Shown piece after piece: positions 1 to 64,000 of a stretch of DNA of 64,000 bases; within the stretch, counting starts at the first letter, position 1, and each line of letters opens with the position of its first letter. A program made the translations under genes and the position numbers. This stretch comes from Natronobeatus ordinarius (lineage in GTDB: Archaea > Halobacteriota > Halobacteria > Halobacteriales > Natrialbaceae), in the NCBI RefSeq assembly GCF_024362485.1, contig NZ_CP101456.1:3038001-3102000 (forward strand). The letters run 5' to 3'. The notes under the pieces were generated by a model. That model searched no databases, was not told the origin of the DNA, and saw only the letters and a list, made by a program, of their open reading frames with translations.

Positions 1-286
1 AGTCTTCGTTCCAGGTGACGCCCGCCGCGTCGTGGGACGCGGCGAGTGCCGGGAGCAGCTCGCTCGGCTCCCCATGGGCGATCACGAGGTTGCTTCCCCG
101 CTCGCGGTACCACGCCCGAAGGTCGGCGAGCGCCTCGAGCAGCGACGCGACGCGGACGGGCGAGGCGTGAGCGAGGACGACGGGATCGAAGACGAAGACG
201 GGGACGACGGGGCCGCGGTCAACGGCCCTCGAGAGGCCACGGTTGTCGACGCCGCGTAGATCCCGGCGGTGCCAGTGGAGGTACAT
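1..286 (-). CDS. phr: Deoxyribodipyrimidine photolyase, N-terminal part (cut by window edge)
   Basis: The minus strand reads open from an ATG at 284-286 to the window edge, giving about 95 residues. It begins MYLHWHRRDLRGVDNRGL, the typical start of the cryptochrome/photolyase family, followed by a Rossmann-like alternation (VVPVFVFDP, then YRERGSNLVIAHGEP) that matches the N-terminal antenna-binding domain. Photolyases repair UV pyrimidine dimers using light and FAD. The FAD domain lies outside the window, so CPD versus 6-4 specificity cannot be judged. The gene is short here only because the sequence ends. Confidence 0.9.
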   Translation of the reverse strand, partial: MYLHWHRRDLRGVDNRGLSRAVDRGPVVPVFVFDPVVLAHASPVRVASLLEALADLRAWYRERGSNLVIAHGEPSELLPALAASHDAAGVTWNED

Positions 287-323
287 AGCTCGAGAACGGC
301 CGGCTGGGTGAAAAGTGGCCGAC

Positions 324-1208
324 CTACCCTCGTCGGCTTTCGCTTCCGATCCGACCGAAACGCGCGATGAGGTAGCCCTTCGTCGACTCGAGGACACCCT
401 CGACCGAGTAGTGCACGCCGATGTAGACGCTGACGAGCGCGAGGACGACGCCGGCGATGGCGTCGGAGAGCCAGTGGATCCCGAGATACATCGTCGAGAT
501 GAGGACGCTGACGGCGAGAATTCCGGCGACGGGAACCCAGAGGGGGTATTTCTCGCGGGTCAACCACGCGAGAAAGAACACCGTCATGGCCATCGACGTG
601 TGCAGCGAGGGAAAGACGTTTTCTGGTACGTTGACCGTGTGCGTCAGGTAGCCCGAGGCGGGAAACACTTCGGCCTGGTAGAGGACGCCCTCGAAGAGGA
701 ACGGGTCGAAGTTCCGGGGGCCGTAGGCGATGAACAGAACGTAACAGATCAGTCCGATGGCGTAGTTCGCCGTGTAGGCGACGAGCAGCGTCGAGAGGTC
801 ATCCATCTCCTCGAGGACGAAGTAGGCGATAAACGGGAAGGTGAGCAAGAACGCGTAGCCGTAGATGTAACTAAAGACGAAGTAGGTCGTGATCACTTCG
901 GTCTGGAACGCCTGGAGAACTGTCACCGGGTTTTGCGAGAAGACCGTTCGCTCGAGTTCGAAGATGTACGGCGTAATGTTGCTTCCGAGCAGCCGCCAGG
1001 AGAGCTGTGGCAGGAGGTCACCAGTCGCCCACCGGAGGAACAGGACGCCGGCCAGGACGGCGAGCGGGAGCGCACACGCTTCGAGTCGCCATCGAAAGTC
1101 ACGGACGGCCGTCACGAATCGCCTCGGGCCGACGAAGACGAGCGTCGCGGTGACGAGCATCGTCACGACGACGAGGACGAGCTCGATGAGGACGGCCACG
1201 AGTGCCAT
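324..1208 (-). CDS. PAP2-superfamily membrane phosphatase/transferase
   Basis: The 294-residue protein has about six to eight membrane segments. The two C-terminal PAP2 motifs are visible: PSLHTSMA (PSGH-like, about residue 203) and STMYLGIHWLSDAIAG (about residue 240), carrying the two catalytic His and the Asp. The family removes or transfers phosphate on lipid substrates such as phosphatidate or inositol-phosphoceramide-type lipids. This protein looks closest to the larger Aur1/IPC-synthase-like branch, where the first motif is less clear. The substrate is unknown. It is transcribed towards the photolyase gene and ends about 40 bp before that gene's start. Confidence 0.8.
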   Translation of the reverse strand: MALVAVLIELVLVVVTMLVTATLVFVGPRRFVTAVRDFRWRLEACALPLAVLAGVLFLRWATGDLLPQLSWRLLGSNITPYIFELERTVFSQNPVTVLQAFQTEVITTYFVFSYIYGYAFLLTFPFIAYFVLEEMDDLSTLLVAYTANYAIGLICYVLFIAYGPRNFDPFLFEGVLYQAEVFPASGYLTHTVNVPENVFPSLHTSMAMTVFFLAWLTREKYPLWVPVAGILAVSVLISTMYLGIHWLSDAIAGVVLALVSVYIGVHYSVEGVLESTKGYLIARFGRIGSESRRG

Positions 1209-1375
1209 AGCAGTTCGCTACGGTCTCCATCGATTTAACTGAACTGTCGGCGGCGACCTCGACCGAAGGCGGGGTGGCTGCTCCTCGGGTTCGAGGCGAC
1301 GACCGTCACCGCGAGCAAGTGCAGTGAGATCGATCACTTCGGATCGATTCGCCCCGTCCCGGTTTCGGAGTCTTC

Positions 1376-3100
1376 TCACGCCATGAGGTCGCCGTTTTCG
1401 TACCGATAGCCGGCGTCTTCGAACCGCGACCGAACCTGCTCCTCGTCGACCACTCCATCCGAGCCGGGGAACGATGGAACGATCGAGTCGACCAACTCGT
1501 CCGCTTCGTCCTCTTTGACGCCGACCAGCGAGCTCGGCGTCGTCGCCGGCTGTGCGTGGCCGCTGAAAATCTCGTCGACGACGTGCTCGCGGTCGACGAG
1601 CTGTGAGACGACTCGCCGAAAGTTCGGGTTGCCGAGCTGGGGCTGGTGAACGTTGTACCCAACGATGTAAAACGACCGCGTCTGGTCGTGCAGGACCGAT
1701 ACGTTCGGCTCGGTTTCGACCGGCTCTACGTCTTCCGGCGTAAGCCAGTCTGCGGTGAGATCGACCGTCCCCTCGAGCAGTCCTTCGATCACCGCCCCTG
1801 GTCCGGGTGAGAGGTGGAACTCGAGGCTGTTTGTGACGGGATCGGGACTGTCATAGCCCGGAACGCCTCCCGTTCGAAGGACGTGCTCGTCGAACGGCTC
1901 GAGTTCGATCAGGTCGCTGCTCGCGTCGACGAACGAGAACGGACCCGAGCCGATGGGAGCCTCGTTGTCTACGGTGAGTGCTTCCGTCCAGAGGTCGCCG
2001 ACGAGTTCCGATCGCGGTTCCCAGACGTGTTCGGGCAGGATCGGTACCGTCAGCGCCCGTTCGGCGACGGTCCTCGTAGGGCCGTAGAACTCGACTTCGA
2101 CCGTTCGTGCGTCGAGTACGGTGACGTCGTCGACGAGCGATTCACGGCCTCGATACCGAAGGGACGGGACGTTTCCCTCGGCCTCGCCGAGTGCCGTATC
2201 GCCGAGAAATTCGAACGTGAATCCGACGTCCGTCGCGTCGAGGGACGTTCCGTCGTGCCAGCGCAGTTCGTCGTGTAGCTCTACGGTCGCCACGAGACGG
2301 CCACCGCTCACTGCTGGATCGCGCCACGAGATGGTCTCGGCGAGCCACGGCATAAGTCCCTCGTCGGTGTGGCGAACGAGCGGGTCGTACAGCAAATCGA
2401 GGATGAGGGCGGCGTTCGTGGCGTCTACGGTGATCGGATTGAGTCGATCAGTCGACGAGAGTCTGAACGTGCCGATGCGAAGTGGTTCGTCGTTCGGACG
2501 TGCGTTGAGTAGTTCGAGAAAGTCGGTCGGCCGGCGTGGTGGCCGTTCGAGACCGAAGTCGCTCGCCGCCGCCGCGAGTCGGTCTGGAAACGCGATCGCG
2601 GTGTACGGCGCCGTGTCGAGGAGATATTCGAACAGCTCTGCGAGCGTCTGCCGTCGACGCTCACCCGTTTCCGACAGCTGCGCTTCGAGGTACTCGTCGA
2701 CCGTCGGGTCGGAGAAACCGAACGGGTTTTGCCATCCCTGTTCGCCCACGAACTGCGAGTGGAGCATCGACCGGAGGCCGTCGACGTCGTCCAGATCGGG
2801 GTAGCGAGAGACGAAGATTTCGTACTCGCGTTCGACGAGAACGTCGCGGTAAAGCTCTGATTGTTCCATCGGCTCCCTGACGGCGTCTACGCCTGCCGCC
2901 CGGAGGCTCTCCTCCAGCTGGCTCACGATCATCGCGGCGATTGGATCGTCCTGGGCCGGCGTGGTCTTGATCGAAAGAGCCACCTGTCTCGGCCCGTCTT
3001 GAGTGCCCGGCCAGAGCCGTTGCGCACACCCCGCGAGCGCGCCAGCGGTGGCCGTACCGAGGCCCGCGAGGAGGCGGCGGCGAGTCGGGGACCGGGACAT
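1376..3100 (-). CDS. Family 5 (peptide/nickel-type) ABC substrate-binding lipoprotein
   Basis: I chose the ATG at 3098-3100 (574 aa) because it starts MSRSPTRRRLLAGLG, a twin-arginine signal followed by the lipobox ALAGC. An upstream ATG would add six unneeded residues. The mature part resembles SBP family 5 (DppA/OppA/NikA): RLNPITVDATNA, WHDGTSLDATDVGFTFE, PIGSGPFSF and a C-terminal region with FYIVGYN and NFRRVVSQLVDREHVVDEIF. It should sit outside the membrane, lipid-anchored after Tat export, and deliver an oligopeptide-like ligand. No permease or ATPase genes are adjacent, so this is an orphan binding protein and its transporter partner is unknown. Confidence 0.85.
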   Translation of the reverse strand: MSRSPTRRRLLAGLGTATAGALAGCAQRLWPGTQDGPRQVALSIKTTPAQDDPIAAMIVSQLEESLRAAGVDAVREPMEQSELYRDVLVEREYEIFVSRYPDLDDVDGLRSMLHSQFVGEQGWQNPFGFSDPTVDEYLEAQLSETGERRRQTLAELFEYLLDTAPYTAIAFPDRLAAAASDFGLERPPRRPTDFLELLNARPNDEPLRIGTFRLSSTDRLNPITVDATNAALILDLLYDPLVRHTDEGLMPWLAETISWRDPAVSGGRLVATVELHDELRWHDGTSLDATDVGFTFEFLGDTALGEAEGNVPSLRYRGRESLVDDVTVLDARTVEVEFYGPTRTVAERALTVPILPEHVWEPRSELVGDLWTEALTVDNEAPIGSGPFSFVDASSDLIELEPFDEHVLRTGGVPGYDSPDPVTNSLEFHLSPGPGAVIEGLLEGTVDLTADWLTPEDVEPVETEPNVSVLHDQTRSFYIVGYNVHQPQLGNPNFRRVVSQLVDREHVVDEIFSGHAQPATTPSSLVGVKEDEADELVDSIVPSFPGSDGVVDEEQVRSRFEDAGYRYENGDLMA

Positions 3101-3467
3101 GATGAGCACATTAGCCATGGTTCGGTATAGGACTTACTCTCTGTGCGACAGCTCTCTCGTCCGTCGGTCGAACGCACACGACGTGTCCCAGCATCGTTCC
3201 GGAGTCGACCATCGTCGTTCCGAAGTCGACTATCGTCGCTCCGAAGACCAGACGGCGAACCGGGTTTAATCACTCCATACCAGTCTCGAGCGATCGGTAC
3301 GCACCGATTCGTCGAACGCTCCGACTGGTTCATGAGTTCATAACAATACCCCTCTTCGAGGGTGTGAGTGACGTGGCATCCGTTCCCAGAATCGGACGAC
3401 AGGTCTCCGTTATCAGGTCTTACGGGGCCGTCGTCTCACGGTAAGGGAATGGTACACGTACGAAACC
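3101..3467. other. Divergent promoter region with short tandem repeat
   Basis: This 367-bp gap separates the minus-strand binding protein from plus-strand cetZ. It holds about three imperfect 21-bp repeats (3193-3251) with the core TCGTTCCGAAGTCGAC. An AT-rich TATA-like stretch around 3339-3350 suits cetZ, and CCTATACCG on the minus strand near 3123 suits the lipoprotein gene. I see no gene here. Confidence 0.5.
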
Positions 3468-4631
3468 ATGAAACTCGCACTCATCGGCTTCGGGCAGGCA
3501 GGTGGAAAGGTGGTCGACGAGTTCGTCGCGTACGATGCGGCGGTCGGCAGCGGATTCGTCGAGGACGCGATCGCGGTTAACTCAGCGATAACGGACCTCG
3601 AAGGCCTCGAAAACGTTCCTCGGAAACGCCAGGTACTGATCGGTCAGTCGCGCGTAAAAGGACACGGCGTCGGTGCAGACAACGAGCTCGGCGCGGCGGT
3701 CGCCGAAGCTGACATCGACGAGATTCAGGCGGCGATCGACGAGATTGCCGTCCACGAGATCGACGCCTTTCTCATCGTCGCCGGGATGGGCGGTGGAACG
3801 GGATCGGGTGGCGCACCCGTTCTCGCGAAACACCTGCAGATGATTTACTCGGAGCCGGTCTACGGCCTCGGCATCCTGCCGGCGACGGACGAGGGCGGGA
3901 TCTACACGCTCAACGCCGCCCGGTCGTTCCAGACGTTCGTCCACGAGGTGGATAATCTGCTCGTGTTCGACAACGACGACTGGCGGCGAAACGGCGAATC
4001 GGTCGCCGACGGCTACGGCCGGATCAACGACGAGATCGTCCAGCGGTTCGGGAAGCTGTTCGCAGCGGGCGAGATCGGTTCGAGCACCCAGGTCGGCGAG
4101 AGCGTCGTCGACTCTTCGGAGATCATCAACACGCTTTCAGGCGGCGGCGTCTCGACGATCGGGTACGCGACCGAACAGGTCGAAGACGGGGGCGGCCTCC
4201 TCTCCCGTTTCGGTCGCTCTGAAGACGAGCGGTTCGGAACCGACCGGACGAACCGAATGACGACGCTCGTTCGAAAGGCAACGCTCGGCCGGCTCACACT
4301 CCCGTGTGCGGTCTCGAGCACCGATCGCGCGCTCGTCGTCGCGACCGGCCCGCCGGAAGAGCTCAACCGGAAGGGCATCGAACGCAGCCGAAAGTGGCTC
4401 GAGGAGGAGACCGGGAGCATGGAGGTCCGTGGGGGCGACTATCCGCTCCCCAACGAGGACGAAGTCGGCGCTGTCGTCCTCCTCTCGGGAGTCACCGACG
4501 TCCGCCGGATCGAGCGGCTCCAGCAGGTCGCGATCGAGGCCAAGGAGACGGGCGAGTACATCGACGCCAAACGCGAGGATGAGGCGGCCGCGCTGCTGGA
4601 TACCGGTGGCGAACTCGACGCGTTGTTCTGA
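3468..4631 (+). CDS. cetZ: CetZ/FtsZ-family tubulin-like GTPase
   Basis: The 387-residue protein carries the tubulin signature GGGTGSG (about residues 108-114) in the context IVAGMGGGTGSGGAPVL, and the N-terminal nucleotide-binding loop ALIGFGQAGGKVVDEF. The surrounding residues fit the haloarchaeal CetZ class better than FtsZ1/FtsZ2. CetZ proteins polymerise with GTP at the membrane and control cell shape and motility-associated rod form in Haloferax. The C-terminal domain ends in an acidic tail that could bind partners. It is a single-gene unit, and which CetZ paralogue this is cannot be settled without a tree. Confidence 0.88.
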   Translation: MKLALIGFGQAGGKVVDEFVAYDAAVGSGFVEDAIAVNSAITDLEGLENVPRKRQVLIGQSRVKGHGVGADNELGAAVAEADIDEIQAAIDEIAVHEIDAFLIVAGMGGGTGSGGAPVLAKHLQMIYSEPVYGLGILPATDEGGIYTLNAARSFQTFVHEVDNLLVFDNDDWRRNGESVADGYGRINDEIVQRFGKLFAAGEIGSSTQVGESVVDSSEIINTLSGGGVSTIGYATEQVEDGGGLLSRFGRSEDERFGTDRTNRMTTLVRKATLGRLTLPCAVSSTDRALVVATGPPEELNRKGIERSRKWLEEETGSMEVRGGDYPLPNEDEVGAVVLLSGVTDVRRIERLQQVAIEAKETGEYIDAKREDEAAALLDTGGELDALF

Positions 4632-4734
4632 GCCTCTCGGCTGCAACTGTGTGACTCGTTTCGTCGCCCGGACGGCGACAATCATTCACGACAGAGGGCA
4701 GACAGTATGAACCGTCGGCGACGATTCGACTGCG

Positions 4735-5616
4735 TTATGCCTCGTCAGGCTCCGCCGTTCGAACGGTCACCACTGGACACGGCGCGGTCCGCACGACCAG
4801 TTCCGCGACGCTACCCATGACGTACCGGCTCACACCGCGTCGACCGTGTGTCCCCACGACGGCGAGGTCGATCCCCTCCTCGTCGGCGTAGTTCGTGATC
4901 CCACGCGAGACGCTTCCGACCTCCACGGACGTGACGACCGACGAGACACCGACCTCCCGGGCACGGTCCGCTGCCGCGTCCACCGTCGCACGGGCGTCCG
5001 CCTCGAGCGCCTCGAGCAGTTGTCCGGTGGCGACCTCGGCGCCGGTCGTCGTGACGTCGACGATCGAGAGGAGGTGGAGGGTCGCCCCGCGCTCGGCCGC
5101 CAGTTCGGCACCACGCTCGAGGGCCGCCGTTGCACACTCGCTGCCGTCGGTCGCGACGAGGACGTCCTCGTAGGGAAACGTGATCGCATCGACGGTCGGT
5201 TCCCGGACGGTCAAGACCGGCACGGTCGCCGTGCGAACCACGCGTTCGGTCACGCTGCCGAGAAAGAGCCGTTTGAGTCCGCGGCGACCATGCGTCCCCA
5301 TCGTGATCAGGTCGACGGCCGCCGTCTCGGCGTAGGCGAGGATCGTCTCGTGGGGATCGCCCTGCTCGACGACGTCGACGACGGAGACGCCGCGCTCGCT
5401 CGCACGCTCGGCCGCCGCCGCAACGATCTCGGCGCCTCGCGCTTCGAACACCTCGAGCACCTCGTCGTCGTCCGATCGCAGCCCGTCTCGCGTCGTGTCG
5501 ACGACGAACAGCACGTGTAGCCGTGCGCCGTCGGCCTCGGCGACGTCGAGTGCGTGCTCGAGGGCGGCGGTCGCCCCGTCGCTACCGTCGGTCGGAACCA
5601 GGATCTCGTCGGCCAT
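4735..5616 (-). CDS. Tandem-domain universal stress protein (UspA)
   Basis: Two UspA domains are fused in 293 residues. Each starts with a beta strand and DGS motif ([38 protein letters not shown]) and ends with the ATP-binding signature G-2x-G-9x-[21 protein letters not shown] and [18 protein letters not shown]. Both halves therefore look ATP-binding. USPs are cytosolic stress or signalling proteins without a defined reaction. Tandem forms mimic the dimer made by single-domain members. A single-domain paralogue lies at 10707-11180. Confidence 0.92.
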
Positions 5617-5778
5617 GCAATCCAGTTAACACCCGCGTCACGTTAGCGTACCGGACGTCACCAGCTGGTGGTGATCCACGTCCAGTGGGGGAGAATTCCA
5701 CGCCGCGAGGGTTCCGGTCGGCCACCATACAATTTTAAGAGCGTTCATTGTGTGTTCGAGAGTGGGAACAACTCGCAT

Positions 5779-5910
5779 GACCAGGAGGCGACACGAATGA
5801 CGACCGAACCGTTCCTCGCCAGTCCCGCCTCGTCGTACCTCGTCGGGCAAACGCTCGAGCCCGCCGGCAAACCCGCGATCCTCGAAGACCCAACCGTCTA
5901 TCAGACATGA
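5779..5910 (+). pseudogene. Short ORF resembling the C-terminal tail of an SDR enzyme
   Basis: An ATG at 5797 opens a 37-codon frame whose stop overlaps the next start (ATGA at 5907-5910). Its product MTTEPFLASPASSYLVGQ... reads like the C-terminal 'FLAS-x-x-x-SY-x-x-GQTL' segment of short-chain dehydrogenases, and similarity seems to begin just upstream, near 5779. No SDR body precedes it. I read it as the remnant of an SDR gene once coupled to the downstream oxidoreductase. A good ribosome site (GGAGGCG, 5784-5790) and a TATA-like AATTTTAAG (5731-5739) mean it may still be translated as a leader peptide. Confidence 0.4.
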
Positions 5911-6911
5911 CAGACCGCACACTCCACCTGCCCGTTGCCGCACAGCCGAGCGTCGACTCGCTCGTGAACCTCGCCGTCCTCGGCGAGCACCACGGCTACG
6001 AACGCGCCTGGCTACCGGAGACGTGGGGCCGGGACGCGACGACCGTCCTCACGAGCATCGCTCACGAGACCGACGAAATCGGGATCGGCCCGAGCATCTT
6101 CAACATCTACTCTCGCTCGCCCGCCCTGCTGGCCCAGACCGCGACGACCCTCCAGGAGGTCGCAGACGGCCGGCTGCGAGTTGGCATCGGCCCCAGCGGC
6201 CCCGCCGTCATCGAGGGCTGGCACGGCGTCGAGTTCGACCGCCCGCTGCGGCGCACCCGCGAGTGTATCGAGATCATGCGCACGGTGATGGCTGGAGAGA
6301 CGCTCAACTACGACGGCGACGTCTTCTCGCTGGCCGGCTTCCGGCTGCGCTGTGACCCGCCCGAGGTGCCGGTAGCGATCGACGCCGCCGGAATGGGCCC
6401 GAAGTCGGTCGAACTCGCCGGCCGCTTCGCCGACGGCTGGCACGCTATCACCCTCACCCCCGACGGGATCGAGCAGCGTCTCGAGGACCTCCGCCGCGGT
6501 GCCGAACTCGGCGGCCGCGACCCCGACGAGGTTCGAACGACGCTCTCGATCACCGCCTGTGCGCTCACAGACGGCGAGCGCGCCCGGCAGCTCTGTCGCC
6601 AGCACCTCGCGTTCTACGTGGGCGCGATGGGGACCTACTATCGGGAATCGCTCGCGAGACAGGGCTACGAAGAGGAGGCCCACGCCATCGCCGCCGCGTG
6701 GGCCAGCGGCGACCACGAGGAGGCCTGCGACCTGATCACAGACGAGTTGCTCGACGACCTCGGGGCGGCCGGCACGCCCGATCGCGCCCGCGAGGAACTA
6801 CGAAAGTTCGAGGCGATCGACGGCGTCGACGCGATCGCCGTCGGCTTCCCGCGGGGGGCGACGACCGAAGAGATCGAGGCGACGATCGAGGCGCTGGCGC
6901 CCGACGCCTGA
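5907..6911 (+). CDS. LLM-class F420-dependent oxidoreductase
   Basis: This 334-residue protein is a luciferase-like monooxygenase fold: WLPETWGRDATTVLTSIA, the conserved GIGPSIFNIYSRSPALLAQ region, GRLRVGIGPSGPAVIEGWHG and VPVAIDAAGMGPKSVELAGRFADGW. It resembles Mer-like (methylenetetrahydromethanopterin reductase-like) proteins of haloarchaea, which use coenzyme F420. The folate-type pterin genes folP and mptE lie nearby, but nothing here proves a C1 role. It starts inside the stop of the short upstream ORF, suggesting coupled translation. Substrate unknown. Confidence 0.85.
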   Translation: MTDRTLHLPVAAQPSVDSLVNLAVLGEHHGYERAWLPETWGRDATTVLTSIAHETDEIGIGPSIFNIYSRSPALLAQTATTLQEVADGRLRVGIGPSGPAVIEGWHGVEFDRPLRRTRECIEIMRTVMAGETLNYDGDVFSLAGFRLRCDPPEVPVAIDAAGMGPKSVELAGRFADGWHAITLTPDGIEQRLEDLRRGAELGGRDPDEVRTTLSITACALTDGERARQLCRQHLAFYVGAMGTYYRESLARQGYEEEAHAIAAAWASGDHEEACDLITDELLDDLGAAGTPDRAREELRKFEAIDGVDAIAVGFPRGATTEEIEATIEALAPDA

Positions 6912-7430
6912 TCACGACGCGGGTTCTACACCCGGCACACGATCCGAGACCGCCCTCTCTCGCCCTTCCAGAAACTGAACCGACCACGGGTAGCGACGGC
7001 GCACCCTCGAGCCGACCCGGAGCGGCAGCGACGGGACGGCGAGAACGGCTCGCGCCGACGGGGGAGGCGTGGGGACGACACCCCGAGCGCGGGCTGAGCC
7101 ATCCCGAAGGGCGGCGAAGCCCGCGCGAGGAACCGGAATTTCACCGTGTTTCGGCACGAGTTGTTGCGGCTTCACGGACGTCGTCGAGGTTCCGATTCTA
7201 CTGGTGTCGCCGATCACCCGAGTGCACGGACGACCCGATCACCCGAGTGCACGGACGACCTGATCACCCGAGTGCACGGACTTCCTCGAACACTCGAGTG
7301 CACGGACTTCCTCGAACACTCGAGTGCACGGACTTCCTCGAACACTCGAGTGCGAATCGCTCTCGAGCGCCCCGCCCACTCGAGGACGAAACCGTGGAAG
7401 TGACGACGCTCGAGGCCGACGCTCGAACCG
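6912..7430. other. Long leader/intergenic region with tandem array
   Basis: This 519-bp stretch between the LLM oxidoreductase and the MBL hydrolase holds no convincing gene. The first 300 bp are GC-rich without recognisable motifs. The second part contains the six-copy tandem repeat at 7212-7353. The MBL gene begins about 80 bp after the array, so the repeats would lie in its upstream region or leader. Confidence 0.6.
7212..7353. repeat. Tandem repeat, two subfamilies of 25-26 bp, six copies
   Basis: Three units of 25 bp start at 7212, 7237 and 7262 and read GATCACCCGAGTGCACGGAC plus 5 bp. Three following units of 26 bp start at 7287, 7313 and 7339 and carry GAACACTCGAGTGCACGGAC; the last is cut short. 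The shared core is CGAGTGCACGGAC. In the second subfamily the mutation ACCCGAG to ACTCGAG makes a perfect palindrome CACTCGAGTG. Units abut with no spacers, so this is not a CRISPR. Confidence 0.9.
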
Positions 7431-8396
7431 ATGACGACGACTGTCGACGACGTGCCGGCCGTCGAGCGAGTCGCGGTCGGCCAGGGAACGCCGGAGGGGA
7501 CCAACAGCGCCTACCTCCTCCCCGAGCGAGGCGTGGTGATCGATCCGGGACCGCCCACCGAGTCGGCGTGGGCGGACCTCCAGGCAGGTCTCGAGCGGGC
7601 GGCCCTCACACTCGAGGCCGTCGAGTACGTGCTCGTCACCCACTGGCACGCCGATCACGCCGGGCTCGCTCCGCGGCTGGCCGAGGCGGCCGACGCGACG
7701 CTCGCGATGGGCGACACCGACGCGCCGATCATCGCCGACTACGCCGCCGAGCGCGACCGACGGCTCGAGCGAGACGCCGAGACGATGCGAACCTGGGGCG
7801 CCCCCGACGACGCGGTCGCGGCCGTCCTCGAGGGCGACCGACCATCGCCGCTTCCCGACTCGTTCCCCGTCGAGCGGCTCGCGGACGGCGACCGGATCGC
7901 CGGCCTCGAGGTGCTGGCCACGCCGGGGCACACGCTCGGCCACGTGGCGTTCGCGAGCGGGGCGAACGGGGACGCGGACGCGGATACGGGCGCGGTCTTC
8001 GTCGGCGACGCCGTCCTCCCGACGTACACCCCGAACGTCGGCGGGAGCGACACCCGAACCCGGACGACAGACCCACTCGGCGACTACGTCGAGACGCTCT
8101 CGCGACTCGAGCGTCGCCCCGAACCGCTACTCCCCGGCCACGGCACGACGCTCGCGGCCGACCGGATCGAGGAGATTCGGTCCCACCACCACGCCCGCAC
8201 CGAACGCGTGGTCGCGGCGCTCGAAGGACTCGAGCCGGCGACGCCGTGGGCGGTCGCCTGCGAGCTGTTCGGCGACCTCTCGGGCATCCACGTGAAGTTC
8301 GGCGCCGGCGAGGCCGCGGCCCACCTCGAGGCCCTCGAGACCGAGAACGCGGTGAACCGGGTCGAGGACGAGCCGGTGACGTACCGGCTCCCGTGA
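7431..8396 (+). CDS. Metallo-beta-lactamase-fold hydrolase
   Basis: The 321-residue protein has the zinc-binding motif THWHADHAG (HxHxDH, about residues 80-88), the second histidine in TPGHTLGHVAF, the bridging Asp in VFVGDAVLP and the final His in LLPGHGTTL. This order is typical of glyoxalase II/RNase Z-like hydrolases of the LACTB2 type. The C-terminal 80 residues form a helical, winged-helix-like tail (HHHARTERVVAALEG...), as in LACTB2-like proteins. The substrate cannot be told from sequence; thioester or nucleic acid hydrolysis are both possible. It is followed 75 bp later by folP on the same strand. Confidence 0.88.
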   Translation: MTTTVDDVPAVERVAVGQGTPEGTNSAYLLPERGVVIDPGPPTESAWADLQAGLERAALTLEAVEYVLVTHWHADHAGLAPRLAEAADATLAMGDTDAPIIADYAAERDRRLERDAETMRTWGAPDDAVAAVLEGDRPSPLPDSFPVERLADGDRIAGLEVLATPGHTLGHVAFASGANGDADADTGAVFVGDAVLPTYTPNVGGSDTRTRTTDPLGDYVETLSRLERRPEPLLPGHGTTLAADRIEEIRSHHHARTERVVAALEGLEPATPWAVACELFGDLSGIHVKFGAGEAAAHLEALETENAVNRVEDEPVTYRLP

Positions 8397-8471
8397 CCGT
8401 GACCGATCCGAGAAGGAGTCCTCGTTCGCCGCAACCACGCTGCCTTTTTACCCCGCTTCCTGAGACGGCGT

Positions 8472-9665
8472 ATGGACAGCGTCGATGCGGCCGGGCTCGG
8501 GATCGGCGACGAGTACCCGCCTCGGATCATGGGCGTCTTGAACGTCAGCGAGGAGTCGCCGTACGATCCGAGCGTCTACGACGACCCCGCGGCCGCCGCA
8601 CGGTACGTCGACGAGGCGCTGATCGGTCAGGGCGCAGACATCGTCGACGTCGGCCTCGAGTCGGCGAACAAACGCTTCGAGGTGCTCACCGCCGAGGAAG
8701 AACTCGAGCGGTTACACGTCGCCCTCGAGACGATCGATCGGGTCACCGGCGACGCCGTCTTCTCGATCGAGACGCGGTACGCGTCGGTCGCCGACGAGGC
8801 GCTCGCGTCGGGGTTCGACATGGTCAACGACATCTGTGGCTTCGCCGACCCCGAGATGCCGACCGTCTGTGCCGACCACGACGCCGCCGTCGCCAAGATG
8901 GCGAGTCCGCCGGACCTCGAGCGGCCGGGGGCGGTCGAGGAGACCGACTGGGCAGCCCGGAAGTCGCCCGCGTGGGCCGCCGAGGCCGACTACGTCGACA
9001 TGGTCTACGAAGCCCTCAAACAGAACGGCTTCACGGAGAAGACGATCGTCGACCCTGCCTTCGGCGGCTGGAGCGAGGCCCAGACGCTCGAAGACGACCG
9101 CGAGACGTTCCGCCGACTGGGCGAGTTCCGCGCGCTCGGCAAGCCGATGCTCGTCTCGATCAACCGGAAGAACTTCCTCGGCGAACTCGCCGGCCGGGAG
9201 ACCGACGAACGGCTTCCCGTGAGCCTGGCGGCCACCTCGATGGCGGTCGAACGCGGCGCCCACGTGATCCGGACCCACGACGTCGCCGAGACGCGCGATG
9301 CGGCCCTGATCGGCGCGGCGTTCACCGAGCGATCGACGGTCACCCGTGAGGCGTTCTCGCTCTCCCGGCTCGACCTGGGGTCGACCAGGGAGCTGCGCGC
9401 CTACCTCGCCGAACGCGACGTCGATCCCCTGCTGGCAGACGACTGGGTCCACCACGCCCTCGAGATCGAGGGGCTCGATCCCGGCGATGTGAGCCTGCTC
9501 GCTCGAGTCGCCGGCGAGAGCGGTGCGGTCTGGATCGAGGGCGGCGGAGACCAGTGGCTCCTGGTCGGTTCGACGGCGGCGATCGCTCGCGTCAGCGAAC
9601 GGCTACGGCGCGAATCGGGTACGGTGGCCGAACTCGGCGCCGAACTCGAAGAAACCGTACGCTAA
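8472..9665 (+). CDS. folP: Dihydropteroate synthase (haloarchaeal long form)
   Basis: FolP condenses a hydroxymethyl-dihydropterin diphosphate with p-aminobenzoate in folate-type cofactor synthesis. Visible motifs follow the DHPS barrel: IMGVLNVSEESP (family MGVLNVTPDSF), DIVDVGLESA, MVNDICGF, the SRK-like loop SINRKNFLGELAGR and the RTHDV motif near the barrel end. The pterin loop SEESPYDPS is divergent. At 397 residues it is about 110 longer than bacterial DHPS; the extra C-terminal domain (from about residue 290) is of unknown role. mptE, which makes the pterin diphosphate, lies 197 bp downstream, so the two act in consecutive steps. Confidence 0.88.
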   Translation: MDSVDAAGLGIGDEYPPRIMGVLNVSEESPYDPSVYDDPAAAARYVDEALIGQGADIVDVGLESANKRFEVLTAEEELERLHVALETIDRVTGDAVFSIETRYASVADEALASGFDMVNDICGFADPEMPTVCADHDAAVAKMASPPDLERPGAVEETDWAARKSPAWAAEADYVDMVYEALKQNGFTEKTIVDPAFGGWSEAQTLEDDRETFRRLGEFRALGKPMLVSINRKNFLGELAGRETDERLPVSLAATSMAVERGAHVIRTHDVAETRDAALIGAAFTERSTVTREAFSLSRLDLGSTRELRAYLAERDVDPLLADDWVHHALEIEGLDPGDVSLLARVAGESGAVWIEGGGDQWLLVGSTAAIARVSERLRRESGTVAELGAELEETVR

Positions 9666-9670
9666 GAGAA

Positions 9671-9680
9671 AGTTTATGCC
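9671..9680 (+). promoter_or_regulatory. TATA-like box upstream of the hairpin and mptE
   Basis: AGTTTATGCC directly after the folP stop is a plausible TATA element. A start about 25 bp downstream would place the transcript's 5' end at about 9698-9702, exactly where the nested hairpin begins. This is inferred from spacing only. Confidence 0.4.
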
Positions 9681-9700
9681 GGAGGCTTCGAAATAGGGGG

Positions 9701-9755
9701 GTGGAAGCCGGGTCGCCTCCCGGGTAGGGGTACTTTGGAGGCCGTCCCGGCCCAC
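9701..9755 (+). ncRNA. Nested hairpin, candidate structured leader or small RNA
   Basis: Four helices nest in 55 nt: GTGG (9701-9704) with CCAC (9752-9755); GCCGGG (9707-9712) with CCCGGC (9746-9751); GCCTCC (9715-9720) with GGAGGC (9737-9742); GGGTA (9722-9726) with TACTT (9731-9735, two G-U pairs), closing a GGGG loop. About 21 pairs are interrupted only by a 2-nt bulge, a small internal loop and a 1x1 mismatch. It lies between folP and mptE, with a TATA-like box ideally spaced before it. It could be the 5' leader of mptE, a processed 3' end of folP or an independent RNA. No known riboswitch class is recognised. Confidence 0.45.
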
Positions 9756-9862
9756 ACACGGAATTATTGCGCGATCGATTCGACGAGTGTCGACCAGCAG
9801 TCTCTACGCTGTTCGTAACGAAGAGACGTGACGGTCATGTACGTCGCTACACAACGAGCAGC

Positions 9863-10561
9863 ATGGAGTTCGACGAGTGGGAACCCGTCTACGAGGCGAT
9901 CCTCGAAACGTTCGGCTACGACCGGGAGGCCGACGAACGGGCGCGTGACGTGCTCGCCTCGCTGACGGGGCCGTTCGACACGACACACCTCTCGGCCGTC
10001 GATGGCGCGACCGTTGCGATCGCCGGGGCAGGGCCCTCCCTCGACTCGGTCGCCGACCTCGAGCGAGCCCGCGAGGTCGACGTCGTGATCGCCGCTTCGA
10101 CGGCGGCGGACGTCCTCGAGGCCAACGGCGTGACCGTCGACTGTATGGTGACGGATTTGGACAAGAACCCGGAGACGGTCCGGCGGCTGACCGCGGAGGG
10201 AATCCCGGTCGCAGTGCACGCCCACGGCGACAACATACCGGCCGTCCGGTCGGTGGTTCCCGACTGCGTCGACGAGTTCGTCCTGCCGACGACCCAGGCC
10301 GCCCCGAGCGGGCCAGTGCGGAACGTCGGCGGGTTCACCGACGGTGACCGGGCCGCCTTTCTCGCCGACGCCCTGGGGGCCGCCGACCTCGAGTTCGTCG
10401 GCTGGGACGTCGACGATCCCGCCGTCGGATCAGTGAAGGCGCAAAAACTCGAGTGGGCCGAACGGCTGCTGTACTGGCTCGAACGACGACGCGGGGACCG
10501 GTTCTCGGTCCTCGACGGCCGTCGCGAGGAGATCGAGACCGACGCCCTCCCGCTCGAGTAG
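9863..10561 (+). CDS. mptE: 6-hydroxymethyl-7,8-dihydropterin pyrophosphokinase (MptE/DUF115)
   Basis: The 232-residue protein begins MEFDEWEPVYEAILETFGYD; I rejected the upstream in-frame start because the added 32 residues are not family-like. Diagnostic DUF115 motifs are VAIAGAGPSLDS, VIAASTAADVL, CMVTDLDKNPE, VHAHGDNI and NVGGFTDGDRA. In archaea this enzyme replaces bacterial FolK, transferring pyrophosphate from ATP to the hydroxymethyl pterin, and feeds DHPS-type or methanopterin-type condensation. It follows folP on the same strand, separated by a structured 197-bp region that may control it. Confidence 0.92.
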   Translation: MEFDEWEPVYEAILETFGYDREADERARDVLASLTGPFDTTHLSAVDGATVAIAGAGPSLDSVADLERAREVDVVIAASTAADVLEANGVTVDCMVTDLDKNPETVRRLTAEGIPVAVHAHGDNIPAVRSVVPDCVDEFVLPTTQAAPSGPVRNVGGFTDGDRAAFLADALGAADLEFVGWDVDDPAVGSVKAQKLEWAERLLYWLERRRGDRFSVLDGRREEIETDALPLE

Positions 10562-10618
10562 CGACTCTCACTCGAGAACGCCAACGCTCGCTATCGCGAT
10601 CGGCCGTCGCTGGGCGTT

Positions 10619-10722
10619 CGTTCGCCGGTCACTCGACGGTCGCCCGTTCGCCGGTCACTCGACGGTCGCCCGTTCGCCGGTCACTCGACGGTCGCCCGTT
10701 CGCCGGTCACTCGACGGTCGCA
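10619..10722. repeat. 26-bp tandem repeat, four copies, containing the usp stop region
   Basis: Four head-to-tail units start at 10619, 10645, 10671 and 10697. Each reads CGTTCGCCGGTCACTCGACG followed by GTCGCC (last base A in the final copy). On the minus strand the unit encodes ATVE-stop, i.e. the last codons and stop of the adjacent universal stress protein, so the array looks like amplification of that gene's 3' end into the space before mptE. Confidence 0.9.
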
Positions 10723-11180
10723 CGCGCGTCGATCGACTCCCCCTCGACGCGTTCTTCTTCGACGTTCACCGTCAGGACGGGGACGGTCGAACACCGGACG
10801 ACCCGTTCGGCGACGCTGCCGAGCAGGAGGCGGTCGATACCGCCACGGCCGTGGGTTCCCATGATCACGAGGTCACAGCCGTCGGCCCTGGCTTCCTCCG
10901 CGATGACGCGACTCGGAGAGCCCTCGAGTACCGCCGTCTCGACGGGGACGCCATCGGCCAGCGCCTCGACCCGCTCGACGGCTTCCGTCCCTTCCTCACG
11001 CAGGGCGTCGCTGATCCCATCCCAGGCGGTCTCCATCGGGAGGCCACCGTAGCTCGCCGCGTTGACGACGTACACTGTCCGGATCGTCGCGTCGTGTTCG
11101 CGCGCGAACTCGACCGCGTACTCGACGGCGCGTTCGACCTCCGCCGATCCGTCGGTCGGGACGAGGATCCGATCGTACAT
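10707..11180 (-). CDS. Single-domain universal stress protein (UspA)
   Basis: A 157-residue UspA domain: [22 protein letters not shown] at the start, the conserved strand and loop DLVIMGTHGRGGIDRLLLGSVAERVVR with the ATP-binding G-2x-G-9x-G-S pattern, and PVLTV at the end of the fold. A 16-residue acidic tail follows. A TATA-like element (minus-strand CTTAATACC near 11210) lies close to the start, fitting leaderless transcription. The stop codon sits inside the last unit of a 26-bp tandem array that repeats this gene's 3' end. Confidence 0.92.
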   Translation of the reverse strand: MYDRILVPTDGSAEVERAVEYAVEFAREHDATIRTVYVVNAASYGGLPMETAWDGISDALREEGTEAVERVEALADGVPVETAVLEGSPSRVIAEEARADGCDLVIMGTHGRGGIDRLLLGSVAERVVRCSTVPVLTVNVEEERVEGESIDARATVE

Positions 11181-11304
11181 CGTGATATGCTACCATACGT
11201 CAGCGAACGGTATTAAGCATTGTCGTGTGACGACCAGTCGACGAGCCGGTGGGCGCGGTACTGGAACTGGGTCCCGGCGATTGGCCGCTCGCGAACCGAG
11301 CCGT

Positions 11305-12351
11305 TCAATCGACCGGCTCTTCGAAGACGACCGCTTCGACGTCGGCCACGCCCGCACGCCGCACGACTGCCCGGATGGGGTCGATCGCCCCGGCCAGGTT
11401 GTCCGAACCGCCGTCAAGGATCAGGATCCTGGCGTACGCACCGGGCTCGAGGACGCCGTATTCGAGGTCGAGCAACTCCGCACCGTTGACGGTCGCCATC
11501 CGGAGGATCTGGCGGGCCGACAGGTCCGACAGCTTCGAGAGGAACGCCATCTCGCGAAACATCGACGGCGAGTTGAGCATGACGTTGTCGGTGCCGAGAG
11601 CGACCGTCGTCCGCGCCGTGAGTTCCTCGATCGGCGGCAGCCCGACGCCCGTGACGAGGTTCGAACGTGGACAGACGACGACCGGCACCGCCCGATCCTC
11701 GATTCGATCCAGATGAATCGCCTCGGGGTGGACGACGTGGATCAGAAACTCCGGGTCGAGGTCGAGCGCCGGATTGAGGTCACTCGCGTCCGCCTCGCCG
11801 GCGTGGATGGCGAAGGGTTTTCCCGCCTCGCGGGTGGCCGTTCGCTCGCGGTCGAAGACGGCGTCGTTCGCCCCGCTCGCCCCGAAGCCGTCGCCCGCTT
11901 CCATCGCCTCGAGCGACTCCCGACCGAAGGCGAACGCGTCGATCTCAAGCCCCTCTGCCGCCTCCCTCAGCATCCGAACGCCGTCGGCGCCGCCCTCACG
12001 GAAGTCGAAACAGGCCGCCGTCCCACCCTGGAGCATGTACCGCAGCGACCGACGCATCGAACCGACGAGCGCTTCCCGGGACGCCTCCCGGAGCAATCGA
12101 TGCTTGAGCCCGTCCGGCGGCGCAACCAGCTCTTCGAGCGAGAGTCCCCCGCCCGCCTCCTTCGCGATCGAATCACCGATGTGCGTGTGGGCGTTGACGA
12201 ACGCCGGCAGCACGATCGACGACGAGTCGACGGACGCCTCCTCGATACGCTCGATCCGTCCGTCGTCGCCGACCACCAGTCGTCCCTCGACGGGCTCGAG
12301 CTCCCGTCCCCGGAGGATCGTTCCCTCGTACACCGCCCCGTCGCGTTCCAT
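11305..12351 (-). CDS. Amidohydrolase-family deaminase/chlorohydrolase-like enzyme
   Basis: The start at 12351 (MERDGAVYEGTILRG, 348 aa) gives the normal N-terminal composite beta domain; the longer open frame upstream is Arg-rich and not family-like. Metal-binding motifs are FVNAHTHIGD (HxH), FAIHAGEADASD (His) and VALGTDNVMLNSPSM (Asp). The order fits the cytosine deaminase/TrzA-AtzA branch of the amidohydrolase superfamily, which deaminates purine- or triazine-like rings with a single metal. The substrate is unknown. The next gene upstream on the same strand is an HD phosphohydrolase with a 62-bp gap, so the two may be cotranscribed. Confidence 0.85.
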   Translation of the reverse strand: MERDGAVYEGTILRGRELEPVEGRLVVGDDGRIERIEEASVDSSSIVLPAFVNAHTHIGDSIAKEAGGGLSLEELVAPPDGLKHRLLREASREALVGSMRRSLRYMLQGGTAACFDFREGGADGVRMLREAAEGLEIDAFAFGRESLEAMEAGDGFGASGANDAVFDRERTATREAGKPFAIHAGEADASDLNPALDLDPEFLIHVVHPEAIHLDRIEDRAVPVVVCPRSNLVTGVGLPPIEELTARTTVALGTDNVMLNSPSMFREMAFLSKLSDLSARQILRMATVNGAELLDLEYGVLEPGAYARILILDGGSDNLAGAIDPIRAVVRRAGVADVEAVVFEEPVD

Positions 12352-12413
12352 ACCTACGGTTTCGGCGGGAACGTCTTGAACGGTTCGTCGGCCGCTCACT
12401 GGGCCGTACCCGA

Positions 12414-13640
12414 TCACTCGAGGAACTGATCGAGCGTCGCGTAGAGCCCGGTTCGGCTCTCGCTCACGAGCGGGCCGTCGATGTCGAGCCCGAGGACGTC
12501 CACGGCGGCGCGACCGACCCGTTCGCGGACGTCCGCCGGCGAGTAGACGCCGAGTCGCCACTGGGAGTACTGGGCCGCCCGCAGGGCGTCGACCAGCGGC
12601 GACTGGTAGCCCAGCCGACGGACCTCGCCGTTGACCATCACCCGGGTCGTCGACTCCTTCATCGACGGCCGCCCGGGGACGTCGAGGATCACGCTCTCCT
12701 CCTCGACGGCCGCCTCGTCGGAGATTTCCCGCTCGAACGCCCGGATCGACTCGTGGTCGGCCTCGACGATCCCGCCGGGAACGTCGTCGATCTCCGCCCA
12801 GACCGCCCGCTTGTAGAGGTCGCGCTCGTCGAGCCGCCGCGAGAGCTCGCTCGTCACCTCGTGGCTCCGGAGCGCGACGATCAGGTCGTGGTCGTCCATC
12901 CGCTGGAGCGTCGCCGCGTCGACGGCCCCGGCCTCGAGCAGCGCTCGGGTCGCCTGCCGCAGCATCGCCTTGCTGATCCGGGCGACGCTGTGGTTGTAGA
13001 CGGTCGGGTTCATCAGCGCCCGCGCGACGAGGAGGCTCTCGGCGGTCTGGACGTTCCCCTCGCCCAACACAAGCTCGCCGTCGACGAAGGTGAGTTCGCG
13101 CACGAGCCGGCCGTGGTCGATCGTCCCGTACGGCACGCCGGTGTGGTGGGCGTCCCGCACGAGGTAGTCCATCCGGTCGACGTCGAGTTCGCCCGAGACG
13201 ACCTGGCCGAAGCGGCCTCCGCCCGCCACCAGGTCTGCCACGTCGTCCGGGTCAAGATCGTGAGTCCGTAAAACGTCGCCGACCTGTCCCGACGCCAGCA
13301 GCTCGTGGACGTCGTCGTGGTACCGACCCGTCCGTCGATACGTGAGCGTCTCTAAGTTGTGGCTGAACGGGCCGTGGCCAACGTCGTGTAACAGCGCCGC
13401 CGCGCGCACCCGTTCGGCCTCGAGCCCCTCGACGCCGAAGTTCTCGAGCGCCTCGCAGGCGAGATGGTACACCCCCAGACTGTGCTCGAACCGGGTGTGG
13501 TTCGCCGACGGGTAGACGAGCGAGACCGTCCCGAGCTGTCTAACCTCCCGCAGCCGCTGCATCGCCGGCGTGTCGAGGAGCGCTCGAGCGACGCCGTCGA
13601 TCTCGATGTGGTCGTGGACGCTGTCCTTGATGATCTTCAT
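12414..13640 (-). CDS. HD-superfamily phosphohydrolase (SAMHD1/dGTPase-like)
   Basis: The 408-residue protein starts MKIIKDSVHDHIEIDGVA, the stereotyped opening of this archaeal/bacterial family. HD-domain metal ligands are visible in YPSANHTRFEHSLGVYHLA (His), AALLHDVGHGPFSH (His-Asp) and the later Asp in DVDRMDYLVRDAHHTG. Family members hydrolyse deoxynucleoside triphosphates or other phosphoesters. Product and substrate here are not determined by sequence. The C-terminal 150 residues form the usual helical cap. Confidence 0.88.
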   Translation of the reverse strand: MKIIKDSVHDHIEIDGVARALLDTPAMQRLREVRQLGTVSLVYPSANHTRFEHSLGVYHLACEALENFGVEGLEAERVRAAALLHDVGHGPFSHNLETLTYRRTGRYHDDVHELLASGQVGDVLRTHDLDPDDVADLVAGGGRFGQVVSGELDVDRMDYLVRDAHHTGVPYGTIDHGRLVRELTFVDGELVLGEGNVQTAESLLVARALMNPTVYNHSVARISKAMLRQATRALLEAGAVDAATLQRMDDHDLIVALRSHEVTSELSRRLDERDLYKRAVWAEIDDVPGGIVEADHESIRAFEREISDEAAVEEESVILDVPGRPSMKESTTRVMVNGEVRRLGYQSPLVDALRAAQYSQWRLGVYSPADVRERVGRAAVDVLGLDIDGPLVSESRTGLYATLDQFLE

Positions 13641-13869
13641 TGCCGACTATTCGATCGAATCGTACAAAAACTGTCGCCCGCACACACTGATTGGGCAGCG
13701 ATTGTCTCTCGTCCGCTCCGGCGGGAGGGCATATCACGGATAAAAATAACGACATTGATAACTGGTTCCGTCACCCACGACAAAGAGCGTTGCACTCGGC
13801 CAATCTGATGCCGCCCTTACTCTTCTCAGTTCGACAGGGTTTTGAATCGCTCGTGAGTGAACGTGACGT

Positions 13870-14556
13870 ATGCACGAGGACCTCAAGGCGGGTGTCCGCG
13901 ATTCGCTCGCGATTCTGCTCGGCATCTTGCCCTTCGCCCTCGTTTTCGGGATCGCCGCCGACGGCGCGGGGCTGACGATGGGTCAGACCGTGGCGATGTC
14001 AGCCGCGGTCTTCGCCGGCACCGCCCAGCTGGCCGCCGTCGAGCTACTCGGCGACGCCGCCCCGCTCGCCGTCGTCATCGGCACGGCGGTCGTGATCAAC
14101 CTCCGGATGTTGATGTACTCGGCGTCGATCGCACCCCACCTCGCGACGTATCACAAACGAACGCGGGCGTACCTCGCGTACTTTCTCACCGATCACGTCT
14201 ACGCGGTGTCTATCGGCGAGTACGTCAACGAGGATCGCGACCGAGACAAACGGCTGTACTACCTCGGGCTCGGCCTGAGCATCTGGCTCATCTGGATCGT
14301 CGGCACGGTTGCCGGCGCCGTCTTCAGCGCCGGCGTCCCGCCGGCGTGGCAGCTCGATTTCGTCATCCCGCTGGTCTTCCTCGCCATCCTGGTCCCGGCG
14401 ATGAAGACCCGACCACAGGTCGCCGCTGCACTCGTTAGCGCGGGCGTCGCCATCGGCGTCTTCACCGCCGGAATCCCTGCCGGGCTCGACCTCATGGTCG
14501 GTGCCGTGGTTGGAATCGTCGCCGGCGTCGCGACCGAGGAGGTGTTGAGCCGATGA
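13870..14556 (+). CDS. azlC: AzlC-type branched-chain amino acid exporter, large subunit
   Basis: This 228-residue membrane protein is the permease half of the AzlCD system: DSLAILLGILPFALVFGIAA, then GTAQLAAVELLG and VINLRMLMYSASIAPHL, the family's characteristic segments, with about seven or eight transmembrane helices. AzlCD exports branched-chain amino acids and analogues. The gene overlaps azlD by ATGA, so the two are translated together. There is no regulator in the immediate neighbourhood. Confidence 0.93.
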   Translation: MHEDLKAGVRDSLAILLGILPFALVFGIAADGAGLTMGQTVAMSAAVFAGTAQLAAVELLGDAAPLAVVIGTAVVINLRMLMYSASIAPHLATYHKRTRAYLAYFLTDHVYAVSIGEYVNEDRDRDKRLYYLGLGLSIWLIWIVGTVAGAVFSAGVPPAWQLDFVIPLVFLAILVPAMKTRPQVAAALVSAGVAIGVFTAGIPAGLDLMVGAVVGIVAGVATEEVLSR

Positions 14557-14891
14557 GCGGCTACAGCGCCCTCGAGATCTGGGCCGTGATCGTCGCCGTC
14601 GGCGTCGCGACCTACCTCATCCGGCTCTCGTTCATCCACCTGTTCGGACGGATCAACGAGGTCCCACCGCGGGTCAAACTGTTCCTCAAGTTCGTTCCGG
14701 CGGCGGTGCTCGCGGCGCTCGTCGCCCCACAGCTCATCAGTATCGGGCCGACCGTCCAGGAGACGCTCGTCGACGAGCGGCTGCTCGCCGGTGTCGTCGC
14801 CGGCGTGGTGGCCTGGTGGACCGAGGACATCCTCGCGACGATCGTCGCCGGGATGGTAGCGCTCTGGACGCTCCAGTTTCTCCTCTTCTGA
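14553..14891 (+). CDS. azlD: AzlD-type branched-chain amino acid exporter, small subunit
   Basis: The 112-residue protein has four hydrophobic helices and AzlD features: VGVATYLIRLSFIHLFGRI near the N-terminus and FLKFVPAAVLAALVAPQL in the middle. Its start overlaps the azlC stop by four bases. AzlD is required with AzlC for export activity. The gene ends exactly where the convergent brkB-like gene ends on the other strand, leaving no intergenic space. Confidence 0.93.
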   Translation: MSGYSALEIWAVIVAVGVATYLIRLSFIHLFGRINEVPPRVKLFLKFVPAAVLAALVAPQLISIGPTVQETLVDERLLAGVVAGVVAWWTEDILATIVAGMVALWTLQFLLF

Positions 14892-15674
14892 TCACTCGAC
14901 GATCTCCGGCCTGGACAGCACGACGTTGATCACCGCTCCCGTGAGGACCAGAACTCCCGCGAAGTAGAGCCAGATGACAAACAGGAAGACGGTACCGATC
15001 ACCCCGTACGCCTCGTACTGCCCGGCGTTCGCGGCGTAGAGCTGGAACCCGATCTGCAGAATCGTCCAGCCGACGGCGGCGAACGCGGCTCCCGGGAGAA
15101 TCTCGGTCAGTCTTACGGAGATCGGCGGGAGGACGTAGTAGACCGGGAGGAAGGCCACGAACAACCCGAGGATCAACGCGACCCAGCTGAGAACGCCGAC
15201 GAACGGGATCTCGCCCGCCAGTATCCCGAGGATCACTCCGACGACGATCATCAAACCGAGCGCCACGGCGATTGCGAACACGATCACGATCCCGTCGCGG
15301 ATCTCCTCGAGCAGCGAATCCTCGCCGGCTTCGCCGTAGACCTCGTCGAACGCCTTGCTGAGGCCGCGAAACACCTTCAATCCACCCCAGGTCGCGACAG
15401 CGAGGGCGATAACTGACGCCTCGGCGCGACCGGCCTCGGTCGTCAGCGCGATCGTCACGAGGTCCTCACCGGCATCCGGGAGCAGGTCGCCGGCGACTTC
15501 GATCAGGTCCTGGGCGAGTTCCTCACCGCCGACGATCGAGCCCACCACGAGCGCGAGCACCACCAGCGGGATGAGCGAAACGAACGCGTAGTACGCAAAC
15601 CCCGCGGCGAGGAAGGTGAGCTCGCGATCGCTCGCAACCTGGTAGATCGAGACGAGTGTCTCCCTCGCGTCCAT
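14892..15674 (-). CDS. YihY/BrkB-family membrane protein
   Basis: From the ATG at 15672-15674 (MDARETLVSIYQVASDRELTFLAAGFAYYAFVS) the protein has 260 residues and six membrane helices. The YihY hallmark is the N-terminal amphipathic stretch with AxxAYYAFVSLIPL and the central GWTILQIGFQLYAAN. The longer frame upstream adds non-family residues. YihY/BrkB proteins were once called ribonuclease BN by mistake; their function is unknown, with transport or envelope roles proposed. Confidence 0.88.
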   Translation of the reverse strand: MDARETLVSIYQVASDRELTFLAAGFAYYAFVSLIPLVVLALVVGSIVGGEELAQDLIEVAGDLLPDAGEDLVTIALTTEAGRAEASVIALAVATWGGLKVFRGLSKAFDEVYGEAGEDSLLEEIRDGIVIVFAIAVALGLMIVVGVILGILAGEIPFVGVLSWVALILGLFVAFLPVYYVLPPISVRLTEILPGAAFAAVGWTILQIGFQLYAANAGQYEAYGVIGTVFLFVIWLYFAGVLVLTGAVINVVLSRPEIVE

Positions 15675-15793
15675 ACCGTGGCTATACGGACCCCCACACC
15701 AAAGAGCGTGTGACTTCCCTGCAGATTCTGAGGCGTGGACGCCCACGACGCGTGGTCGTCGCTCGAGTTCAGCGACCGAGACCGGCTCCTCGA

Positions 15794-16528
15794 CTACGGC
15801 AGTTCACAGAAGTTGTGCGTCGCGAACACCTGGCCGTCGTCGGACAGGTAGACGCCGACGCCGCCACGATCCCAGGAGTCATCGAGCATCGCCTCCCGGT
15901 GTGGTGGCGAGTTCATCCACTGGTCGACCAGCCCCTCGGCGAGCTCCTCGGGCGTCTCGTAGCGGTTGATCTCGTCGTCGTTCCCCTGGACGTTTCGGTC
16001 GGCCCAGGTCATCGCGAGATTCTCGCCGTACACCTGACAGTAATCGCCGACCTCGTCGAAGCGATCCATCGGACTCTCTCCGTCGGGATTCGTGTGATCG
16101 AAGTACTCCCGCTCGTTCATGTCGACGCTGTGTGCCCGTGACACGGAGGCGATCGTGCCGTCCCACTCGATGGGATCGAGCCCGTGTGCTTCCCGCCGAT
16201 CGTTGACCTCGGCGTGAACGAAGTCCTCGACGACCTCGGACGAGAACGTGCCGCTCGACGACGCGTACGTCGACTCGTGCGGGTCGTTCGGATCGACCAG
16301 GTCGGGCTCGCGCTCTCCAGCCGGTGGCGGCTCGTCGAAGACGACGGGCGACGGCTCCGGCTCGAATTCGCCGACCAGCGTCGGCGCGAGAACGACGACC
16401 CCGACGACGAGCGACACGAACAGAACGACGACGATCACGAGGTGGACGAGCGCAACGAGTGAACGGAGTATCCCACGCTCGTCGCTGGGCGTGGCGGTCG
16501 AGCGATCACGACGGCGAGGACCGGTCAT
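15794..16528 (-). CDS. Membrane-anchored CAP/SCP-domain protein
   Basis: The 244-residue protein has a short Arg-rich cytoplasmic N-terminus, one transmembrane helix (about residues 25-52), a Pro/Glu-rich linker and a CAP domain from about residue 100. CAP signatures visible are HSVDMNEREYFDHTNPDG, GENLAMTW, a WMNSPPHREAML motif and GGVGVYLSDDGQVFATHNFC. CAP proteins are extracellular and some bind lipids or have peptidase-like sites. Here the domain should face outside, anchored at the cell surface. Function in archaea is not established. Confidence 0.88.
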   Translation of the reverse strand: MTGPRRRDRSTATPSDERGILRSLVALVHLVIVVVLFVSLVVGVVVLAPTLVGEFEPEPSPVVFDEPPPAGEREPDLVDPNDPHESTYASSSGTFSSEVVEDFVHAEVNDRREAHGLDPIEWDGTIASVSRAHSVDMNEREYFDHTNPDGESPMDRFDEVGDYCQVYGENLAMTWADRNVQGNDDEINRYETPEELAEGLVDQWMNSPPHREAMLDDSWDRGGVGVYLSDDGQVFATHNFCELP

Positions 16529-16625
16529 TCGGCTCGCGGTTCCACGCTCCGGGCTAAGTGCGCGAGGGTCAGTTGCGCTCGTTGAGAGTGATCAATTCGA
16601 GTGATAGTCAGCGATCGATGACGCT

Positions 16626-16749
16626 CTATAGTAACCGTTGAACGTCATTGCACACCCGGTCACGACCATCGGCGGTCAGCCTCGTCGACGAGGTCGAGGC
16701 TGCCCGCTCGGCTGTGACCGGGTGTAACTCGTTTCAACGAATACTATAG
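16626..16749. mobile_element. 124-bp palindromic element, copy 1 (MITE-like)
   Basis: The element is bounded by the inverted termini CTATAGTA (16626-16633) and TACTATAG (16742-16749). Inside are near-symmetric arms: ACACCCGGTCAC pairs with GTGACCGGGTGT, and GGTCAGCCTCG with CGAGGCTGCCC, around a short loop. Copy 2 at 39344-39467 is exactly the same length, in inverted orientation, and matches closely outside the loop. It has no coding capacity. Terminal inverted repeats, dispersal and near-identity suggest a non-autonomous mobile element or an extragenic palindrome. The stop of the 16734-17054 gene lies within it. Confidence 0.8.
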
Positions 16750-17054
16750 CCCGCCGTCTCCCCGAAGATCGTCTCGTGAACGCCGATCACCAGCCCCGGC
16801 ACGACGAGCATGAAGAGGTGCTCCTCGAGGGGGATTCCCGCGACCTCGATCCCCGTCCGGAGGTTGATCTCGAAGACGCCGACCGCGAGCGTATAGCGGT
16901 CCCAGAGGTAGGCGATCGGGTAGAGTGCGACGATCGTGACGGCAGCCTTGCCGAGCGCGCCGGCTCGTCGCAAGAGGATCAGTGCGATCGTTCCCCAGAA
17001 CAGTTCGGTCGCGAGGTACGTGTACCGTCCGAAGATCCCGATGTCCGGCACCAT
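16734..17054 (-). CDS. Single-domain lycopene cyclase-like membrane protein
   Basis: From the ATG at 17052-17054 (MVPDIGIFGRYTYLATELFWG) the protein has 106 residues and three membrane helices. It matches one lycopene-cyclase domain (CrtYc/CrtYd type): AYLWDRYTLAVGVFEINLR and the diagnostic GIPLEEHLFMLVVPG. Two such domains normally make one carotenoid cyclase; a single-domain protein would need to dimerise or pair with another subunit. The last four residues (YSIR) and the stop are encoded by the terminus of a 124-bp palindromic element, so the native C-terminus may have been replaced. Confidence 0.78.
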   Translation of the reverse strand: MVPDIGIFGRYTYLATELFWGTIALILLRRAGALGKAAVTIVALYPIAYLWDRYTLAVGVFEINLRTGIEVAGIPLEEHLFMLVVPGLVIGVHETIFGETAGYSIR

Positions 17055-17232
17055 ACCCGAGAGTCGACCGCCGCCGAAAAAAGCGTATCCGGCAGTTTCA
17101 CCGGCTGGATCGGAGCGTCCCAACCAAAATCGCGTGACGCTGCAAACCGGCGTCCACTGCTGTCCAGTGGCGCCGAGAGCACCAGCGGGCGGTACGTTGA
17201 TAACCGTCGCGGGAGTAGGCCCCCGCAGAACG

Positions 17233-18390
17233 ATGGACATCGCTGACATCGCTACGACGGAGTATATCGAAGTCGACGCCGGGACGCGAATGGGGAAGGT
17301 CCGTTCGTCATTCGAGAACGGAAACCCCAAGGGACTCGTCGTCACCAACGACGGGGAGTACCGGGGGATGATCAGCGAACGGGAGGTCCTCCAGTCCCAC
17401 GTCGAAGACGACGCGAAAGTGGCGGCGCTCATCAAGCCGAGTCGCACCGATCCAGTGCCCAAGATCGGGCGAACCGAGAACGTCCGCGACGCCGCCCGCA
17501 AACTCATCGAGGGTAACGCCCGGGTCGCACCCGTCTTCGAGAACGACGAGCTGTGGGGGATCGTCAGCGGTGACGGCATCCTCGAGGCCGTCCTCGAGAA
17601 CTTAGACGCGATCACCGTCGACGACGTCTACACCGCCGATCCAGCGACCCTGAACGAGGACGACGGCATCGGCAAGGCGATCAACTACCTGCGCGAACAC
17701 GGCGTCTCTCGACTGCCCGTCCTCAACGAGAACGGCTACCTCAGTGGCGTCGTCACGACCCACGACATCGCCGACTTCGTCATCCGCCAGGACGAGCGAA
17801 CCACGACCGGCGACCGCGTCGGCGACAGCGACCGGATGCTCGACGTGCCGGTCTACGACATCATGAACAGCCCCGTCCGGACAGTGGCCATCGAGTCGAC
17901 CGCCCGCGAGGCCGTCGAGCAGATGCTCGAGGAAGACTACGGCGGGCTGATCGTCACCCCTGCAGACGACGACCGCGTCGTCGAGGGCGTCATCACCAAA
18001 ACCGACGTGCTGCGCGCGCTCACCTACACCGAAGAAGAGCACATGGACGTCCAGATCACGAACATCTCGCTGCTCGACACCATCACGCGCGAGTCCATCG
18101 TCGAGAGCATCCAGAGCGTCTCCGATAAGTACGCCGAGATGCAGGTGTTCCACGCCCACGTCCGCTTTCACGAACACAAGGAGAAACTCCGTGGCACGCC
18201 CCTGATCCGCTGTCAGATCCGGCTGCGAACCAACAAAGGCCAGGCCGCCGGCTCCGGCGAGGGCTACGGCTCCGAGAACGCCTTCCGCGTCGCCCTCGAC
18301 AAACTCGAGCGCAACGTCCTGGAGATGAAAGGCGTCCAGAGCGACGAGGAGTACCGCGGACAGCTGCTGCGGAAGCTCAACGAGTTGTAA
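17233..18390 (+). CDS. Four-CBS-domain protein with HPF/RaiA-like C-terminal domain
   Basis: The start MDIADIATTEYIEVDAG at 17233 gives 385 residues. Four CBS motifs can be laid out (about residues 5-60, 65-122, 125-185 and 212-275), with strand-loop signatures such as GISKLPV-like GVSRLPVLNENGYLSGVVTTHDI and DYGGLIVTPADDDRVVEGVITKTDVL. CBS pairs bind adenine nucleotides. The last 105 residues (MDVQITNISLLD..., AHVRFHEHKEK...) look like the beta-alpha-beta fold of ribosome hibernation factors (HPF/RaiA). That similarity is my reading and untested; a ribosome-linked energy sensor would be a reasonable hypothesis. Confidence 0.85.
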   Translation: MDIADIATTEYIEVDAGTRMGKVRSSFENGNPKGLVVTNDGEYRGMISEREVLQSHVEDDAKVAALIKPSRTDPVPKIGRTENVRDAARKLIEGNARVAPVFENDELWGIVSGDGILEAVLENLDAITVDDVYTADPATLNEDDGIGKAINYLREHGVSRLPVLNENGYLSGVVTTHDIADFVIRQDERTTTGDRVGDSDRMLDVPVYDIMNSPVRTVAIESTAREAVEQMLEEDYGGLIVTPADDDRVVEGVITKTDVLRALTYTEEEHMDVQITNISLLDTITRESIVESIQSVSDKYAEMQVFHAHVRFHEHKEKLRGTPLIRCQIRLRTNKGQAAGSGEGYGSENAFRVALDKLERNVLEMKGVQSDEEYRGQLLRKLNEL

Positions 18391-18702
18391 CGACGCCCCG
18401 TTCTCTCACCGATTCGGCGGTCATCCTCGTCTCGCCGATTCGATCGCTGGCCCACGTTCTCTCACCGACTCGACCGTCGACCTCGTTCTCGATCAGCCAC
18501 ACGCGCGCGAGCCGGACAGCCGAGCAGTCGGGCCTCGAGTGAACGCGACGTCCCAGCGATCCCCCAAGCTGTCGCTGCCCCGCAGGAAATCCGGTCCGCG
18601 AGTCAGCAGCCATACGAAGGCGTCTCCGGTTCAGTTGCCACGATAGCGCCGTGCGGTCGTAAACCCCGGCAAAAATCGGCCGTCGAATCGCGTCGGCCCC
18701 GA
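18391..18702. other. Intergenic, no gene seen
   Basis: This 312-bp gap lies between the convergent CBS gene and DUF106 gene. It has loosely repeated CGTTCTCTCACCGAYTCG segments near 18397 and 18453 and is otherwise GC-rich without an ORF of coding character, hairpin or T-run that I would defend. Confidence 0.4.
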
Positions 18703-19653
18703 TCAGGTGGTGGGGCTCATATCGATGTTCAGTGACTTGCGCAGCAGCTGGGTGAAGCCCATCGAGCAGAGGAAGTACCAGATAATCCACGGCCGGAAGA
18801 CCTGGATTCCGCGGAGCGGGTCGTCCCACTCGATGATGCCGATCATGGGCATCACCATGTTCTCGTCGAGGCCGACGTCGTGGACCTTCCACCACATCCA
18901 GAGGAACAGCGGGATGGTAAAGAGCATGATCCAGACCATCGGTCGGAACTGCTCTTTGAACATCCCGAGGTTCTCGGCCATCGCCTCCATCTGCTCTTCC
19001 TGGACTTTCTCCATCTCGTCGTCCAGTCGCTCGAGTTCGGCCTCGCTCGCGCCGCGCTCTTCGGCCTCCTCTTTGCGCTCCTGGACGTCCTTTCGCTTCG
19101 CCTGCATGGCCTTCATCCGCTTCTGGTACTTGGCCATCCGGTCCATGTTCATCATGTTGGCCTGCAGCAACGTCGTGTAGACGCCGGTGAGCATCGCCAC
19201 CGAGAGGATCACCGCGTAAAACGGCAACGCAGCGTCCAGCGGTCCGAGCACCTGGTTGACCGTCCCGCCGACGACGTCGCGCACGGACTCGAACCAGTAC
19301 GCGACCATCAGCAACACCGCGCCCGCGGCGGCCATCTTGTCCCACTGGGACCACTTCGCTGCGTCTTCGTCGATATCGACGTCGGGGACGGACACGGCTC
19401 CCGCGTCGGCGTCGCCGTCGAGCGCCTCGTCGAACGCCTCCCGATCGGCGATGACGAAGCCCTCCTCGCCGTCGACCAGCACGCCCTTCTCGATCAGCCG
19501 TCCCCACTGGCCGCTCGAGAGATCCCCCTTGACGTCGGCCCACGCGACCTCCCCGCCGTTGTCGTCGGCCTCCTCACGGATGGCCTCGAGGGCGTCGACC
19601 ATCGAGGCGTCCTCGCGGACGAGGGCGTCGATCTTCTCCGCTGTGCGCGTCAT
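18703..19653 (-). CDS. DUF106 (Oxa1/EMC3-like) membrane protein
   Basis: This 316-residue protein has about 100 N-terminal soluble residues, then DUF106: a membrane helix (LLMVAYWFESV), a second (FYAVILSVAMLTGVYTTLLQA), the signature NMMNMDRMAKYQKRMKAM, a charged coiled coil to about residue 225, and C-terminal helices from PMVWIMLFTIPLFLWMWW. The family is an archaeal relative of YidC/Oxa1/EMC3 and is thought to help membrane protein insertion. I recall it next to secY-adk in other haloarchaea; here adk is about 3.9 kb away across inserted genes. The N-terminal soluble part is longer than the core family. Confidence 0.88.
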   Translation of the reverse strand: MTRTAEKIDALVREDASMVDALEAIREEADDNGGEVAWADVKGDLSSGQWGRLIEKGVLVDGEEGFVIADREAFDEALDGDADAGAVSVPDVDIDEDAAKWSQWDKMAAAGAVLLMVAYWFESVRDVVGGTVNQVLGPLDAALPFYAVILSVAMLTGVYTTLLQANMMNMDRMAKYQKRMKAMQAKRKDVQERKEEAEERGASEAELERLDDEMEKVQEEQMEAMAENLGMFKEQFRPMVWIMLFTIPLFLWMWWKVHDVGLDENMVMPMIGIIEWDDPLRGIQVFRPWIIWYFLCSMGFTQLLRKSLNIDMSPTT

Positions 19654-19781
19654 TCGTTCGTGCTAGGTCACGTCCGGTATACAAGCTTTTTTCTTCGCGT
19701 GGCACAGGTCGCGACGGACTCGAGGTCGACTTTGTCCAGGGATTCAGGCGACGTGAACGGGAGCGTCGCAGCGACTCGAGG

Positions 19782-19825
19782 GCGTTCAAGGGCTGCCTGT
19801 GACGATGTGAGTGGCCCTTGAACGC
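19782..19825. repeat. Perfect 12-bp inverted repeat at the edge of the pilin-like insert
   Basis: GCGTTCAAGGGC (19782-19793) and GCCCTTGAACGC (19814-19825) are exact reverse complements around a 20-nt loop. It lies between the DUF106 gene and the promoter of the first DUF7289 gene, close to the likely boundary of inserted DNA. It could be an operator, a terminator stem or a relic of the insertion. I found no matching copy at the other edge (23460-23577). Confidence 0.7.
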
Positions 19826-19844
19826 TTCAACCAGCTCTTGTTAG

Positions 19845-19866
19845 CCGAACAATATATTACCCGTGA
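19845..19866 (+). promoter_or_regulatory. TATA promoter of the first DUF7289 gene (copied in the second)
   Basis: CCGAACAATATATTACCCGT has a strong TATA core. Nineteen of the 22 bases recur at 21918-21939 before the second paralogue. In both, an ATG lies 27 bp after the TATA centre (19884 and 21957), the spacing for leaderless transcription. In this first copy that ATG opens only a 10-codon frame that overlaps the GTG start by GTGA. Confidence 0.75.
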
Positions 19867-19912
19867 GTGTCTGTAGGTTCAATATGTGCGCGCAACGTAG
19901 TGGTGAGCGACC

Positions 19913-21415
19913 GTGAGCGCCGAACGGGGCCAGACGGCGGTCCTCGGGCTCATCCTCCTGATCGGCATCGTCGCGATCGCCTCCGTTGGCATTCTCGTCT
20001 ACGCCGGGACGTCGACGACGGACGCCCAGCAGGAGATGGAGAACGAGCGTATCGAGGGGGCGTTCGTTCAGTTGAGTCAGACGATGGCGACGACGGCGGC
20101 GACCGGCGACACGACCGAGGTGATCGACTTCGCCGCGGGCGAGCACGGTGCTGTCATCTTGACGAATACGAGTCGGATGACAATCGAGTACGGGGACGAG
20201 ACGAGGGACATCTATTTCGGGACGATCGAGTACGAGGGTGACGACGGTACCCGTATCGCCTACCAGGCCGGCGGCGTCTTCCGTGAGACGGGTAACGAAA
20301 CGCAGATCGTCTCCACACCGCCGATTCACTACGACAACGAAACGGGTGCCGAGACGTTCTCGTTCCCGATCGTCGAGGCTACAAACGAAGCGCAGCTCAG
20401 TTCCGGTGAGGTCACGGTCAAAAAGGACGACACTAACGTCACCTTCTCTGAACGGGTCGATCGACAATACGTGACTGTCGAGATCGAAAGTCCGTACTAC
20501 CGTGGTTGGCACCAATACTTCGAGCGGCAGGCAGGGGGGCACGCGATTGACTCTGTAGACCATGGGAATAACACTGTTACTGTGAAATTGGGGGCGTCAG
20601 ATCTCAGTGGATTATACGACTATGCTGCCGTAGCCGCTACTGATTTGGATATCGGTGGTGGATCACCCGATTCAGGCATTCATGGGCCTGTTCTAACTGG
20701 TGAAAATCTCAGCGACAGTGATAAGCAACGTATTCATGCTGATGAAGGAGATATCGAAGACGGTGTGGATATCGAACTTGAACCGCTAGATGATGAAATT
20801 GATCGGAAAATACAACAGGCAGATGATGAAAACTGGGACAATATCCCAGGTGATGAAATTACTGCTGGAGAGTACTTTAATGCAATGGACGAAGATATCT
20901 CTCTGGAAGGACAGACCCTCAATGTTGCTGATGGCGACATCTCAATTGTCGTTGACGGGGATGTAGCCGTTGAGGATGTTGAGATTACTGGAACAAGTAG
21001 TGGCCATATGGTCAAACTGTATACGAGCGGTGTGTTGAGCATAACAGGCAATTCCTACCTCTGTATTGATGGGTGCTATAATCCCGCTCACCAAGTTCAC
21101 CACCCGTCTGGAGATCACATTAACGCAAACCATCTGGAAATATTTGGTACGTCTGACTTCGACCTTAACGCTGGTGCAGGAGGGGGCACAATCTCTGGTG
21201 AGGGCGTCATATATGCGCCAGGGGCAGACATTTCATCCGCTGGCACTCCTTATTGGAGTGGTTCAATAATTGCAGACTCTATAGAAATTGGCGGGAATGC
21301 GAACCTCGTATATGACGAGGAACTTGAAGGTGGCCCCTCTTTTGAGGCAGGTGGTGAATTCCCTGACATCACGTATCTAAACGTGGTTAAACACGAAGTC
21401 GACGTAGAGAACTGA
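19913..21415 (+). CDS. DUF7289-type pilin-like surface protein, paralogue 1
   Basis: A GTG start at 19913 (ribosome site GGTGA at 19902-19906) gives 500 residues, the same length as paralogue 2. The N-terminus SAERGQTAVLGLILLIGIVA is a charged leader plus hydrophobic helix like archaellin/type IV pilin class III signals. Residues 15-210 closely match paralogue 2. The C-terminal half is a repetitive beta-rich region (VVDGDVAV, IFGTSDF, EGVIYAPG, GSIIADS) with a conserved Cys pair CIDGC, probably extracellular. From about 20560 onward codon use turns AT-rich, unlike the first part. The in-frame equivalent of paralogue 2's leaderless ATG (19884) is one base out of frame. Confidence 0.82.
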   Translation: MSAERGQTAVLGLILLIGIVAIASVGILVYAGTSTTDAQQEMENERIEGAFVQLSQTMATTAATGDTTEVIDFAAGEHGAVILTNTSRMTIEYGDETRDIYFGTIEYEGDDGTRIAYQAGGVFRETGNETQIVSTPPIHYDNETGAETFSFPIVEATNEAQLSSGEVTVKKDDTNVTFSERVDRQYVTVEIESPYYRGWHQYFERQAGGHAIDSVDHGNNTVTVKLGASDLSGLYDYAAVAATDLDIGGGSPDSGIHGPVLTGENLSDSDKQRIHADEGDIEDGVDIELEPLDDEIDRKIQQADDENWDNIPGDEITAGEYFNAMDEDISLEGQTLNVADGDISIVVDGDVAVEDVEITGTSSGHMVKLYTSGVLSITGNSYLCIDGCYNPAHQVHHPSGDHINANHLEIFGTSDFDLNAGAGGGTISGEGVIYAPGADISSAGTPYWSGSIIADSIEIGGNANLVYDEELEGGPSFEAGGEFPDITYLNVVKHEVDVEN

Positions 21416-21956
21416 GGTGCATTCGATTAACACAAATGATTTTTACGTCAATTGTGTCTTCGCCTCAGCCGTAATATTTTTCGGTTGAGCCGCCTTATCA
21501 ATCAATCAGCCGGCCATGATTGTACGAGAATAACCGGCTAGCACCCAAAAATTCACACCTCAGCGTAACTTTATCCACTCCCGGAATGGCTACGTTCGGC
21601 CGAGCCTTCTGCAGGCCGTAACTCGTGATCACACTCACTAACCCAGTATCGAAATTCCAGGCCTAGTTTCAATCGATAGCTTTCGCAGAAACTGTTATTT
21701 GACAATCTCTCGCAACTCAATAGTGGCCTACGATTTGGAACGCCAGCCTACACACGTTCATTCGCTGCTCAAGCACTACTTGAATGCCAGTCACGGCACA
21801 CCGCCAATGGAGGTCGACAAATCTCAAAACCGTTTTAGGCTCCGAAAAGCACCAGTCTCGGCGCTTCAGGAGTCGATTGAACCATCGATAGCACCCATTT
21901 CTAGACAGTGTGCGGCACCGAACAGTATATTACCTGTGGCAATCATAGTAACCGGT
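21416..21956. other. AT-rich spacer between the DUF7289 paralogues
   Basis: These 541 bp continue the AT-rich composition of the end of paralogue 1. An open frame exists from about 21699 into paralogue 2 but has no family resemblance upstream of 21957, so I treat it as non-coding. GC-rich DNA resumes near 21960. The copied TATA promoter lies at 21918-21939. No inverted repeats or transposase motifs were recognised. Confidence 0.5.
21918..21939 (+). promoter_or_regulatory. TATA promoter of the second DUF7289 gene
   Basis: CCGAACAGTATATTACCTGT is nearly identical to the element at 19845-19866. The ATG at 21957 lies 27 bp after the TATA centre, so the mRNA is probably leaderless. Confidence 0.75.
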
Positions 21957-23459
21957 ATGAATACGACGGGTCCCGGGTCAGTCGATGGTCACAGCTCGAG
22001 AGGGCAGACCGCGCTTCTCGGGCTGGTGCTCCTGATCGGGATCGTCGCGATGGCGTCCGTCGGGATCTTGCTCTATGCGAGCCAGTCCACGGCTGACGTC
22101 CAACAGGAGACGGAGAACGAGCGCATCGAAGGGGCGTTCGTCGAGTTGAGCCAGACGATCGGGACGACGGCGACGACCGGGGACACGATCGAGTTGATCG
22201 ACTTCTCCGCTGGCGAGAAAGGGGCGGTCGTGAAAGCCGATACCGGTGAGATCACGATCGAGGGTGGCACCATCAACGAGACGTTCCGCGTGGGCGCGAT
22301 CGAATATCGGGGTGACGACGGAACCCGGATCGCCTACCAGGCCGGCGGCGTCTTCCGCGAGGCGGGTAACGAAACGCAGATCGTCTCCGCGCCGCCGCTT
22401 CACTACGACGCCGCCGCCGAAACGTTCACCTTCCCGATCATCAAGGTCGAGGACGAGGACCGACTCGACACCGGCGACGTGACGATCAGCCACCAGCACA
22501 CCGACCCTCACCGCGATGCGAGCCTCGTGAAAGACGATACCGTCACGATTACCATCACGAGCGAGTACTACCGCGGCTGGGCGGAGTACTTCGAACGACA
22601 GGCCGGTGCGACCGTCGTTCGCAGCGTCGACGCACACGAGGGATCCGACGAAGGAACGGTGGTCGCCGAGCTCGGTTACCTCGAGATCGAGCACGCGTTC
22701 AGCGAAGGCGCAGTCTACGCCACCGACTTCCACGATCAGCACGACAACGTCGAGGAGTACGAGCAGGCGGCGTTCCCACCGATCGACTCGATTATCGACG
22801 ACATTATCAACCGGACCGAAACGGGGACGTTCTTCGGAGAGCCGGTCCAGAACCTGTCGACGGTTGAGGAACATCACGAACTGGAAGCCGGCGTCTACCT
22901 CACCGATGGCATCGAAGAAAGTGGCCACCTCGAGTTCGATCTCTCGGACGGGAACGCGACGGTCGTGGTCGACGGCGACATCCGCGCTGACGGGCAGACG
23001 ATCACCGTCAACGAGGATACGTGGCGAGAGAATCGATCCGTGAAGATCTACGTCTCAGGGGACTACGATGCTGAAAACAGCGGAGACGTGTGCGTCGAAC
23101 CCTGTGAAGAAAACGTGAGTGCACAGGTCATACAGATCTACGGCACCTCGGAGTCGAAATTCGACTTCGGCCCGGGAGGCAGCTCCCGTTTCGAGGGCGT
23201 CATTTACGCCGGAGGGACGAACGAAGACTGGGAACAGCGACAGAACTGCGAGATGCAGGTGTGTATCCTGTCGAACCCCGATCTCTACGGCTCGATCGTG
23301 GCATCCTCGGTGAGCGTCCACGCCGAAGCTGTCGAGTTCGAGTACGACGAATCGCTCAGGGACGCCGAGTTCGACATCTACCCCGATCCGACTCTGCTCC
23401 CCCCACGGATCACCTACCTCAACATCGCCGAACACGTCGTCGACGTCGAAAGCAGGTAA
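21957..23459 (+). CDS. DUF7289-type pilin-like surface protein, paralogue 2
   Basis: The leaderless ATG at 21957 gives 500 residues starting MNTTGPGSVDGHSSRGQT, then the hydrophobic helix ALLGLVLLIGIVAMASVGILL of class III signal type. The longer open frame upstream is AT-rich and not family-like. The body parallels paralogue 1: GAIEYRGDDGTRIAYQAGG, YYRGWAEYFERQAG, then a beta-rich C-terminal half with NATVVVDGDI, VCVEPC (Cys pair), IYGTSESKF, FEGVIYAGG and YGSIVASSV. Composition is uniformly GC-rich, unlike paralogue 1. Such proteins probably sit in the envelope with the C-terminal domain outside; function is unknown. Confidence 0.85.
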   Translation: MNTTGPGSVDGHSSRGQTALLGLVLLIGIVAMASVGILLYASQSTADVQQETENERIEGAFVELSQTIGTTATTGDTIELIDFSAGEKGAVVKADTGEITIEGGTINETFRVGAIEYRGDDGTRIAYQAGGVFREAGNETQIVSAPPLHYDAAAETFTFPIIKVEDEDRLDTGDVTISHQHTDPHRDASLVKDDTVTITITSEYYRGWAEYFERQAGATVVRSVDAHEGSDEGTVVAELGYLEIEHAFSEGAVYATDFHDQHDNVEEYEQAAFPPIDSIIDDIINRTETGTFFGEPVQNLSTVEEHHELEAGVYLTDGIEESGHLEFDLSDGNATVVVDGDIRADGQTITVNEDTWRENRSVKIYVSGDYDAENSGDVCVEPCEENVSAQVIQIYGTSESKFDFGPGGSSRFEGVIYAGGTNEDWEQRQNCEMQVCILSNPDLYGSIVASSVSVHAEAVEFEYDESLRDAEFDIYPDPTLLPPRITYLNIAEHVVDVESR

Positions 23460-23577
23460 TCACCGTTTCCAGGCGTTTCTCGGCGAGAGAAGCGAGTGTA
23501 CTACGGCCGTGGCGGGCGAGCAGCTATTCTAGACCTCATCGCCAACGGCGAGCATCGAAAAACTGAACGCTACCGTC

Positions 23578-24213
23578 TCAGGCCGCGTCCTCGAGCGTCG
23601 CCTTTACGTCTTCCCAGACCTCGTCGGGCGCCTGCTCGCCGTCGACGCGCTCGAGCATCCCCTGTTCTTCGTAGTACTCGACGACCGGCTTGGTGTTCTC
23701 CTGGTAGACGCGCAGACGCTCGCGGACGGTCTCCTCGTTGTCGTCGTCGCGCTGGACGAGGCGGGCCTCGACCTCGTCGTCTTCGGGCGGGTTGTACTCG
23801 ACGTGGTAGATTTCGCCCGTCTCGGGGTCCATCCGGCGGCCAGTGAGCCGGTGGACGAGTTCCTCCTCGCTCACGTCGAGCATCAGGACGACGTCTAAGT
23901 CGGTCATGTCCTCGAGCTCTTCGGCCTGTTCGAGGTTTCGGGGATAGCCGTCGAGGACGAAGCCGTCGGCCTGAGTGAGTGCTTCGTCGACGATGGCGTT
24001 GACGACCGCGTCGGGAACGAGTTCGCCGGCGTCCATGTACTCACGTGGCGTGTCGTACTCCGTGTCCATGTCCGAGAGGTCCATGTCCTTGTTCGCCCGG
24101 AGGGCGTCGCCGGTAGTGATGTGCTCGACGTCGAAGTGCTCGACGATGTTCGCACTCTGTGTCCCTTTGCCCGCACCGGGTGCGCCCAGGATCAGGATTC
24201 GTGGTGTTGCCAT
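23578..24213 (-). CDS. adk: Adenylate kinase
   Basis: The start at 24213 ([21 protein letters not shown]) gives 211 residues with the P-loop at once; the longer frame is not family-like. Other Adk motifs are [10 protein letters not shown], the LDGYPRN segment and the LID region with [29 protein letters not shown]. It interconverts ATP+AMP and 2 ADP. In many haloarchaea adk follows secY in the ribosomal protein operon and precedes DUF106; here the pilin-like genes lie between adk and DUF106. Confidence 0.95.
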
Positions 24214-24272
24214 ACGCCCACCTTCACTACCGCTGCATAAATGCTTAAAGAATCGCGCAGAAAGGGGGAGGT

Positions 24273-24674
24273 ATGACACGCTTCGACGCAGCCGACCCGG
24301 CGGCCCGGCGAACGCTGTTCGTCGACGCCATCGTGGCCCACCGCGAGCGCGCCAGCCCGTTTCTGACGATCGAAGTCGACGCAGCCGACCTCGAAGAGTC
24401 CGAGGACGACCCCGGGCCGCCGTGGGTGCAGTTCGCCGACGGCGTCGTCAACCTCGACTGTACGGAAGACGAACTCGAGTCGTTGAAGTCGCTGCTCGCG
24501 ACGTTTCCAGCGTTCAAAATCGACGACCTGACGCGGCCCGAGAACGCAGCGGGTGTCAACGTGCGCGTGAGCGCGAAGGCAGACCCGAACCGGATCGCCC
24601 AGTTCTTCGACGCGCTGTTCCAGGAGGTGTACGGGCTGTCCGAGACCTACCGGGCCTGGGTCGTCGCCGTCTAG
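24273..24674 (+). CDS. Conserved haloarchaeal protein of unknown function
   Basis: A 133-residue soluble acidic protein, divergent from adk with only 59 bp between starts. I do not recognise a named family. The sequence has mixed alpha/beta character, with [20 protein letters not shown] in the middle and [19 protein letters not shown] near the end. Codon use is like neighbouring genes and the frame has normal coding character, so I regard it as real. Confidence 0.7.
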
Positions 24675-24738
24675 AAGCAGTACGGGCGCTCGGCTACCAG
24701 CGATTGCACGCTCGAGTGAGTCGCTCCCAGGTCGCCGC

Positions 24739-25017
24739 TCAGCCGATGGTGAGCTCCCCGTCGTCGTCTTCGCCCTCGTTCCACTCGAGTTCGAACTCGA
24801 TCGAGAGCTCCGCGGGGCCGCCGGAGCTCGACGTCTCGCGTTCGGCTTTGACCTCGAACTCGGGGCGGGCAGGTGGTGACAGCGTTACGGAGTCGGCGCC
24901 GGCCTCGAGGGTGAGCGAGTCGTCGCCCTCGAGGGTGTCGGCGACGGTTCGCAGGTAGTCGGCGATCTCCGAGCGGTCCATTCGCTGTTCGAATTTGAAG
25001 AGGATTTCTTCGGGCAT
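24739..25017 (-). CDS. Amphi-Trp domain protein
   Basis: The 92-residue protein reads MPEEILFKFEQRMDRSEIADYLRTVADTLE and later LSPPARPEFEVKAERE, ELSIEFELEWNE, matching the short amphi-Trp domain common in haloarchaea: an N-terminal beta/alpha segment followed by strands of alternating hydrophobic and acidic residues. The domain's role is unknown. It is a monocistronic gene. Confidence 0.8.
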   Translation of the reverse strand: MPEEILFKFEQRMDRSEIADYLRTVADTLEGDDSLTLEAGADSVTLSPPARPEFEVKAERETSSSGGPAELSIEFELEWNEGEDDDGELTIG

Positions 25018-25346
25018 AGCTCCACTATGGCCTCGAGTGTATAGGCAGTTTCGAAAGTATAGTCACCATACATATCTAAAAGACGTTATAAGCGGTTGTG
25101 GACGTTCAAACCGGTTAGCGACGACTGCCTTTCGAGAGAAGTGGACAGTTTCCTAGAACGAATCGACGAGGTTCGTGTCGACGAAAGTCCGTGAAGGGGC
25201 CACCATATATGGTAATTGTCGCCAATGCTCGTGATAATGGTAAGCAAATCATGAAATTATTGCTGGTAAATTGCCCGTCGTCAGGCAGTTCCCAAAACAA
25301 TAAATACCTCCCATCCTTCGGATACGAGATAACAGCCTAAATCGAG
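25018..25346. other. Upstream region of the oxidase operon
   Basis: This 329-bp AT-richer stretch carries a perfect 12-bp palindrome ACCATATATGGT (25202-25213) and a TATA-like AATAAATACC about 45 bp before the coxB start, fitting leaderless initiation at GTG 25347. The minus-strand amphi-Trp gene has its own promoter near 25040-25080. No gene seen. Confidence 0.5.
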
Positions 25347-26090
25347 GTGAACACGATCACGAATACGATACCGACCCCGATGCAGACACGTGCCGAGGTA
25401 TTCGACGAGATCTTCCTCGTCTTCCTCGCACTCGGTACGATCATCGGCATCATCGTCATCGCGTATACGGTGTACAACGCGTACAAGTACCGTGATGACG
25501 GTGATCGCGCGTCAGATGATGATCTACCAACGCTCGGGGAGTTACCGACGGGTGGAAAGGGCGGAAAGAAACTGTTCGTTTCCTTCGGACTGAGTGCAAT
25601 CGTCGTTCTATCACTCATCGTGTACGCGTACGGGTTGCTCCTGTACGTCGAAGCGGGACCCGAAGGTGAAAACCCCGGCGAGGACGCGATCGAGATCGAC
25701 GTCGAAGGGAACGGCTTCTCCTGGTTCTTCGAGTACGAGAACGGCGCGACGACAGTCAACGACATGTACGTCCCGGCGGACACGACGGTCTGGATCAATG
25801 TGACAGGAGGTGACGTCTGGCACACCTTCGGCATCTCGGACTTGCGGGTGAAAGCCGACGCGATCCCCGGTGAGTACGAGCAGACCTGGTTCGTCGCCGA
25901 CGAACCCGGTGAGAAGCACCTCATCGAGTGCTTCGAGCTGTGTGGCCCCTTCCACACCGACATGGAAGGGACGCTGCACGTGATGGAGCAAGACGAGTTC
26001 GACGACTGGTTAGACGAACAGGTTGAGGATGACGAAGACGATGAAGAGGACGAAGACGAAGATGAGAACGACGACGGAGGTGACGACTGA
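25347..26090 (+). CDS. coxB: Cytochrome c oxidase subunit II (CuA)
   Basis: The protein has two membrane helices (about residues 22-47 and 75-98) and an outer cupredoxin domain with the CuA site: Trp-rich GFSWFFEYENGA, first His in DVWHTFGISD, then ECFELCGPFHTDMEG with the two Cys, Glu, His and Met ligands. The C-terminal 30 residues are almost all Asp/Glu. It passes electrons from a halocyanin-like or cytochrome donor to CoxI. The GTG at 25347 fits a leaderless start; ATG 25380 is the alternative. The gene overlaps the next start by one base. Confidence 0.92.
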   Translation: MNTITNTIPTPMQTRAEVFDEIFLVFLALGTIIGIIVIAYTVYNAYKYRDDGDRASDDDLPTLGELPTGGKGGKKLFVSFGLSAIVVLSLIVYAYGLLLYVEAGPEGENPGEDAIEIDVEGNGFSWFFEYENGATTVNDMYVPADTTVWINVTGGDVWHTFGISDLRVKADAIPGEYEQTWFVADEPGEKHLIECFELCGPFHTDMEGTLHVMEQDEFDDWLDEQVEDDEDDEEDEDEDENDDGGDD

Positions 26091-28585
26091 TGGGTGAGGA
26101 TCTGCCGCCGAAACGGTCGATCAAGCGCTGGCTCGTCACGACTAACCACAAAGACGTCGGACTGCTCTACATCGCGACGGCGATCTTCTTCCTGCTCGCT
26201 GGCGGTGTCCTAGCACTGGCGTTCAGGCTCCACCTCCTCGAATCCGGTGGGTTCCTGGACCTCGAGCACAACCAGTTCAACCAGTTCGTGACCGCACACG
26301 GCTTCCTGATGGTGTTCTGGTTCTTCTCACCGATCGCCGTCGGGTTCGCTAACTACTTCGTGCCGATACAGATCGGCGCGAAAGACCTCGCGTTCCCGCG
26401 ATTGAACGCGATGAGCTACTGGCTGTACCTGTTCTCGGGACTGCTCGTCGTGAGTTCGTTCCTCCAGGGTGGGACGTACGGCGGCGGCTGGACGGTGTAC
26501 GCGCCGCTGAACGTGCCGACCTACACGCCCGCGATGGAGGCGACGACGGGTGGGAACGCGACCATCCTCGGCCTGTTCCTGTTCGTCGTTTCGGTCACTC
26601 TCGGGACGGTGAACTTCATGACCACGATCCACCGCCACCGTGCGGAGGGGATGGGCCTGTGGAACATGCCGCTGTTCACGTGGTCGATCCTGCTCACCGT
26701 CTGGATGATGCTGTTCGCGTTCGCGGCGCTGCTCGCTGCGGTGTTCCTGCTGGGCGTCGACCGCATCTTCCTCACGCAGTACTTTGCAACCGACCAGGGC
26801 TCGGGCCTGCTGTGGGCACACCTGTTCTGGTTCTTCGGTCATCCGGAGGTGTACATCGTCTTCTTCCCCGCTCTCGGGGTCATGTTCGAGACGTTCCAGA
26901 CGTTCACCGGCCGGCGACTCGTCGGCCGCAAGTGGATCATCATCGCGATGGTGCTGGTTACCGTCCAGTCGTTCCTCGTCTGGATGCACCACATGTACCT
27001 GACGACCATCAACCTCGAGATCAAGACGCTGATCATGGCTACCACGATCGGCATCTCGCTACCGTTCGACCTGATGGTCTTCGCGCTGATCTACACGATG
27101 GTCAAAGGACGCGTGCAGTTCACCACGCCGTTCCTCTTTAACCTCGGCGCACTGGTGCTGTTCATCATCGGTGGTATTACCGGCGTCTTCCTCGGTGCCA
27201 TCATCCTCGACTACGAGCTCCGTGGCACCTACTGGGTCGTCGCTCACTTCCACTACGTGATGGTCTCCGGCATCACCGCCCTGATCGGCGGCCTGTTCTA
27301 CTGGTGGCCGAAGATGACCGGGAAGATGTACAACGAAACCCTCGGCAAGCTCAGCTTCGCCGTCTACTTCATCGGGTTCAACGTGCTCTACTTCCCGATG
27401 TTCCTCGCCTGGGAGACGCCCCGACGGGTCTTCCACTACGCCGAGCATATGACGCTCTACCACCAGATCGCGACCGGCGGCGCGTTCATCCTCGGGCTGG
27501 GTGTCCTGCTCGTGCTCGTCACGCTGGTGCACAGCCTCTTCAAGGGGCCAGCCGCACCGGCCAACCCCTGGGAGTTCTCTCGGACCGCCGAATGGGCAGT
27601 CTCCTCGCCCCCGCCACTCGAGAACTGGGACGGCCGCGCGACGTACGCGAACGGCCGCCTCGAGTTCGTCGACGACTCGCCGACCGTGACCGACGGTGGG
27701 ACGCCCACCGCCGAGGCCGAGGTCACCGACGTCGATCACCACGAAGAACACGCCGACCACGCCAGCATCTGGCCGTTCATGACCGGCGTCGGTCTGTTCT
27801 TCTTCTTCCTCGGACTCGCCGGGCTCACGCCCGTGACGATCGAGCTGATCGAGGCGAACGGCCTCGACCAGTACTTCCCCGCGTGGGCGCAAATCACCAC
27901 CGAGGGTGAGATGAACTACCTCTACCCGGCGCTCACGGTGTTCGGCTTCCTGTTCACCTGCGCTGCCCTGTTCAAGCTGGGCGTCGAGGACTTCAACGTC
28001 CCCGAGCCGAAGGTCGCCGAGCGCTGGCCGTTCGGTGGCGACATGGACGACACGAAGTTCGGGATGTGGGTCTTCCTGGCCTCCGACGTCGTCGTCTTCG
28101 GTGCGATCATCGGCGCGTACATCTTCATGCGCCTGCACGCTGGCTGGAGCACGTTTGAGCCGGTCCCGGACTACGCCTGGCCGGGCCTGCTCAACACGTA
28201 CATCCTGCTGACCTCGAGCTTCACGGTCATCCTGGCGCTCGTGATGGCCCAGCGCAAGAACAAGCAGGGACTGCTCGCCATGATGGGCACGACCGTCCTG
28301 CTCGGGCTGGGGTTCATGGGCGTGAAAGCCTGGGAGTGGAGCCTGAAATTCAGCCAGGGTGACTTCTGGTTCAGCGGCATCGAGTACTCGCTGTACTACG
28401 TCACGACCGGGCTCCACGGGCTGCACGTCATCTTCGGACTCATGATCGCGGTGTTCATGATCTTCCGGATCGTCACGGTGGACGCCTACCTCGAGGACAA
28501 CCGTCCGGTGGAGTTCTTCGGGCTCTACTGGCACTTCGTCGACATCGTCTGGGTCATCCTCTTCCCGCTGTTCTACCTGATGTAA
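26090..28585 (+). CDS. coxAC: Cytochrome c oxidase subunit I+III fusion
   Basis: In 831 residues, CoxI occupies about 1-510 and CoxIII about 555-831. CoxI ligands are visible: low-spin haem His in VTAHGFLMVFW, CuB and the cross-linked Tyr in GHPEVYIVFFP, the CuB His pair in VWMHHMY and both haem His in VVAHFHYVM. HPEVY with its Glu indicates the A family. CoxIII motifs include MWVFLASDVVVFGAIIGAY and TGLHGLHVIFG. The enzyme reduces oxygen to water and pumps protons across the membrane. Fused CoxI+III is usual in haloarchaea. Two hairpins follow the stop. Confidence 0.95.
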   Translation: MGEDLPPKRSIKRWLVTTNHKDVGLLYIATAIFFLLAGGVLALAFRLHLLESGGFLDLEHNQFNQFVTAHGFLMVFWFFSPIAVGFANYFVPIQIGAKDLAFPRLNAMSYWLYLFSGLLVVSSFLQGGTYGGGWTVYAPLNVPTYTPAMEATTGGNATILGLFLFVVSVTLGTVNFMTTIHRHRAEGMGLWNMPLFTWSILLTVWMMLFAFAALLAAVFLLGVDRIFLTQYFATDQGSGLLWAHLFWFFGHPEVYIVFFPALGVMFETFQTFTGRRLVGRKWIIIAMVLVTVQSFLVWMHHMYLTTINLEIKTLIMATTIGISLPFDLMVFALIYTMVKGRVQFTTPFLFNLGALVLFIIGGITGVFLGAIILDYELRGTYWVVAHFHYVMVSGITALIGGLFYWWPKMTGKMYNETLGKLSFAVYFIGFNVLYFPMFLAWETPRRVFHYAEHMTLYHQIATGGAFILGLGVLLVLVTLVHSLFKGPAAPANPWEFSRTAEWAVSSPPPLENWDGRATYANGRLEFVDDSPTVTDGGTPTAEAEVTDVDHHEEHADHASIWPFMTGVGLFFFFLGLAGLTPVTIELIEANGLDQYFPAWAQITTEGEMNYLYPALTVFGFLFTCAALFKLGVEDFNVPEPKVAERWPFGGDMDDTKFGMWVFLASDVVVFGAIIGAYIFMRLHAGWSTFEPVPDYAWPGLLNTYILLTSSFTVILALVMAQRKNKQGLLAMMGTTVLLGLGFMGVKAWEWSLKFSQGDFWFSGIEYSLYYVTTGLHGLHVIFGLMIAVFMIFRIVTVDAYLEDNRPVEFFGLYWHFVDIVWVILFPLFYLM

Positions 28586-28606
28586 CGGCGGCGAACCGCT
28601 GTTCGT

Positions 28607-28673
28607 TCGGTTTTCGGTTTTTAGCGTTTCACGGTGAGGCGACGCCTCACCGTCCGCGAGCGCCCAGGCGCTC
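28607..28673 (+). terminator. T-rich tract and tandem hairpins after coxAC
   Basis: After the stop comes the T-rich GTTCGGTTTTCGGTTTTTAG (28605-28624), an efficient signal for archaeal termination. Next is an almost loopless palindrome, ACGGTGAGGCG facing CGCCTCACCGT (28631-28653), then GAGCGCC facing GGCGCTC (28658-28673). The pair could end or process the coxB-coxAC transcript, since the subunit IV gene downstream has its own TATA box. Confidence 0.55.
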
Positions 28674-28763
28674 ACCCATTCCACCGGCTCGAGTCGCGTC
28701 GACGATCGTGGTCTCCGTCGCCGTGACGGGGTTTTGGGTCCGGCTTCGAGGGGAGAAGAGAAG

Positions 28764-28772
28764 CTATAAGTA
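28764..28772 (+). promoter_or_regulatory. TATA box of the subunit IV gene
   Basis: CTATAAGT lies about 28 bp before the ATG at 28796, the spacing for a nearly leaderless transcript separate from coxAC. Confidence 0.6.
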
Positions 28773-28795
28773 GATGTCTTACTAGTTGCGTACCA

Positions 28796-29062
28796 ATGGC
28801 GAGCGTTCGAACGTACGCAATCATTTACGTCGTACTGCTGGTGTTGGGGACGAGCAAGTTCATCTTCTTCGAACTCGACCAGATCTTCACCTACCAGATG
28901 GCGTTGGGTGCGACGATCTTCCTCGCGATCGTCAAATCGCTGCTCATCGCCGGCTACTACCAGCACCTGATCGAAGAGCCCCGGTCGATCACCTACATGA
29001 TGACCATCGCGGTGTTCATGGTGTTCCTGCTCACCATCGCCGCCGGCTACTCGATCCAGTAA
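28796..29062 (+). CDS. Cytochrome c oxidase subunit IV-type small membrane protein
   Basis: An 88-residue protein with three membrane helices. The middle segment ATIFLAIVKSLLIAGYYQHL is the CyoD/CoxIV-like signature (K-x-x-L-I-x-x-Y-Y-M-H-L pattern). It follows the oxidase genes and is probably an accessory subunit aiding assembly or stability, but it has its own promoter. Confidence 0.85.
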   Translation: MASVRTYAIIYVVLLVLGTSKFIFFELDQIFTYQMALGATIFLAIVKSLLIAGYYQHLIEEPRSITYMMTIAVFMVFLLTIAAGYSIQ

Positions 29063-29381
29063 CCGCATCGACCTGAATCGGGCAGGACGCTCGACGCTTC
29101 TTCTCGGCCGAGTCCGATTCGGCCGGTCACTGACCCTCGTCAGTTCGAATCGATCCGGACGGAAGACACGTCACCTGAGACGGATTACTGTGACGAGGTA
29201 CCGGCCAAACTGCAGCACGGTCATGGTTGCGACAGACCTGTCTCACGACGTTCATGTATAGGGCACGCACAGTTCGTTACACCCGATTGAGTGTCGTAAA
29301 TGACAGAAGGCAGCAAGGATTCCCCCTTGGAGACTGTACCGACTGACAATGCTTTTCCGGTGGGGAAGAGTGTATTGAGCT
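29063..29381. other. Intergenic, no gene seen
   Basis: This 319-bp stretch between the oxidase subunit gene and the RimK-like gene has no coding ORF. A weak 5-bp hairpin (GACAG facing CTGTC near 29233) is the only structure noted. The RimK-like start at 29382 lacks a clear ribosome site. Confidence 0.4.
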
Positions 29382-30737
29382 ATGACTACTGACCGTGCGG
29401 TACGGGTGGGGGTACTAAGTCTACACACGAGCAAAGAGAGCAAGGCGATCTGTAACGCCGTCGAGGAACTCGGCCACAGCCCCGAGTGGCTTCGAAGCGA
29501 GAACACGACCGTTCGCGTTCGTGACGGCGCCGTGCAGCTCGAGCCCGAGGTCGACGTGATCGCGAACCGGATGTTGCTCTCGAACACGGAGCAACCATGT
29601 GAGGAGCTCGGATTGGCAGACACGCTCTCACAGCTCGTGCCGATGTTGAACGAGCCGTCAGCGACGCTGACGGCGGCACACAAGCTGGCGACGGCGACGG
29701 CGCTCGCGACGCACGACGTTCGCGTACCGGACGTCTTACTCGCGCTCGCGTCGGACCAGCTCAACGCGGCTCGCGACGAGTTCGGCGAGGAGGCGGTGTA
29801 CAAGACGGCGATCGGGACCCACGGCGGCGGCACCTGGAAGATCGGCCCTGAGGATCCGATCAACGCGAAAGTTGGGAACCGGTACGCCTTCTTGCAGAAT
29901 CTCATCGAGCGCGACGGGCAGCGTCACCGGGACGTCCGCGTCTACGTCGTTGGCGGTGAGGTCGTCGCCGCGATGTATCGGTACGCACCTGACAACGACT
30001 GGCGAACCAACGTCGCCCTCGGCGGCTCGGTCGAAGATGCGACGGCTGACCTCCCCGAAGAGGCACGCGAGATGGCCGAACGGTCGGCCGAAGTCATCGG
30101 TCTCGACTACGCCGGCGTCGACCTCGTCGAGGGCGAGGACGGCTGGTACGTCCTCGAGGTCAACCCCACCGCCGGCTTCAAAGGGCTGTACGAGGCCACG
30201 AACGTCAGCCCGGCGCCGTACATCGCGAAGCTCGCCATCGAGCGCGCCGGCGGCGAGGTCGACGACGGCCGCGTCTGGGAGCTGTCGGCCCACCTCGACG
30301 ACTCGACGCCGTCGGTGATGCCCGCGTCGCTCACGGTCGACGACGGCGAGCCGAGCGTCATCGGCTACACCGAAGAGATCGTCCTCTCGGGGACGGCGGG
30401 CTCGAAGAGCGTGTTCGCGAAGTCAGACACCGGCGCGTCGCGAACGAGCATCGACACCCGTCTCGCCGCCGACATCGGGGCGGGCCCGATCAAGTCGATC
30501 ACGCGCGTCAAGTCGGGCAGCCGGAAGACGGCGAAGAGTCGCCCCGTCGTCGACGTCGTCGTCGGCGTCGGCGGCAACCAGCACACCGTCACCGCGAGCG
30601 TCGAGGACCGCAGCCACATGGACTACCCCGTCATCCTCGGGCGAGACATCTTGGGGAACTACCAGGTCGACGTCGGCCGTCGGGTCGACGGCCAGACGCC
30701 GGACAGCCCCGAAGAGGAAGAAGAGAGCGTCGAGTAA
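29382..30737 (+). CDS. RimK-type ATP-grasp ligase fused to a retropepsin-like domain
   Basis: Residues 1-285 are an ATP-grasp ligase of the RimK family: PSATLTAAHKLATATALATH, VYKTAIGTHGGGTWKIG, RDVRVYVVGGEVVAAMYR and the Mg-binding GWYVLEVNPTAGFKGLYEA. Residues about 320-440 form a separate domain like the RimB/putative Zn-protease family: VFAKSDTGASRTSIDT (retropepsin-like D-S/T-G), then SHMDYPVILGRDIL. RimK ligases add glutamate or other amino acids to proteins or cofactors; RimB-like partners are encoded beside rimK in bacteria and are thought to act as proteases. Fusing both suggests coupled addition and trimming. Substrate unknown. Confidence 0.85.
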   Translation: MTTDRAVRVGVLSLHTSKESKAICNAVEELGHSPEWLRSENTTVRVRDGAVQLEPEVDVIANRMLLSNTEQPCEELGLADTLSQLVPMLNEPSATLTAAHKLATATALATHDVRVPDVLLALASDQLNAARDEFGEEAVYKTAIGTHGGGTWKIGPEDPINAKVGNRYAFLQNLIERDGQRHRDVRVYVVGGEVVAAMYRYAPDNDWRTNVALGGSVEDATADLPEEAREMAERSAEVIGLDYAGVDLVEGEDGWYVLEVNPTAGFKGLYEATNVSPAPYIAKLAIERAGGEVDDGRVWELSAHLDDSTPSVMPASLTVDDGEPSVIGYTEEIVLSGTAGSKSVFAKSDTGASRTSIDTRLAADIGAGPIKSITRVKSGSRKTAKSRPVVDVVVGVGGNQHTVTASVEDRSHMDYPVILGRDILGNYQVDVGRRVDGQTPDSPEEEEESVE

Positions 30738-30783
30738 GACGCGGACCGACGACGCTTTCTCCCCTCCGTCCGACGCTCGAGCC

Positions 30784-31374
30784 ATGGTCGCCGACCCCGA
30801 AACCGTCCTCCGGCGCGATCCGGTCATGGCCACGGTGGTCGATCGGCACGATCCACACCCCATCGAGCCCGTTGGCTGTGAGTACGAGCGACTGTTCGTC
30901 TCGATCGTCAACCAGCAGCTGTCGACCGCATCGGCGACGGCCGTCCGCGAGCGGGCGTTCGATGTTCTCGAGGGTGACGTCCGGCCCGAGACCGTCCTCG
31001 CCGCCGACGACGAGGCGCTGCTCGAGGCCGGCCTGAGCGCGCGAAAGCTCGAGTACGTCCGCGAGGCCGCCCGGGCGTTCTGCGAGCGCGACCTCACCCG
31101 CGAGGGACTCGCCGAGCACTCGGATCGAGAGGTGCTCGACGAACTCACTCGGATTCGGGGCGTCGGCGAGTGGACGGCCCGGATGTACCTGATTTTCGTC
31201 CTCGAGCGACCCGACGTGCTCCCCCTGGGAGACCTCGCGGTTCGTCGGGGCATCGAGTTACTGTACAACGAGGGCGAGGAACTCTCTCGAGCGACGATGC
31301 GGGAGCTCGCCGAGCCGTGGCGACCCTACCGGAGTCTCGCGACGCGGTACCTCTGGGCGGCGTACGAGGCGTGA
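30784..31374 (+). CDS. alkA: DNA-3-methyladenine glycosylase II-like (HhH-GPD)
   Basis: The 196-residue protein is an HhH-GPD glycosylase: VSIVNQQLSTASATAVRERAF, the helix-hairpin-helix LTRIRGVGEWTARMYLIFVL (about residues 121-140) and the catalytic Asp in VLPLGDLAVRRGIELLY. It lacks the Cys ligands of an iron-sulfur cluster, so the AlkA branch fits better than EndoIII/MutY. It removes alkylated purines for base excision repair. The gene starts 46 bp after the RimK-like gene and may be read through. Confidence 0.9.
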   Translation: MVADPETVLRRDPVMATVVDRHDPHPIEPVGCEYERLFVSIVNQQLSTASATAVRERAFDVLEGDVRPETVLAADDEALLEAGLSARKLEYVREAARAFCERDLTREGLAEHSDREVLDELTRIRGVGEWTARMYLIFVLERPDVLPLGDLAVRRGIELLYNEGEELSRATMRELAEPWRPYRSLATRYLWAAYEA

Positions 31375-31399
31375 GGAGATTCTCGGCGACGCGACCGGG

Positions 31400-31879
31400 C
31401 TACCGGCGACGGACGGGTCGTCGGTCCCGACGGGCGTCGGCGTCGAACAGGACGGCTGCACCGACGCCGGCGAGCCCGGCGACCGTAACGGCGAGCCCCG
31501 TCGAGACGGCGAGCTCGAGGTATCCGAGAATCGTGTGCGTGAGCGAGTAGTGCGCGATCGACAGGGACTGGCTGAGTGCGAACTGCACCGCGACGCTGCC
31601 GACGGCGGCGCCGAGAAAGAGGACTGCCGTCAGGACCGCGTACGACCGACCCGGGTCCGCATCTCGGACGAGAAGGTATCCGACGGCGAAGACCGCGATC
31701 GGGGTGACGAGCACCGACCCGAAGTTCGCGCCGATCGCGAGCAAGGAGACCGATTCCATGCCGAGATCGAGGTACTCGACCCCGAGTCCGGTCGACAGTC
31801 GGACGACACCCTCTACCCCTCCGGCGACGAAAGCGACGACCGCGGCGATGACAGGGGTTACGGTGGCGTTCGACGACAT
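31400..31879 (-). CDS. Four-helix membrane protein, unknown function
   Basis: I chose the ATG at 31877-31879 (MSSNATVTPVIAAVVAFVAGG; 159 aa) because the longer frame adds charged residues that belong to the promoter region. Four hydrophobic helices and a short Arg-rich tail (DADARRDRRPVRRR) are visible. No family recognised. It ends 25 bp from the convergent alkA gene. Confidence 0.65.
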   Translation of the reverse strand: MSSNATVTPVIAAVVAFVAGGVEGVVRLSTGLGVEYLDLGMESVSLLAIGANFGSVLVTPIAVFAVGYLLVRDADPGRSYAVLTAVLFLGAAVGSVAVQFALSQSLSIAHYSLTHTILGYLELAVSTGLAVTVAGLAGVGAAVLFDADARRDRRPVRRR

Positions 31880-31991
31880 ACGTACCGGAGCAGTTCTCAA
31901 CCACCACACATATTTCTGTCGATCAACGTTGCGCCTCACAGGCGCTCTCCGGGGCAGGTTTTAGCATCGGGGCGTGAGTCGTACAGGACGA

Positions 31992-32519
31992 ATGCAACCG
32001 GTCGTCCACCTCGCCGTCGGCTACCTCTGTTACGCCGCCTACGTCCGGTGGCGACGCGGCCGCGGCGTGACGCCCGCCGACGGACCGGTACTGGTCGCCG
32101 CCTTCGGCGCGGTGCTCCCCGACCTGGTCGATCAGCCGCTGTGGCTCGCCGGCGTGACCCCAGTAGGCCGAACGATCGCCCACTCGCTGCTGTTCGCCGT
32201 GCCGACGATTCTCCTCGTTTCGTACCTCACTCGTCGTCGCGGCGAGCCCATACTCGGCGTCGCGTTCGCGATCGGGTACGGCTCACACCTCGCGGCGGAC
32301 GTCCCCTGGCACGTCCTCGCCGGCGACTACGACGAGCTCGGATTTCTGCTCTGGCCGATCACGCACATGCCCCAGTACACCGGCGTCAAGTCCCTCGGCA
32401 CCGTCGCCGGCCTCGAGGTCACCACGCTCTGGCTCGAGGCCGTGATCCTCGTCGCCGGCGTCGCCCTCTGGTGGCACGACGGGCGGCCGGGACTGGGGGC
32501 GATCCGATCCCGGCTGTAA
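31992..32519 (+). CDS. Membrane-bound metal-dependent hydrolase-like (YdjM/DUF457)
   Basis: From ATG 31992 (MQPVVHLAVGYLCYAAYVRW) the protein has 175 residues and four or five helices. The conserved His/Asp sites of this family are visible: VHLAVGYL, FGAVLPDLVDQPLW, RTIAHSLLFAV and YGSHLAADVPWHVLAGD. These resemble the metal site of phospholipase C/P1 nucleases set in a membrane fold. Reaction and substrate are unknown. An in-frame GTG at 31974 is the alternative start. Confidence 0.8.
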   Translation: MQPVVHLAVGYLCYAAYVRWRRGRGVTPADGPVLVAAFGAVLPDLVDQPLWLAGVTPVGRTIAHSLLFAVPTILLVSYLTRRRGEPILGVAFAIGYGSHLAADVPWHVLAGDYDELGFLLWPITHMPQYTGVKSLGTVAGLEVTTLWLEAVILVAGVALWWHDGRPGLGAIRSRL

Positions 32520-32585
32520 CGCGGCCGTCGGGCGGCGCTTGCGCCAACGGGCAGCCTTAACTCGGCTCGCGGAGACGTCCCAGGC

Positions 32586-33422
32586 ATGTACGGCTATCTC
32601 ACCGACGACGCCGACCTCGCTCAGGCGGGCGTCGGCGACGTCACGTACTACCTGACCGACCAGGTGTCCGGCCGCCGTCAGCCCCCGCTCGAGGGCGTGG
32701 TCAACTCGGTGGCCTGCTGGGGCGACACGGAAACGGTTCGCGACCAGCCAGACCGGGCCGCGGTCGCCGCAGACGGCACCCGGGCGACGCCCGAGGCCCG
32801 CGGACAGGACTGGGGCACCGTCTGTCCGACAGATCCCGACTACCGGGAAGCAGTACTCGAGCGAATCGCCGCGATCGGTGCCACGGGCGACGTCCGACTC
32901 ACCACGCTCGGCTTCCCGGGCGAGGACTTCTGTCACTGTGAGCGCTGTGACCGGCTGTTCGCCGACAGCGCTCACGACAGCCGCGAGGCCTGGCGGGTCG
33001 ACGTCATCACCGAGTTTGTCGCCGAGGCGGCCGACCGCGTCGAGGGCGACCTGATCGCGACGCTGTACCCCGATCCCTACCCGGGTGCGCTCCGTGAGCG
33101 GACCGGCGTCGATCCCCATGCGCTTGCCCCCCACGTCGACGGCTTCCTCGTCCCCCTGTGTGGGGCCGGCTACGCGACGACCTACTGGGTCGAATCCCTC
33201 GCGAAAGGATTCGACAGCGAACTCGAGGACCTTGAGGCCGACTTCGTGGTCCAGCTCTCGACCGACGGGGTCGCCGTCGATCGGCTCGTCGAGCTTACGG
33301 GGAGACTCGAGGCCGCCGTCGACGTCGACGCGGTCGTCTTCGGGACGTACGGCTCCGGAAGCGAGAAGCTCCGGGACGTGGTCGGTCGGCTCCGCGAGGA
33401 CGCGCCAGCGGTGCTCGCCTGA
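32586..33422 (+). CDS. Barrel-like protein of unknown function with Cys cluster
   Basis: A 278-residue soluble protein. It shows the rhythm of a TIM-barrel (VRLTTLGFPGEDFCHCERCDRLF; RVEGDLIATLYPDPYPGA; VDGFLVPLCGAGYATTYW; ADFVVQLSTDGVAVDRL; VDAVVFGTYGSG). The FCHCERC cluster after a beta strand recalls the metal or structural Cys motif found in several glycoside-hydrolase-like barrels. No catalytic pair can be assigned. I regard it as a conserved haloarchaeal enzyme candidate. Upstream is the YdjM-like gene, 66 bp away on the same strand. Confidence 0.65.
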   Translation: MYGYLTDDADLAQAGVGDVTYYLTDQVSGRRQPPLEGVVNSVACWGDTETVRDQPDRAAVAADGTRATPEARGQDWGTVCPTDPDYREAVLERIAAIGATGDVRLTTLGFPGEDFCHCERCDRLFADSAHDSREAWRVDVITEFVAEAADRVEGDLIATLYPDPYPGALRERTGVDPHALAPHVDGFLVPLCGAGYATTYWVESLAKGFDSELEDLEADFVVQLSTDGVAVDRLVELTGRLEAAVDVDAVVFGTYGSGSEKLRDVVGRLREDAPAVLA

Positions 33423-33717
33423 GACGGGAAACAGCGGACACAGCAGGTTCAGGAGAAGGCCGTTGCCTAATTTGGTGAAACAATCATAGAGGGAGTGATA
33501 TTGGCAAGAGTTAGCGTGCAAGACTCAGAGCGTGTATGCAGCACAGGTGGTTCGTTGCTTCCGACCAATCAGTGGTGAATCAACTGTTCGCTGAAGAGTA
33601 CGTGTCTCTCGCGCAGGATTGTAACGGACTAACTTTAGATGGCTGCCCCAACCAGAGCGCTCGAATGAGTCGATCTGCTCCAAAAACCTAATACACTCAC
33701 GCTGATTTCTCGAAATA
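33423..33717. other. AT-richer spacer before grpB-like gene
   Basis: These 295 bp drop in GC compared with the upstream gene and continue into the AT-richer grpB-like gene. No complete ORF or inverted repeat is evident. The region together with 33718-34501 looks like acquired DNA. Confidence 0.45.
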
Positions 33718-34236
33718 ATGGTTGGATTAGAACGAGGAACAGTCAAACTGGAACCGTACCGAGACGAATGGAAGGAACGTTACGGAGAAGAGATAGACCA
33801 GTTAGACGACATCGCAGGCGATCAGTTCGTTGATTTCGAACATATTGGGAGTACTGCTATCGATGGGATGCCTGCGAAACCGATTATCGATGTCCTTGCT
33901 GTCGTCGATGATCTGGACGACGCAGACACTCTCATTCCAGTTCTCGAAGAACAAGGATACGAATACCGCCCCGGAGACGTTGACGGGCGACTCTTCTTCG
34001 CCAAGGGGCCGCGCACGAATCGGACGGTATACCTCTCGATCTCGGAACACGGGAGTGACTTCTACGACGAGAAAGTCGCCTTCAGAGAGTATCTTCGTGA
34101 GCATCCTGAAGCCGCCGAACGGTACGCCTCACTGAAGAAAAGGTTGGCAGAGAAGCACCCAAAAAACAGAGAGAAGTATACTGCTGCGAAATCGGAGTTC
34201 ATTAAGAACGTACTCGACCGGGCGATGAACGAGTAG
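33718..34236 (+). CDS. GrpB/UPF0157-family nucleotidyltransferase-like protein
   Basis: The 172-residue protein matches the GrpB family: VKLEPYRDEWKERYGEEI at the N-terminus, FEHIGSTAIDGMPAKPIIDVL in the core (the GS-x-x-I...K-x-x-ID nucleotidyltransferase signature) and RTVYLSISEHGSDFYDEKVAFREYL. Family members have a minimal nucleotidyltransferase fold; biological role unclear. Codons are AT-richer and less skewed than in flanking genes, suggesting recent acquisition. Confidence 0.88.
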   Translation: MVGLERGTVKLEPYRDEWKERYGEEIDQLDDIAGDQFVDFEHIGSTAIDGMPAKPIIDVLAVVDDLDDADTLIPVLEEQGYEYRPGDVDGRLFFAKGPRTNRTVYLSISEHGSDFYDEKVAFREYLREHPEAAERYASLKKRLAEKHPKNREKYTAAKSEFIKNVLDRAMNE

Positions 34237-34378
34237 CTACCACTCTCCCGATATTACTCTCCTCACCGTACACCAGATCGAACGAAGTAGAGCGCTTATT
34301 TGACACGCCACTCATAATACTGAAGGCAAATAACGACGAGTACTTCGATAACTGCTTCTCCTGTATTGACCGCTCGTT

Positions 34379-34440
34379 ACTCTTCGAGATCGAGCTTCAG
34401 CTCGTGCTGCATTCGCGCTGTGTATTCATCACGAGAAGGT
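34379..34440 (-). pseudogene. Possible gene remnant (C-terminal fragment)
   Basis: In the AT-rich spacer 34237-34501 a short minus-strand frame reads ...SRDEYTARMQHELKLDLEE-stop and is broken by a stop just upstream. Its acidic, helical character is coding-like. I cannot name the parent family. It may equally be chance. Confidence 0.2.
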
Positions 34441-34501
34441 ATGGCACATATCGAACACTATTGATTCATCAAGGTCGGTAAAAGGCCACGCGAACAGATA
34501 C

Positions 34502-37027
<2,526 letters not shown>

Positions 37028-37117
37028 CACCTCGATATAGACGCTCCAGCGGGATACGGGTTATTTGGCGTGCGCCAAATTCGACTCGATTCGGGCTCGA
37101 CTCACGAGGAGTGAATA

Positions 37118-37135
37118 CGTATCGACAATTTATTG
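37118..37135 (+). promoter_or_regulatory. TATA-like promoter of the SHOCT gene
   Basis: ACAATTTATTGAAAA lies about 30 bp before the ATG at 37161 in the divergent gap with the P1B ATPase, the only AT-rich spot there. Confidence 0.5.
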
Positions 37136-37160
37136 AAAATTCGCGCGCAATTGGTTATCC

Positions 37161-37670
37161 ATGCGCGATCCCACCGCTTCCGAGAACGGTTCGACGGGGA
37201 CGGGGATTCGCCGGCTCGTCGAAACGTACACGCCCGACGGAACGCTCGGACGACTGGGGCTCGGCGCGGTGACGGCCCCGGTGGGGGTGTACTCGCTGAT
37301 CGTCGCAGTCGGCTTTCTGCTCAACCCGGCGCTCGTGTCGTGGCTGCTCGTCCCGACGGCGGCGGCCGTGGGCGTCGCGCTCGTGAGTCTGACCCTGCTC
37401 ACGCTCTGGCCCGTCTACCTCTCGCTCATCGGTCGAATCGACCGTCCGACCGAGTACGCGGACGCGGCTCGGTCCAGTCCCTCGCCGTCACCGTCGCCCG
37501 TCGAACGGCTGAAGGAGGAGTACCGACGCGGGCGGCTCTCGGAGGAGGAGTTCGAAAACGCGCTGGAAGCGGCCCTCGAAGCACCCGAGCGGTCCCCGTC
37601 GGAGACGGGACACAGCCGACGGTCCCGCGGCGACCGACTCGAGGTCGAAGAGTCCGAACGAAGCGGCTGA
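37161..37670 (+). CDS. Two-helix membrane protein with SHOCT domain
   Basis: The 169-residue protein has two membrane helices (about residues 37-58 and 64-92) and a cytoplasmic tail containing a SHOCT motif, VERLKEEYRRGRLSEEEFEN (about residues 114-133). SHOCT is a short oligomerisation domain often at protein ends. Ser/Pro repeats (SPSPSPSP) form the linker. Role unknown. It is divergent from the metal ATPase, with a 133-bp shared promoter region. Confidence 0.75.
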   Translation: MRDPTASENGSTGTGIRRLVETYTPDGTLGRLGLGAVTAPVGVYSLIVAVGFLLNPALVSWLLVPTAAAVGVALVSLTLLTLWPVYLSLIGRIDRPTEYADAARSSPSPSPSPVERLKEEYRRGRLSEEEFENALEAALEAPERSPSETGHSRRSRGDRLEVEESERSG

Positions 37671-37789
37671 CGGCGCCCCGCTGGAGCGCCGTGGCGCCAG
37701 CGATACACTCCCCCTCGAATCGGCGTACGGTATCGGCCGGGATACGAACACCAGGTGGTTTTTTAACAATTTAGTCCGATAGAACGGAT

Positions 37790-38197
37790 ATGGGCGCAAC
37801 TCCCACGACCAGTACAGACTCGACGTTCGAGTTACCATCCAATCCGGTCGGATACGTCGCCATCCTCATGGCGGTTATCACGGGCGTGCTCCACCTGGTA
37901 GCGTCCACCAACGCGATCGAGTTTAGTCAGGTGCTCGCAATCCTGTTCGTCCTCAACGGCCTCGGCTTCCTCGGCGGGGCGGCGCTGTACCTGACTCGGT
38001 TCTGGCGGCGACCGCTGTTTCTCGTCGCGGCGGCGTACTCGATCGTGACGATCCTCGCGCTCTTCCCGGTCCAGGGCTGGGGCGTCGAAGCGTTCTACAT
38101 GGAGGGTAACCTCAACCCGTTAGCCGTCATCACGAAAGCCGCCGAGGCGATCCTCGCCGTCTGCGCCGTCTACCTGTACGTCGACGCCGGTGAGTGA
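37790..38197 (+). CDS. Four-helix haloarchaeal membrane protein, unknown function
   Basis: The 135-residue protein has a Thr/Ser-rich N-terminus and four helices: YVAILMAVITGVLHLVAS, VLAILFVLNGLGFLGGAALY, PLFLVAAAYSIVTILALF and VITKAAEAILAVCAVYLYV. No enzyme motif. An AT-rich GGTTTTTTAACAATTTAG lies 20-40 bp upstream as promoter. It converges on the Cys-rich regulator gene. Confidence 0.7.
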   Translation: MGATPTTSTDSTFELPSNPVGYVAILMAVITGVLHLVASTNAIEFSQVLAILFVLNGLGFLGGAALYLTRFWRRPLFLVAAAYSIVTILALFPVQGWGVEAFYMEGNLNPLAVITKAAEAILAVCAVYLYVDAGE

Positions 38198-38232
38198 CCG
38201 TCGATTCCGCCAGAAACGCGACAACAACACAC

Positions 38233-38967
38233 TCACAGCCGGGGAAACAGCGCCTCGCCCGTTTCACCCCTGACGAACGTCGTCGCCAGCTCGGCCTCCG
38301 CCCGGCGCAGGCGGTAGGAGAGCGTCGACCGCGGCAACTCGAGTTCTGCCGCGAGCTCCGAGAGGTCGATCCGACGTGGAGTCTCGTAGTAGCCGCGCTC
38401 GACCGCCGCTCGCAGGGCGGCGCGCTGTTCCCTCGAGAGGGGGCCCTCCGCGTCAGGTTCGGGATCGACGTCCGCCAGTCGGAGCAGCTCCAGACCAGTG
38501 CAGTCGTCGACCTCCTCGCCGAGGGCGTCGACGAAGTCGCCGATCGGCGTCCCGTTCCCGAGGACGATGCGCCACCGGTAGCGTCGCCCCTCGCGTTCGG
38601 TCTCGAACAGCAACCCCTCGCCGAGATGCTCGAGGGCGAGGTGTGGCACCGACGTACAGACGTCCGTCCGGTCCCAGTGAGTGTAGACCACGAGGGTGTC
38701 GCTCGAGCGGTCGAGCACCTTGATCTCACAGTCTGCGCCGCAGTCGTCCTTGACGAGGCAGTCGGCGCAGTAGCTCGACTCGCTGTAGGCGCCCTCGAGC
38801 GCCTCGAGGGCCTCCGGCGATCCCTCGGCGTGGTCGACCCGCCAGAGGTGGTCCTCGGTGACGTGACACGACAGCGACCGGATCGTCGCGTCGGGGTGGG
38901 CCGCGAGCACGTCGGCGACCGGGTTGGTTCCGGACTCGTGCTCGAGGGCGAAGACGAACTCTCTCAT
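38233..38967 (-). CDS. HTH-10 (Bat-type) regulator with Cys-rich sensor motif
   Basis: From ATG 38967 (MREFVFALEHESGTNPVADVL) 244 residues. The C-terminal HTH-10 domain is clear: LSREQRAALRAAVERGYYETPR, then IDLSELAAELELPRSTLSYRLRRAE. The N-terminal part has CADCLVKDDCGADC (about residues 62-75), a C-x2-C-x5-C-x3-C cluster that could bind a metal or sense redox state. Bat-type regulators control individual haloarchaeal regulons. Its target is unknown; the nearest candidates are the convergent membrane protein and, 2 kb off, the metal ATPase. Confidence 0.85.
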   Translation of the reverse strand: MREFVFALEHESGTNPVADVLAAHPDATIRSLSCHVTEDHLWRVDHAEGSPEALEALEGAYSESSYCADCLVKDDCGADCEIKVLDRSSDTLVVYTHWDRTDVCTSVPHLALEHLGEGLLFETEREGRRYRWRIVLGNGTPIGDFVDALGEEVDDCTGLELLRLADVDPEPDAEGPLSREQRAALRAAVERGYYETPRRIDLSELAAELELPRSTLSYRLRRAEAELATTFVRGETGEALFPRL

Positions 38968-39026
38968 ACCCGAAGGGAGGGGCTCACGGGAAAAAGGGTT
39001 CCCGCTCACCCACGTACGAAGACGCG

Positions 39027-39347
39027 ATGGTGGTGATCGCCGCGATTCCGTGGCTCCGCGGGCTGTGGAACTACTACCGTGAGTACACGAGCACGCCGAT
39101 ACACACGGCCGCGACGGCGGCGCTCGCGATCTTCGGGATTCTCATCTTCGTCGACCCGCTCTTCGCCGTCGTCGCGATCGGCTCGTACGTCCTCCCGCCG
39201 ATCGTCCTCTACGTTCGGCAGCCAGCGAACGACGACCGATCGTCGACCGCTCGACCGGATGCAGGCGATGACACTCCCCGGGACGGCGATACGGACACCG
39301 ATCGGGACGACGGTGACACCGACTCGGACTCGGATCGTGACGGGTAG
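39027..39347 (+). CDS. Small membrane protein with Asp-rich tail, unknown function
   Basis: A 106-residue protein: short amphipathic N-terminus, two hydrophobic helices (TAATAALAIFGILIFVDPLF and VVAIGSYVLPPIVLYV), then about 38 mostly Asp/Arg/Ser/Thr residues (DTDTDRDDGDTDSDSD). The TAG stop (39345-39347) lies in the left terminus of the second 124-bp palindromic element, so the tail may have been altered by the insertion. Confidence 0.65.
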   Translation: MVVIAAIPWLRGLWNYYREYTSTPIHTAATAALAIFGILIFVDPLFAVVAIGSYVLPPIVLYVRQPANDDRSSTARPDAGDDTPRDGDTDTDRDDGDTDSDSDRDG

Positions 39348-39467
39348 AGGACTCGTTGAAACGATTTACACCCGGTCACAGCCGAGCGGCCAGCCTCGGT
39401 AACGAAGCCGAGGCTGGCCGCCGACGTTCGTGACCGGGTGTGCAATGACTTTCAACGTGTACTCTAG
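39344..39467. mobile_element. 124-bp palindromic element, copy 2 (MITE-like)
   Basis: Inverted relative to copy 1 at 16626-16749 and of identical length. Termini are GTAGAGGA and TACTCTAG (less perfect than copy 1). Arms are nearly perfect: ACACCCGGTCAC faces GTGACCGGGTGT, and GGCCAGCCTCGG faces CCGAGGCTGGCC around an 8-nt loop. A base that differs between copies is often matched by its partner, keeping the hairpin. It starts within the stop of the preceding gene. Confidence 0.8.
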
Positions 39468-39546
39468 CGGCCGAACGAGGGGTTCCACCGGCCACCGCGC
39501 GGATCGATTGACAACGGCCATATACCGATACGTGAAACTGACTGTC

Positions 39547-39762
39547 ATGCCACTCGAACCGTTTCGCGACGACCTCGCGGCGATCGATCAGCAACTGGTC
39601 GAGGCGATCGCCCGACGCGTCGAGCACGGACCGTTCACCGACGACGCCGACGCTGCCCGCCGCGTCGTCCTCGAGCGGGCACGCGAGGGCGCTCGAGAGC
39701 GCGGCCTCGCCGAGGACGACACGGCCCGGGTGTTCGAACTGCTCGAGGAGGCGATGGAGTGA
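39547..39762 (+). CDS. Small chorismate-mutase-like helical protein
   Basis: The 71-residue product (MPLEPFRDDLAAIDQQLVEA...) has the AroQ opening R-x3-IDxxL followed by one long helix and a short C-terminal helix. It lacks the Lys and the C-terminal S/Q catalytic residues of a full chorismate mutase. Its stop overlaps the ATG of the exported chorismate-mutase-like gene by one base, so they are translationally coupled. It might be an inactive homologue or one half of a split enzyme. Confidence 0.65.
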   Translation: MPLEPFRDDLAAIDQQLVEAIARRVEHGPFTDDADAARRVVLERAREGARERGLAEDDTARVFELLEEAME

Positions 39763-40124
39763 TGAAGCAGACGGTCTCCCGTCGGACGGCGCTCGCAGGG
39801 CTCGCGCTGGTGTTTGCGGGCTGTGCTCAGCCGTCGAATCCGGCGTCGGAGGACGCGACAGCGGCGTACGAGGACGCCGAGGTCTCGGCGATCGACGAGG
39901 AGATCCTCGACCTGATCGAGGCGCGGATGGCGATCGCCGACGAGATTGGGATCGTCAAAGCCGAGGAGGGGCTCCCGATCGAGGTGCCCGAGCAGGAAGA
40001 GGTCGTCCTCGACCGCGTCGCCGGCACCGGCGAGGACGCGGGTGCCGACCCCGAGCTCGTCCGGGCGGTGTTCCGGGAGCTGATCGAGATGAGCAAGGAC
40101 GTTCAGGAGCGACACGTCGATTGA
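39762..40124 (+). CDS. Exported chorismate-mutase-like Tat lipoprotein
   Basis: From ATG 39762, 120 residues: KQTVSRRTALAGLALVFAGC is a twin-arginine signal with lipobox, then a chorismate mutase (AroQ) domain: IDEEILDLIEARMAIADEIG, IVKAEEGLPIEVPEQEE and FRELIEMSKDVQE. The conserved Arg, Lys and C-terminal Ser/Gln are present, while the first catalytic Arg of the N-terminal helix is missing and could come from the coupled 71-residue protein only if that were also exported. Chorismate is cytosolic, so an extracellular enzyme would be unusual. Confidence 0.75.
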   Translation: MKQTVSRRTALAGLALVFAGCAQPSNPASEDATAAYEDAEVSAIDEEILDLIEARMAIADEIGIVKAEEGLPIEVPEQEEVVLDRVAGTGEDAGADPELVRAVFRELIEMSKDVQERHVD

Positions 40125-40214
40125 CACTTCCGGACGGAAGTCGTGAAAGATCCTCGCCGCCCCAGGTGGCGGGAATCTTCACACAGTTTCGTCCGGTAGT
40201 ATGAGCCGCCGGTA

Positions 40215-41366
40215 TCAGAAGCCCTTACCGAGCAGCTCGCGAGCGATGATGTTCTTCTGGATCTCGGTCGTCCCCTCGTAGATCTGGGTGATCTTCGAGT
40301 CGCGGTAGAGCCGTTCGACCGGGAAGTCGTTGACGTAGCCGGCGCCGCCGTGGATCTGGACGGCTTCGTCGGCGACGGAAACGGCGACGCGGGAGGCGTA
40401 CTCCTTGGCCATCGAGGCGAGCATGGTGATGTCCTCGCCCTGGTCGACCTTCCACGAGGATTTGTAGGTCAGCATGCGGGCGGCCTCGGTCTTCGTGTGC
40501 ATGTCCGCGAGCTTGTGCTGGATCGCCTGGAACTCCGAGATCGGTTTGCCGAACTGCTCGCGATCCTGGGCGTACTCGAGGGCGGCCTCGCTGGCGCCTT
40601 TCGCGATGCCGACGCCCTGGGCGGCGACCGCGACGCGGGTCTGGTCGAAAAACTGCATCTGCTGGAGGAAGGCGGCGTCTTTCGTGCCCACGAGGTTCTC
40701 TTCGGGGACGCGGACGTCGTCGAAGATTAGTTCGGCCGTGTCCGAGGCGCGGATGCCGAGCTTGCCGGTGATCTTGTCCGCGTTGAAGCCGTCGCGGTCG
40801 GATTCGACGATGAGCTGTGAGAAGCCGTTGTAGCGACCCTCGGCGTCCGGGTTGGTCTTACAGAGGACGACGAAGAAGTCGCCGACGGTACCGTTGGTGA
40901 TCCACATCTTGTTGCCGTTGATCACCCACTCGTCGCCGTCTTTCTCGGCCGTCGTCGAAACCGAGGAGACGTCAGAGCCGGTGTCGGGTTCCGAGATGGC
41001 TGCCCCGGAGATCTTCTCACCCATCGCGACGGGTTCGAGGAACCGCTCTTTCTGGTCCTCGGTGCCGAACTCCATGATGGCCTCACAGCCAAAGGAGGAG
41101 GCCACGATCGAGAGCGCGATGCCGGGATCGACGGCGAACAGCTCCTCGACGATGATCGTGGTGTCGAGGATCGAGTAGCCGGCGCCGCCGTACTCGATCG
41201 GGATGTACGGACCGGTCAGGCCCATCTCGGCCGCCTTCTCGACGATTTCGTAGGGGTATTTCTCCTCGACGTCGTACTCCTCGGCTTCGGGTTCGATCTC
41301 GTTTTCCGCGAATCGGCGGACTTCCTCGCGGATCTGTTTCTGCTCGTCGGTGAGTGCGAAGTCCAT
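40215..41366 (-). CDS. Acyl-CoA dehydrogenase
   Basis: From ATG 41366 ([20 protein letters not shown]) 383 residues. Signatures: ISEPDTGSD (FAD/substrate loop), [14 protein letters not shown] and [20 protein letters not shown]; the catalytic base Glu lies in [12 protein letters not shown]. It oxidises acyl-CoA to trans-2-enoyl-CoA with FAD, passing electrons to ETF. The divergent neighbour encodes the next two steps of beta-oxidation. Confidence 0.94.
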
Positions 41367-41431
41367 ACGCACCACTTCTTGCCTGAACGATAAAGAACTT
41401 CGTAACCCGACATAAACTCGGAAAGAGTTTC

Positions 41432-41448
41432 TTCCCTCAGAGAGGGAA
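41432..41448. promoter_or_regulatory. Perfect dyad in the divergent beta-oxidation promoter region
   Basis: TTCCCTCAGAGAGGGAA is a 7-3-7 palindrome in the 115-bp gap between the acyl-CoA dehydrogenase and the bifunctional gene. It lies about 20-30 bp upstream of a TATA-like TTACATA for the plus-strand gene, so it could be an operator controlling both. No regulator is adjacent. Confidence 0.5.
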
Positions 41449-41481
41449 ACGTTCAAACCGCTTGCGGTTACATACCTGAAC

Positions 41482-43455
41482 ATGGAACTGGAGGATATCA
41501 ACACCGTAGCAGTTCTGGGTGCGGGGAACATGGGTCACGGCATCGCGGAGGTCGCTGCCCTCGCCGGGTACGACGTCACGATGCGTGACATCAACGACGA
41601 GTTCGTCCAGAACGGCTACGACCAGATCGAGTGGTCCCTCGGAAAGCTCGCCGAGAGCGACCAGATCACCGACGAAGAGGCCGACGCCGCCTTAGCGCGC
41701 GTCACGCCGCTGGTCGACCTCGAGGAGGCCGTCGCTGACGCGGACGTCGTCATCGAGGCCGTCCCGGAGAAGATGGAGATCAAACAGGACGTCTGGGAAG
41801 ACGTCGAGGCGTCCGCCCCCGACCACACGATCTTCACGACGAACACCTCCAGCCTCTCGATCACCGAACTCGCCGCGTTCACCGACCGGCCCGAGCGCTT
41901 CTGCGGGATGCACTTTTTCAACCCGCCGGTCCGGATGCAGCTAGTCGAGGTGATCGCCGGCGACGACTCCGACGACGAGGTCCTCGAGGTCGTCGCCGAC
42001 CTCGCCGAGTCGATGGGCAAGTCGCCCGTCCACGTCCACAAGGACGAACCCGGCTTCATCGTCAACCGCATCCTCGTCCCGCTGATGAACGAGGCGGCCT
42101 GGCTCGTCGACGACGACGTGGCGACGATCGCCGAGGTCGACTCCACGACCAAATTCGACCTGGGGCTGCCGATGGGCAGCTTCGAACTCGCCGACCAGGT
42201 CGGCATCGACGTCGGCTACCACGTCCTCGAGTACATGCACGAGGTGCTCGGCGACGCCTACGAGCCGGCGCCGCTGCTCGAGGCGAAAGTCGAGGCCGAG
42301 GAGTTCGGCAAGAAGACGGGCGCGGGCATCTACGACTACGAGGACGGCCCCGGTGCGGAGATCCCGACCGACGAGTTCTCCGAGGTCGCTCGAGACCGAC
42401 TGCTCGCGATCATGGCCAACGAAACCGCGAAGCTGATCGGCGGCGGCGTCGCCGAGCCCGAGGCGATCGACGAGGCGACGAAGCTCGGCGCCGGCTTCCC
42501 GGACGGCCCGGTCAAGATGGTCGACGCCCACGGCCTCGAGGACGTACTCGAGACGCTCGAGGAGGCCTCCGAGGAGACGGGCCACGAACGCTACGCACCC
42601 GCGGACTACCTCGAGGAACGCGCCGAGGCGGGCGGCTTCTACGACGTCGACGAGGACGACGAGGGCGTCTCCTTCGAGACGATCCGCGTCGAGTACCCCG
42701 GCGAGATGGTCGGACAGATCGTCCTCGACCGCCCACATCGGATGAACACCATCAGCACCGAGCTGCTCGACGAACTCGCCGAGGCGATCGACCTGCTCGA
42801 GGCGGACGACGAGGTGCGTGCGATCCTGCTGACCGGCGAGGGCGAGAAGGCCTTCTCCGCAGGCGCGGACGTCCAGAGCATGGCTGCCGGTGGCGCGGAT
42901 CCGATCGCTGCGGTCGAACTCTCCCGGAAGGGCCAGGGGACGTTCGGCAAACTCGAGGCCTGTGAGCTGCCCGTCGTCGCGGGAATCGACGGCTACTGTC
43001 TCGGCGGCGGGATGGAGCTCGCGACCTGCGCCGACCTCCGGGTCGCCGCAGAGCGCTCGGAGTTCGGCCAGCCGGAGTTCAACCTCGGCCTGATCCCCGG
43101 CTGGGGCGGCACCCAGCGGCTCAAACACATCGTCGGCGAGGGCCGCGCCCGGGAGATCATCTTCACAGCCGACCGGTACGAGGCCGAATCGATGGAAGCG
43201 TACGGCTTCGTCAACGAGGTCGTCGACAACGCCGACCTCGAAGAGCGCGCGATGGAGCTGGCAGCCCAGCTCGCCGGCGGCCCGCCGATCGCCCACCGCT
43301 TCACCAAGCGTGCCATGCTCGCCGGCCGCAACGACACCGACGCCGGCCTCGAGATCGAGGCTACCGCGTTCGGGCAGCTGATGGCGACCGACGACCTCAT
43401 GGAAGGGATCACCGCGTTCATGGGCGGCGAAGATCCCGAGTTCGAAGGCAAGTAA
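41482..43455 (+). CDS. Fused 3-hydroxyacyl-CoA dehydrogenase / enoyl-CoA hydratase
   Basis: Residues 1-300 form a 3-hydroxyacyl-CoA dehydrogenase: [20 protein letters not shown] for NAD, catalytic His in [17 protein letters not shown]. Residues about 400-657 form an enoyl-CoA hydratase/isomerase: [12 protein letters not shown] and [17 protein letters not shown] oxyanion segments, [17 protein letters not shown] with a catalytic Glu. The order (dehydrogenase first) is the reverse of bacterial FadB and known in archaea. It would hydrate enoyl-CoA and oxidise the product. Confidence 0.94.
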
Positions 43456-43654
43456 CGCACCCGTTCCGTGCCGGCGTAGCTCGAGTCGGCCTCCGATCAC
43501 GAGTCGGCGCCTGATCGGTCTCATCCACGGCGACACACGACCGCGGCCGTCGCCATCCGACCCACGTCAAATCACGTAGCCGCGAGATTTATCATCCGCT
43601 ATGACCATCTGTCGGGCGTGGCAGTAATCGACGAATCGGTGGGAGGAGTCCATC

Positions 43655-44227
43655 ATGACTAACGAGCCGGAGGTACTCGTCGTAGACGACGAGACGCGTC
43701 TCGCTGACCTGTTCGCGGCGTGGCTCGAGACGGAGTGGTCCGTCGCGACCGCCTACGACGGGGAGGAGGCGCTCGAGAAGCTGACCGATTCCGTCGAGGT
43801 CGTCCTCCTCGACCGTCGGATGCCCGGCATCTCAGGTGACGAAGTGCTCGAGGAGATCCGTGAGGCGGGATACGACTGTCGGGTCGTCATGGTGACGGCC
43901 GTCGACCCCGACTTCGACATCATCGAGATGGGGTTCGACGACTACCTCGTCAAGCCGGTCTCGAAAGACGACCTCCACGAGATCGTCAACTCCGTCCTGC
44001 GCCGGTCGAGCTACGCGGCCGACGTCCAGGAGTACTACTCGCTCGTCTCGAAAAAGGCGCTCCTCGAGTCCGAAAAGACCGATCACGAACTCGCGGAGAC
44101 CGAGGAGTACCAGCGCCTTCGAGATCGGCTCGACGAACACCGGGTACGCATCGACGAGACCGTCTCGGAACTCTCGAGTCACGAGGAGTTCGTCGGCGTG
44201 TTTCGAGATCTCGAGTCGGGAGACTGA
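43655..44227 (+). CDS. HalX-domain response regulator
   Basis: The 190-residue protein has a receiver domain (about 1-118): acidic pocket VVDDET, phospho-acceptor Asp in VVLLDRRMPGISG, Thr in VMVTAVD and Lys in DYLVKPVS. The rest is a HalX domain (YYSLVSKKALLESEKTDHEL...), a helical C-terminal region found in haloarchaeal regulators. A sensor kinase is not adjacent, so its input is unknown. Confidence 0.92.
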   Translation: MTNEPEVLVVDDETRLADLFAAWLETEWSVATAYDGEEALEKLTDSVEVVLLDRRMPGISGDEVLEEIREAGYDCRVVMVTAVDPDFDIIEMGFDDYLVKPVSKDDLHEIVNSVLRRSSYAADVQEYYSLVSKKALLESEKTDHELAETEEYQRLRDRLDEHRVRIDETVSELSSHEEFVGVFRDLESGD

Positions 44228-44368
44228 GGCCGCCTTCCTCGGCCAGCGCCCGGTCCCGTTGAGGCTCGCCGATCCCGTTTCTCGCTCGCAAGTCACGGAA
44301 TCCGTCGTGGCAACCGCTCATCGTTGACGTTCGCTCATCATTCGTCGACGGAGACACTCGCCGGGGGG

Positions 44369-45472
44369 TTACGACTGTGGCCCCTCGTCCGCCCCGCCAG
44401 TGAACTCGTTCTGACCCGCGTCCTGCCCTTCTTTGACCGCCTGGGCCTGTTGTTCCATCTCCTCGACGTCCATCTCGGTCACCGCCTCGATCTCGCCGAG
44501 GATCTCGCCGATGTCGTCGAGGCCGATGAGTTCGCGCGTCTCCGCGTCGAACTCGAGGCTCTCGAGGACGTGGCCGTCCTCCCTGACGTCGCTGCCGGTG
44601 AGGTGTTTGCCGTACCGCCCGACCATCGAGGAGAGTTCCTGGGGGAGGACGAACGTCGTCGATTCGCTCTGGCCGATCTCGGCGAGCGTATCGAGTCCCT
44701 CGTCGATGATGGCGCGTTCGCCCATCGACTCCGCAGATCGGGCCCGCAGGACGGTCGAGATCGCCTCACCCTGTGACTCGAGGATTCGGCTCTGTTTTTC
44801 ACCCTGGGCGCGGATGATGTTCGACTGCTTGTCACCCTCTGCTTTCTCGATGGCGCTGCGGCGTTCACCCTGCGCCTCGAGGATCATCGCCCGGCGCCGG
44901 CGTTCGGCGGAGGTCTGCTGTTCCATCGCGCCCTTGACGTCGCGGGAGGGAGTGACCTCGCGGACCTCGACGCTCTCGACGCGGATGCCCCACTCGTCGG
45001 TGGGTTCGTCGAGTTCCTCGCGGATCCGGGCGTTGATGCGTTCGCGCTTGCTCAGCGTGTCGTCGAGTTCCATGTCACCGAGCACGGCGCGCAGCGTCGT
45101 CTGGGCGAGGTTCGACACTGCCCGCTTGTAGTCGTCGACCTCGAGGAACGCTCGCTTGGCGTCCATCACCCGGATGTAGACGACCGCGTCGGCCGTGACC
45201 GGCGAGTTGTCTCGCGTGATCGCCTCCTGATGAGGGACGTCGATCGTCTGGGTCCGCATGTCGAAGCGGTACACCCGGGAGACGAACGGCGGCACGAAGT
45301 TGATCCCCGGCTCTAAGAGCTTGCGGTACTCGCCGAAGACCGTCAGTGCGCCCCTGTCGTAGGCGTCGACGATTTCGACCGCGCTCAGTATCGCTGCGAC
45401 GACCACGACGAGCACGAGCGCGCCGACGATGGTGAACGATTCGACGACCTGAAGCGGGACGATGAGGTCCAT
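44369..45472 (-). CDS. SPFH/band-7 (stomatin-like) membrane protein
   Basis: From ATG 45472 the 367-residue protein starts with a membrane helix (TIVGALVLVVVVAAILSAV), followed by an SPFH domain (VFGEYRKLLEPGINFVPPF, QTIDVPHQEAITRDNSPVTADAVVY), then a long coiled coil (EQQTSAERRRRAMILEAQGERR...) and an acidic tail. Stomatin/QmcA-like proteins form ring-like oligomers that organise membranes or regulate proteases. No NfeD-like partner is adjacent. It converges on the HalX gene. Confidence 0.88.
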   Translation of the reverse strand: MDLIVPLQVVESFTIVGALVLVVVVAAILSAVEIVDAYDRGALTVFGEYRKLLEPGINFVPPFVSRVYRFDMRTQTIDVPHQEAITRDNSPVTADAVVYIRVMDAKRAFLEVDDYKRAVSNLAQTTLRAVLGDMELDDTLSKRERINARIREELDEPTDEWGIRVESVEVREVTPSRDVKGAMEQQTSAERRRRAMILEAQGERRSAIEKAEGDKQSNIIRAQGEKQSRILESQGEAISTVLRARSAESMGERAIIDEGLDTLAEIGQSESTTFVLPQELSSMVGRYGKHLTGSDVREDGHVLESLEFDAETRELIGLDDIGEILGEIEAVTEMDVEEMEQQAQAVKEGQDAGQNEFTGGADEGPQS

Positions 45473-45761
45473 TAGTAGTTGGAGGGTCGCCGGAAGAATA
45501 ACCCTTGGGAGCAACCAGCACGCAGGTATTACCGCTCGAGGGGATAGTTGGGCTCTGTTGAGACCATCGGTGACTGATACAAACGGCCGACTGCACACAG
45601 GAGAGGAGTACAGCACGACGATTCTGTTTGGTTCACGCCGAGGTCGGTGACCCAGTTTGCTCACTACACGTGCATACTCACCGTTGGATGTTTGCCAGTT
45701 CTAAGATGTTTTCCTCACTGTCGTGTGGTATACAACATTCAAGTCGAATCACATATCTAGC

Positions 45762-46229
45762 CTATTCAGAGTTTGAACAATCAAACGTTCTCCAGAACGA
45801 AAGCCTTGGCCCACTATCTTCTCGTATTTCTCCGATATCTACGCGGACCTGGACGCACTCGTAATCGTAGTCGGTGAGATCGAGTGTTATTCCTTCGTCT
45901 CGTAATTGATCGGCCCGCCACGCTTGGATGACGTACGATCCTGCCTGTGTTGGATGGCCTTCGAAATACACTCCACTCCACCTGTCGTCTCCTAACTCCG
46001 ACGTCGTCTCCGCTGCTGCTGGGATCTCGATTGAGGTCTCATATACGATCTCGTCCTGCTCAGAGATATCTATGAATAGTGTATGTGGGTCGTCCTGATA
46101 ATTAACAGCCAACAACTGATCTAGTTGTGTATCTTTTGTCGGTTCGCTCCGGTCAAAACATCCAGCAAGCGCAACCGGAATTGACGCAGCCGACCAGCGG
46201 AGGACTTGACGGCGTGTTTGCGGGGACAT
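45762..46229 (-). CDS. Tat-exported lipoprotein, unknown function
   Basis: From ATG 46229, 155 residues: MSPQTRRQVLRWSAASIPVALAGC gives a twin-arginine motif and lipobox. The mature 130 residues are beta-rich (LFIDISEQDEIVYETSIEIP, SGVYFEGHPTQAGSYVIQAW) and look like a small immunoglobulin-like fold. Codons are AT-richer than those of neighbours, and the hairpin cluster downstream suggests a mobile-DNA context. Confidence 0.7.
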   Translation of the reverse strand: MSPQTRRQVLRWSAASIPVALAGCFDRSEPTKDTQLDQLLAVNYQDDPHTLFIDISEQDEIVYETSIEIPAAAETTSELGDDRWSGVYFEGHPTQAGSYVIQAWRADQLRDEGITLDLTDYDYECVQVRVDIGEIREDSGPRLSFWRTFDCSNSE

Positions 46230-46758
46230 ACGTGAAATCAAGTGGCTCAAAAACATATTGGTTGCTATCTCATTTGTCCCGGGATACGGAGATGATCTGA
46301 GAATCACACTCCCTGTACTGCCCCAATCACTAACCCTCGCAGATCCCGTCTCATACTGATGGTTGTAGTCTCTTACCGGTGATCGCCCCCCGGGACGGCG
46401 ATCACCGGTACACAGTTACAACCGTCATAATGAATGCAAGGCGGAAACCCGCGTCTTCAGGCGTCCTCGGAACGCAGAGCGTTCCGATGTGCGAACGAGA
46501 CGCTTTGCGTCTCGTCAACGCGGGGGGAAGTCGACAACGATGCCACAACCCGCGTTCGATTGACAGTTCGTGACACATTCACGTCCTGATACAGTACGAC
46601 TGTTGGGAACCATCACCGCACAGTCTGTGTGACAGAGTCTGACAATTCGAGATGCAAACGCCAACGCCGATACGGTCGGGTGCTCAGGAGGAGAGACACC
46701 GTGGGTGGCGAACCGACACCGCGGGGGTTTTGATCAGGGGGCGTAAACTGCTTCGGTA
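46230..46758. other. Spacer with palindrome cluster before gltX
   Basis: This 529-bp region holds the hairpins at 46361-46515 and no full gene. Upstream DNA (46230-46350) serves the lipoprotein promoter; downstream (46560-46758) leads to gltX. The composition differs from flanking genes. Confidence 0.6.
46361..46515. mobile_element. Cluster of perfect hairpins, possible IS605-type end remnant
   Basis: Hairpin 1: ACCGGTGATCGCC (46375-46387) faces GGCGATCACCGGT (46397-46409) and is wrapped by GGTTGTA / TACAACC (46361-46367, 46417-46423). Hairpin 2: CGGAACGC facing GCGTTCCG with an AGA loop (46468-46486). Hairpin 3: ACGAGACGC facing GCGTCTCGT with a TTT loop (46495-46515). Strings of short-loop hairpins like this occur at ends of IS200/IS605-type elements and in their TnpB-associated RNAs. 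No transposase gene remains, so the assignment is tentative. Confidence 0.45.
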
Positions 46759-48477
46759 ATGGACGACGAACTGCGAACGCGCGTCGAGCGCGAGGCCGAA
46801 AAACACGCGCTGTTGAACGCCGTCAAACACGAGAGCGACGCCAACGTCGGCGCCGTGATGGGGCCGCTGATGGGCGACAACCCCGACTTCCGCGAGCACG
46901 CCGACGCCGTCCCCGGCGTCGTCGGCGGCGTCGTGAGCCGGGTCAACGACCTCGAGTACGCCGAGAAACGCGCGCGACTCGAGGAACTCGCCCCCGACGA
47001 GTTAGCCGAGCTCGAGGCCGAGGACGAGGAAGACGAGTACGACCTGCCGGCGCTGCCGAACGCCGAGGCGTACGACGAGATCCGGATGCGGTGTGCCCCC
47101 AATCCCAACGGCCCGTGGCACGTCGGCCACGCCCGGATGCCCGCCGTCATCGGCACGTACAAGGAGCGCTACGACGGCTGGTTCTGCGTCCGCTTCGACG
47201 ACACCGACCCCGAGACCAAACGGCCGGATCTCGACGCCTACGACGCCATCCTCGAGTCCGTCGAGTACCTCGGCTTTTCGCCCGACGCGGTGTACAGAGC
47301 GAGCGACCGCCTCGAGACCTACTACGACCACGCTCGCGAGCTGATCGAGCTGGGCGGGGCCTACACCTGTGACCTCCCCGGCGAGGAGTTCAGCGAGCTG
47401 AAAAACGCCGGGAAGCCGTCGCCGAACCGCGATAAGGATCCGGAGACGGTGCGCTCCGAGTTCGAGGCGATGGTCGACGGCGAGTACGAGAGCGGCGAGA
47501 TCGTCCTGCGCGTCAAGACCGACATCGAGCACAAGAACCCCGCGCTCCGGGACTTCGTCGCGTTCCGGATGGTCGATACGCCCCATCCGCGCGAGGAAGC
47601 CAGCGAGTACCGTTGCTGGCCGATGCTCGACTTCCAGTCGGGAATCGACGATCACCTGATCGGCATCACCCACATCATCCGTGGGATCGACCTGCAGGAC
47701 TCGGCCAAACGCCAGCAGTTCGTCTACGACTACTTCGACTGGGAATACCCCGAAGTCGTCCACTGGGGCCACGTCCAGCTCGACGCCTACGACGTGAAGA
47801 TGAGCACGTCGACGATCAAGGAGCTGATCGAAGCGGGCGAGCTCGACGGCTGGGACGACCCCCGCGCGCCGACGCTCGCGAGCCTCGAGCGACGGGGCAT
47901 CCGCGGCGAGGCGATCACGTCGGCGATGGTCGAACTCGGCACGTCGACCAGCGACGTCGACCTCGCGATGAGTGCGATCTACGCGGCCAACCGCGACCTG
48001 ATCGACGAGGAGGCCGATCGACGCTTCCTCGTTCGCGACGGTGTTTCACTTCCCCTCGCCGGCAGCCCGCCCGCGGAGGCGACCCCACTGCTGCACCCCG
48101 ACCACGAAGCGCGCGGAACCCGAACGATCCCGGCTGGCGACGCCGTGTTGCTCGAGGAGGAGGACCTCCCCGCCCGCGAGGACCGCGTCTGGCTCAAGGG
48201 CCTGGGCTGTTTCCAGTACACCCGCGACGCGCTCCAGTACACCGGCGAGGAGATCGAGGTCGTCCGCGAGGGCGACGTCGACGTCGTCCACTGGGTCCCC
48301 GCGAGCGAGAGCGTCCCCGTCCGGATGCGGACGATGGAGGGCGACGTCTCGGGCCGGGCCGAACCCGACGTCGCCGACCTCGAGCCCGACGAGGTGGTCC
48401 AGTTCGAGCGGATCGGCTTCGCCCGGATCGACGACATCGACGGCGACGAAGTCGTCGCCTACTACGCACACCCGTAG
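46759..48477 (+). CDS. gltX: Glutamyl-tRNA synthetase (archaeal non-discriminating type)
   Basis: The 572-residue protein has the class I signatures: PNGPWHVGHAR (HIGH-like, about residue 115) and VKMSTS (KMSKS-like, about 350). FVRFDDTDPETKRP-like FCVRFDDTDPETKRP is the Glu-specific GluRS/GlnRS motif. An N-terminal helical extension of about 100 residues precedes the catalytic domain, and a beta-barrel anticodon domain of archaeal/eukaryotic type follows. It charges tRNA-Glu and probably tRNA-Gln for later amidation. Confidence 0.95.
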   Translation: MDDELRTRVEREAEKHALLNAVKHESDANVGAVMGPLMGDNPDFREHADAVPGVVGGVVSRVNDLEYAEKRARLEELAPDELAELEAEDEEDEYDLPALPNAEAYDEIRMRCAPNPNGPWHVGHARMPAVIGTYKERYDGWFCVRFDDTDPETKRPDLDAYDAILESVEYLGFSPDAVYRASDRLETYYDHARELIELGGAYTCDLPGEEFSELKNAGKPSPNRDKDPETVRSEFEAMVDGEYESGEIVLRVKTDIEHKNPALRDFVAFRMVDTPHPREEASEYRCWPMLDFQSGIDDHLIGITHIIRGIDLQDSAKRQQFVYDYFDWEYPEVVHWGHVQLDAYDVKMSTSTIKELIEAGELDGWDDPRAPTLASLERRGIRGEAITSAMVELGTSTSDVDLAMSAIYAANRDLIDEEADRRFLVRDGVSLPLAGSPPAEATPLLHPDHEARGTRTIPAGDAVLLEEEDLPAREDRVWLKGLGCFQYTRDALQYTGEEIEVVREGDVDVVHWVPASESVPVRMRTMEGDVSGRAEPDVADLEPDEVVQFERIGFARIDDIDGDEVVAYYAHP

Positions 48478-48538
48478 GGTTCACTCGAGTCGCTCCGCTC
48501 ACGCGAACCGAAGCCATCGGGCAGCGTGGATCGACTCC

Positions 48539-48610
48539 CGAAGCACTGGCGGGTGGCGTTCCCGAAGCGCTGGCGGGTGGCGTTCCCGAAGCGCTGGCGG
48601 GTGGCGTTCC
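48539..48610. repeat. 24-bp tandem repeat, three copies
   Basis: Units start at 48539, 48563 and 48587 and read CGAAGCGCTGGCGGGTGGCG plus TTCC (first unit has CACTGG for CGCTGG). A partial fourth copy (CGAACGC) follows. The array sits between convergent gltX and the TrmB gene. Confidence 0.9.
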
Positions 48611-48628
48611 CGAACGCGAGAGGCGCCG

Positions 48629-49384
48629 TCACCGCAGTGGCGGCTCGGCGGTGGCTTCGATCAGCTGGATGAGGACTGACGCGAACAGCGAGCCGTCGCT
48701 CCAGATGGCGGTCTCGCTGCCAGCGTCGTCGACGACGCTCAACAGGACGGCGTCGTCGTCCACGATCGCGATCCGCCCGGAGCGCTCGTCGTCCTCGCGG
48801 TGATCCGACGGCGCAAAGACGGTCACCCCCTCGAGGGCGTCGAACCGTTCTCTGACGGCGGGATCACGGCTGATCACCGAGACGTCGACGCCGCGGTCAG
48901 CGTGCTCTCGCAGGACGCGTTCGACCTCGTCGGTGACCAGCGCCGGGAGGCGGGTCCCGAAGACGGCCCGTTTCTCGGCACTCGAGAGGACGTCGATCAC
49001 GCGGTCGTCGACGCGGTCGCGGCCGCGGACCGTCCAGATGTCTTCCTGGGCCTCTTCTCCACCCGCCTCTTCGCGAACGGCCTCGACGTACTCGAACGCG
49101 CGTTCCTGTTCGGTCTCGAACCGGCTCCGGAGCGTCTCGCGCGCTTCTTCGACGTCCACCGGTCGGTACCGGATCGGGCTCGACTGCTGGACCTCGAGGA
49201 GCCCACGGCCCTCGAGGCTCTCGGCGACGCTGTACACCTGCGATCGAGGCACGTCGGCGACGTCGGCGACGTCGCGGGCGGTGCCCGACCCCAGTTGCTG
49301 GAGCGCGATGAACACCTTGGCTTCGTAGCTGGTGAGCCCGAGCCGTTCGAACGCCTCGATCGCGGCCGACTCGTCTGCGGTCAT
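48629..49384 (-). CDS. TrmB-family transcriptional regulator
   Basis: The 251-residue protein has an N-terminal winged helix (LGLTSYEAKVFIALQQLGSG, ARDVADVADVPRSQVYSVAESLEGRGLL), a coiled linker (FETEQERAFEYVEAV) and a C-terminal ligand-like domain. The ATG overlaps the stop of the large RND gene by four bases (ATGA), so the two are cotranscribed. The promoter region of that operon has two inverted operator-like sites, suggesting this protein represses its own operon. Signal unknown. Confidence 0.9.
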   Translation of the reverse strand: MTADESAAIEAFERLGLTSYEAKVFIALQQLGSGTARDVADVADVPRSQVYSVAESLEGRGLLEVQQSSPIRYRPVDVEEARETLRSRFETEQERAFEYVEAVREEAGGEEAQEDIWTVRGRDRVDDRVIDVLSSAEKRAVFGTRLPALVTDEVERVLREHADRGVDVSVISRDPAVRERFDALEGVTVFAPSDHREDDERSGRIAIVDDDAVLLSVVDDAGSETAIWSDGSLFASVLIQLIEATAEPPLR

Positions 49385-52300
49385 TCGTCACCTCCAGAAC
49401 TGACGTCCTGGCCGCCGTCGCTCGCGGTCGGCGTCGCAGGCGTTCGGCTGGAGACGTCGAACGAGACGTCGGGGCCGAAGTAGCGCGTCCACAGCACCAG
49501 CAGCGTCGGCAGGACGATCACGCTCGCGAGGAATGCGTAGACGATCGTCAACCCGGTGATGATCCCGAACTGCTGGAGCGCCGGGAGGATCGCGAGCGCC
49601 AGCGTACCGAAGCCGCCGACGGTCGTCGCGGCACTCCCGAGCAACGCACCGCCGGTTCCCGTCACCGTGGTGTGCATCGCGTCCCAGACGTTGCCCTGTC
49701 GCTCGAGTTCGAGGGTGTATCGCGAGCTGACGTGCACACTGTACGCAACGCCCAGCCCGATCGTAAGGCTGGTGATCATCCCCGTCAGGACGTTGAACGG
49801 CATCCCGAGCAGGTACATCGTCCCGAGAATCCAGCTCACCGTGAACGCCACCGGCAACAGCGTCACCGCACCCAGAGTGGCGCTGTTGCCCGTCATCCAG
49901 TAGGCGACCGTGAGGAAGACGAAGACGACCACGAGCGTAATCGCGAGGCTCTCGAGAACCGTGTTCAGCAGGTCCTGCTCGACGACGTGATTGACGATCG
50001 GACCGCCGGTCGCGATTGCACTCCAGCGGGGATCGGTCCCGCCGTCGTCGAAGCTGGCGGCGAGGTCGCGCATCTCGTCGGTCGTCTCGGCAGAACCGGC
50101 GTTCCCGCTGATCGAGACGAGCATCCTGATCGCCTCGTACTCGCCGTCGTCGGTCCGATAGATCAGGTTCGCCGCGTTCTCGTCGACCTCGAAGAGCTCG
50201 TCGTACAGCGCCTCGAGGTTCTCGTTCGGGACGCCGTCGCCGGTCGTGTCGGCAGCGACGAACGACTCGTTGAACGACTCGTTGTTCGCCGCGACGTCTT
50301 CCATCGTCGACAGCGGGCTGTCGACGTCGGCCGCCCCGCTGGCGAGGACGTAGACGACGTCGCTCTCGCCCGCCCGCTCTTCGATGGCGGCGACCCGCTC
50401 GAGGGTCTCGTCGTCGGTCACCTCCCCTCGGATGAGGAGCTGGGCCTGGGCGTCCTCGCGCTGGAAGTTTTCGTTGACGTAGTCGAGTTCGGCTTTCGCG
50501 TGGTACTCACCCGGAGTGAACGGGGCGGGAAGCGAGTACACCCAGTCGGGCGGACTGTCGGCGAGGAAGTCCTCGTCCTCGAAGCTGGTGTCGACCTGCG
50601 TCGCGCCGTACATCCCACCGGCAGTCAACAGGAGGACGGCGAGGAGGACGACCAGCGGGGCCCGCCGGGCGGCGATCGCACCGACCGAGAGCGCGCTCGC
50701 GAACCTGCTCTCACCGGTCCCGAACGCTCGTTTCCGACGATCGAATCCCGCCCGTTCCAGCAGACAGTCGAGTTCGACTTTCACGGCGGGCACGAGCGCA
50801 CCGAAGACGACGAGCGCCGCCAGGATGCCGAACGCGCTGACGATCCCGAACGCCCGGATCGGCTCGATCGGGCTCACGAGGTTCGCCAAAAATCCGATCG
50901 CCGTCGTCGCCGTTACCCAGACGAGTGCCACGCCCACGCCCGCCAGCGCGACCGTCATCGACCCGCGAACGTCGTCAGTTACGCCGTCGGCCTCCCGTTG
51001 TTCGCGGTGGCGCATGAACACGTGGATAGCGTAATCGATCGACAGCCCGATCAGGAGGACGGGAACGGCGATCATCATCTGGTTGAACGCGATCCCCATC
51101 CAGCCCATGAACCCGAACGTCCAGACGAGGACGGCGAGGATGCCGAGGACCCCCAGGACGATGTCCAGCGGATCCCGGTAGGCGACCGATAGTGCGATCA
51201 CGACGAACAGCAACGCCAGCGGGCCGACGATCGCTAAACTGTCGCCCATCGAACGGTCGATCTCGTCCATCATCGCTCCGGCCCCGAAGACGACGTACTC
51301 CTGATTCCGGTCGGACGCCAGCTCGCGCATCTCGAGCTGGGCGTCGACCACGTCGGCGCCGAAGCCCCCGGGCTCACCAGCGCTGGTCGCCTCCGCCGTG
51401 GACTGCGTGATGAACGTCATCCGGGCGTCCGCGCTCGTGGAGCCGGGATCGTACGACGACGGCAGCAATCCGAGCGCGAACTCGTTGTCGTCGTCCCCGA
51501 GCGTATCGGTCACTGCCTCCTCGAACGCCGCCGCGCTCATCGACTCGAGGTACTCGAGCTGCTCGTCGAGCGATGGATCGAACTCCTCGAGCTCCTCGAA
51601 CGCCGCCTCGAGGTCGTCGCCTCGCGCCTCGAGCTCCTCACCCCACGCCTCGAGCTCCTCACCCCACGCCTCGAGTTCGTCGCCGCGGGCCTCGAGTTCG
51701 TCACCACGAGCTTCGAGCTCATCACCGCGGGCTTCGAGCTCATCACCCCACGCCTCGAGGTCGTCGCCTCGCGCCTCGAGTTCCTCACCCCACGCCTCCA
51801 GCTCATCGCCGCGGACCTCGAGCTCGTCACCACGATCTGCGAGTCGCTCCCCTCGCGCCTCGATCGATTCGGCTTCCGCCTCGAGTTCCGCGCCGCGAGT
51901 CTCGAGTTCCTCGCCACGGGCCTCGAGCTCGGCGAATTCGTCCTGGAAGAGCTCGAACGGCGCACCTTCGACGACCCTCGCGAGCGCCGTTTCGACCTCG
52001 AAAAGGTCGCTCGTAAGCGACCGAACGTCGGCGGCAGCAGCCAGGAAGTCGTCGCGCTCGTCTTGTTCGAGTGCAGCCTCGTCCGCTGCCTCCTGCAAGG
52101 TCGTCTCGATCGCCGTTTCGAGCTCGGTCGCGTTCTCCGCGTACGCCCCGTCGTCGATCTCACCCGCGGCGTAGGAGGCGTTGAGCTGGTCGTACTGGCT
52201 CTGTAACTCGGCGACTTGGTTCAACGCCGCCAGGAGGTCGTCCGCGCGGGGATCCGGTCCAACGACGCCGACCGTCCCGTCTTCGAACGCCTGCTCGAGG

Positions 52301-53265
52301 GTCGCCTCGAGCTGGGCCCGTTCGCTCGTGAGCGTTCGAACCTCCTCGGCCGACGCCCGGAACTGCCGTTCCTGGTCGGCGTCGAGGGCCGCCTCGTCGA
52401 TCGCCCCCTGGAGGAGCGCCTCGATCTTGGCGTCGGCCTCGGATTCCGTTAGGTTCCTGGCCTCGTACTCGGCTTGCACCTCGCTCGTGTCGGCGAGCGC
52501 GCCCGACAGCATCTCCGCCCGGGCCTCGAGTGCCGCTTGCTCCTGGGCGAGTTCCTCGCCGTCTCTCTCGAGCCGTTCGAAATCGGCCTCGAGTTGCGCC
52601 GCCCGGTCCGCGAGCCGTTCGGCCTGCCACTCGAGCGTTTCGGCGTCCGCCTCGAGTTCGTCGGCCGACGCGTTCAGCGCCTCGAGTTCCGCCTCGAGTT
52701 CGTCGGCCGACGCGTTCAACGCCTCTGACTCCGCCTCGAGTTCGTCGGCCGACTCGTTCAACGCCTCGAGTTCCGCCTCGAGGTCATCGGCCGACTCGTT
52801 TAATGCCTCGAACTCTGCCTCGAGTTCGTCGGCCGACGCGTTGATCGCGTCGGCTTCGGCCTCGAGTTCGTCGATGCGCTCGTCGACCATCGCGCTGATG
52901 ACCAGCAGGTTCTCGACGCCGACCGCCGAGTCGTTCTCAGCGAGCGTCGCGTCGATTGCGTCGGCGTCGCGAAGCTCCTGCTGGAAGGCGAGCGAGTCGA
53001 GCAGCGACTCCTTCGTGAGGACGTTCTCGCCCCTGACGATGAGCTGGACGGTCGTCGTGTTCCCGTCGCCCGCCGTACTGAAGTTCTCCGCGGCGTACTC
53101 AGACGCCTCGACTTCGGGAGAGTCCGTCTCGAACTGCTCGAGCGACGAGTCGTCGTCGATCATCGCCACGCCGGAGCCGAGCAACGCCGTCGTCAACAGG
53201 AGGGTGACGATGACGACGGCACTGTGGGCGGTGATCCAGTTGCCAATCCGGTCCGGGGCGCTCAT
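49381..53265 (-). CDS. RND/MMPL-type exporter with long heptad-repeat insert
   Basis: The 1294-residue protein has an RND plan: first helix (VVIVTLLLTTALLGSGVAM), a large first outer loop, helices 2-6 with SIDYAIHVFMRHREQREADG, a second loop and helices 8-12 (LGVAYSVHVSSRY). Its oddity is the first loop: residues about 125-565 are almost wholly coiled coil, first as 14-residue repeats (ADELEAELEALN), later as heptads (DELEARG, EELEAWG) with Gly at every seventh position. Substrate probably lipid or amphiphile, as in HAE3/MmpL relatives. It forms an operon with TrmB. Confidence 0.9.
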   Translation of the reverse strand: MSAPDRIGNWITAHSAVVIVTLLLTTALLGSGVAMIDDDSSLEQFETDSPEVEASEYAAENFSTAGDGNTTTVQLIVRGENVLTKESLLDSLAFQQELRDADAIDATLAENDSAVGVENLLVISAMVDERIDELEAEADAINASADELEAEFEALNESADDLEAELEALNESADELEAESEALNASADELEAELEALNASADELEADAETLEWQAERLADRAAQLEADFERLERDGEELAQEQAALEARAEMLSGALADTSEVQAEYEARNLTESEADAKIEALLQGAIDEAALDADQERQFRASAEEVRTLTSERAQLEATLEQAFEDGTVGVVGPDPRADDLLAALNQVAELQSQYDQLNASYAAGEIDDGAYAENATELETAIETTLQEAADEAALEQDERDDFLAAAADVRSLTSDLFEVETALARVVEGAPFELFQDEFAELEARGEELETRGAELEAEAESIEARGERLADRGDELEVRGDELEAWGEELEARGDDLEAWGDELEARGDELEARGDELEARGDELEAWGEELEAWGEELEARGDDLEAAFEELEEFDPSLDEQLEYLESMSAAAFEEAVTDTLGDDDNEFALGLLPSSYDPGSTSADARMTFITQSTAEATSAGEPGGFGADVVDAQLEMRELASDRNQEYVVFGAGAMMDEIDRSMGDSLAIVGPLALLFVVIALSVAYRDPLDIVLGVLGILAVLVWTFGFMGWMGIAFNQMMIAVPVLLIGLSIDYAIHVFMRHREQREADGVTDDVRGSMTVALAGVGVALVWVTATTAIGFLANLVSPIEPIRAFGIVSAFGILAALVVFGALVPAVKVELDCLLERAGFDRRKRAFGTGESRFASALSVGAIAARRAPLVVLLAVLLLTAGGMYGATQVDTSFEDEDFLADSPPDWVYSLPAPFTPGEYHAKAELDYVNENFQREDAQAQLLIRGEVTDDETLERVAAIEERAGESDVVYVLASGAADVDSPLSTMEDVAANNESFNESFVAADTTGDGVPNENLEALYDELFEVDENAANLIYRTDDGEYEAIRMLVSISGNAGSAETTDEMRDLAASFDDGGTDPRWSAIATGGPIVNHVVEQDLLNTVLESLAITLVVVFVFLTVAYWMTGNSATLGAVTLLPVAFTVSWILGTMYLLGMPFNVLTGMITSLTIGLGVAYSVHVSSRYTLELERQGNVWDAMHTTVTGTGGALLGSAATTVGGFGTLALAILPALQQFGIITGLTIVYAFLASVIVLPTLLVLWTRYFGPDVSFDVSSRTPATPTASDGGQDVSSGGDE
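51590..51940 (-). repeat. 21-bp intragenic repeats encoding Gly-heptads
   Basis: Within the RND gene, about 15 consecutive 21-bp units encode [D/E][D/E]LEA[R/W]G. The third codon positions vary between units, so the protein pattern is kept by selection or by repeated local duplication followed by drift. A second zone (about 52640-52870) has 42-bp units encoding ADELEAELEALNES-like repeats. Confidence 0.85.
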
Positions 53266-53328
53266 TCGCGCAGCCCTCCGTTCACGTCGGGACGCTTCGT
53301 CACGGCGGGGACCTTCGGATACATCTCT

Positions 53329-53344
53329 GTTAGTACGATCCTAC
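53329..53344. promoter_or_regulatory. Operator-like site 1 of the RND-TrmB operon
   Basis: GTTAGTACGATCCTAC lies near the predicted transcription start of the RND operon. Its near-inverse lies at 53369-53385; the minus-strand TATA-like AAGTATATCGG falls between them. Confidence 0.6.
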
Positions 53345-53368
53345 AGAACGAGTGCCGATATACTTGTT

Positions 53369-53385
53369 GTTAGGATCGTACTTAC
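53369..53385. promoter_or_regulatory. Operator-like site 2 of the RND-TrmB operon
   Basis: GTTAGGATCGTACTTAC is the reverse complement of site 1 with one substitution and one extra base. Centres lie about 40 bp apart, close to four helical turns. A repressor binding both could occlude TBP/TFB. Confidence 0.6.
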
Positions 53386-53681
53386 ATCACGACCATTCAG
53401 TCGGTTCCCGACCGACGCGTCTCGTTCGCCGTAGGTCACCGTCGAACCCTGTAGAACTCGCCTGCCGAACTCGACGATTGGGTCGACGCGACCGCCCACC
53501 GAAACCCGGAAAACGGGATCGACGCGAACACCTACCGAAACCGAGAAGAACGCCCACCGTCGCTCACTGCAGCGGGTGGTGACATTTATACGACGGCACC
53601 GATATCCGATACGTATGTACCGCGAACGGCAGTCCCACCGCGACGCGTCGGCGGGACCGAACGACCGACGCCCGCGAACGC

Positions 53682-54644
53682 ATGGGGTATAGCCTCGAGC
53701 GGTCGATCGTCGACCGGCTGGCGGTACTCCGAATCTACGCCTACGGGCTCTGTATGGGATCGGCCGACGCCCTCCCCGGCGTCTCCGGTGGGACGGTGGC
53801 ACTGTTGCTCGGCTTTTACGGCCGGCTGATCGCCGCCGTGACCGCCCTCACCCCCGCCCGGGCTGTAGCCGTCCTCCGTGGGTACGACCCCGCCCGGCGC
53901 GAACGGGCGAAGGAGGCCATGCTCGAGATGGATCTGGGCTTTCTGCTCCCGCTCGGCGTCGGGATGGTGACGGCCGTGGCGCTCATCGCCGGCGCCGTCT
54001 CGGCGCTCGCTGCATCTCACCCGATCGCCCTCTTTGGCTTTTTCACCGGCCTGATCGCTGCCTCGGCGCTCGTCCTCTATCGGAGCCTCGAGTTCTCCTC
54101 GCTCGAGCACGCCGTCGCGGCCGTCGTCGGCGTCACGCTCGCACTGTTGATCGCCGCCAACGTGATCCAGCTGCCGGGCAGTGGTCCCCTCCTGATCTTC
54201 CTGTCGGGGGCGCTCGCGATCAGTGCGATGATCCTCCCTGGCGTCTCGGGCGCGCTGATCCTGATCCTGCTCGGCCAGTACGTCTACCTCTCTGCGGAGC
54301 TGAGTGCGTTTCTCTCCGGCGTCGGACGACTCGTCGGCGCGGGCGGCTCGCTCGAGGCCGTCGTCGGCCCGGGAACGACCGTGACGCTGTTCGTCCTCGG
54401 CGGGATGGTCGGGCTCGTCACCATCGCGCGGGTGGTCAGGTACGCCCTCGACCGAAACCGCGAGGTGACGCTCGTGTTCCTCGTGAGCCTCATCGCGGGT
54501 TCGATTCCCGCCCCGCTTCACAACATCGCCGAGACCCACAGCCTGACGAACGAAGTGCTCTTGCTGACGGCGGCGTGGGCCCTCGTCGGTGCAATTTCCC
54601 TGTTCGTCCTCGACTTGCTCGCCGGCGGGTTCGACCCCGAGTGA
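53682..54644 (+). CDS. DUF368 (PopT-like) polyprenyl-phosphate translocase
   Basis: The 320-residue protein has about eight helices and the two DUF368 signatures: GSADALPGVSGGTVALLLGFY (residues 25-45) and ISAMILPGVSGALILILLGQY (about 180-200), an inverted-repeat arrangement. Bacterial DUF368 proteins help recycle undecaprenyl phosphate across the membrane; an archaeal member may do so for dolichyl phosphate in protein glycosylation, which is an inference. The 3' end including the stop is duplicated just downstream. Confidence 0.88.
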   Translation: MGYSLERSIVDRLAVLRIYAYGLCMGSADALPGVSGGTVALLLGFYGRLIAAVTALTPARAVAVLRGYDPARRERAKEAMLEMDLGFLLPLGVGMVTAVALIAGAVSALAASHPIALFGFFTGLIAASALVLYRSLEFSSLEHAVAAVVGVTLALLIAANVIQLPGSGPLLIFLSGALAISAMILPGVSGALILILLGQYVYLSAELSAFLSGVGRLVGAGGSLEAVVGPGTTVTLFVLGGMVGLVTIARVVRYALDRNREVTLVFLVSLIAGSIPAPLHNIAETHSLTNEVLLLTAAWALVGAISLFVLDLLAGGFDPE

Positions 54645-54685
54645 GACTCTCGCCAGCGGGTTCGACACCCGGTGACGCCCTCGCC
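54618..54685. repeat. 31-bp direct repeat copying the DUF368 gene end
   Basis: CTCGCCGGCGGGTTCGACCC... (54618) recurs at 54649 as CTCGCCAGCGGGTTCGACAC..., each followed by a TGA, and a third partial copy starts at 54680. Unit one contains the true last codons and stop of the gene. Confidence 0.8.
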
Positions 54686-54699
54686 TCGACGAACTGCGC

Positions 54700-54864
54700 T
54701 CATCCCAGGAGCTCGTCGTCGCTGTCGGGCAACGGATCGGGAACGACGCCGTCCTGCTGGGCGAGTACGCGGGCGTGCGGGGCACAGACCAGGCGGTTGT
54801 CGGCCCAGGGAATGTACAACTCGACGGCGGCAGGCCGCTCACACCCCTCTTCTGAACACTCCAT
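54700..54864 (-). CDS. Small zinc-finger-like protein (54 aa)
   Basis: The ATG at 54862-54864 opens 54 codons: MECSEEGCERPAAVELYIPW... then RLVCAPHARVLAQ. The C-x4-C and C-x2-H spacing can form one zinc site, a common plan in tiny haloarchaeal proteins. The acidic C-terminus (PDSDDELLG) and normal codon use support coding. It lies between the DUF368 and DUF456 genes, on the strand of the latter, 48 bp after it. Confidence 0.7.
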   Translation of the reverse strand: MECSEEGCERPAAVELYIPWADNRLVCAPHARVLAQQDGVVPDPLPDSDDELLG

Positions 54865-54912
54865 GACTCGAGCGACGGGCCTGCAGGACTCAGTCGTTTC
54901 GACCTATTCGGG

Positions 54913-55395
54913 TCAGAGGAGAAGCACGACGAGAAATCCAAAGAGGATGGTCGCCGTCAGCAGGGCCTGCACGGCCGTCGACGCCAGGATGCCGACGGTC
55001 GCGAACGCGGCCGACCGGACGCCGTGGTCGACGTCGCCGTTTCGGGCGAACTCGAGGGCGAAGACCGTCCCGAACAGGCCGGCAAGCAGGCCGAGGGGGC
55101 CGGTGATGACCATCAGTACGATGCCGACGACGGCGGCGATCGCCGTCGTTCCCCAGGATGCGCCGCCGAACCGGGCAGAGATCGCGCCGCCGAAGAACTC
55201 CGTGAGCAGCGTGAGCACACCCAGGAGCGTGAAGACGACGAGCGCGAGCGTCCCTGGCTCGGTAAAGCCCGAGTGCCACCAGTAGAGGTAGACCCCGGCG
55301 AGCGAGAGCGCGCCGCCGGGAACCAGCGGAATCAGCGTCCCCACGACGCCCCCGACCAGCAACGCGACGGCGAGGACCGTGATCGCGTCGACCAT
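54913..55395 (-). CDS. DUF456 membrane protein
   Basis: This 160-residue hydrophobic protein has five helices and DUF456 hallmarks: GTLIPLVPGGALSLAGVYLYW near the N-terminus and GASWGTTAIAAVVGIVLMVITGPLGLLAG in the middle. Gly-rich helices suggest a compact oligomeric membrane protein. Function unknown. Confidence 0.88.
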   Translation of the reverse strand: MVDAITVLAVALLVGGVVGTLIPLVPGGALSLAGVYLYWWHSGFTEPGTLALVVFTLLGVLTLLTEFFGGAISARFGGASWGTTAIAAVVGIVLMVITGPLGLLAGLFGTVFALEFARNGDVDHGVRSAAFATVGILASTAVQALLTATILFGFLVVLLL

Positions 55396-55474
55396 AGCCG
55401 ACGCTCGAGCGCCGACGGCAAAGCCCTGGCGTCTTTCCTCCGGCTATTAGGTCCCGGCGTGTGAACACCCCCGT

Positions 55475-56203
55475 ATGACTGACGGTGCGATCGTCATTGG
55501 CGCGTCCTCGGGCATCGGCGAGGCACTCACTCGAACGCTCGCCGCCGAGGGCTACGAGGTGGGCCTCGCCTCGAGGCGCGTGGAGCGACTGAAATCGATC
55601 GGGGCCGACCTCCCGACGAAGGCGTACGTCGCGTACATGGACCTCACCGAGGCCGAGCGCGCACGCGAGGCGTTCGTCGAACTCGCCGACGCGATGGGCT
55701 CGGTCGACCTCGTGGTGATCAGCTCCGGGGTCGGTCACCTGAACCGCGACCTCGAGTGGGAGCCCGAATGCGAGACGATCGACGTCAACGTCCGTGGATT
55801 CACGGCAATCGCGACGGCGGCGCTCGAGCACTTCGAGGCGAGCGGAACGGACGGCCACCTCGTCGGCATCTCCTCAGTTGCGGCGGTCTTCGGCAACGGT
55901 GGCGCGCCAGCGTACAACGCCTCGAAGGCGTTCGTCTCGACCTATCTCGAGGGACTTCGACATCGGCAGGCGGGCCGGGAGGCCAACGTGACGATCACGA
56001 CGGTCGAGCCGGGGTTTGTCGACACCGAGATGGCGATGGGAAGCTTCTGGATGTGCTCGCCCGAGACGGCGGCGAGGCAGATCCTGCGGGCGGTCGAGCG
56101 TGACCGGCGACACGTCTACGTCACCCGCCGGTGGCGACTCGTCGCGTGGCTCCTGAAGGCGGCGCCGGAGCCGGCGCTCCGGCGGTTGTTCGCCCGGGTC
56201 TAG
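55475..56203 (+). CDS. Short-chain dehydrogenase/reductase
   Basis: In 242 residues: cofactor motif GASSGIGEAL, Arg pair in LASRRVERL (suggesting NADPH), NVRGFTAIATAAL, catalytic Ser in VGISSVAAV and Y-x3-K in PAYNASKAFVSTYLEG. The C-terminal PGFVDTEMA and basic tail (RRWRLVAWLLKAAPEPALRRLFARV) suggest membrane association. Substrate unknown. Confidence 0.92.
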   Translation: MTDGAIVIGASSGIGEALTRTLAAEGYEVGLASRRVERLKSIGADLPTKAYVAYMDLTEAERAREAFVELADAMGSVDLVVISSGVGHLNRDLEWEPECETIDVNVRGFTAIATAALEHFEASGTDGHLVGISSVAAVFGNGGAPAYNASKAFVSTYLEGLRHRQAGREANVTITTVEPGFVDTEMAMGSFWMCSPETAARQILRAVERDRRHVYVTRRWRLVAWLLKAAPEPALRRLFARV

Positions 56204-56226
56204 AGCCGTTCATCCGCGCCGGCGGC

Positions 56227-56613
56227 TCACTCCTCGTCGGCCTCGCGGAGGACGCCTCGCATGGCGGACGCGAGTTCCTCGAACCGGTCGCGTGCCATCT
56301 CGTCGGTGGTGACGAAGACGCCCCGATCACCGACGATTACGCGGGTGAGGTAGCCGTGTTCGAACACGCGGATCGTGAACTCGTACGCACCCAGTTCCGT
56401 CCCCGCGTAGTCCATCTGCGACCGGAATCCGAGCCGTTCGGTGTCGGCGAAGCCGACCAGGTCGGCGCTCGCCTCGAGGTCGCTCCGGAGGTAGACCTGC
56501 TCGACGTCGCCCTCGGTGAAGTACGTGAGGCTGCGCAGTTCGTCGCCGACGACCGTCCGCGCCGCGCTCTGCAGTTCGGTCTCGAGTTCGTCGGTGAGCG
56601 AGTCGGCGCTCAT
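56227..56613 (-). CDS. Conserved haloarchaeal protein (DUF7522-like)
   Basis: The start at 56613 gives 128 residues. Sequence features are GDELRSLTYFTEGDVEQVYLR, then SQMDYAGTELGAYEFTIRVF and VIVGDRGVFVTTDEM, a compact alpha/beta pattern common in haloarchaea. I believe it is the family catalogued as DUF7522, without known function. It converges on the SDR gene. Confidence 0.75.
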   Translation of the reverse strand: MSADSLTDELETELQSAARTVVGDELRSLTYFTEGDVEQVYLRSDLEASADLVGFADTERLGFRSQMDYAGTELGAYEFTIRVFEHGYLTRVIVGDRGVFVTTDEMARDRFEELASAMRGVLREADEE

Positions 56614-56705
56614 GCGAGGGCCGTACGACGTGTGAGGGTATAAACCAGGACAATCGTTCTCATTAGACAGAGCTCTGATGGATCGGACCGTCGCGAGAGC
56701 CGTCG

Positions 56706-58946
56706 TCACCGAAACCGATCGCGGACCTCGAGCGCAGCCTCGCTCCCGTAGCGGTCGACGAGCGGGCAGAGCGCCTCGCCGAGGGCTCGCATGCACTGGC
56801 CCGCGGAGGGGTACTCGAGTTCGTCCGCGACGGCCGACCACGGCCGGCCCTGGAGCACCCGCAGGACGAGCAGTCGTTCCTCTCGATCCGAGAGGTTCCC
56901 GGGGGCGTCGACGAGGTACCGGACGACCAGCCGGCAGAATGGGCCGGGGTCGACGTCGAGCAGGCCAGGTCCGTAGGCGGCCCCCGCGACGACGCGCCAC
57001 TCGTGATCCGAAAGCGAACACGGCGGCGTCGCGTCGACGCTCGTGAGGAGCGCCCGGGCGACGTCGGGCTCGAGGTCGGCGAGCGAATCGGAGGCGACGG
57101 CGGGGAACCGGCGGAGGAACCACCTGGCGTGGCGGTCGTGGAGGTCGCGCCCGGCCTCGCTCGTCGGATTGAGCATGAGCGCCGAGTACTCGCCGCTGGC
57201 GTCGTTGCGGGTCGTCGAGACGTGGACGGTCGCGTAGCCGTTCTCCCGCCAGAACTCGAGCAGTTCGGGTGTCGCTCCGAAGCCGGTGCCGAGCCAGTCG
57301 ACGTCGTCGGCGACCTCCTCGCGGATGCGCTCGAGCAGCGCCGAGCCGAGGCCGCGCGAGCGGACGGCGTGGTGGGTGGCGATGCGCATCACCCGGAGGC
57401 CGGTCGGCTCGCCGGCGGCCTCGTCGCGAAGCTGACTCGTCAGTACGTCCGGGAGCATGTTGCCGCGGATGCGTCCCCCCTCGTACATCATCGCCCGAGA
57501 AGCGGGCGGGAGCCCGCCCTCGCGCGCGAGCAACGCGACACTCACCACGTGGCCGTCGTGAACGAGCGCGCGGACCGCGAGGTTGGGAGCGTCGAGCAGC
57601 CGCGCCAGGTCGTCGGGCTCGGTCCGGTAGTGGGCGAGCACGAGCAGGCCGAACGTCTCCGCGAGGAGGTGTTCGTCCGCGAGCAACGCCTCCGGAGTGA
57701 GCCGCCGATAAGTCGCCGTATCCGGAGTCGCCGCAGTCACGACCGGCTCGACCGCCGGCCGCGCGTCGAGCGCGAGCGCGTGAAACGCCCACGTCTCGAT
57801 CGGGTCCCCGGCGGCGTACCTGATCGGCTCCGCGAGCGCGAGTTCGGTCACCGCGTGGTCGCTCTCGGCGAGCCGGTCGCGAAACCGAACCGAAAACCCC
57901 CGCCCTGCACCCTCGTAGCCGTGGATCGTCGTCGCGAAGGCGATCCGGTCGGCGACGAGCAGCGACTCGAGTAGCGAGACGGGAAGCGCCGCCGCCTCGT
58001 CCACGACGACCAGCTCGGCCGCCGCCGCCTCCTCGACGGCGTCGGGCGGCCGGAGAAATCGCACTCGTCCGCCGGCGTCGGATTCGAGCCGTCGGTCCGC
58101 GCTCGCTCCGTCGGATCGGTCGCGCCCCTCGAGCGTCTCGAGCAGTGCGGCCGCGCGGGCGAACACTTCCGCGGCGTTCCCGAACGACGGGGCCGTCACG
58201 AGGACGTCCTCACCGTTGGCGGCGAAACAGCCGGCAGCCAGTCCGACGGCGCTCGATTTCCCGCGGCCCCGATCCGCCTCGAGGACGGCGGCAGTTCCCG
58301 GTTCGGCGAGCGCCTCGAGCCCGGCGAGCGCTGCGGCCTGGTCGGCCGTGTAACAGGCGTCGTAGGCAGCGGCCGGGAACCGACGCTCCGCCGGCAGTTC
58401 GATCGGGGCCGCCGGCAGCCTCGGCGCCGGCTGGGTCAGCCCGTCGCGTTCGACGCGGCCGGCGTCGACGTCGACGATGGCGATCCCCGGGTGGGCATAC
58501 AGCGTCTCGACCAGTCGTTCCCGGAAGTTCCCGGTGACGTCCTCGAGGGTAAACGGCGACACGGCGAGTCGCTCGTCGAAGCCGTCCCGACGCGCGGGCC
58601 ACTCCGCCAGCGGCGGCGTGAGGGCCACGAGGAGCCCCCCGCCGTCGACGACGCCCGTGACCTGCCCCAGCGCGTTCGGCCGGAACGACTCGTGTGCGTC
58701 GACGACGACGACGTCCCGCGTCGCACCCAGCAGCTGGCCGGCGTTCGAGACCGGCACCTGCTCACAGCGGAGTCGGTCCTCGGGGCCGACGAGCGTCGTT
58801 CGTGTGATGGGGACGTCGAGTGCGTCCAGGGCGACCTCGAGCGTTTCGTAGCCACGTTCGCGCCCGCCCGCGAGGACGAGGAGTCGTCGTTCGCCGACGC
58901 GCGTCGCTTCACGGCGGAGCCCGGTGGCCACGTCGACGACGTCCAT
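56706..58946 (-). CDS. tmcA: tRNA(Met) cytidine acetyltransferase TmcA
   Basis: The 746-residue protein has the TmcA layout: an N-terminal DUF1726-like domain, a RecD-type helicase domain with Walker A DRGRGKSSAVGLAAG (about 247) and DEAAALP Walker B, and a GNAT domain with MRIATHHAVRSRGLGSALLE (about 530). A C-terminal tRNA-binding tail follows. It makes N4-acetylcytidine, at the wobble position in bacteria and more widely in archaeal and eukaryotic RNAs. Confidence 0.94.
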   Translation of the reverse strand: MDVVDVATGLRREATRVGERRLLVLAGGRERGYETLEVALDALDVPITRTTLVGPEDRLRCEQVPVSNAGQLLGATRDVVVVDAHESFRPNALGQVTGVVDGGGLLVALTPPLAEWPARRDGFDERLAVSPFTLEDVTGNFRERLVETLYAHPGIAIVDVDAGRVERDGLTQPAPRLPAAPIELPAERRFPAAAYDACYTADQAAALAGLEALAEPGTAAVLEADRGRGKSSAVGLAAGCFAANGEDVLVTAPSFGNAAEVFARAAALLETLEGRDRSDGASADRRLESDAGGRVRFLRPPDAVEEAAAAELVVVDEAAALPVSLLESLLVADRIAFATTIHGYEGAGRGFSVRFRDRLAESDHAVTELALAEPIRYAAGDPIETWAFHALALDARPAVEPVVTAATPDTATYRRLTPEALLADEHLLAETFGLLVLAHYRTEPDDLARLLDAPNLAVRALVHDGHVVSVALLAREGGLPPASRAMMYEGGRIRGNMLPDVLTSQLRDEAAGEPTGLRVMRIATHHAVRSRGLGSALLERIREEVADDVDWLGTGFGATPELLEFWRENGYATVHVSTTRNDASGEYSALMLNPTSEAGRDLHDRHARWFLRRFPAVASDSLADLEPDVARALLTSVDATPPCSLSDHEWRVVAGAAYGPGLLDVDPGPFCRLVVRYLVDAPGNLSDREERLLVLRVLQGRPWSAVADELEYPSAGQCMRALGEALCPLVDRYGSEAALEVRDRFR

Positions 58947-59217
58947 AGCTGACGGTCGGTCGCCGACCCCGTAAGTCCCACCGGTTCGTCCCGGTCGCCC
59001 GGGATCGGCGACCAGTCGGGATGCGGACCGTTCGCATCCACTCGGTCATTTGGACACGCTTTTAAGGGGGCACACGCTACGAAGTCGTACACCCTACGCG
59101 GGGTTGATGATGCTCCTAGCCGCACAGGACCTCCGCCGGACGCCATCCGGCCCGGGATCTCCAGTGTCCCGGACGGCAGGGGAGCGCGAGCCCGCGCGTA
59201 GGAGAGGTGAACAACCA
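58947..59217 (+). promoter_or_regulatory. Promoter and long leader of the L7Ae cluster
   Basis: A TATA box CGCTTTTAAGG (about 59056-59067) would start RNA near 59090, leaving a leader of about 125 nt before rpl7ae, whereas most haloarchaeal genes are leaderless. The leader contains GGGGTTGATGATGCTCC (59101-59117): a short stem closing a loop with UGAUGA, the box C-like sequence that L7Ae recognises in kink-turn/kink-loop RNAs. Autogenous control by L7Ae is thus possible. The ribosome site GGAGAGGTGA lies just before the ATG. Confidence 0.5.
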
Positions 59218-59580
59218 ATGTCAGTATACGTAAACTTCGAAGTCCCGGCCGACCTCCAGGAAGACGCCCTCGAGGCGCTCGAGGTCGCTCGAGACACAGG
59301 CAGCGTAAAGAAAGGAACCAACGAAACGACCAAAGCCATCGAGCGCGGCAACGCCGACCTCGTCTACGTCGCCGAAGACGTCACGCCCGAGGAGATCGTG
59401 ATGCACATCCCCGAACTCGCCGACGAGAAGGGAATCCCGTACGTCTTCGTCGAGACCCAGGACGACGTCGGCCACGCCGCCGGCCTCGAGGTCGGCTCGG
59501 CCGCCGCGGCGATCGTCAACGCCGGCGAAGCCGGAAGCGACGTCGAGGACATCGCTGGCAAGGTCGAGGACCTTCGCTGA
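59218..59580 (+). CDS. rpl7ae: Ribosomal protein L7Ae
   Basis: The 120-residue protein has the L7Ae fold: [33 protein letters not shown] with the RNA-binding G-x-N-E-x-T-K motif, [19 protein letters not shown] and [12 protein letters not shown]. It binds kink-turns in 23S rRNA, box C/D and H/ACA guide RNAs and RNase P. It leads the cluster rpl7ae-rps28e-rpl24e-ndk with gaps of 11 bp or less. An in-frame upstream extension is non-family and was rejected. Confidence 0.96.
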
Positions 59581-59591
59581 GGTGACCGAAC

Positions 59592-59813
59592 ATGAGCGCT
59601 GAAGAGGAAAACGGATCCACGCCCGCCGAGGTCATCGAGATCGTCGGCAAGACCGGCATGCACGGTGAAGCCATGCAGGTCAAGTGCCGGATCAAGGAGG
59701 GCGAGAACCAGGGTCGCATCATCACCCGAAACTGCCTCGGACCGGTCCGCGAGGGGGACATCCTCCAGCTCCGCGAGACCGCCCGTGAGGCGGACTCCAT
59801 CGGAGGACAGTAA
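59592..59813 (+). CDS. rps28e: Ribosomal protein S28e
   Basis: This 73-residue protein matches S28e: [23 protein letters not shown], then [24 protein letters not shown], ending with the family's DSIGGQ-like tail. It sits at the platform/decoding side of the 30S subunit. It starts 11 bp after rpl7ae and is followed after one base by rpl24e. Confidence 0.95.
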
Positions 59814-59814
59814 G

Positions 59815-60195
59815 ATGGTCGAGAAGCGAACCTGTGACTACACGGGAGAAGAGATCGAGCCCGGAACGGGCATCATGTACGTCCAGAAAGACGGCACCGT
59901 CCTCCACTTCGTCGACTCGAAGGCGGAGAAAAACTATCTGCTCGGCCGCGAACCGCGCGACCTCGAGTGGACCGCCGAGGGCCGGCGCGGCAAGGGCCCG
60001 GTTCAGGCCCAGGCCGAGGAAGCCGACGAGGAGGTCGACGAGACCGAAGCCGTCGAAGAGGACGAAACCGAAGAGGCTGAAGCCGAGGAAGAGGACGAAG
60101 CCGAAGAGGCTGAAGCCGAGGAAGAGGACGAAGCCGAAGAGGGCGAAGCCGAGGAAGAAGAGGCTGAAGCCGAAGCCGAGGAGGCAGACAAATGA
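59815..60195 (+). CDS. rpl24e: Ribosomal protein L24e with acidic repeat tail
   Basis: Residues 1-62 are L24e: RTCDYTGEEIEPGTGIMYVQ, VLHFVDSKAEKNYLLGREPRDLEWT. The zinc-binding Cys set of other archaeal L24e is largely lost. Residues 68-126 form a tail of Glu, Ala and Asp in near-repeats EEDEAEEAEAE, about doubling the family's usual length. The stop overlaps the ndk start (ATGA). The tail probably protrudes from the 50S surface. Confidence 0.93.
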   Translation: MVEKRTCDYTGEEIEPGTGIMYVQKDGTVLHFVDSKAEKNYLLGREPRDLEWTAEGRRGKGPVQAQAEEADEEVDETEAVEEDETEEAEAEEEDEAEEAEAEEEDEAEEGEAEEEEAEAEAEEADK

Positions 60196-60656
60196 GCGAC
60201 CACGAGCGCACCTTCGTGATGGTCAAGCCCGACGCGTTCGCGCGCGGGCTCGTCGGCGAAGTCGTCTCCCGACTCGAGTCGCGCGGCCTCAAGCTCGTCG
60301 GCATCAAAGTGCTCAACATGCCCGAAGAGCGGGCGAGAGAGCACTACGCCGAGCACGAGGACAAGCCCTTTTTCGACGACCTGATCGACTTCATCACCGC
60401 CGGCCCCGTCGTCCCGATGGTCTGGGAGGGCCAGGACGCCACGCGGCAGGTCCGCCAGATGATCGGCGCGACCGACCCGCTCGAGGCCGCCCCCGGAACG
60501 ATCCGCGGCGACTACGCACTCGACCTCGGCCGGAACGTCGTTCACGCCGCCGACCACGAGGACGAGGGCGCGAACGAACGCGAGATCGCCATCCACTTCG
60601 ACGAGGACGAGCTGATCGACTACGACCAGCACGACGCCGAGTGGCTGTACGAATAG
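60192..60656 (+). CDS. ndk: Nucleoside-diphosphate kinase
   Basis: The 154-residue enzyme has RTFVMVKPDAFARGLVGEV, the active-site segment RNVVHAADHEDEGANEREI with catalytic His (normally NxxHxSD; here Ala replaces Ser) and GTIRGDYALD. It equalises NTP/NDP pools through a phosphohistidine. Overlapping rpl24e by four bases, it ends the ribosomal cluster. Acidic surface residues are frequent, as in salt-adapted Ndk. Confidence 0.95.
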   Translation: MSDHERTFVMVKPDAFARGLVGEVVSRLESRGLKLVGIKVLNMPEERAREHYAEHEDKPFFDDLIDFITAGPVVPMVWEGQDATRQVRQMIGATDPLEAAPGTIRGDYALDLGRNVVHAADHEDEGANEREIAIHFDEDELIDYDQHDAEWLYE

Positions 60657-60942
60657 CGCGGATAGTTCCGTCTCACCTGATTTTCTCGCCGGCGGACGCG
60701 AACGAACCGGAGAGCCACGCGTCGATCACCCCTCAGATCAGCGTCGGCGCGTCCGCGTGCGCACTCGATCGGTGACCCGACACGCGTCACACCGATTCAC
60801 GACCGCAGCAGTCGTGTATCTCACCAAATAAATGAATAGATCATTACATATTAAGAGGTAGATAGACGTAACAACTAATGTGGCGGCAGGTGTATGGAGC
60901 CGTGGTGGTTTCGAATGGTAACTTACGGTAGGTGGTCCGTGG
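60657..60942. other. Promoter region of the DUF7344 gene
   Basis: Two AT-rich TATA-like stretches (AATAAATGAATAG near 60827 and TACATATTAAG near 60844) precede the DUF7344 gene. A start after the second would leave a leader of about 60-70 nt. No gene in this 286-bp gap. Confidence 0.45.
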
Positions 60943-61305
60943 ATGCGTGAGACTGAACGGGAGGCGACGGCCATAGCCGACGCGTGCACGCCGTCTCTCG
61001 ACGTCGTTTTCGACGTGCTCGCGAATCAGCGGCGACGGTTCGTGCTCTATCACTTACACGACTCGACCGACGGCATCGCGACGATCGACGAGATCGCAGC
61101 ATACGTGGCCTCACTCGAGGAGTCAGACGCCGAACCGGCGGAGCATCGGCTGCACGTAGTCACGTCACTCCAGCACATGCATCTGCCGAAGCTCGAGGAC
61201 GCCGGCGTCGTGGAGTACGACCAGCGCAGCGAGACGGTTCGGTACTGGCGCCAGCCGTCACTCGAGGAGTGGCTCGAACACGCCTGCCACAAGGAACTCT
61301 CCTAG
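60943..61305 (+). CDS. DUF7344 winged-helix regulator-like protein
   Basis: The 120-residue protein has the DUF7344 core LDVVFDVLANQRRRFVLYHL, then ATIDEIAAYVASLE, SLQHMHLPKLEDAGVVEYDQ and VRYW, a winged helix-turn-helix with beta wing. Such haloarchaeal proteins are taken as small transcription factors. Its nearest downstream gene is superoxide dismutase, on the same strand, but that gene has its own TATA. Confidence 0.85.
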   Translation: MRETEREATAIADACTPSLDVVFDVLANQRRRFVLYHLHDSTDGIATIDEIAAYVASLEESDAEPAEHRLHVVTSLQHMHLPKLEDAGVVEYDQRSETVRYWRQPSLEEWLEHACHKELS

Positions 61306-61424
61306 GTCGATCGCCCCGTTCGCGGCGACGTCGTGACACGAAAACGGCAGCGATGGACCAGTGTCCCAAATTGGGCGATTTTGAAACCCATACTGGTTAC
61401 GTTTCGTGAGGCGTGCTATCGTTC

Positions 61425-61440
61425 CCATCCTCAATATTTA
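61425..61440 (+). promoter_or_regulatory. TATA box of sod
   Basis: CTCAATATTTAAC about 45 bp upstream of the ATG at 61477 is a good TATA element; RNA would start about 15-20 bp before the ATG. Confidence 0.55.
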
Positions 61441-61476
61441 ACAGGTGAGCGGTCGTCAGAGAAACACGGTGTCACC

Positions 61477-62079
61477 ATGACTGATCACGAACTTCCCGAA
61501 CTTCCGTACGACTACGACGCACTCGAGCCGGCGATCTCCGAACAGGTCGTCACCTGGCATCACGACACGCACCACCAGGGCTACGTCAACGGCCTCAACA
61601 GCGCCGAGGAGACGCTCGCCGAGAACCGCGAGTCCGGTGACTTCGGCTCCTCCCCGGCGGCGATGAAGAACGTCACCCACAACGGCTGTGGCCACTACCT
61701 CCACACGCTGTTCTGGGAGAACATGTCCCCGAACGGTGGCGGCGAGCCCGAGGGTGACCTCGCCGACCGCATCGAGGAGGACTTCGGCTCCTACGACGCC
61801 TGGAAGGGCGAGTTCGAGGCCGCCGCGGGCGCCGCCAGCGGCTGGGCGCTGTTGGTGTACGACCCCGTCGCGAAGCAACTGCGCAACCTCGCCGTCGACA
61901 AGCACGACCTCCACGCGTTGTGGGGAGCCCACCCAATCCTCGCGTGTGACGTCTGGGAGCACTCTTACTACTACGACTACGGTCCGGACCGTGGCAGCTT
62001 CATCGAGGGCTTCTTCGACGTCGTCAACTGGGAGAAAGTCGACGAAGAGTACCAGAAGTGTCTCGACCACTTCGAGTAG
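61477..62079 (+). CDS. sod: Superoxide dismutase (Mn/Fe type)
   Basis: The start MTDHELPELPYDYDALEPAI at 61477 gives 200 residues, the usual family length. Metal ligands are His in TWHHDTHHQGYVNGLN, His in CGHYLHTLFWENMSPNGGG and Asp/His in ACDVWEHSYYYDYG. It converts superoxide to oxygen and peroxide in the cytoplasm. Mn is the usual metal in haloarchaea. A 36-bp tandem array follows 58 bp after the stop. Confidence 0.96.
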   Translation: MTDHELPELPYDYDALEPAISEQVVTWHHDTHHQGYVNGLNSAEETLAENRESGDFGSSPAAMKNVTHNGCGHYLHTLFWENMSPNGGGEPEGDLADRIEEDFGSYDAWKGEFEAAAGAASGWALLVYDPVAKQLRNLAVDKHDLHALWGAHPILACDVWEHSYYYDYGPDRGSFIEGFFDVVNWEKVDEEYQKCLDHFE

Positions 62080-62394
62080 TCGACCGGACGACCGTCCGGT
62101 AGCCGACCAGGTACACGTTCTAGTTCTTTCGACGACCGTCTCCGAGAGCGACGCCTCCCCGACGAGCGCAACTGTCTCCGAAAGCGACGCCTCCCCGACG
62201 AGCGCAACTGTCTCCGAAAGCGACGCCTCCCCGACGAGCGCAACTGTCTCCGAAAGCGACGCCTCCCCGACGAGCGCAACTGTCTCCGAAAGCGACGCCT
62301 CCCCGACGAGCGCAACTGTCTCCGAGAGCGACGCCTCCGACGAATGCCGGTTCGACGGCGACCATTTATTCACCCTCGTGAGCTGTATCGTACC
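62080..62394. other. Spacer between sod and the FAD oxidase, mostly tandem array
   Basis: This 315-bp gap is filled mainly by the array at 62138-62341. A TATA-like ACCATTTATTCACC (about 62362-62375) lies 20-30 bp before the FAD oxidase ATG at 62395, which fits a near-leaderless start right after the array. Confidence 0.6.
62138..62341. repeat. 36-bp tandem array, five full copies plus a partial
   Basis: Units start at 62138, 62174, 62210, 62246, 62282 and 62318 (partial). Each begins GTCTCCGAAAGCGACGCCTC and ends GACGAGCGCAACT. The first and last copies have GAGAGC where the middle ones have GAAAGC; otherwise they are identical. There are no spacers. Length 36 is a multiple of 3, so both strands stay open through it, but the frames lead nowhere gene-like. 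Confidence 0.95.
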
Positions 62395-64000
62395 ATGGCA
62401 ACAGAGGACATGGAACGCCGGTCGACGGCCGAAGGGCTGAGACCAGCGGCGGACGAGGGTGGGCACGAACGACTCGCCCGCGACCTTCGGGCGGCCTGTG
62501 ACGGCGACGTCCGGTTCGACCGGTACACGCGCGTCTGTTACGCGACCGACGGGAGTATCTACGGCGCCGAGCCCGCAGGAGTCGTCTTCCCGCGAGACGT
62601 CGCCGACGTCCAGGCAGCGGTCCGCGTCGCGAGCGACCACGAGGTGCCCGTCCTCCCCAGGGGAGCCGGCTCCTCGCTCGCAGGACAGGCAGTCGGCCCC
62701 GGCTGCGTCGTGCTCGACTGCTCGAGGCACCTCGACGCGATCCTCGAGGTCGACCCCGAGGCCCGAACCGCGCGGGTCCAGCCAGGCGTCGTCCAGGACG
62801 ACCTCGACGACCACCTCGCCGAGTGGGGACTGAAGTTCGCGCCCGACCCCGCCTCCGCGAACCGGGCGACGATCGGCGGCGGGATCGGTAACAACTCGAC
62901 AGGAGCCCACTCCGTCAGATACGGGATCACGGACGCCTCCGTCGACGAACTCCGGGTGGTGCTCTCGAACGGCGAGCTGATCCACACCCGGGAGGTCGTC
63001 CTCGACGGCGAGGAGTACGAGGACATCGTCTCCCGGGACACCCGCGAGGCCGCGATCTACGAGACCGTGCGCGGACTCGTCGAGGACCACGAGGACGAGA
63101 TCGAAGCGCGGTACCCGAACCTGAAGCGGCGCGTCACCGGCTACAACCTCGACCGAGTGATCTACGAGACCGACGACGGCGAGGCGGTGATCAACCTCTC
63201 GAAACTGCTCGTCGGAGCGGAGGGGACCCTGGGTGTCGTCGTGGAGGCGACCGTCTCGCTCGTGAGCAACCCGGAGGAGACGGCGCTCGCGCTCTACGCC
63301 TTCGAGGACCTGCTCGAGGCGCTCGAGGCGGTCCCCGAGGCCCTCGAGTTCCCCGTCAGCGCGGTCGAGCTGATGGACGAGGAGGTGTTCCGCCTCGCCA
63401 GCGAGTCCGACGGCTACGCCGAGTACGCCGACCCGATCCCCGGCGGGGCCGCGGCCGCGCTCATGCTCGAGTGGGACGACGAACTCGTTTCCGGGGACGA
63501 TCAACGCGCGGCGTTCGAGTCGGCCGTCGCCGACACCACCGCGCACTTCGTCGCGAACGGCGACGCCTTCGACGTCCTCGAGGCGTACGAGGAGGCCGAC
63601 CAGGAGCGGCTGTGGAAGCTTCGGAAGGCGGCGATTCCGCTGTTGATGAGCCTCGAGGGCGACCCGAAGCCGTACCCGTTCATCGAGGACGCGACCGTCC
63701 CGCCCGCAGAGCTCGCCGAGTACGTCTCGGCCTTCGAGGAGATCCTCGAGGCCCACGACACCTCGGCGGCCTACTTCGCCCACGCGGGATCGGGGACGCT
63801 CCACATCCGGCCAATCTTGAACCTGAAGGAGGAAGGCGGCGTCGAGGCGATGCGTTCGATCGCCGACGACGTGACGGACCTCGTCCTCGAGCACCACGGC
63901 TCGTTCTCGGGCGAACACGGCGACGGGATGGCCCGCACCGAGTTCACGCCCAAGATGTACGGCGAGGAGCTCTGGGGGGCGTTCAAGCGGGTGAAGACGG
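62395..64000 (+). CDS. FAD-binding oxidase (GlcD/D-lactate dehydrogenase-like), partial
   Basis: The frame runs open from ATG 62395 to the window edge (about 535 residues). FAD-binding type 4 motifs are VVFPRDVADVQAAVRVA, VLPRGAGSSLAGQAVG and ATIGGGIGNNSTGAHSVRYG; the C-terminal FAD-oxidase cap shows FAHAGSGTLHIRPILNL and SGEHGDGMAR. In haloarchaea such proteins are often about 1000 residues with a following iron-sulfur Cys-rich domain, which would lie beyond the edge. Likely oxidises D-lactate, glycolate or D-2-hydroxy acids. Confidence 0.9.
   Translation, partial: MATEDMERRSTAEGLRPAADEGGHERLARDLRAACDGDVRFDRYTRVCYATDGSIYGAEPAGVVFPRDVADVQAAVRVASDHEVPVLPRGAGSSLAGQAVGPGCVVLDCSRHLDAILEVDPEARTARVQPGVVQDDLDDHLAEWGLKFAPDPASANRATIGGGIGNNSTGAHSVRYGITDASVDELRVVLSNGELIHTREVVLDGEEYEDIVSRDTREAAIYETVRGLVEDHEDEIEARYPNLKRRVTGYNLDRVIYETDDGEAVINLSKLLVGAEGTLGVVVEATVSLVSNPEETALALYAFEDLLEALEAVPEALEFPVSAVELMDEEVFRLASESDGYAEYADPIPGGAAAALMLEWDDELVSGDDQRAAFESAVADTTAHFVANGDAFDVLEAYEEADQERLWKLRKAAIPLLMSLEGDPKPYPFIEDATVPPAELAEYVSAFEEILEAHDTSAAYFAHAGSGTLHIRPILNLKEEGGVEAMRSIADDVTDLVLEHHGSFSGEHGDGMARTEFTPKMYGEELWGAFKRVKT

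Follow-up and report, generated by a model that had tools for sequence, protein, structure and literature searches.

The two 124-bp palindromes present in the window, that is, the 64-kb stretch of the Natronobeatus ordinarius chromosome analysed here, are very probably (a likelihood of about 85%) copies of a non-autonomous MITE of the IS630/Tc1-mariner type, which would duplicate TA at CTAG-like sites and be moved in trans by an IS630-family transposase. This is a known kind of element, the family itself being apparently undescribed. The initial annotation had considered a MITE or an extragenic palindrome family, and both descriptions are supported by the presence of about 83 copies on the chromosome, a putative TA duplication, the location of 58 of 60 copies between genes and the occurrence of changes on both sides of pairs.

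The two copies, which are the only family members in the window, are found at 16626-16749 (+) and, in the opposite orientation, at 39344-39467, and can be aligned without gaps over the 124 bp (Table 1). As described in the initial annotation, they have the same length and matching termini and arms, the centre differing between them and the changes in the arms being partly paired by changes in the partner. When each strand of each copy was folded and compared with shuffled sequences, z values from -8.8 to -11.9 were obtained, with 0 of 200 shuffles as good. The repeat proper would comprise 118 bp, the 124-bp unit adding a TA per side as well as the flanking C and G of a CTAG-like target. In copy 2, TATAG has become TAGAG at both tips, a terminal change which is matched at the opposite end.

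Table 1. Positions in the window of the two MITE copies, their parts and the adjacent genes
Feature	Position	Strand	Description	Basis
MITE copy 1, element proper	16629..16746	+	118 bp, TAGTAACCGTTGAACGTC...CGTTTCAACGAATACTA, between duplicated TA	Boundaries by analogy with empty sites
Copy 1, left end	16626..16631	.	CTATAG: target C, TA and first element bases; putative target CTAG	Empty sites
Copy 1, right end	16744..16749	.	CTATAG: last element bases, putative duplicated TA and target G	Empty sites
Copy 1, A arm	16626..16661	+	Terminal repeat and subterminal box GTCATTGCACAC; distinct from the B arm and similar to the right end of the IS630	
Copy 1, central stem-loop	16662..16711	+	Specific to the 124-bp class, GGCGGTCAGCCTCG...CGAGGCTGCCCGCTCGG	Folding, class alignment
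Copy 1, B arm	16712..16749	+	Box GTGTAACTCGTTTC and terminal repeat	
Lycopene-cyclase-domain protein gene	16734..17276	-	Start approximate; last four codons and stop (Y-S-I-R-stop) inside the end of copy 1	
106-aa open reading frame	39027..39347	+	Upstream of copy 2, no family match; TAG stop at copy 2 tip	
MITE copy 2 with target bases	39344..39467	-	Element, duplicated TA and flanking target bases; putative target CTAC	
MITE copy 2, element proper	39347..39464	-	118 bp, reverse orientation; both tips GAG, not TAG	

A covariance model built from 37 family members located 83 distinct places at E<=1e-5 on the 4.08-Mb chromosome (89 including weaker ones), so that a genome without further copies, a case which the initial annotation had envisaged, was not what was found. 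BLAST of the same genome gave at least 40 copies, and the terminal motif TATAGTANYCGTTGAA, with one mismatch at most, occurred 97 times, compared with once for its reversed control. The covariance model found no copy on the second contig (134 kb), although its length corresponds to an expectation of about 2.6-2.8, a difference which is not significant. Three size classes could be distinguished (86, about 113 and 124 bp, including target bases), with common ends CTATAG...CTATAG; the 86-bp class is the most frequent, and the two longer ones result from an added central stem. The element proper, with terminal repeats TAGTAnnCnnTGAA, measures 118 bp in the window copies and 80 bp in the commonest form and is, like MITEs in general, short, non-coding, multicopy and bounded by terminal inverted repeats. 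Moreover, nearest-neighbour identity was 100% for 6 of 57 copies in this genome and at least 93% for most, which argues that part of the family has spread fairly recently.

The insertion sites were studied with a composite of the flanks of 14 copies from three genomes of one genus (probably Natrinema), compared with 26 genomes of that genus, three loci with messy junctions (L165, L167 and L176) being left out as empty sites. Several flanks proved to be continuous without the element in sister genomes, such presence/absence with precise empty sites between related genomes being a further mark of a MITE. In the cleanest pair (L195 and L169), the empty site reads GACGGACGG-CTAG-CGGACG and the filled one GACGGACGG-CTATAG...CTATAG-CGGACG, the flank letters being GGACGG-CTAG-CGGACG against GGACGG-CTATAG...CTATAG-CGGACG. 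At other loci, the four bases of the empty site were CTAG (L168/L219), CGAG (L174/L217), CCAG, CCAC and CTAT (L173), and ATAG and ACAG (L175). In the 86-bp class the net gain is 82 bp, i.e. the 80-bp element and one duplicated TA. From these empty sites we infer the target-site duplication sought since the initial annotation, a 2-bp TA duplication at a CTAG-like target as in the IS630/Tc1-mariner group, with a 2-bp ambiguity, since an insertion shifted by 2 bp and lacking duplication would give an identical sequence. Within the host genome, the probable targets were NTAG in 39 of 57 cases and CTAG in 19 of 57. Head-to-tail neighbouring elements with a common CTATAG joint also occur, a pattern which insertion of one element into the terminal TA of another would produce. 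In the draft assembly of genome G020, apparent tandem copies (L162, L163 and L164), which are separated by tNt or the like, probably mark places where scaffolds were joined at repeats.

As regards the enzyme, matches to PF13358 (DDE_3) revealed IS630-type transposases in 22 of 41 genomes of the family, with nine matches in the host genome itself. No larger autonomous relative had been noticed in the initial annotation, which is true within the window; nevertheless, six of these nine matches belong to 1,061-bp IS630 elements with matching ends elsewhere on the chromosome, their ends being CTATAGTAACCGTTAGAA and CTATAGTAAAAATTAGAA and the sixth copy being slightly diverged. A search of the host genome for a larger element, in which two TATAGTANYCGTTGAA motifs in inverted orientation were to lie at a distance of 1-3 kb from each other, found none, and missed this IS because it reads CGTTAGAA. 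Two overlapping frames are present, the first with HTH_33 and positions 1-134 of the NCBIfam IS630 model NF033545, and the second with DDE_3 and positions 136-298 of the same model, matches which place the transposase in the IS630 family. This arrangement in the six copies (L251-L256) suggests that frameshifting may be used to make the transposase.

One end of each of the six IS copies starts TAGTAACCGTT, and nearly all their ends are preceded by CTA, the CTATAG ends being common to IS and MITE. The A arm of the MITE in the host genome starts TAGTAACCGTT as well, with 11 of 11 bp, the variable ACC among them, identical to the IS left end, and 18-19 of 27 positions identical to the IS overall; in genome G001, IS and MITE both start TAGTAGTCGTT. 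Past the common tip, the A arm agrees with the IS right end, at equal distance, at 9 of 12 positions (8e-4 in shuffles), while the B arm shows no match to the IS left end (3 of 12). The 86-bp class, which reads CACTGAAA where the IS reads CGTTAGAA, has a poorer terminal match. Terminal repeats are thus held in common with an autonomous transposon, as in other MITEs, and this sequence evidence indicates that the MITE is most likely moved by the IS630 transposase of its own genome. Genomes with this IS also have more MITEs (one-sided p 0.016), a weak relation in which the relatedness of the genomes is ignored and counts of 58 matches are lower bounds.

According to the mechanism proposed, an IS630-family transposase would be supplied in trans, in the host genome by the two-ORF 1,061-bp IS with ends CTATAGTAACCGTTAGAA; it would bind the terminal repeats and the unlike subterminal boxes and excise the element, which would be re-inserted at CTAG-like sites with duplication of the TA. 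The hairpin would arise secondarily, because the terminal repeats span almost the full length and are kept similar through their recognition by the transposase, perhaps also by template-switch correction, and the copies surviving at gene ends would lend transcripts a 3' hairpin and could supply stop codons.

The search for further copies in haloarchaeal genomes, suggested in the initial annotation, found family members in 51 of the 61 sampled genomes of the host family, Natrialbaceae, and in 26 of the 29 genera sampled, which names a repeat present in most of these genomes and passed over by annotation. In addition, 54 haloarchaeal plasmid records contain the element, among them Haloarcula hispanica pHH400, Halomicrobium mukohataei pHmuk01 and records of Natrialba magadii and Haloterrigena turkmenica, the Haloarcula and Halomicrobium megaplasmids representing occurrences outside the host family. 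The plasmids of Haloarcula hispanica and CBA1115 have nine copies each, paired by spacing, and their comparison gave no empty site. An exact-pattern search over all GTDB genomes yielded 15 matches, two of them haloarchaeal and the rest apparently due to chance; those in named records fall within Natrarchaeobius and Natrinema. Phage records gave no match to the element.

The pairing of the arms, and the compensatory changes sought in them, were analysed by size class. For the 86-bp class, the proportion of paired cells is 92.4%. Both-sided changes affect 51 cells there, compared with 12.8 +- 6.1 when columns are shuffled (0 of 500). These shuffles ignore relatedness, and slid controls favour the structure supplied to them. 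Among the both-sided changes are ACTG/CAGT, AGTG/CACT and TCTTG/CAAGA, as well as the replacement of A-T by C-G at columns 16/71 and of T-A by C-G at columns 32/56. In the 124-bp class, 29 such cells were found against 9.3 in shuffles, most of them falling on a single pair in the centre (51/78: CG, GC, UA). The claim that hairpin structure is maintained stands as a description; as a claim of selection it would go further than these changes show, since matched terminal inverted repeats, and likewise quasipalindrome correction, would yield the same signal. Template-switch correction of quasipalindromes is an established process giving such paired changes, and the both-sided changes show matched arms rather than selection on a folded strand. 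One subterminal region, moreover, is conserved yet unpaired (GTCA/ATCG), and one half of this region is similar to the right end of the IS. Since the A arm agrees with that end and the B arm has no match of that level past the tip, this asymmetry is read as two unlike subterminal protein-binding boxes, and suggests predicted transposase-binding sites rather than RNA; the stretches GTCATTGC and CGATTTAC of the A and B arms are candidate transposase contacts. Rfam gave no match in the window at the gathering score. That the hairpin and the unpaired GTCA/ATCG region are themselves under selection, in the form of a folded DNA strand or an RNA bound by a host or transposase protein, is an unlikely proposal which, if true, would mean that haloarchaeal families have retained an IS630-type element as a regulatory module, a hairpin at the 3' end.

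With regard to genomic context, 58 of 60 copies in the host genome lie outside predicted genes, in DNA which is 84% coding according to a simple codon-based gene caller. Gaps between convergent genes contain an excess of copies (17 against about 9 expected) and those between divergent genes a shortage (10 against about 23), tandem gaps having 31 against about 26, where the expected numbers come from the intergenic length of one 64-kb window, a background of limited size. In several cases a gene extends 1-16 bp into an element before it ends. This placement, the conserved unpaired region and the excess of both-sided changes over shuffles in both size classes would be in accordance with a folded strand that works in the host, as a 3' hairpin, mRNA stabiliser or terminator, or protein-binding cruciform comparable to REP/ERIC, with mobility being secondary. 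Such a function as the primary explanation is nonetheless unlikely: terminal repeats matching one protein give both-sided changes on their own, template switching at quasipalindromes could account for the central pairs, the placement can be what remains after selection against promoter and gene damage, and the same loci are without the element in sister species. At the end of the lycopene-cyclase-domain gene, the element was absent in 19 of 19 relatives compared.

A small mobile repeat of the kind known from Haloquadratum, with ends not related to those of a transposon, insertion without target duplication and an unknown mobiliser, would fit in size and form, as SMR-A of Haloquadratum walsbyi has about 110 bp, inverted ends and many copies (PMC3119063). 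In the same direction point six element-rich genomes (G004, G005, G008, G020, G024 and G047), with 25-50 elements each and no PF13358 match; in these either the enzyme was lost or another enzyme exists, and persistence may need no PF13358 enzyme. Nevertheless, the ends match an IS630 which the genome itself contains, the empty sites fit a TA duplication and the copies lie between ordinary genes, whereas SMRs have no related transposon and insert into PATEs/IS605 elements, which makes this explanation quite improbable. Still less likely is an IS200/IS605-type element (a PATE or a REP/RAYT relative), moved single-stranded via hairpin recognition: the foldback with conserved unpaired bases and the frequency of PATEs in haloarchaea would agree with it, but such elements have near-terminal palindromes with neither terminal inverted repeats nor target duplication, and what was found are full-length terminal inverted repeats, insertion resembling TA duplication at CTAG-like sites and ends matching a DDE transposon. 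Extragenic palindromes of the REP/RAYT type are short hairpins whose partner is a tyrosine (HUH) transposase. A chance palindrome or a segmental duplication of one locus, with no point in its favour, is ruled out for practical purposes by the dispersal of about 83 copies, whose flanks are unrelated, and by shuffles that never fold as well.

The non-autonomous IS630/Tc1-mariner-type MITE has well-known bacterial parallels, compared here by description. The RUP of pneumococcus is a 107-bp intergenic element with 108 copies, a TA target and ends like those of IS630-Spn1 in the same genome (PMC2229807); both are short non-coding inverted-repeat elements with an IS630 partner, the relation by mechanism being that of RUP to IS630-Spn1. 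Unlike RUP, the present element is archaeal, palindromic over nearly its full length, found in several size classes across a whole family and directed to a CTAG-like target. The Correia element or NEMIS of Neisseria also has two size classes by internal insert, TA termini and long stem-loop transcripts (PMC2229807, PMC10969869), and the likeness extends to classes, ends and folding; it differs in being bacterial and having its own promoters and an IHF site. ERIC/IRU of enterobacteria is a 127-bp intergenic repeat with TA at its termini (PMC2229807). Its likeness to the MITE lies in size, termini and intergenic placement. To our knowledge, its sequence is unrelated to that of the haloarchaeal element and it has no established transposase partner.

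Archaeal MITEs have been reviewed for Sulfolobus, Halobacterium, Haloquadratum and others (PMC10969869). Those of Halobacterium include ISH2, which the transposase of ISH8 mobilises in trans, and MITEHsal (PMC10264941); they differ in their 6-10 bp target duplications, in belonging to other transposon families and in their greater length (about 410 bp for MITEHsal2). A literature search which covered few subscription papers and had ISfinder outside its scope found no description of this haloarchaeal family; by sequence string, no haloarchaeal paper was among the matches listed. Haloarchaea would gain a clear counterpart of RUP, Correia and ERIC, for which a partner IS, a target and empty sites could be named, and the effects of the hairpin on archaeal gene ends are directly testable because Haloarcula hispanica carries the family.

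Other repeats were also observed in the window. Two arrays of imperfect, in-phase repeats with units of 21 and 42 nt (51524-51964 and 52566-52901) probably encode a repetitive protein region, and at 62099-62374 repeats of a 36-nt unit reach up to 98% identity over overlapping 96-nt stretches.
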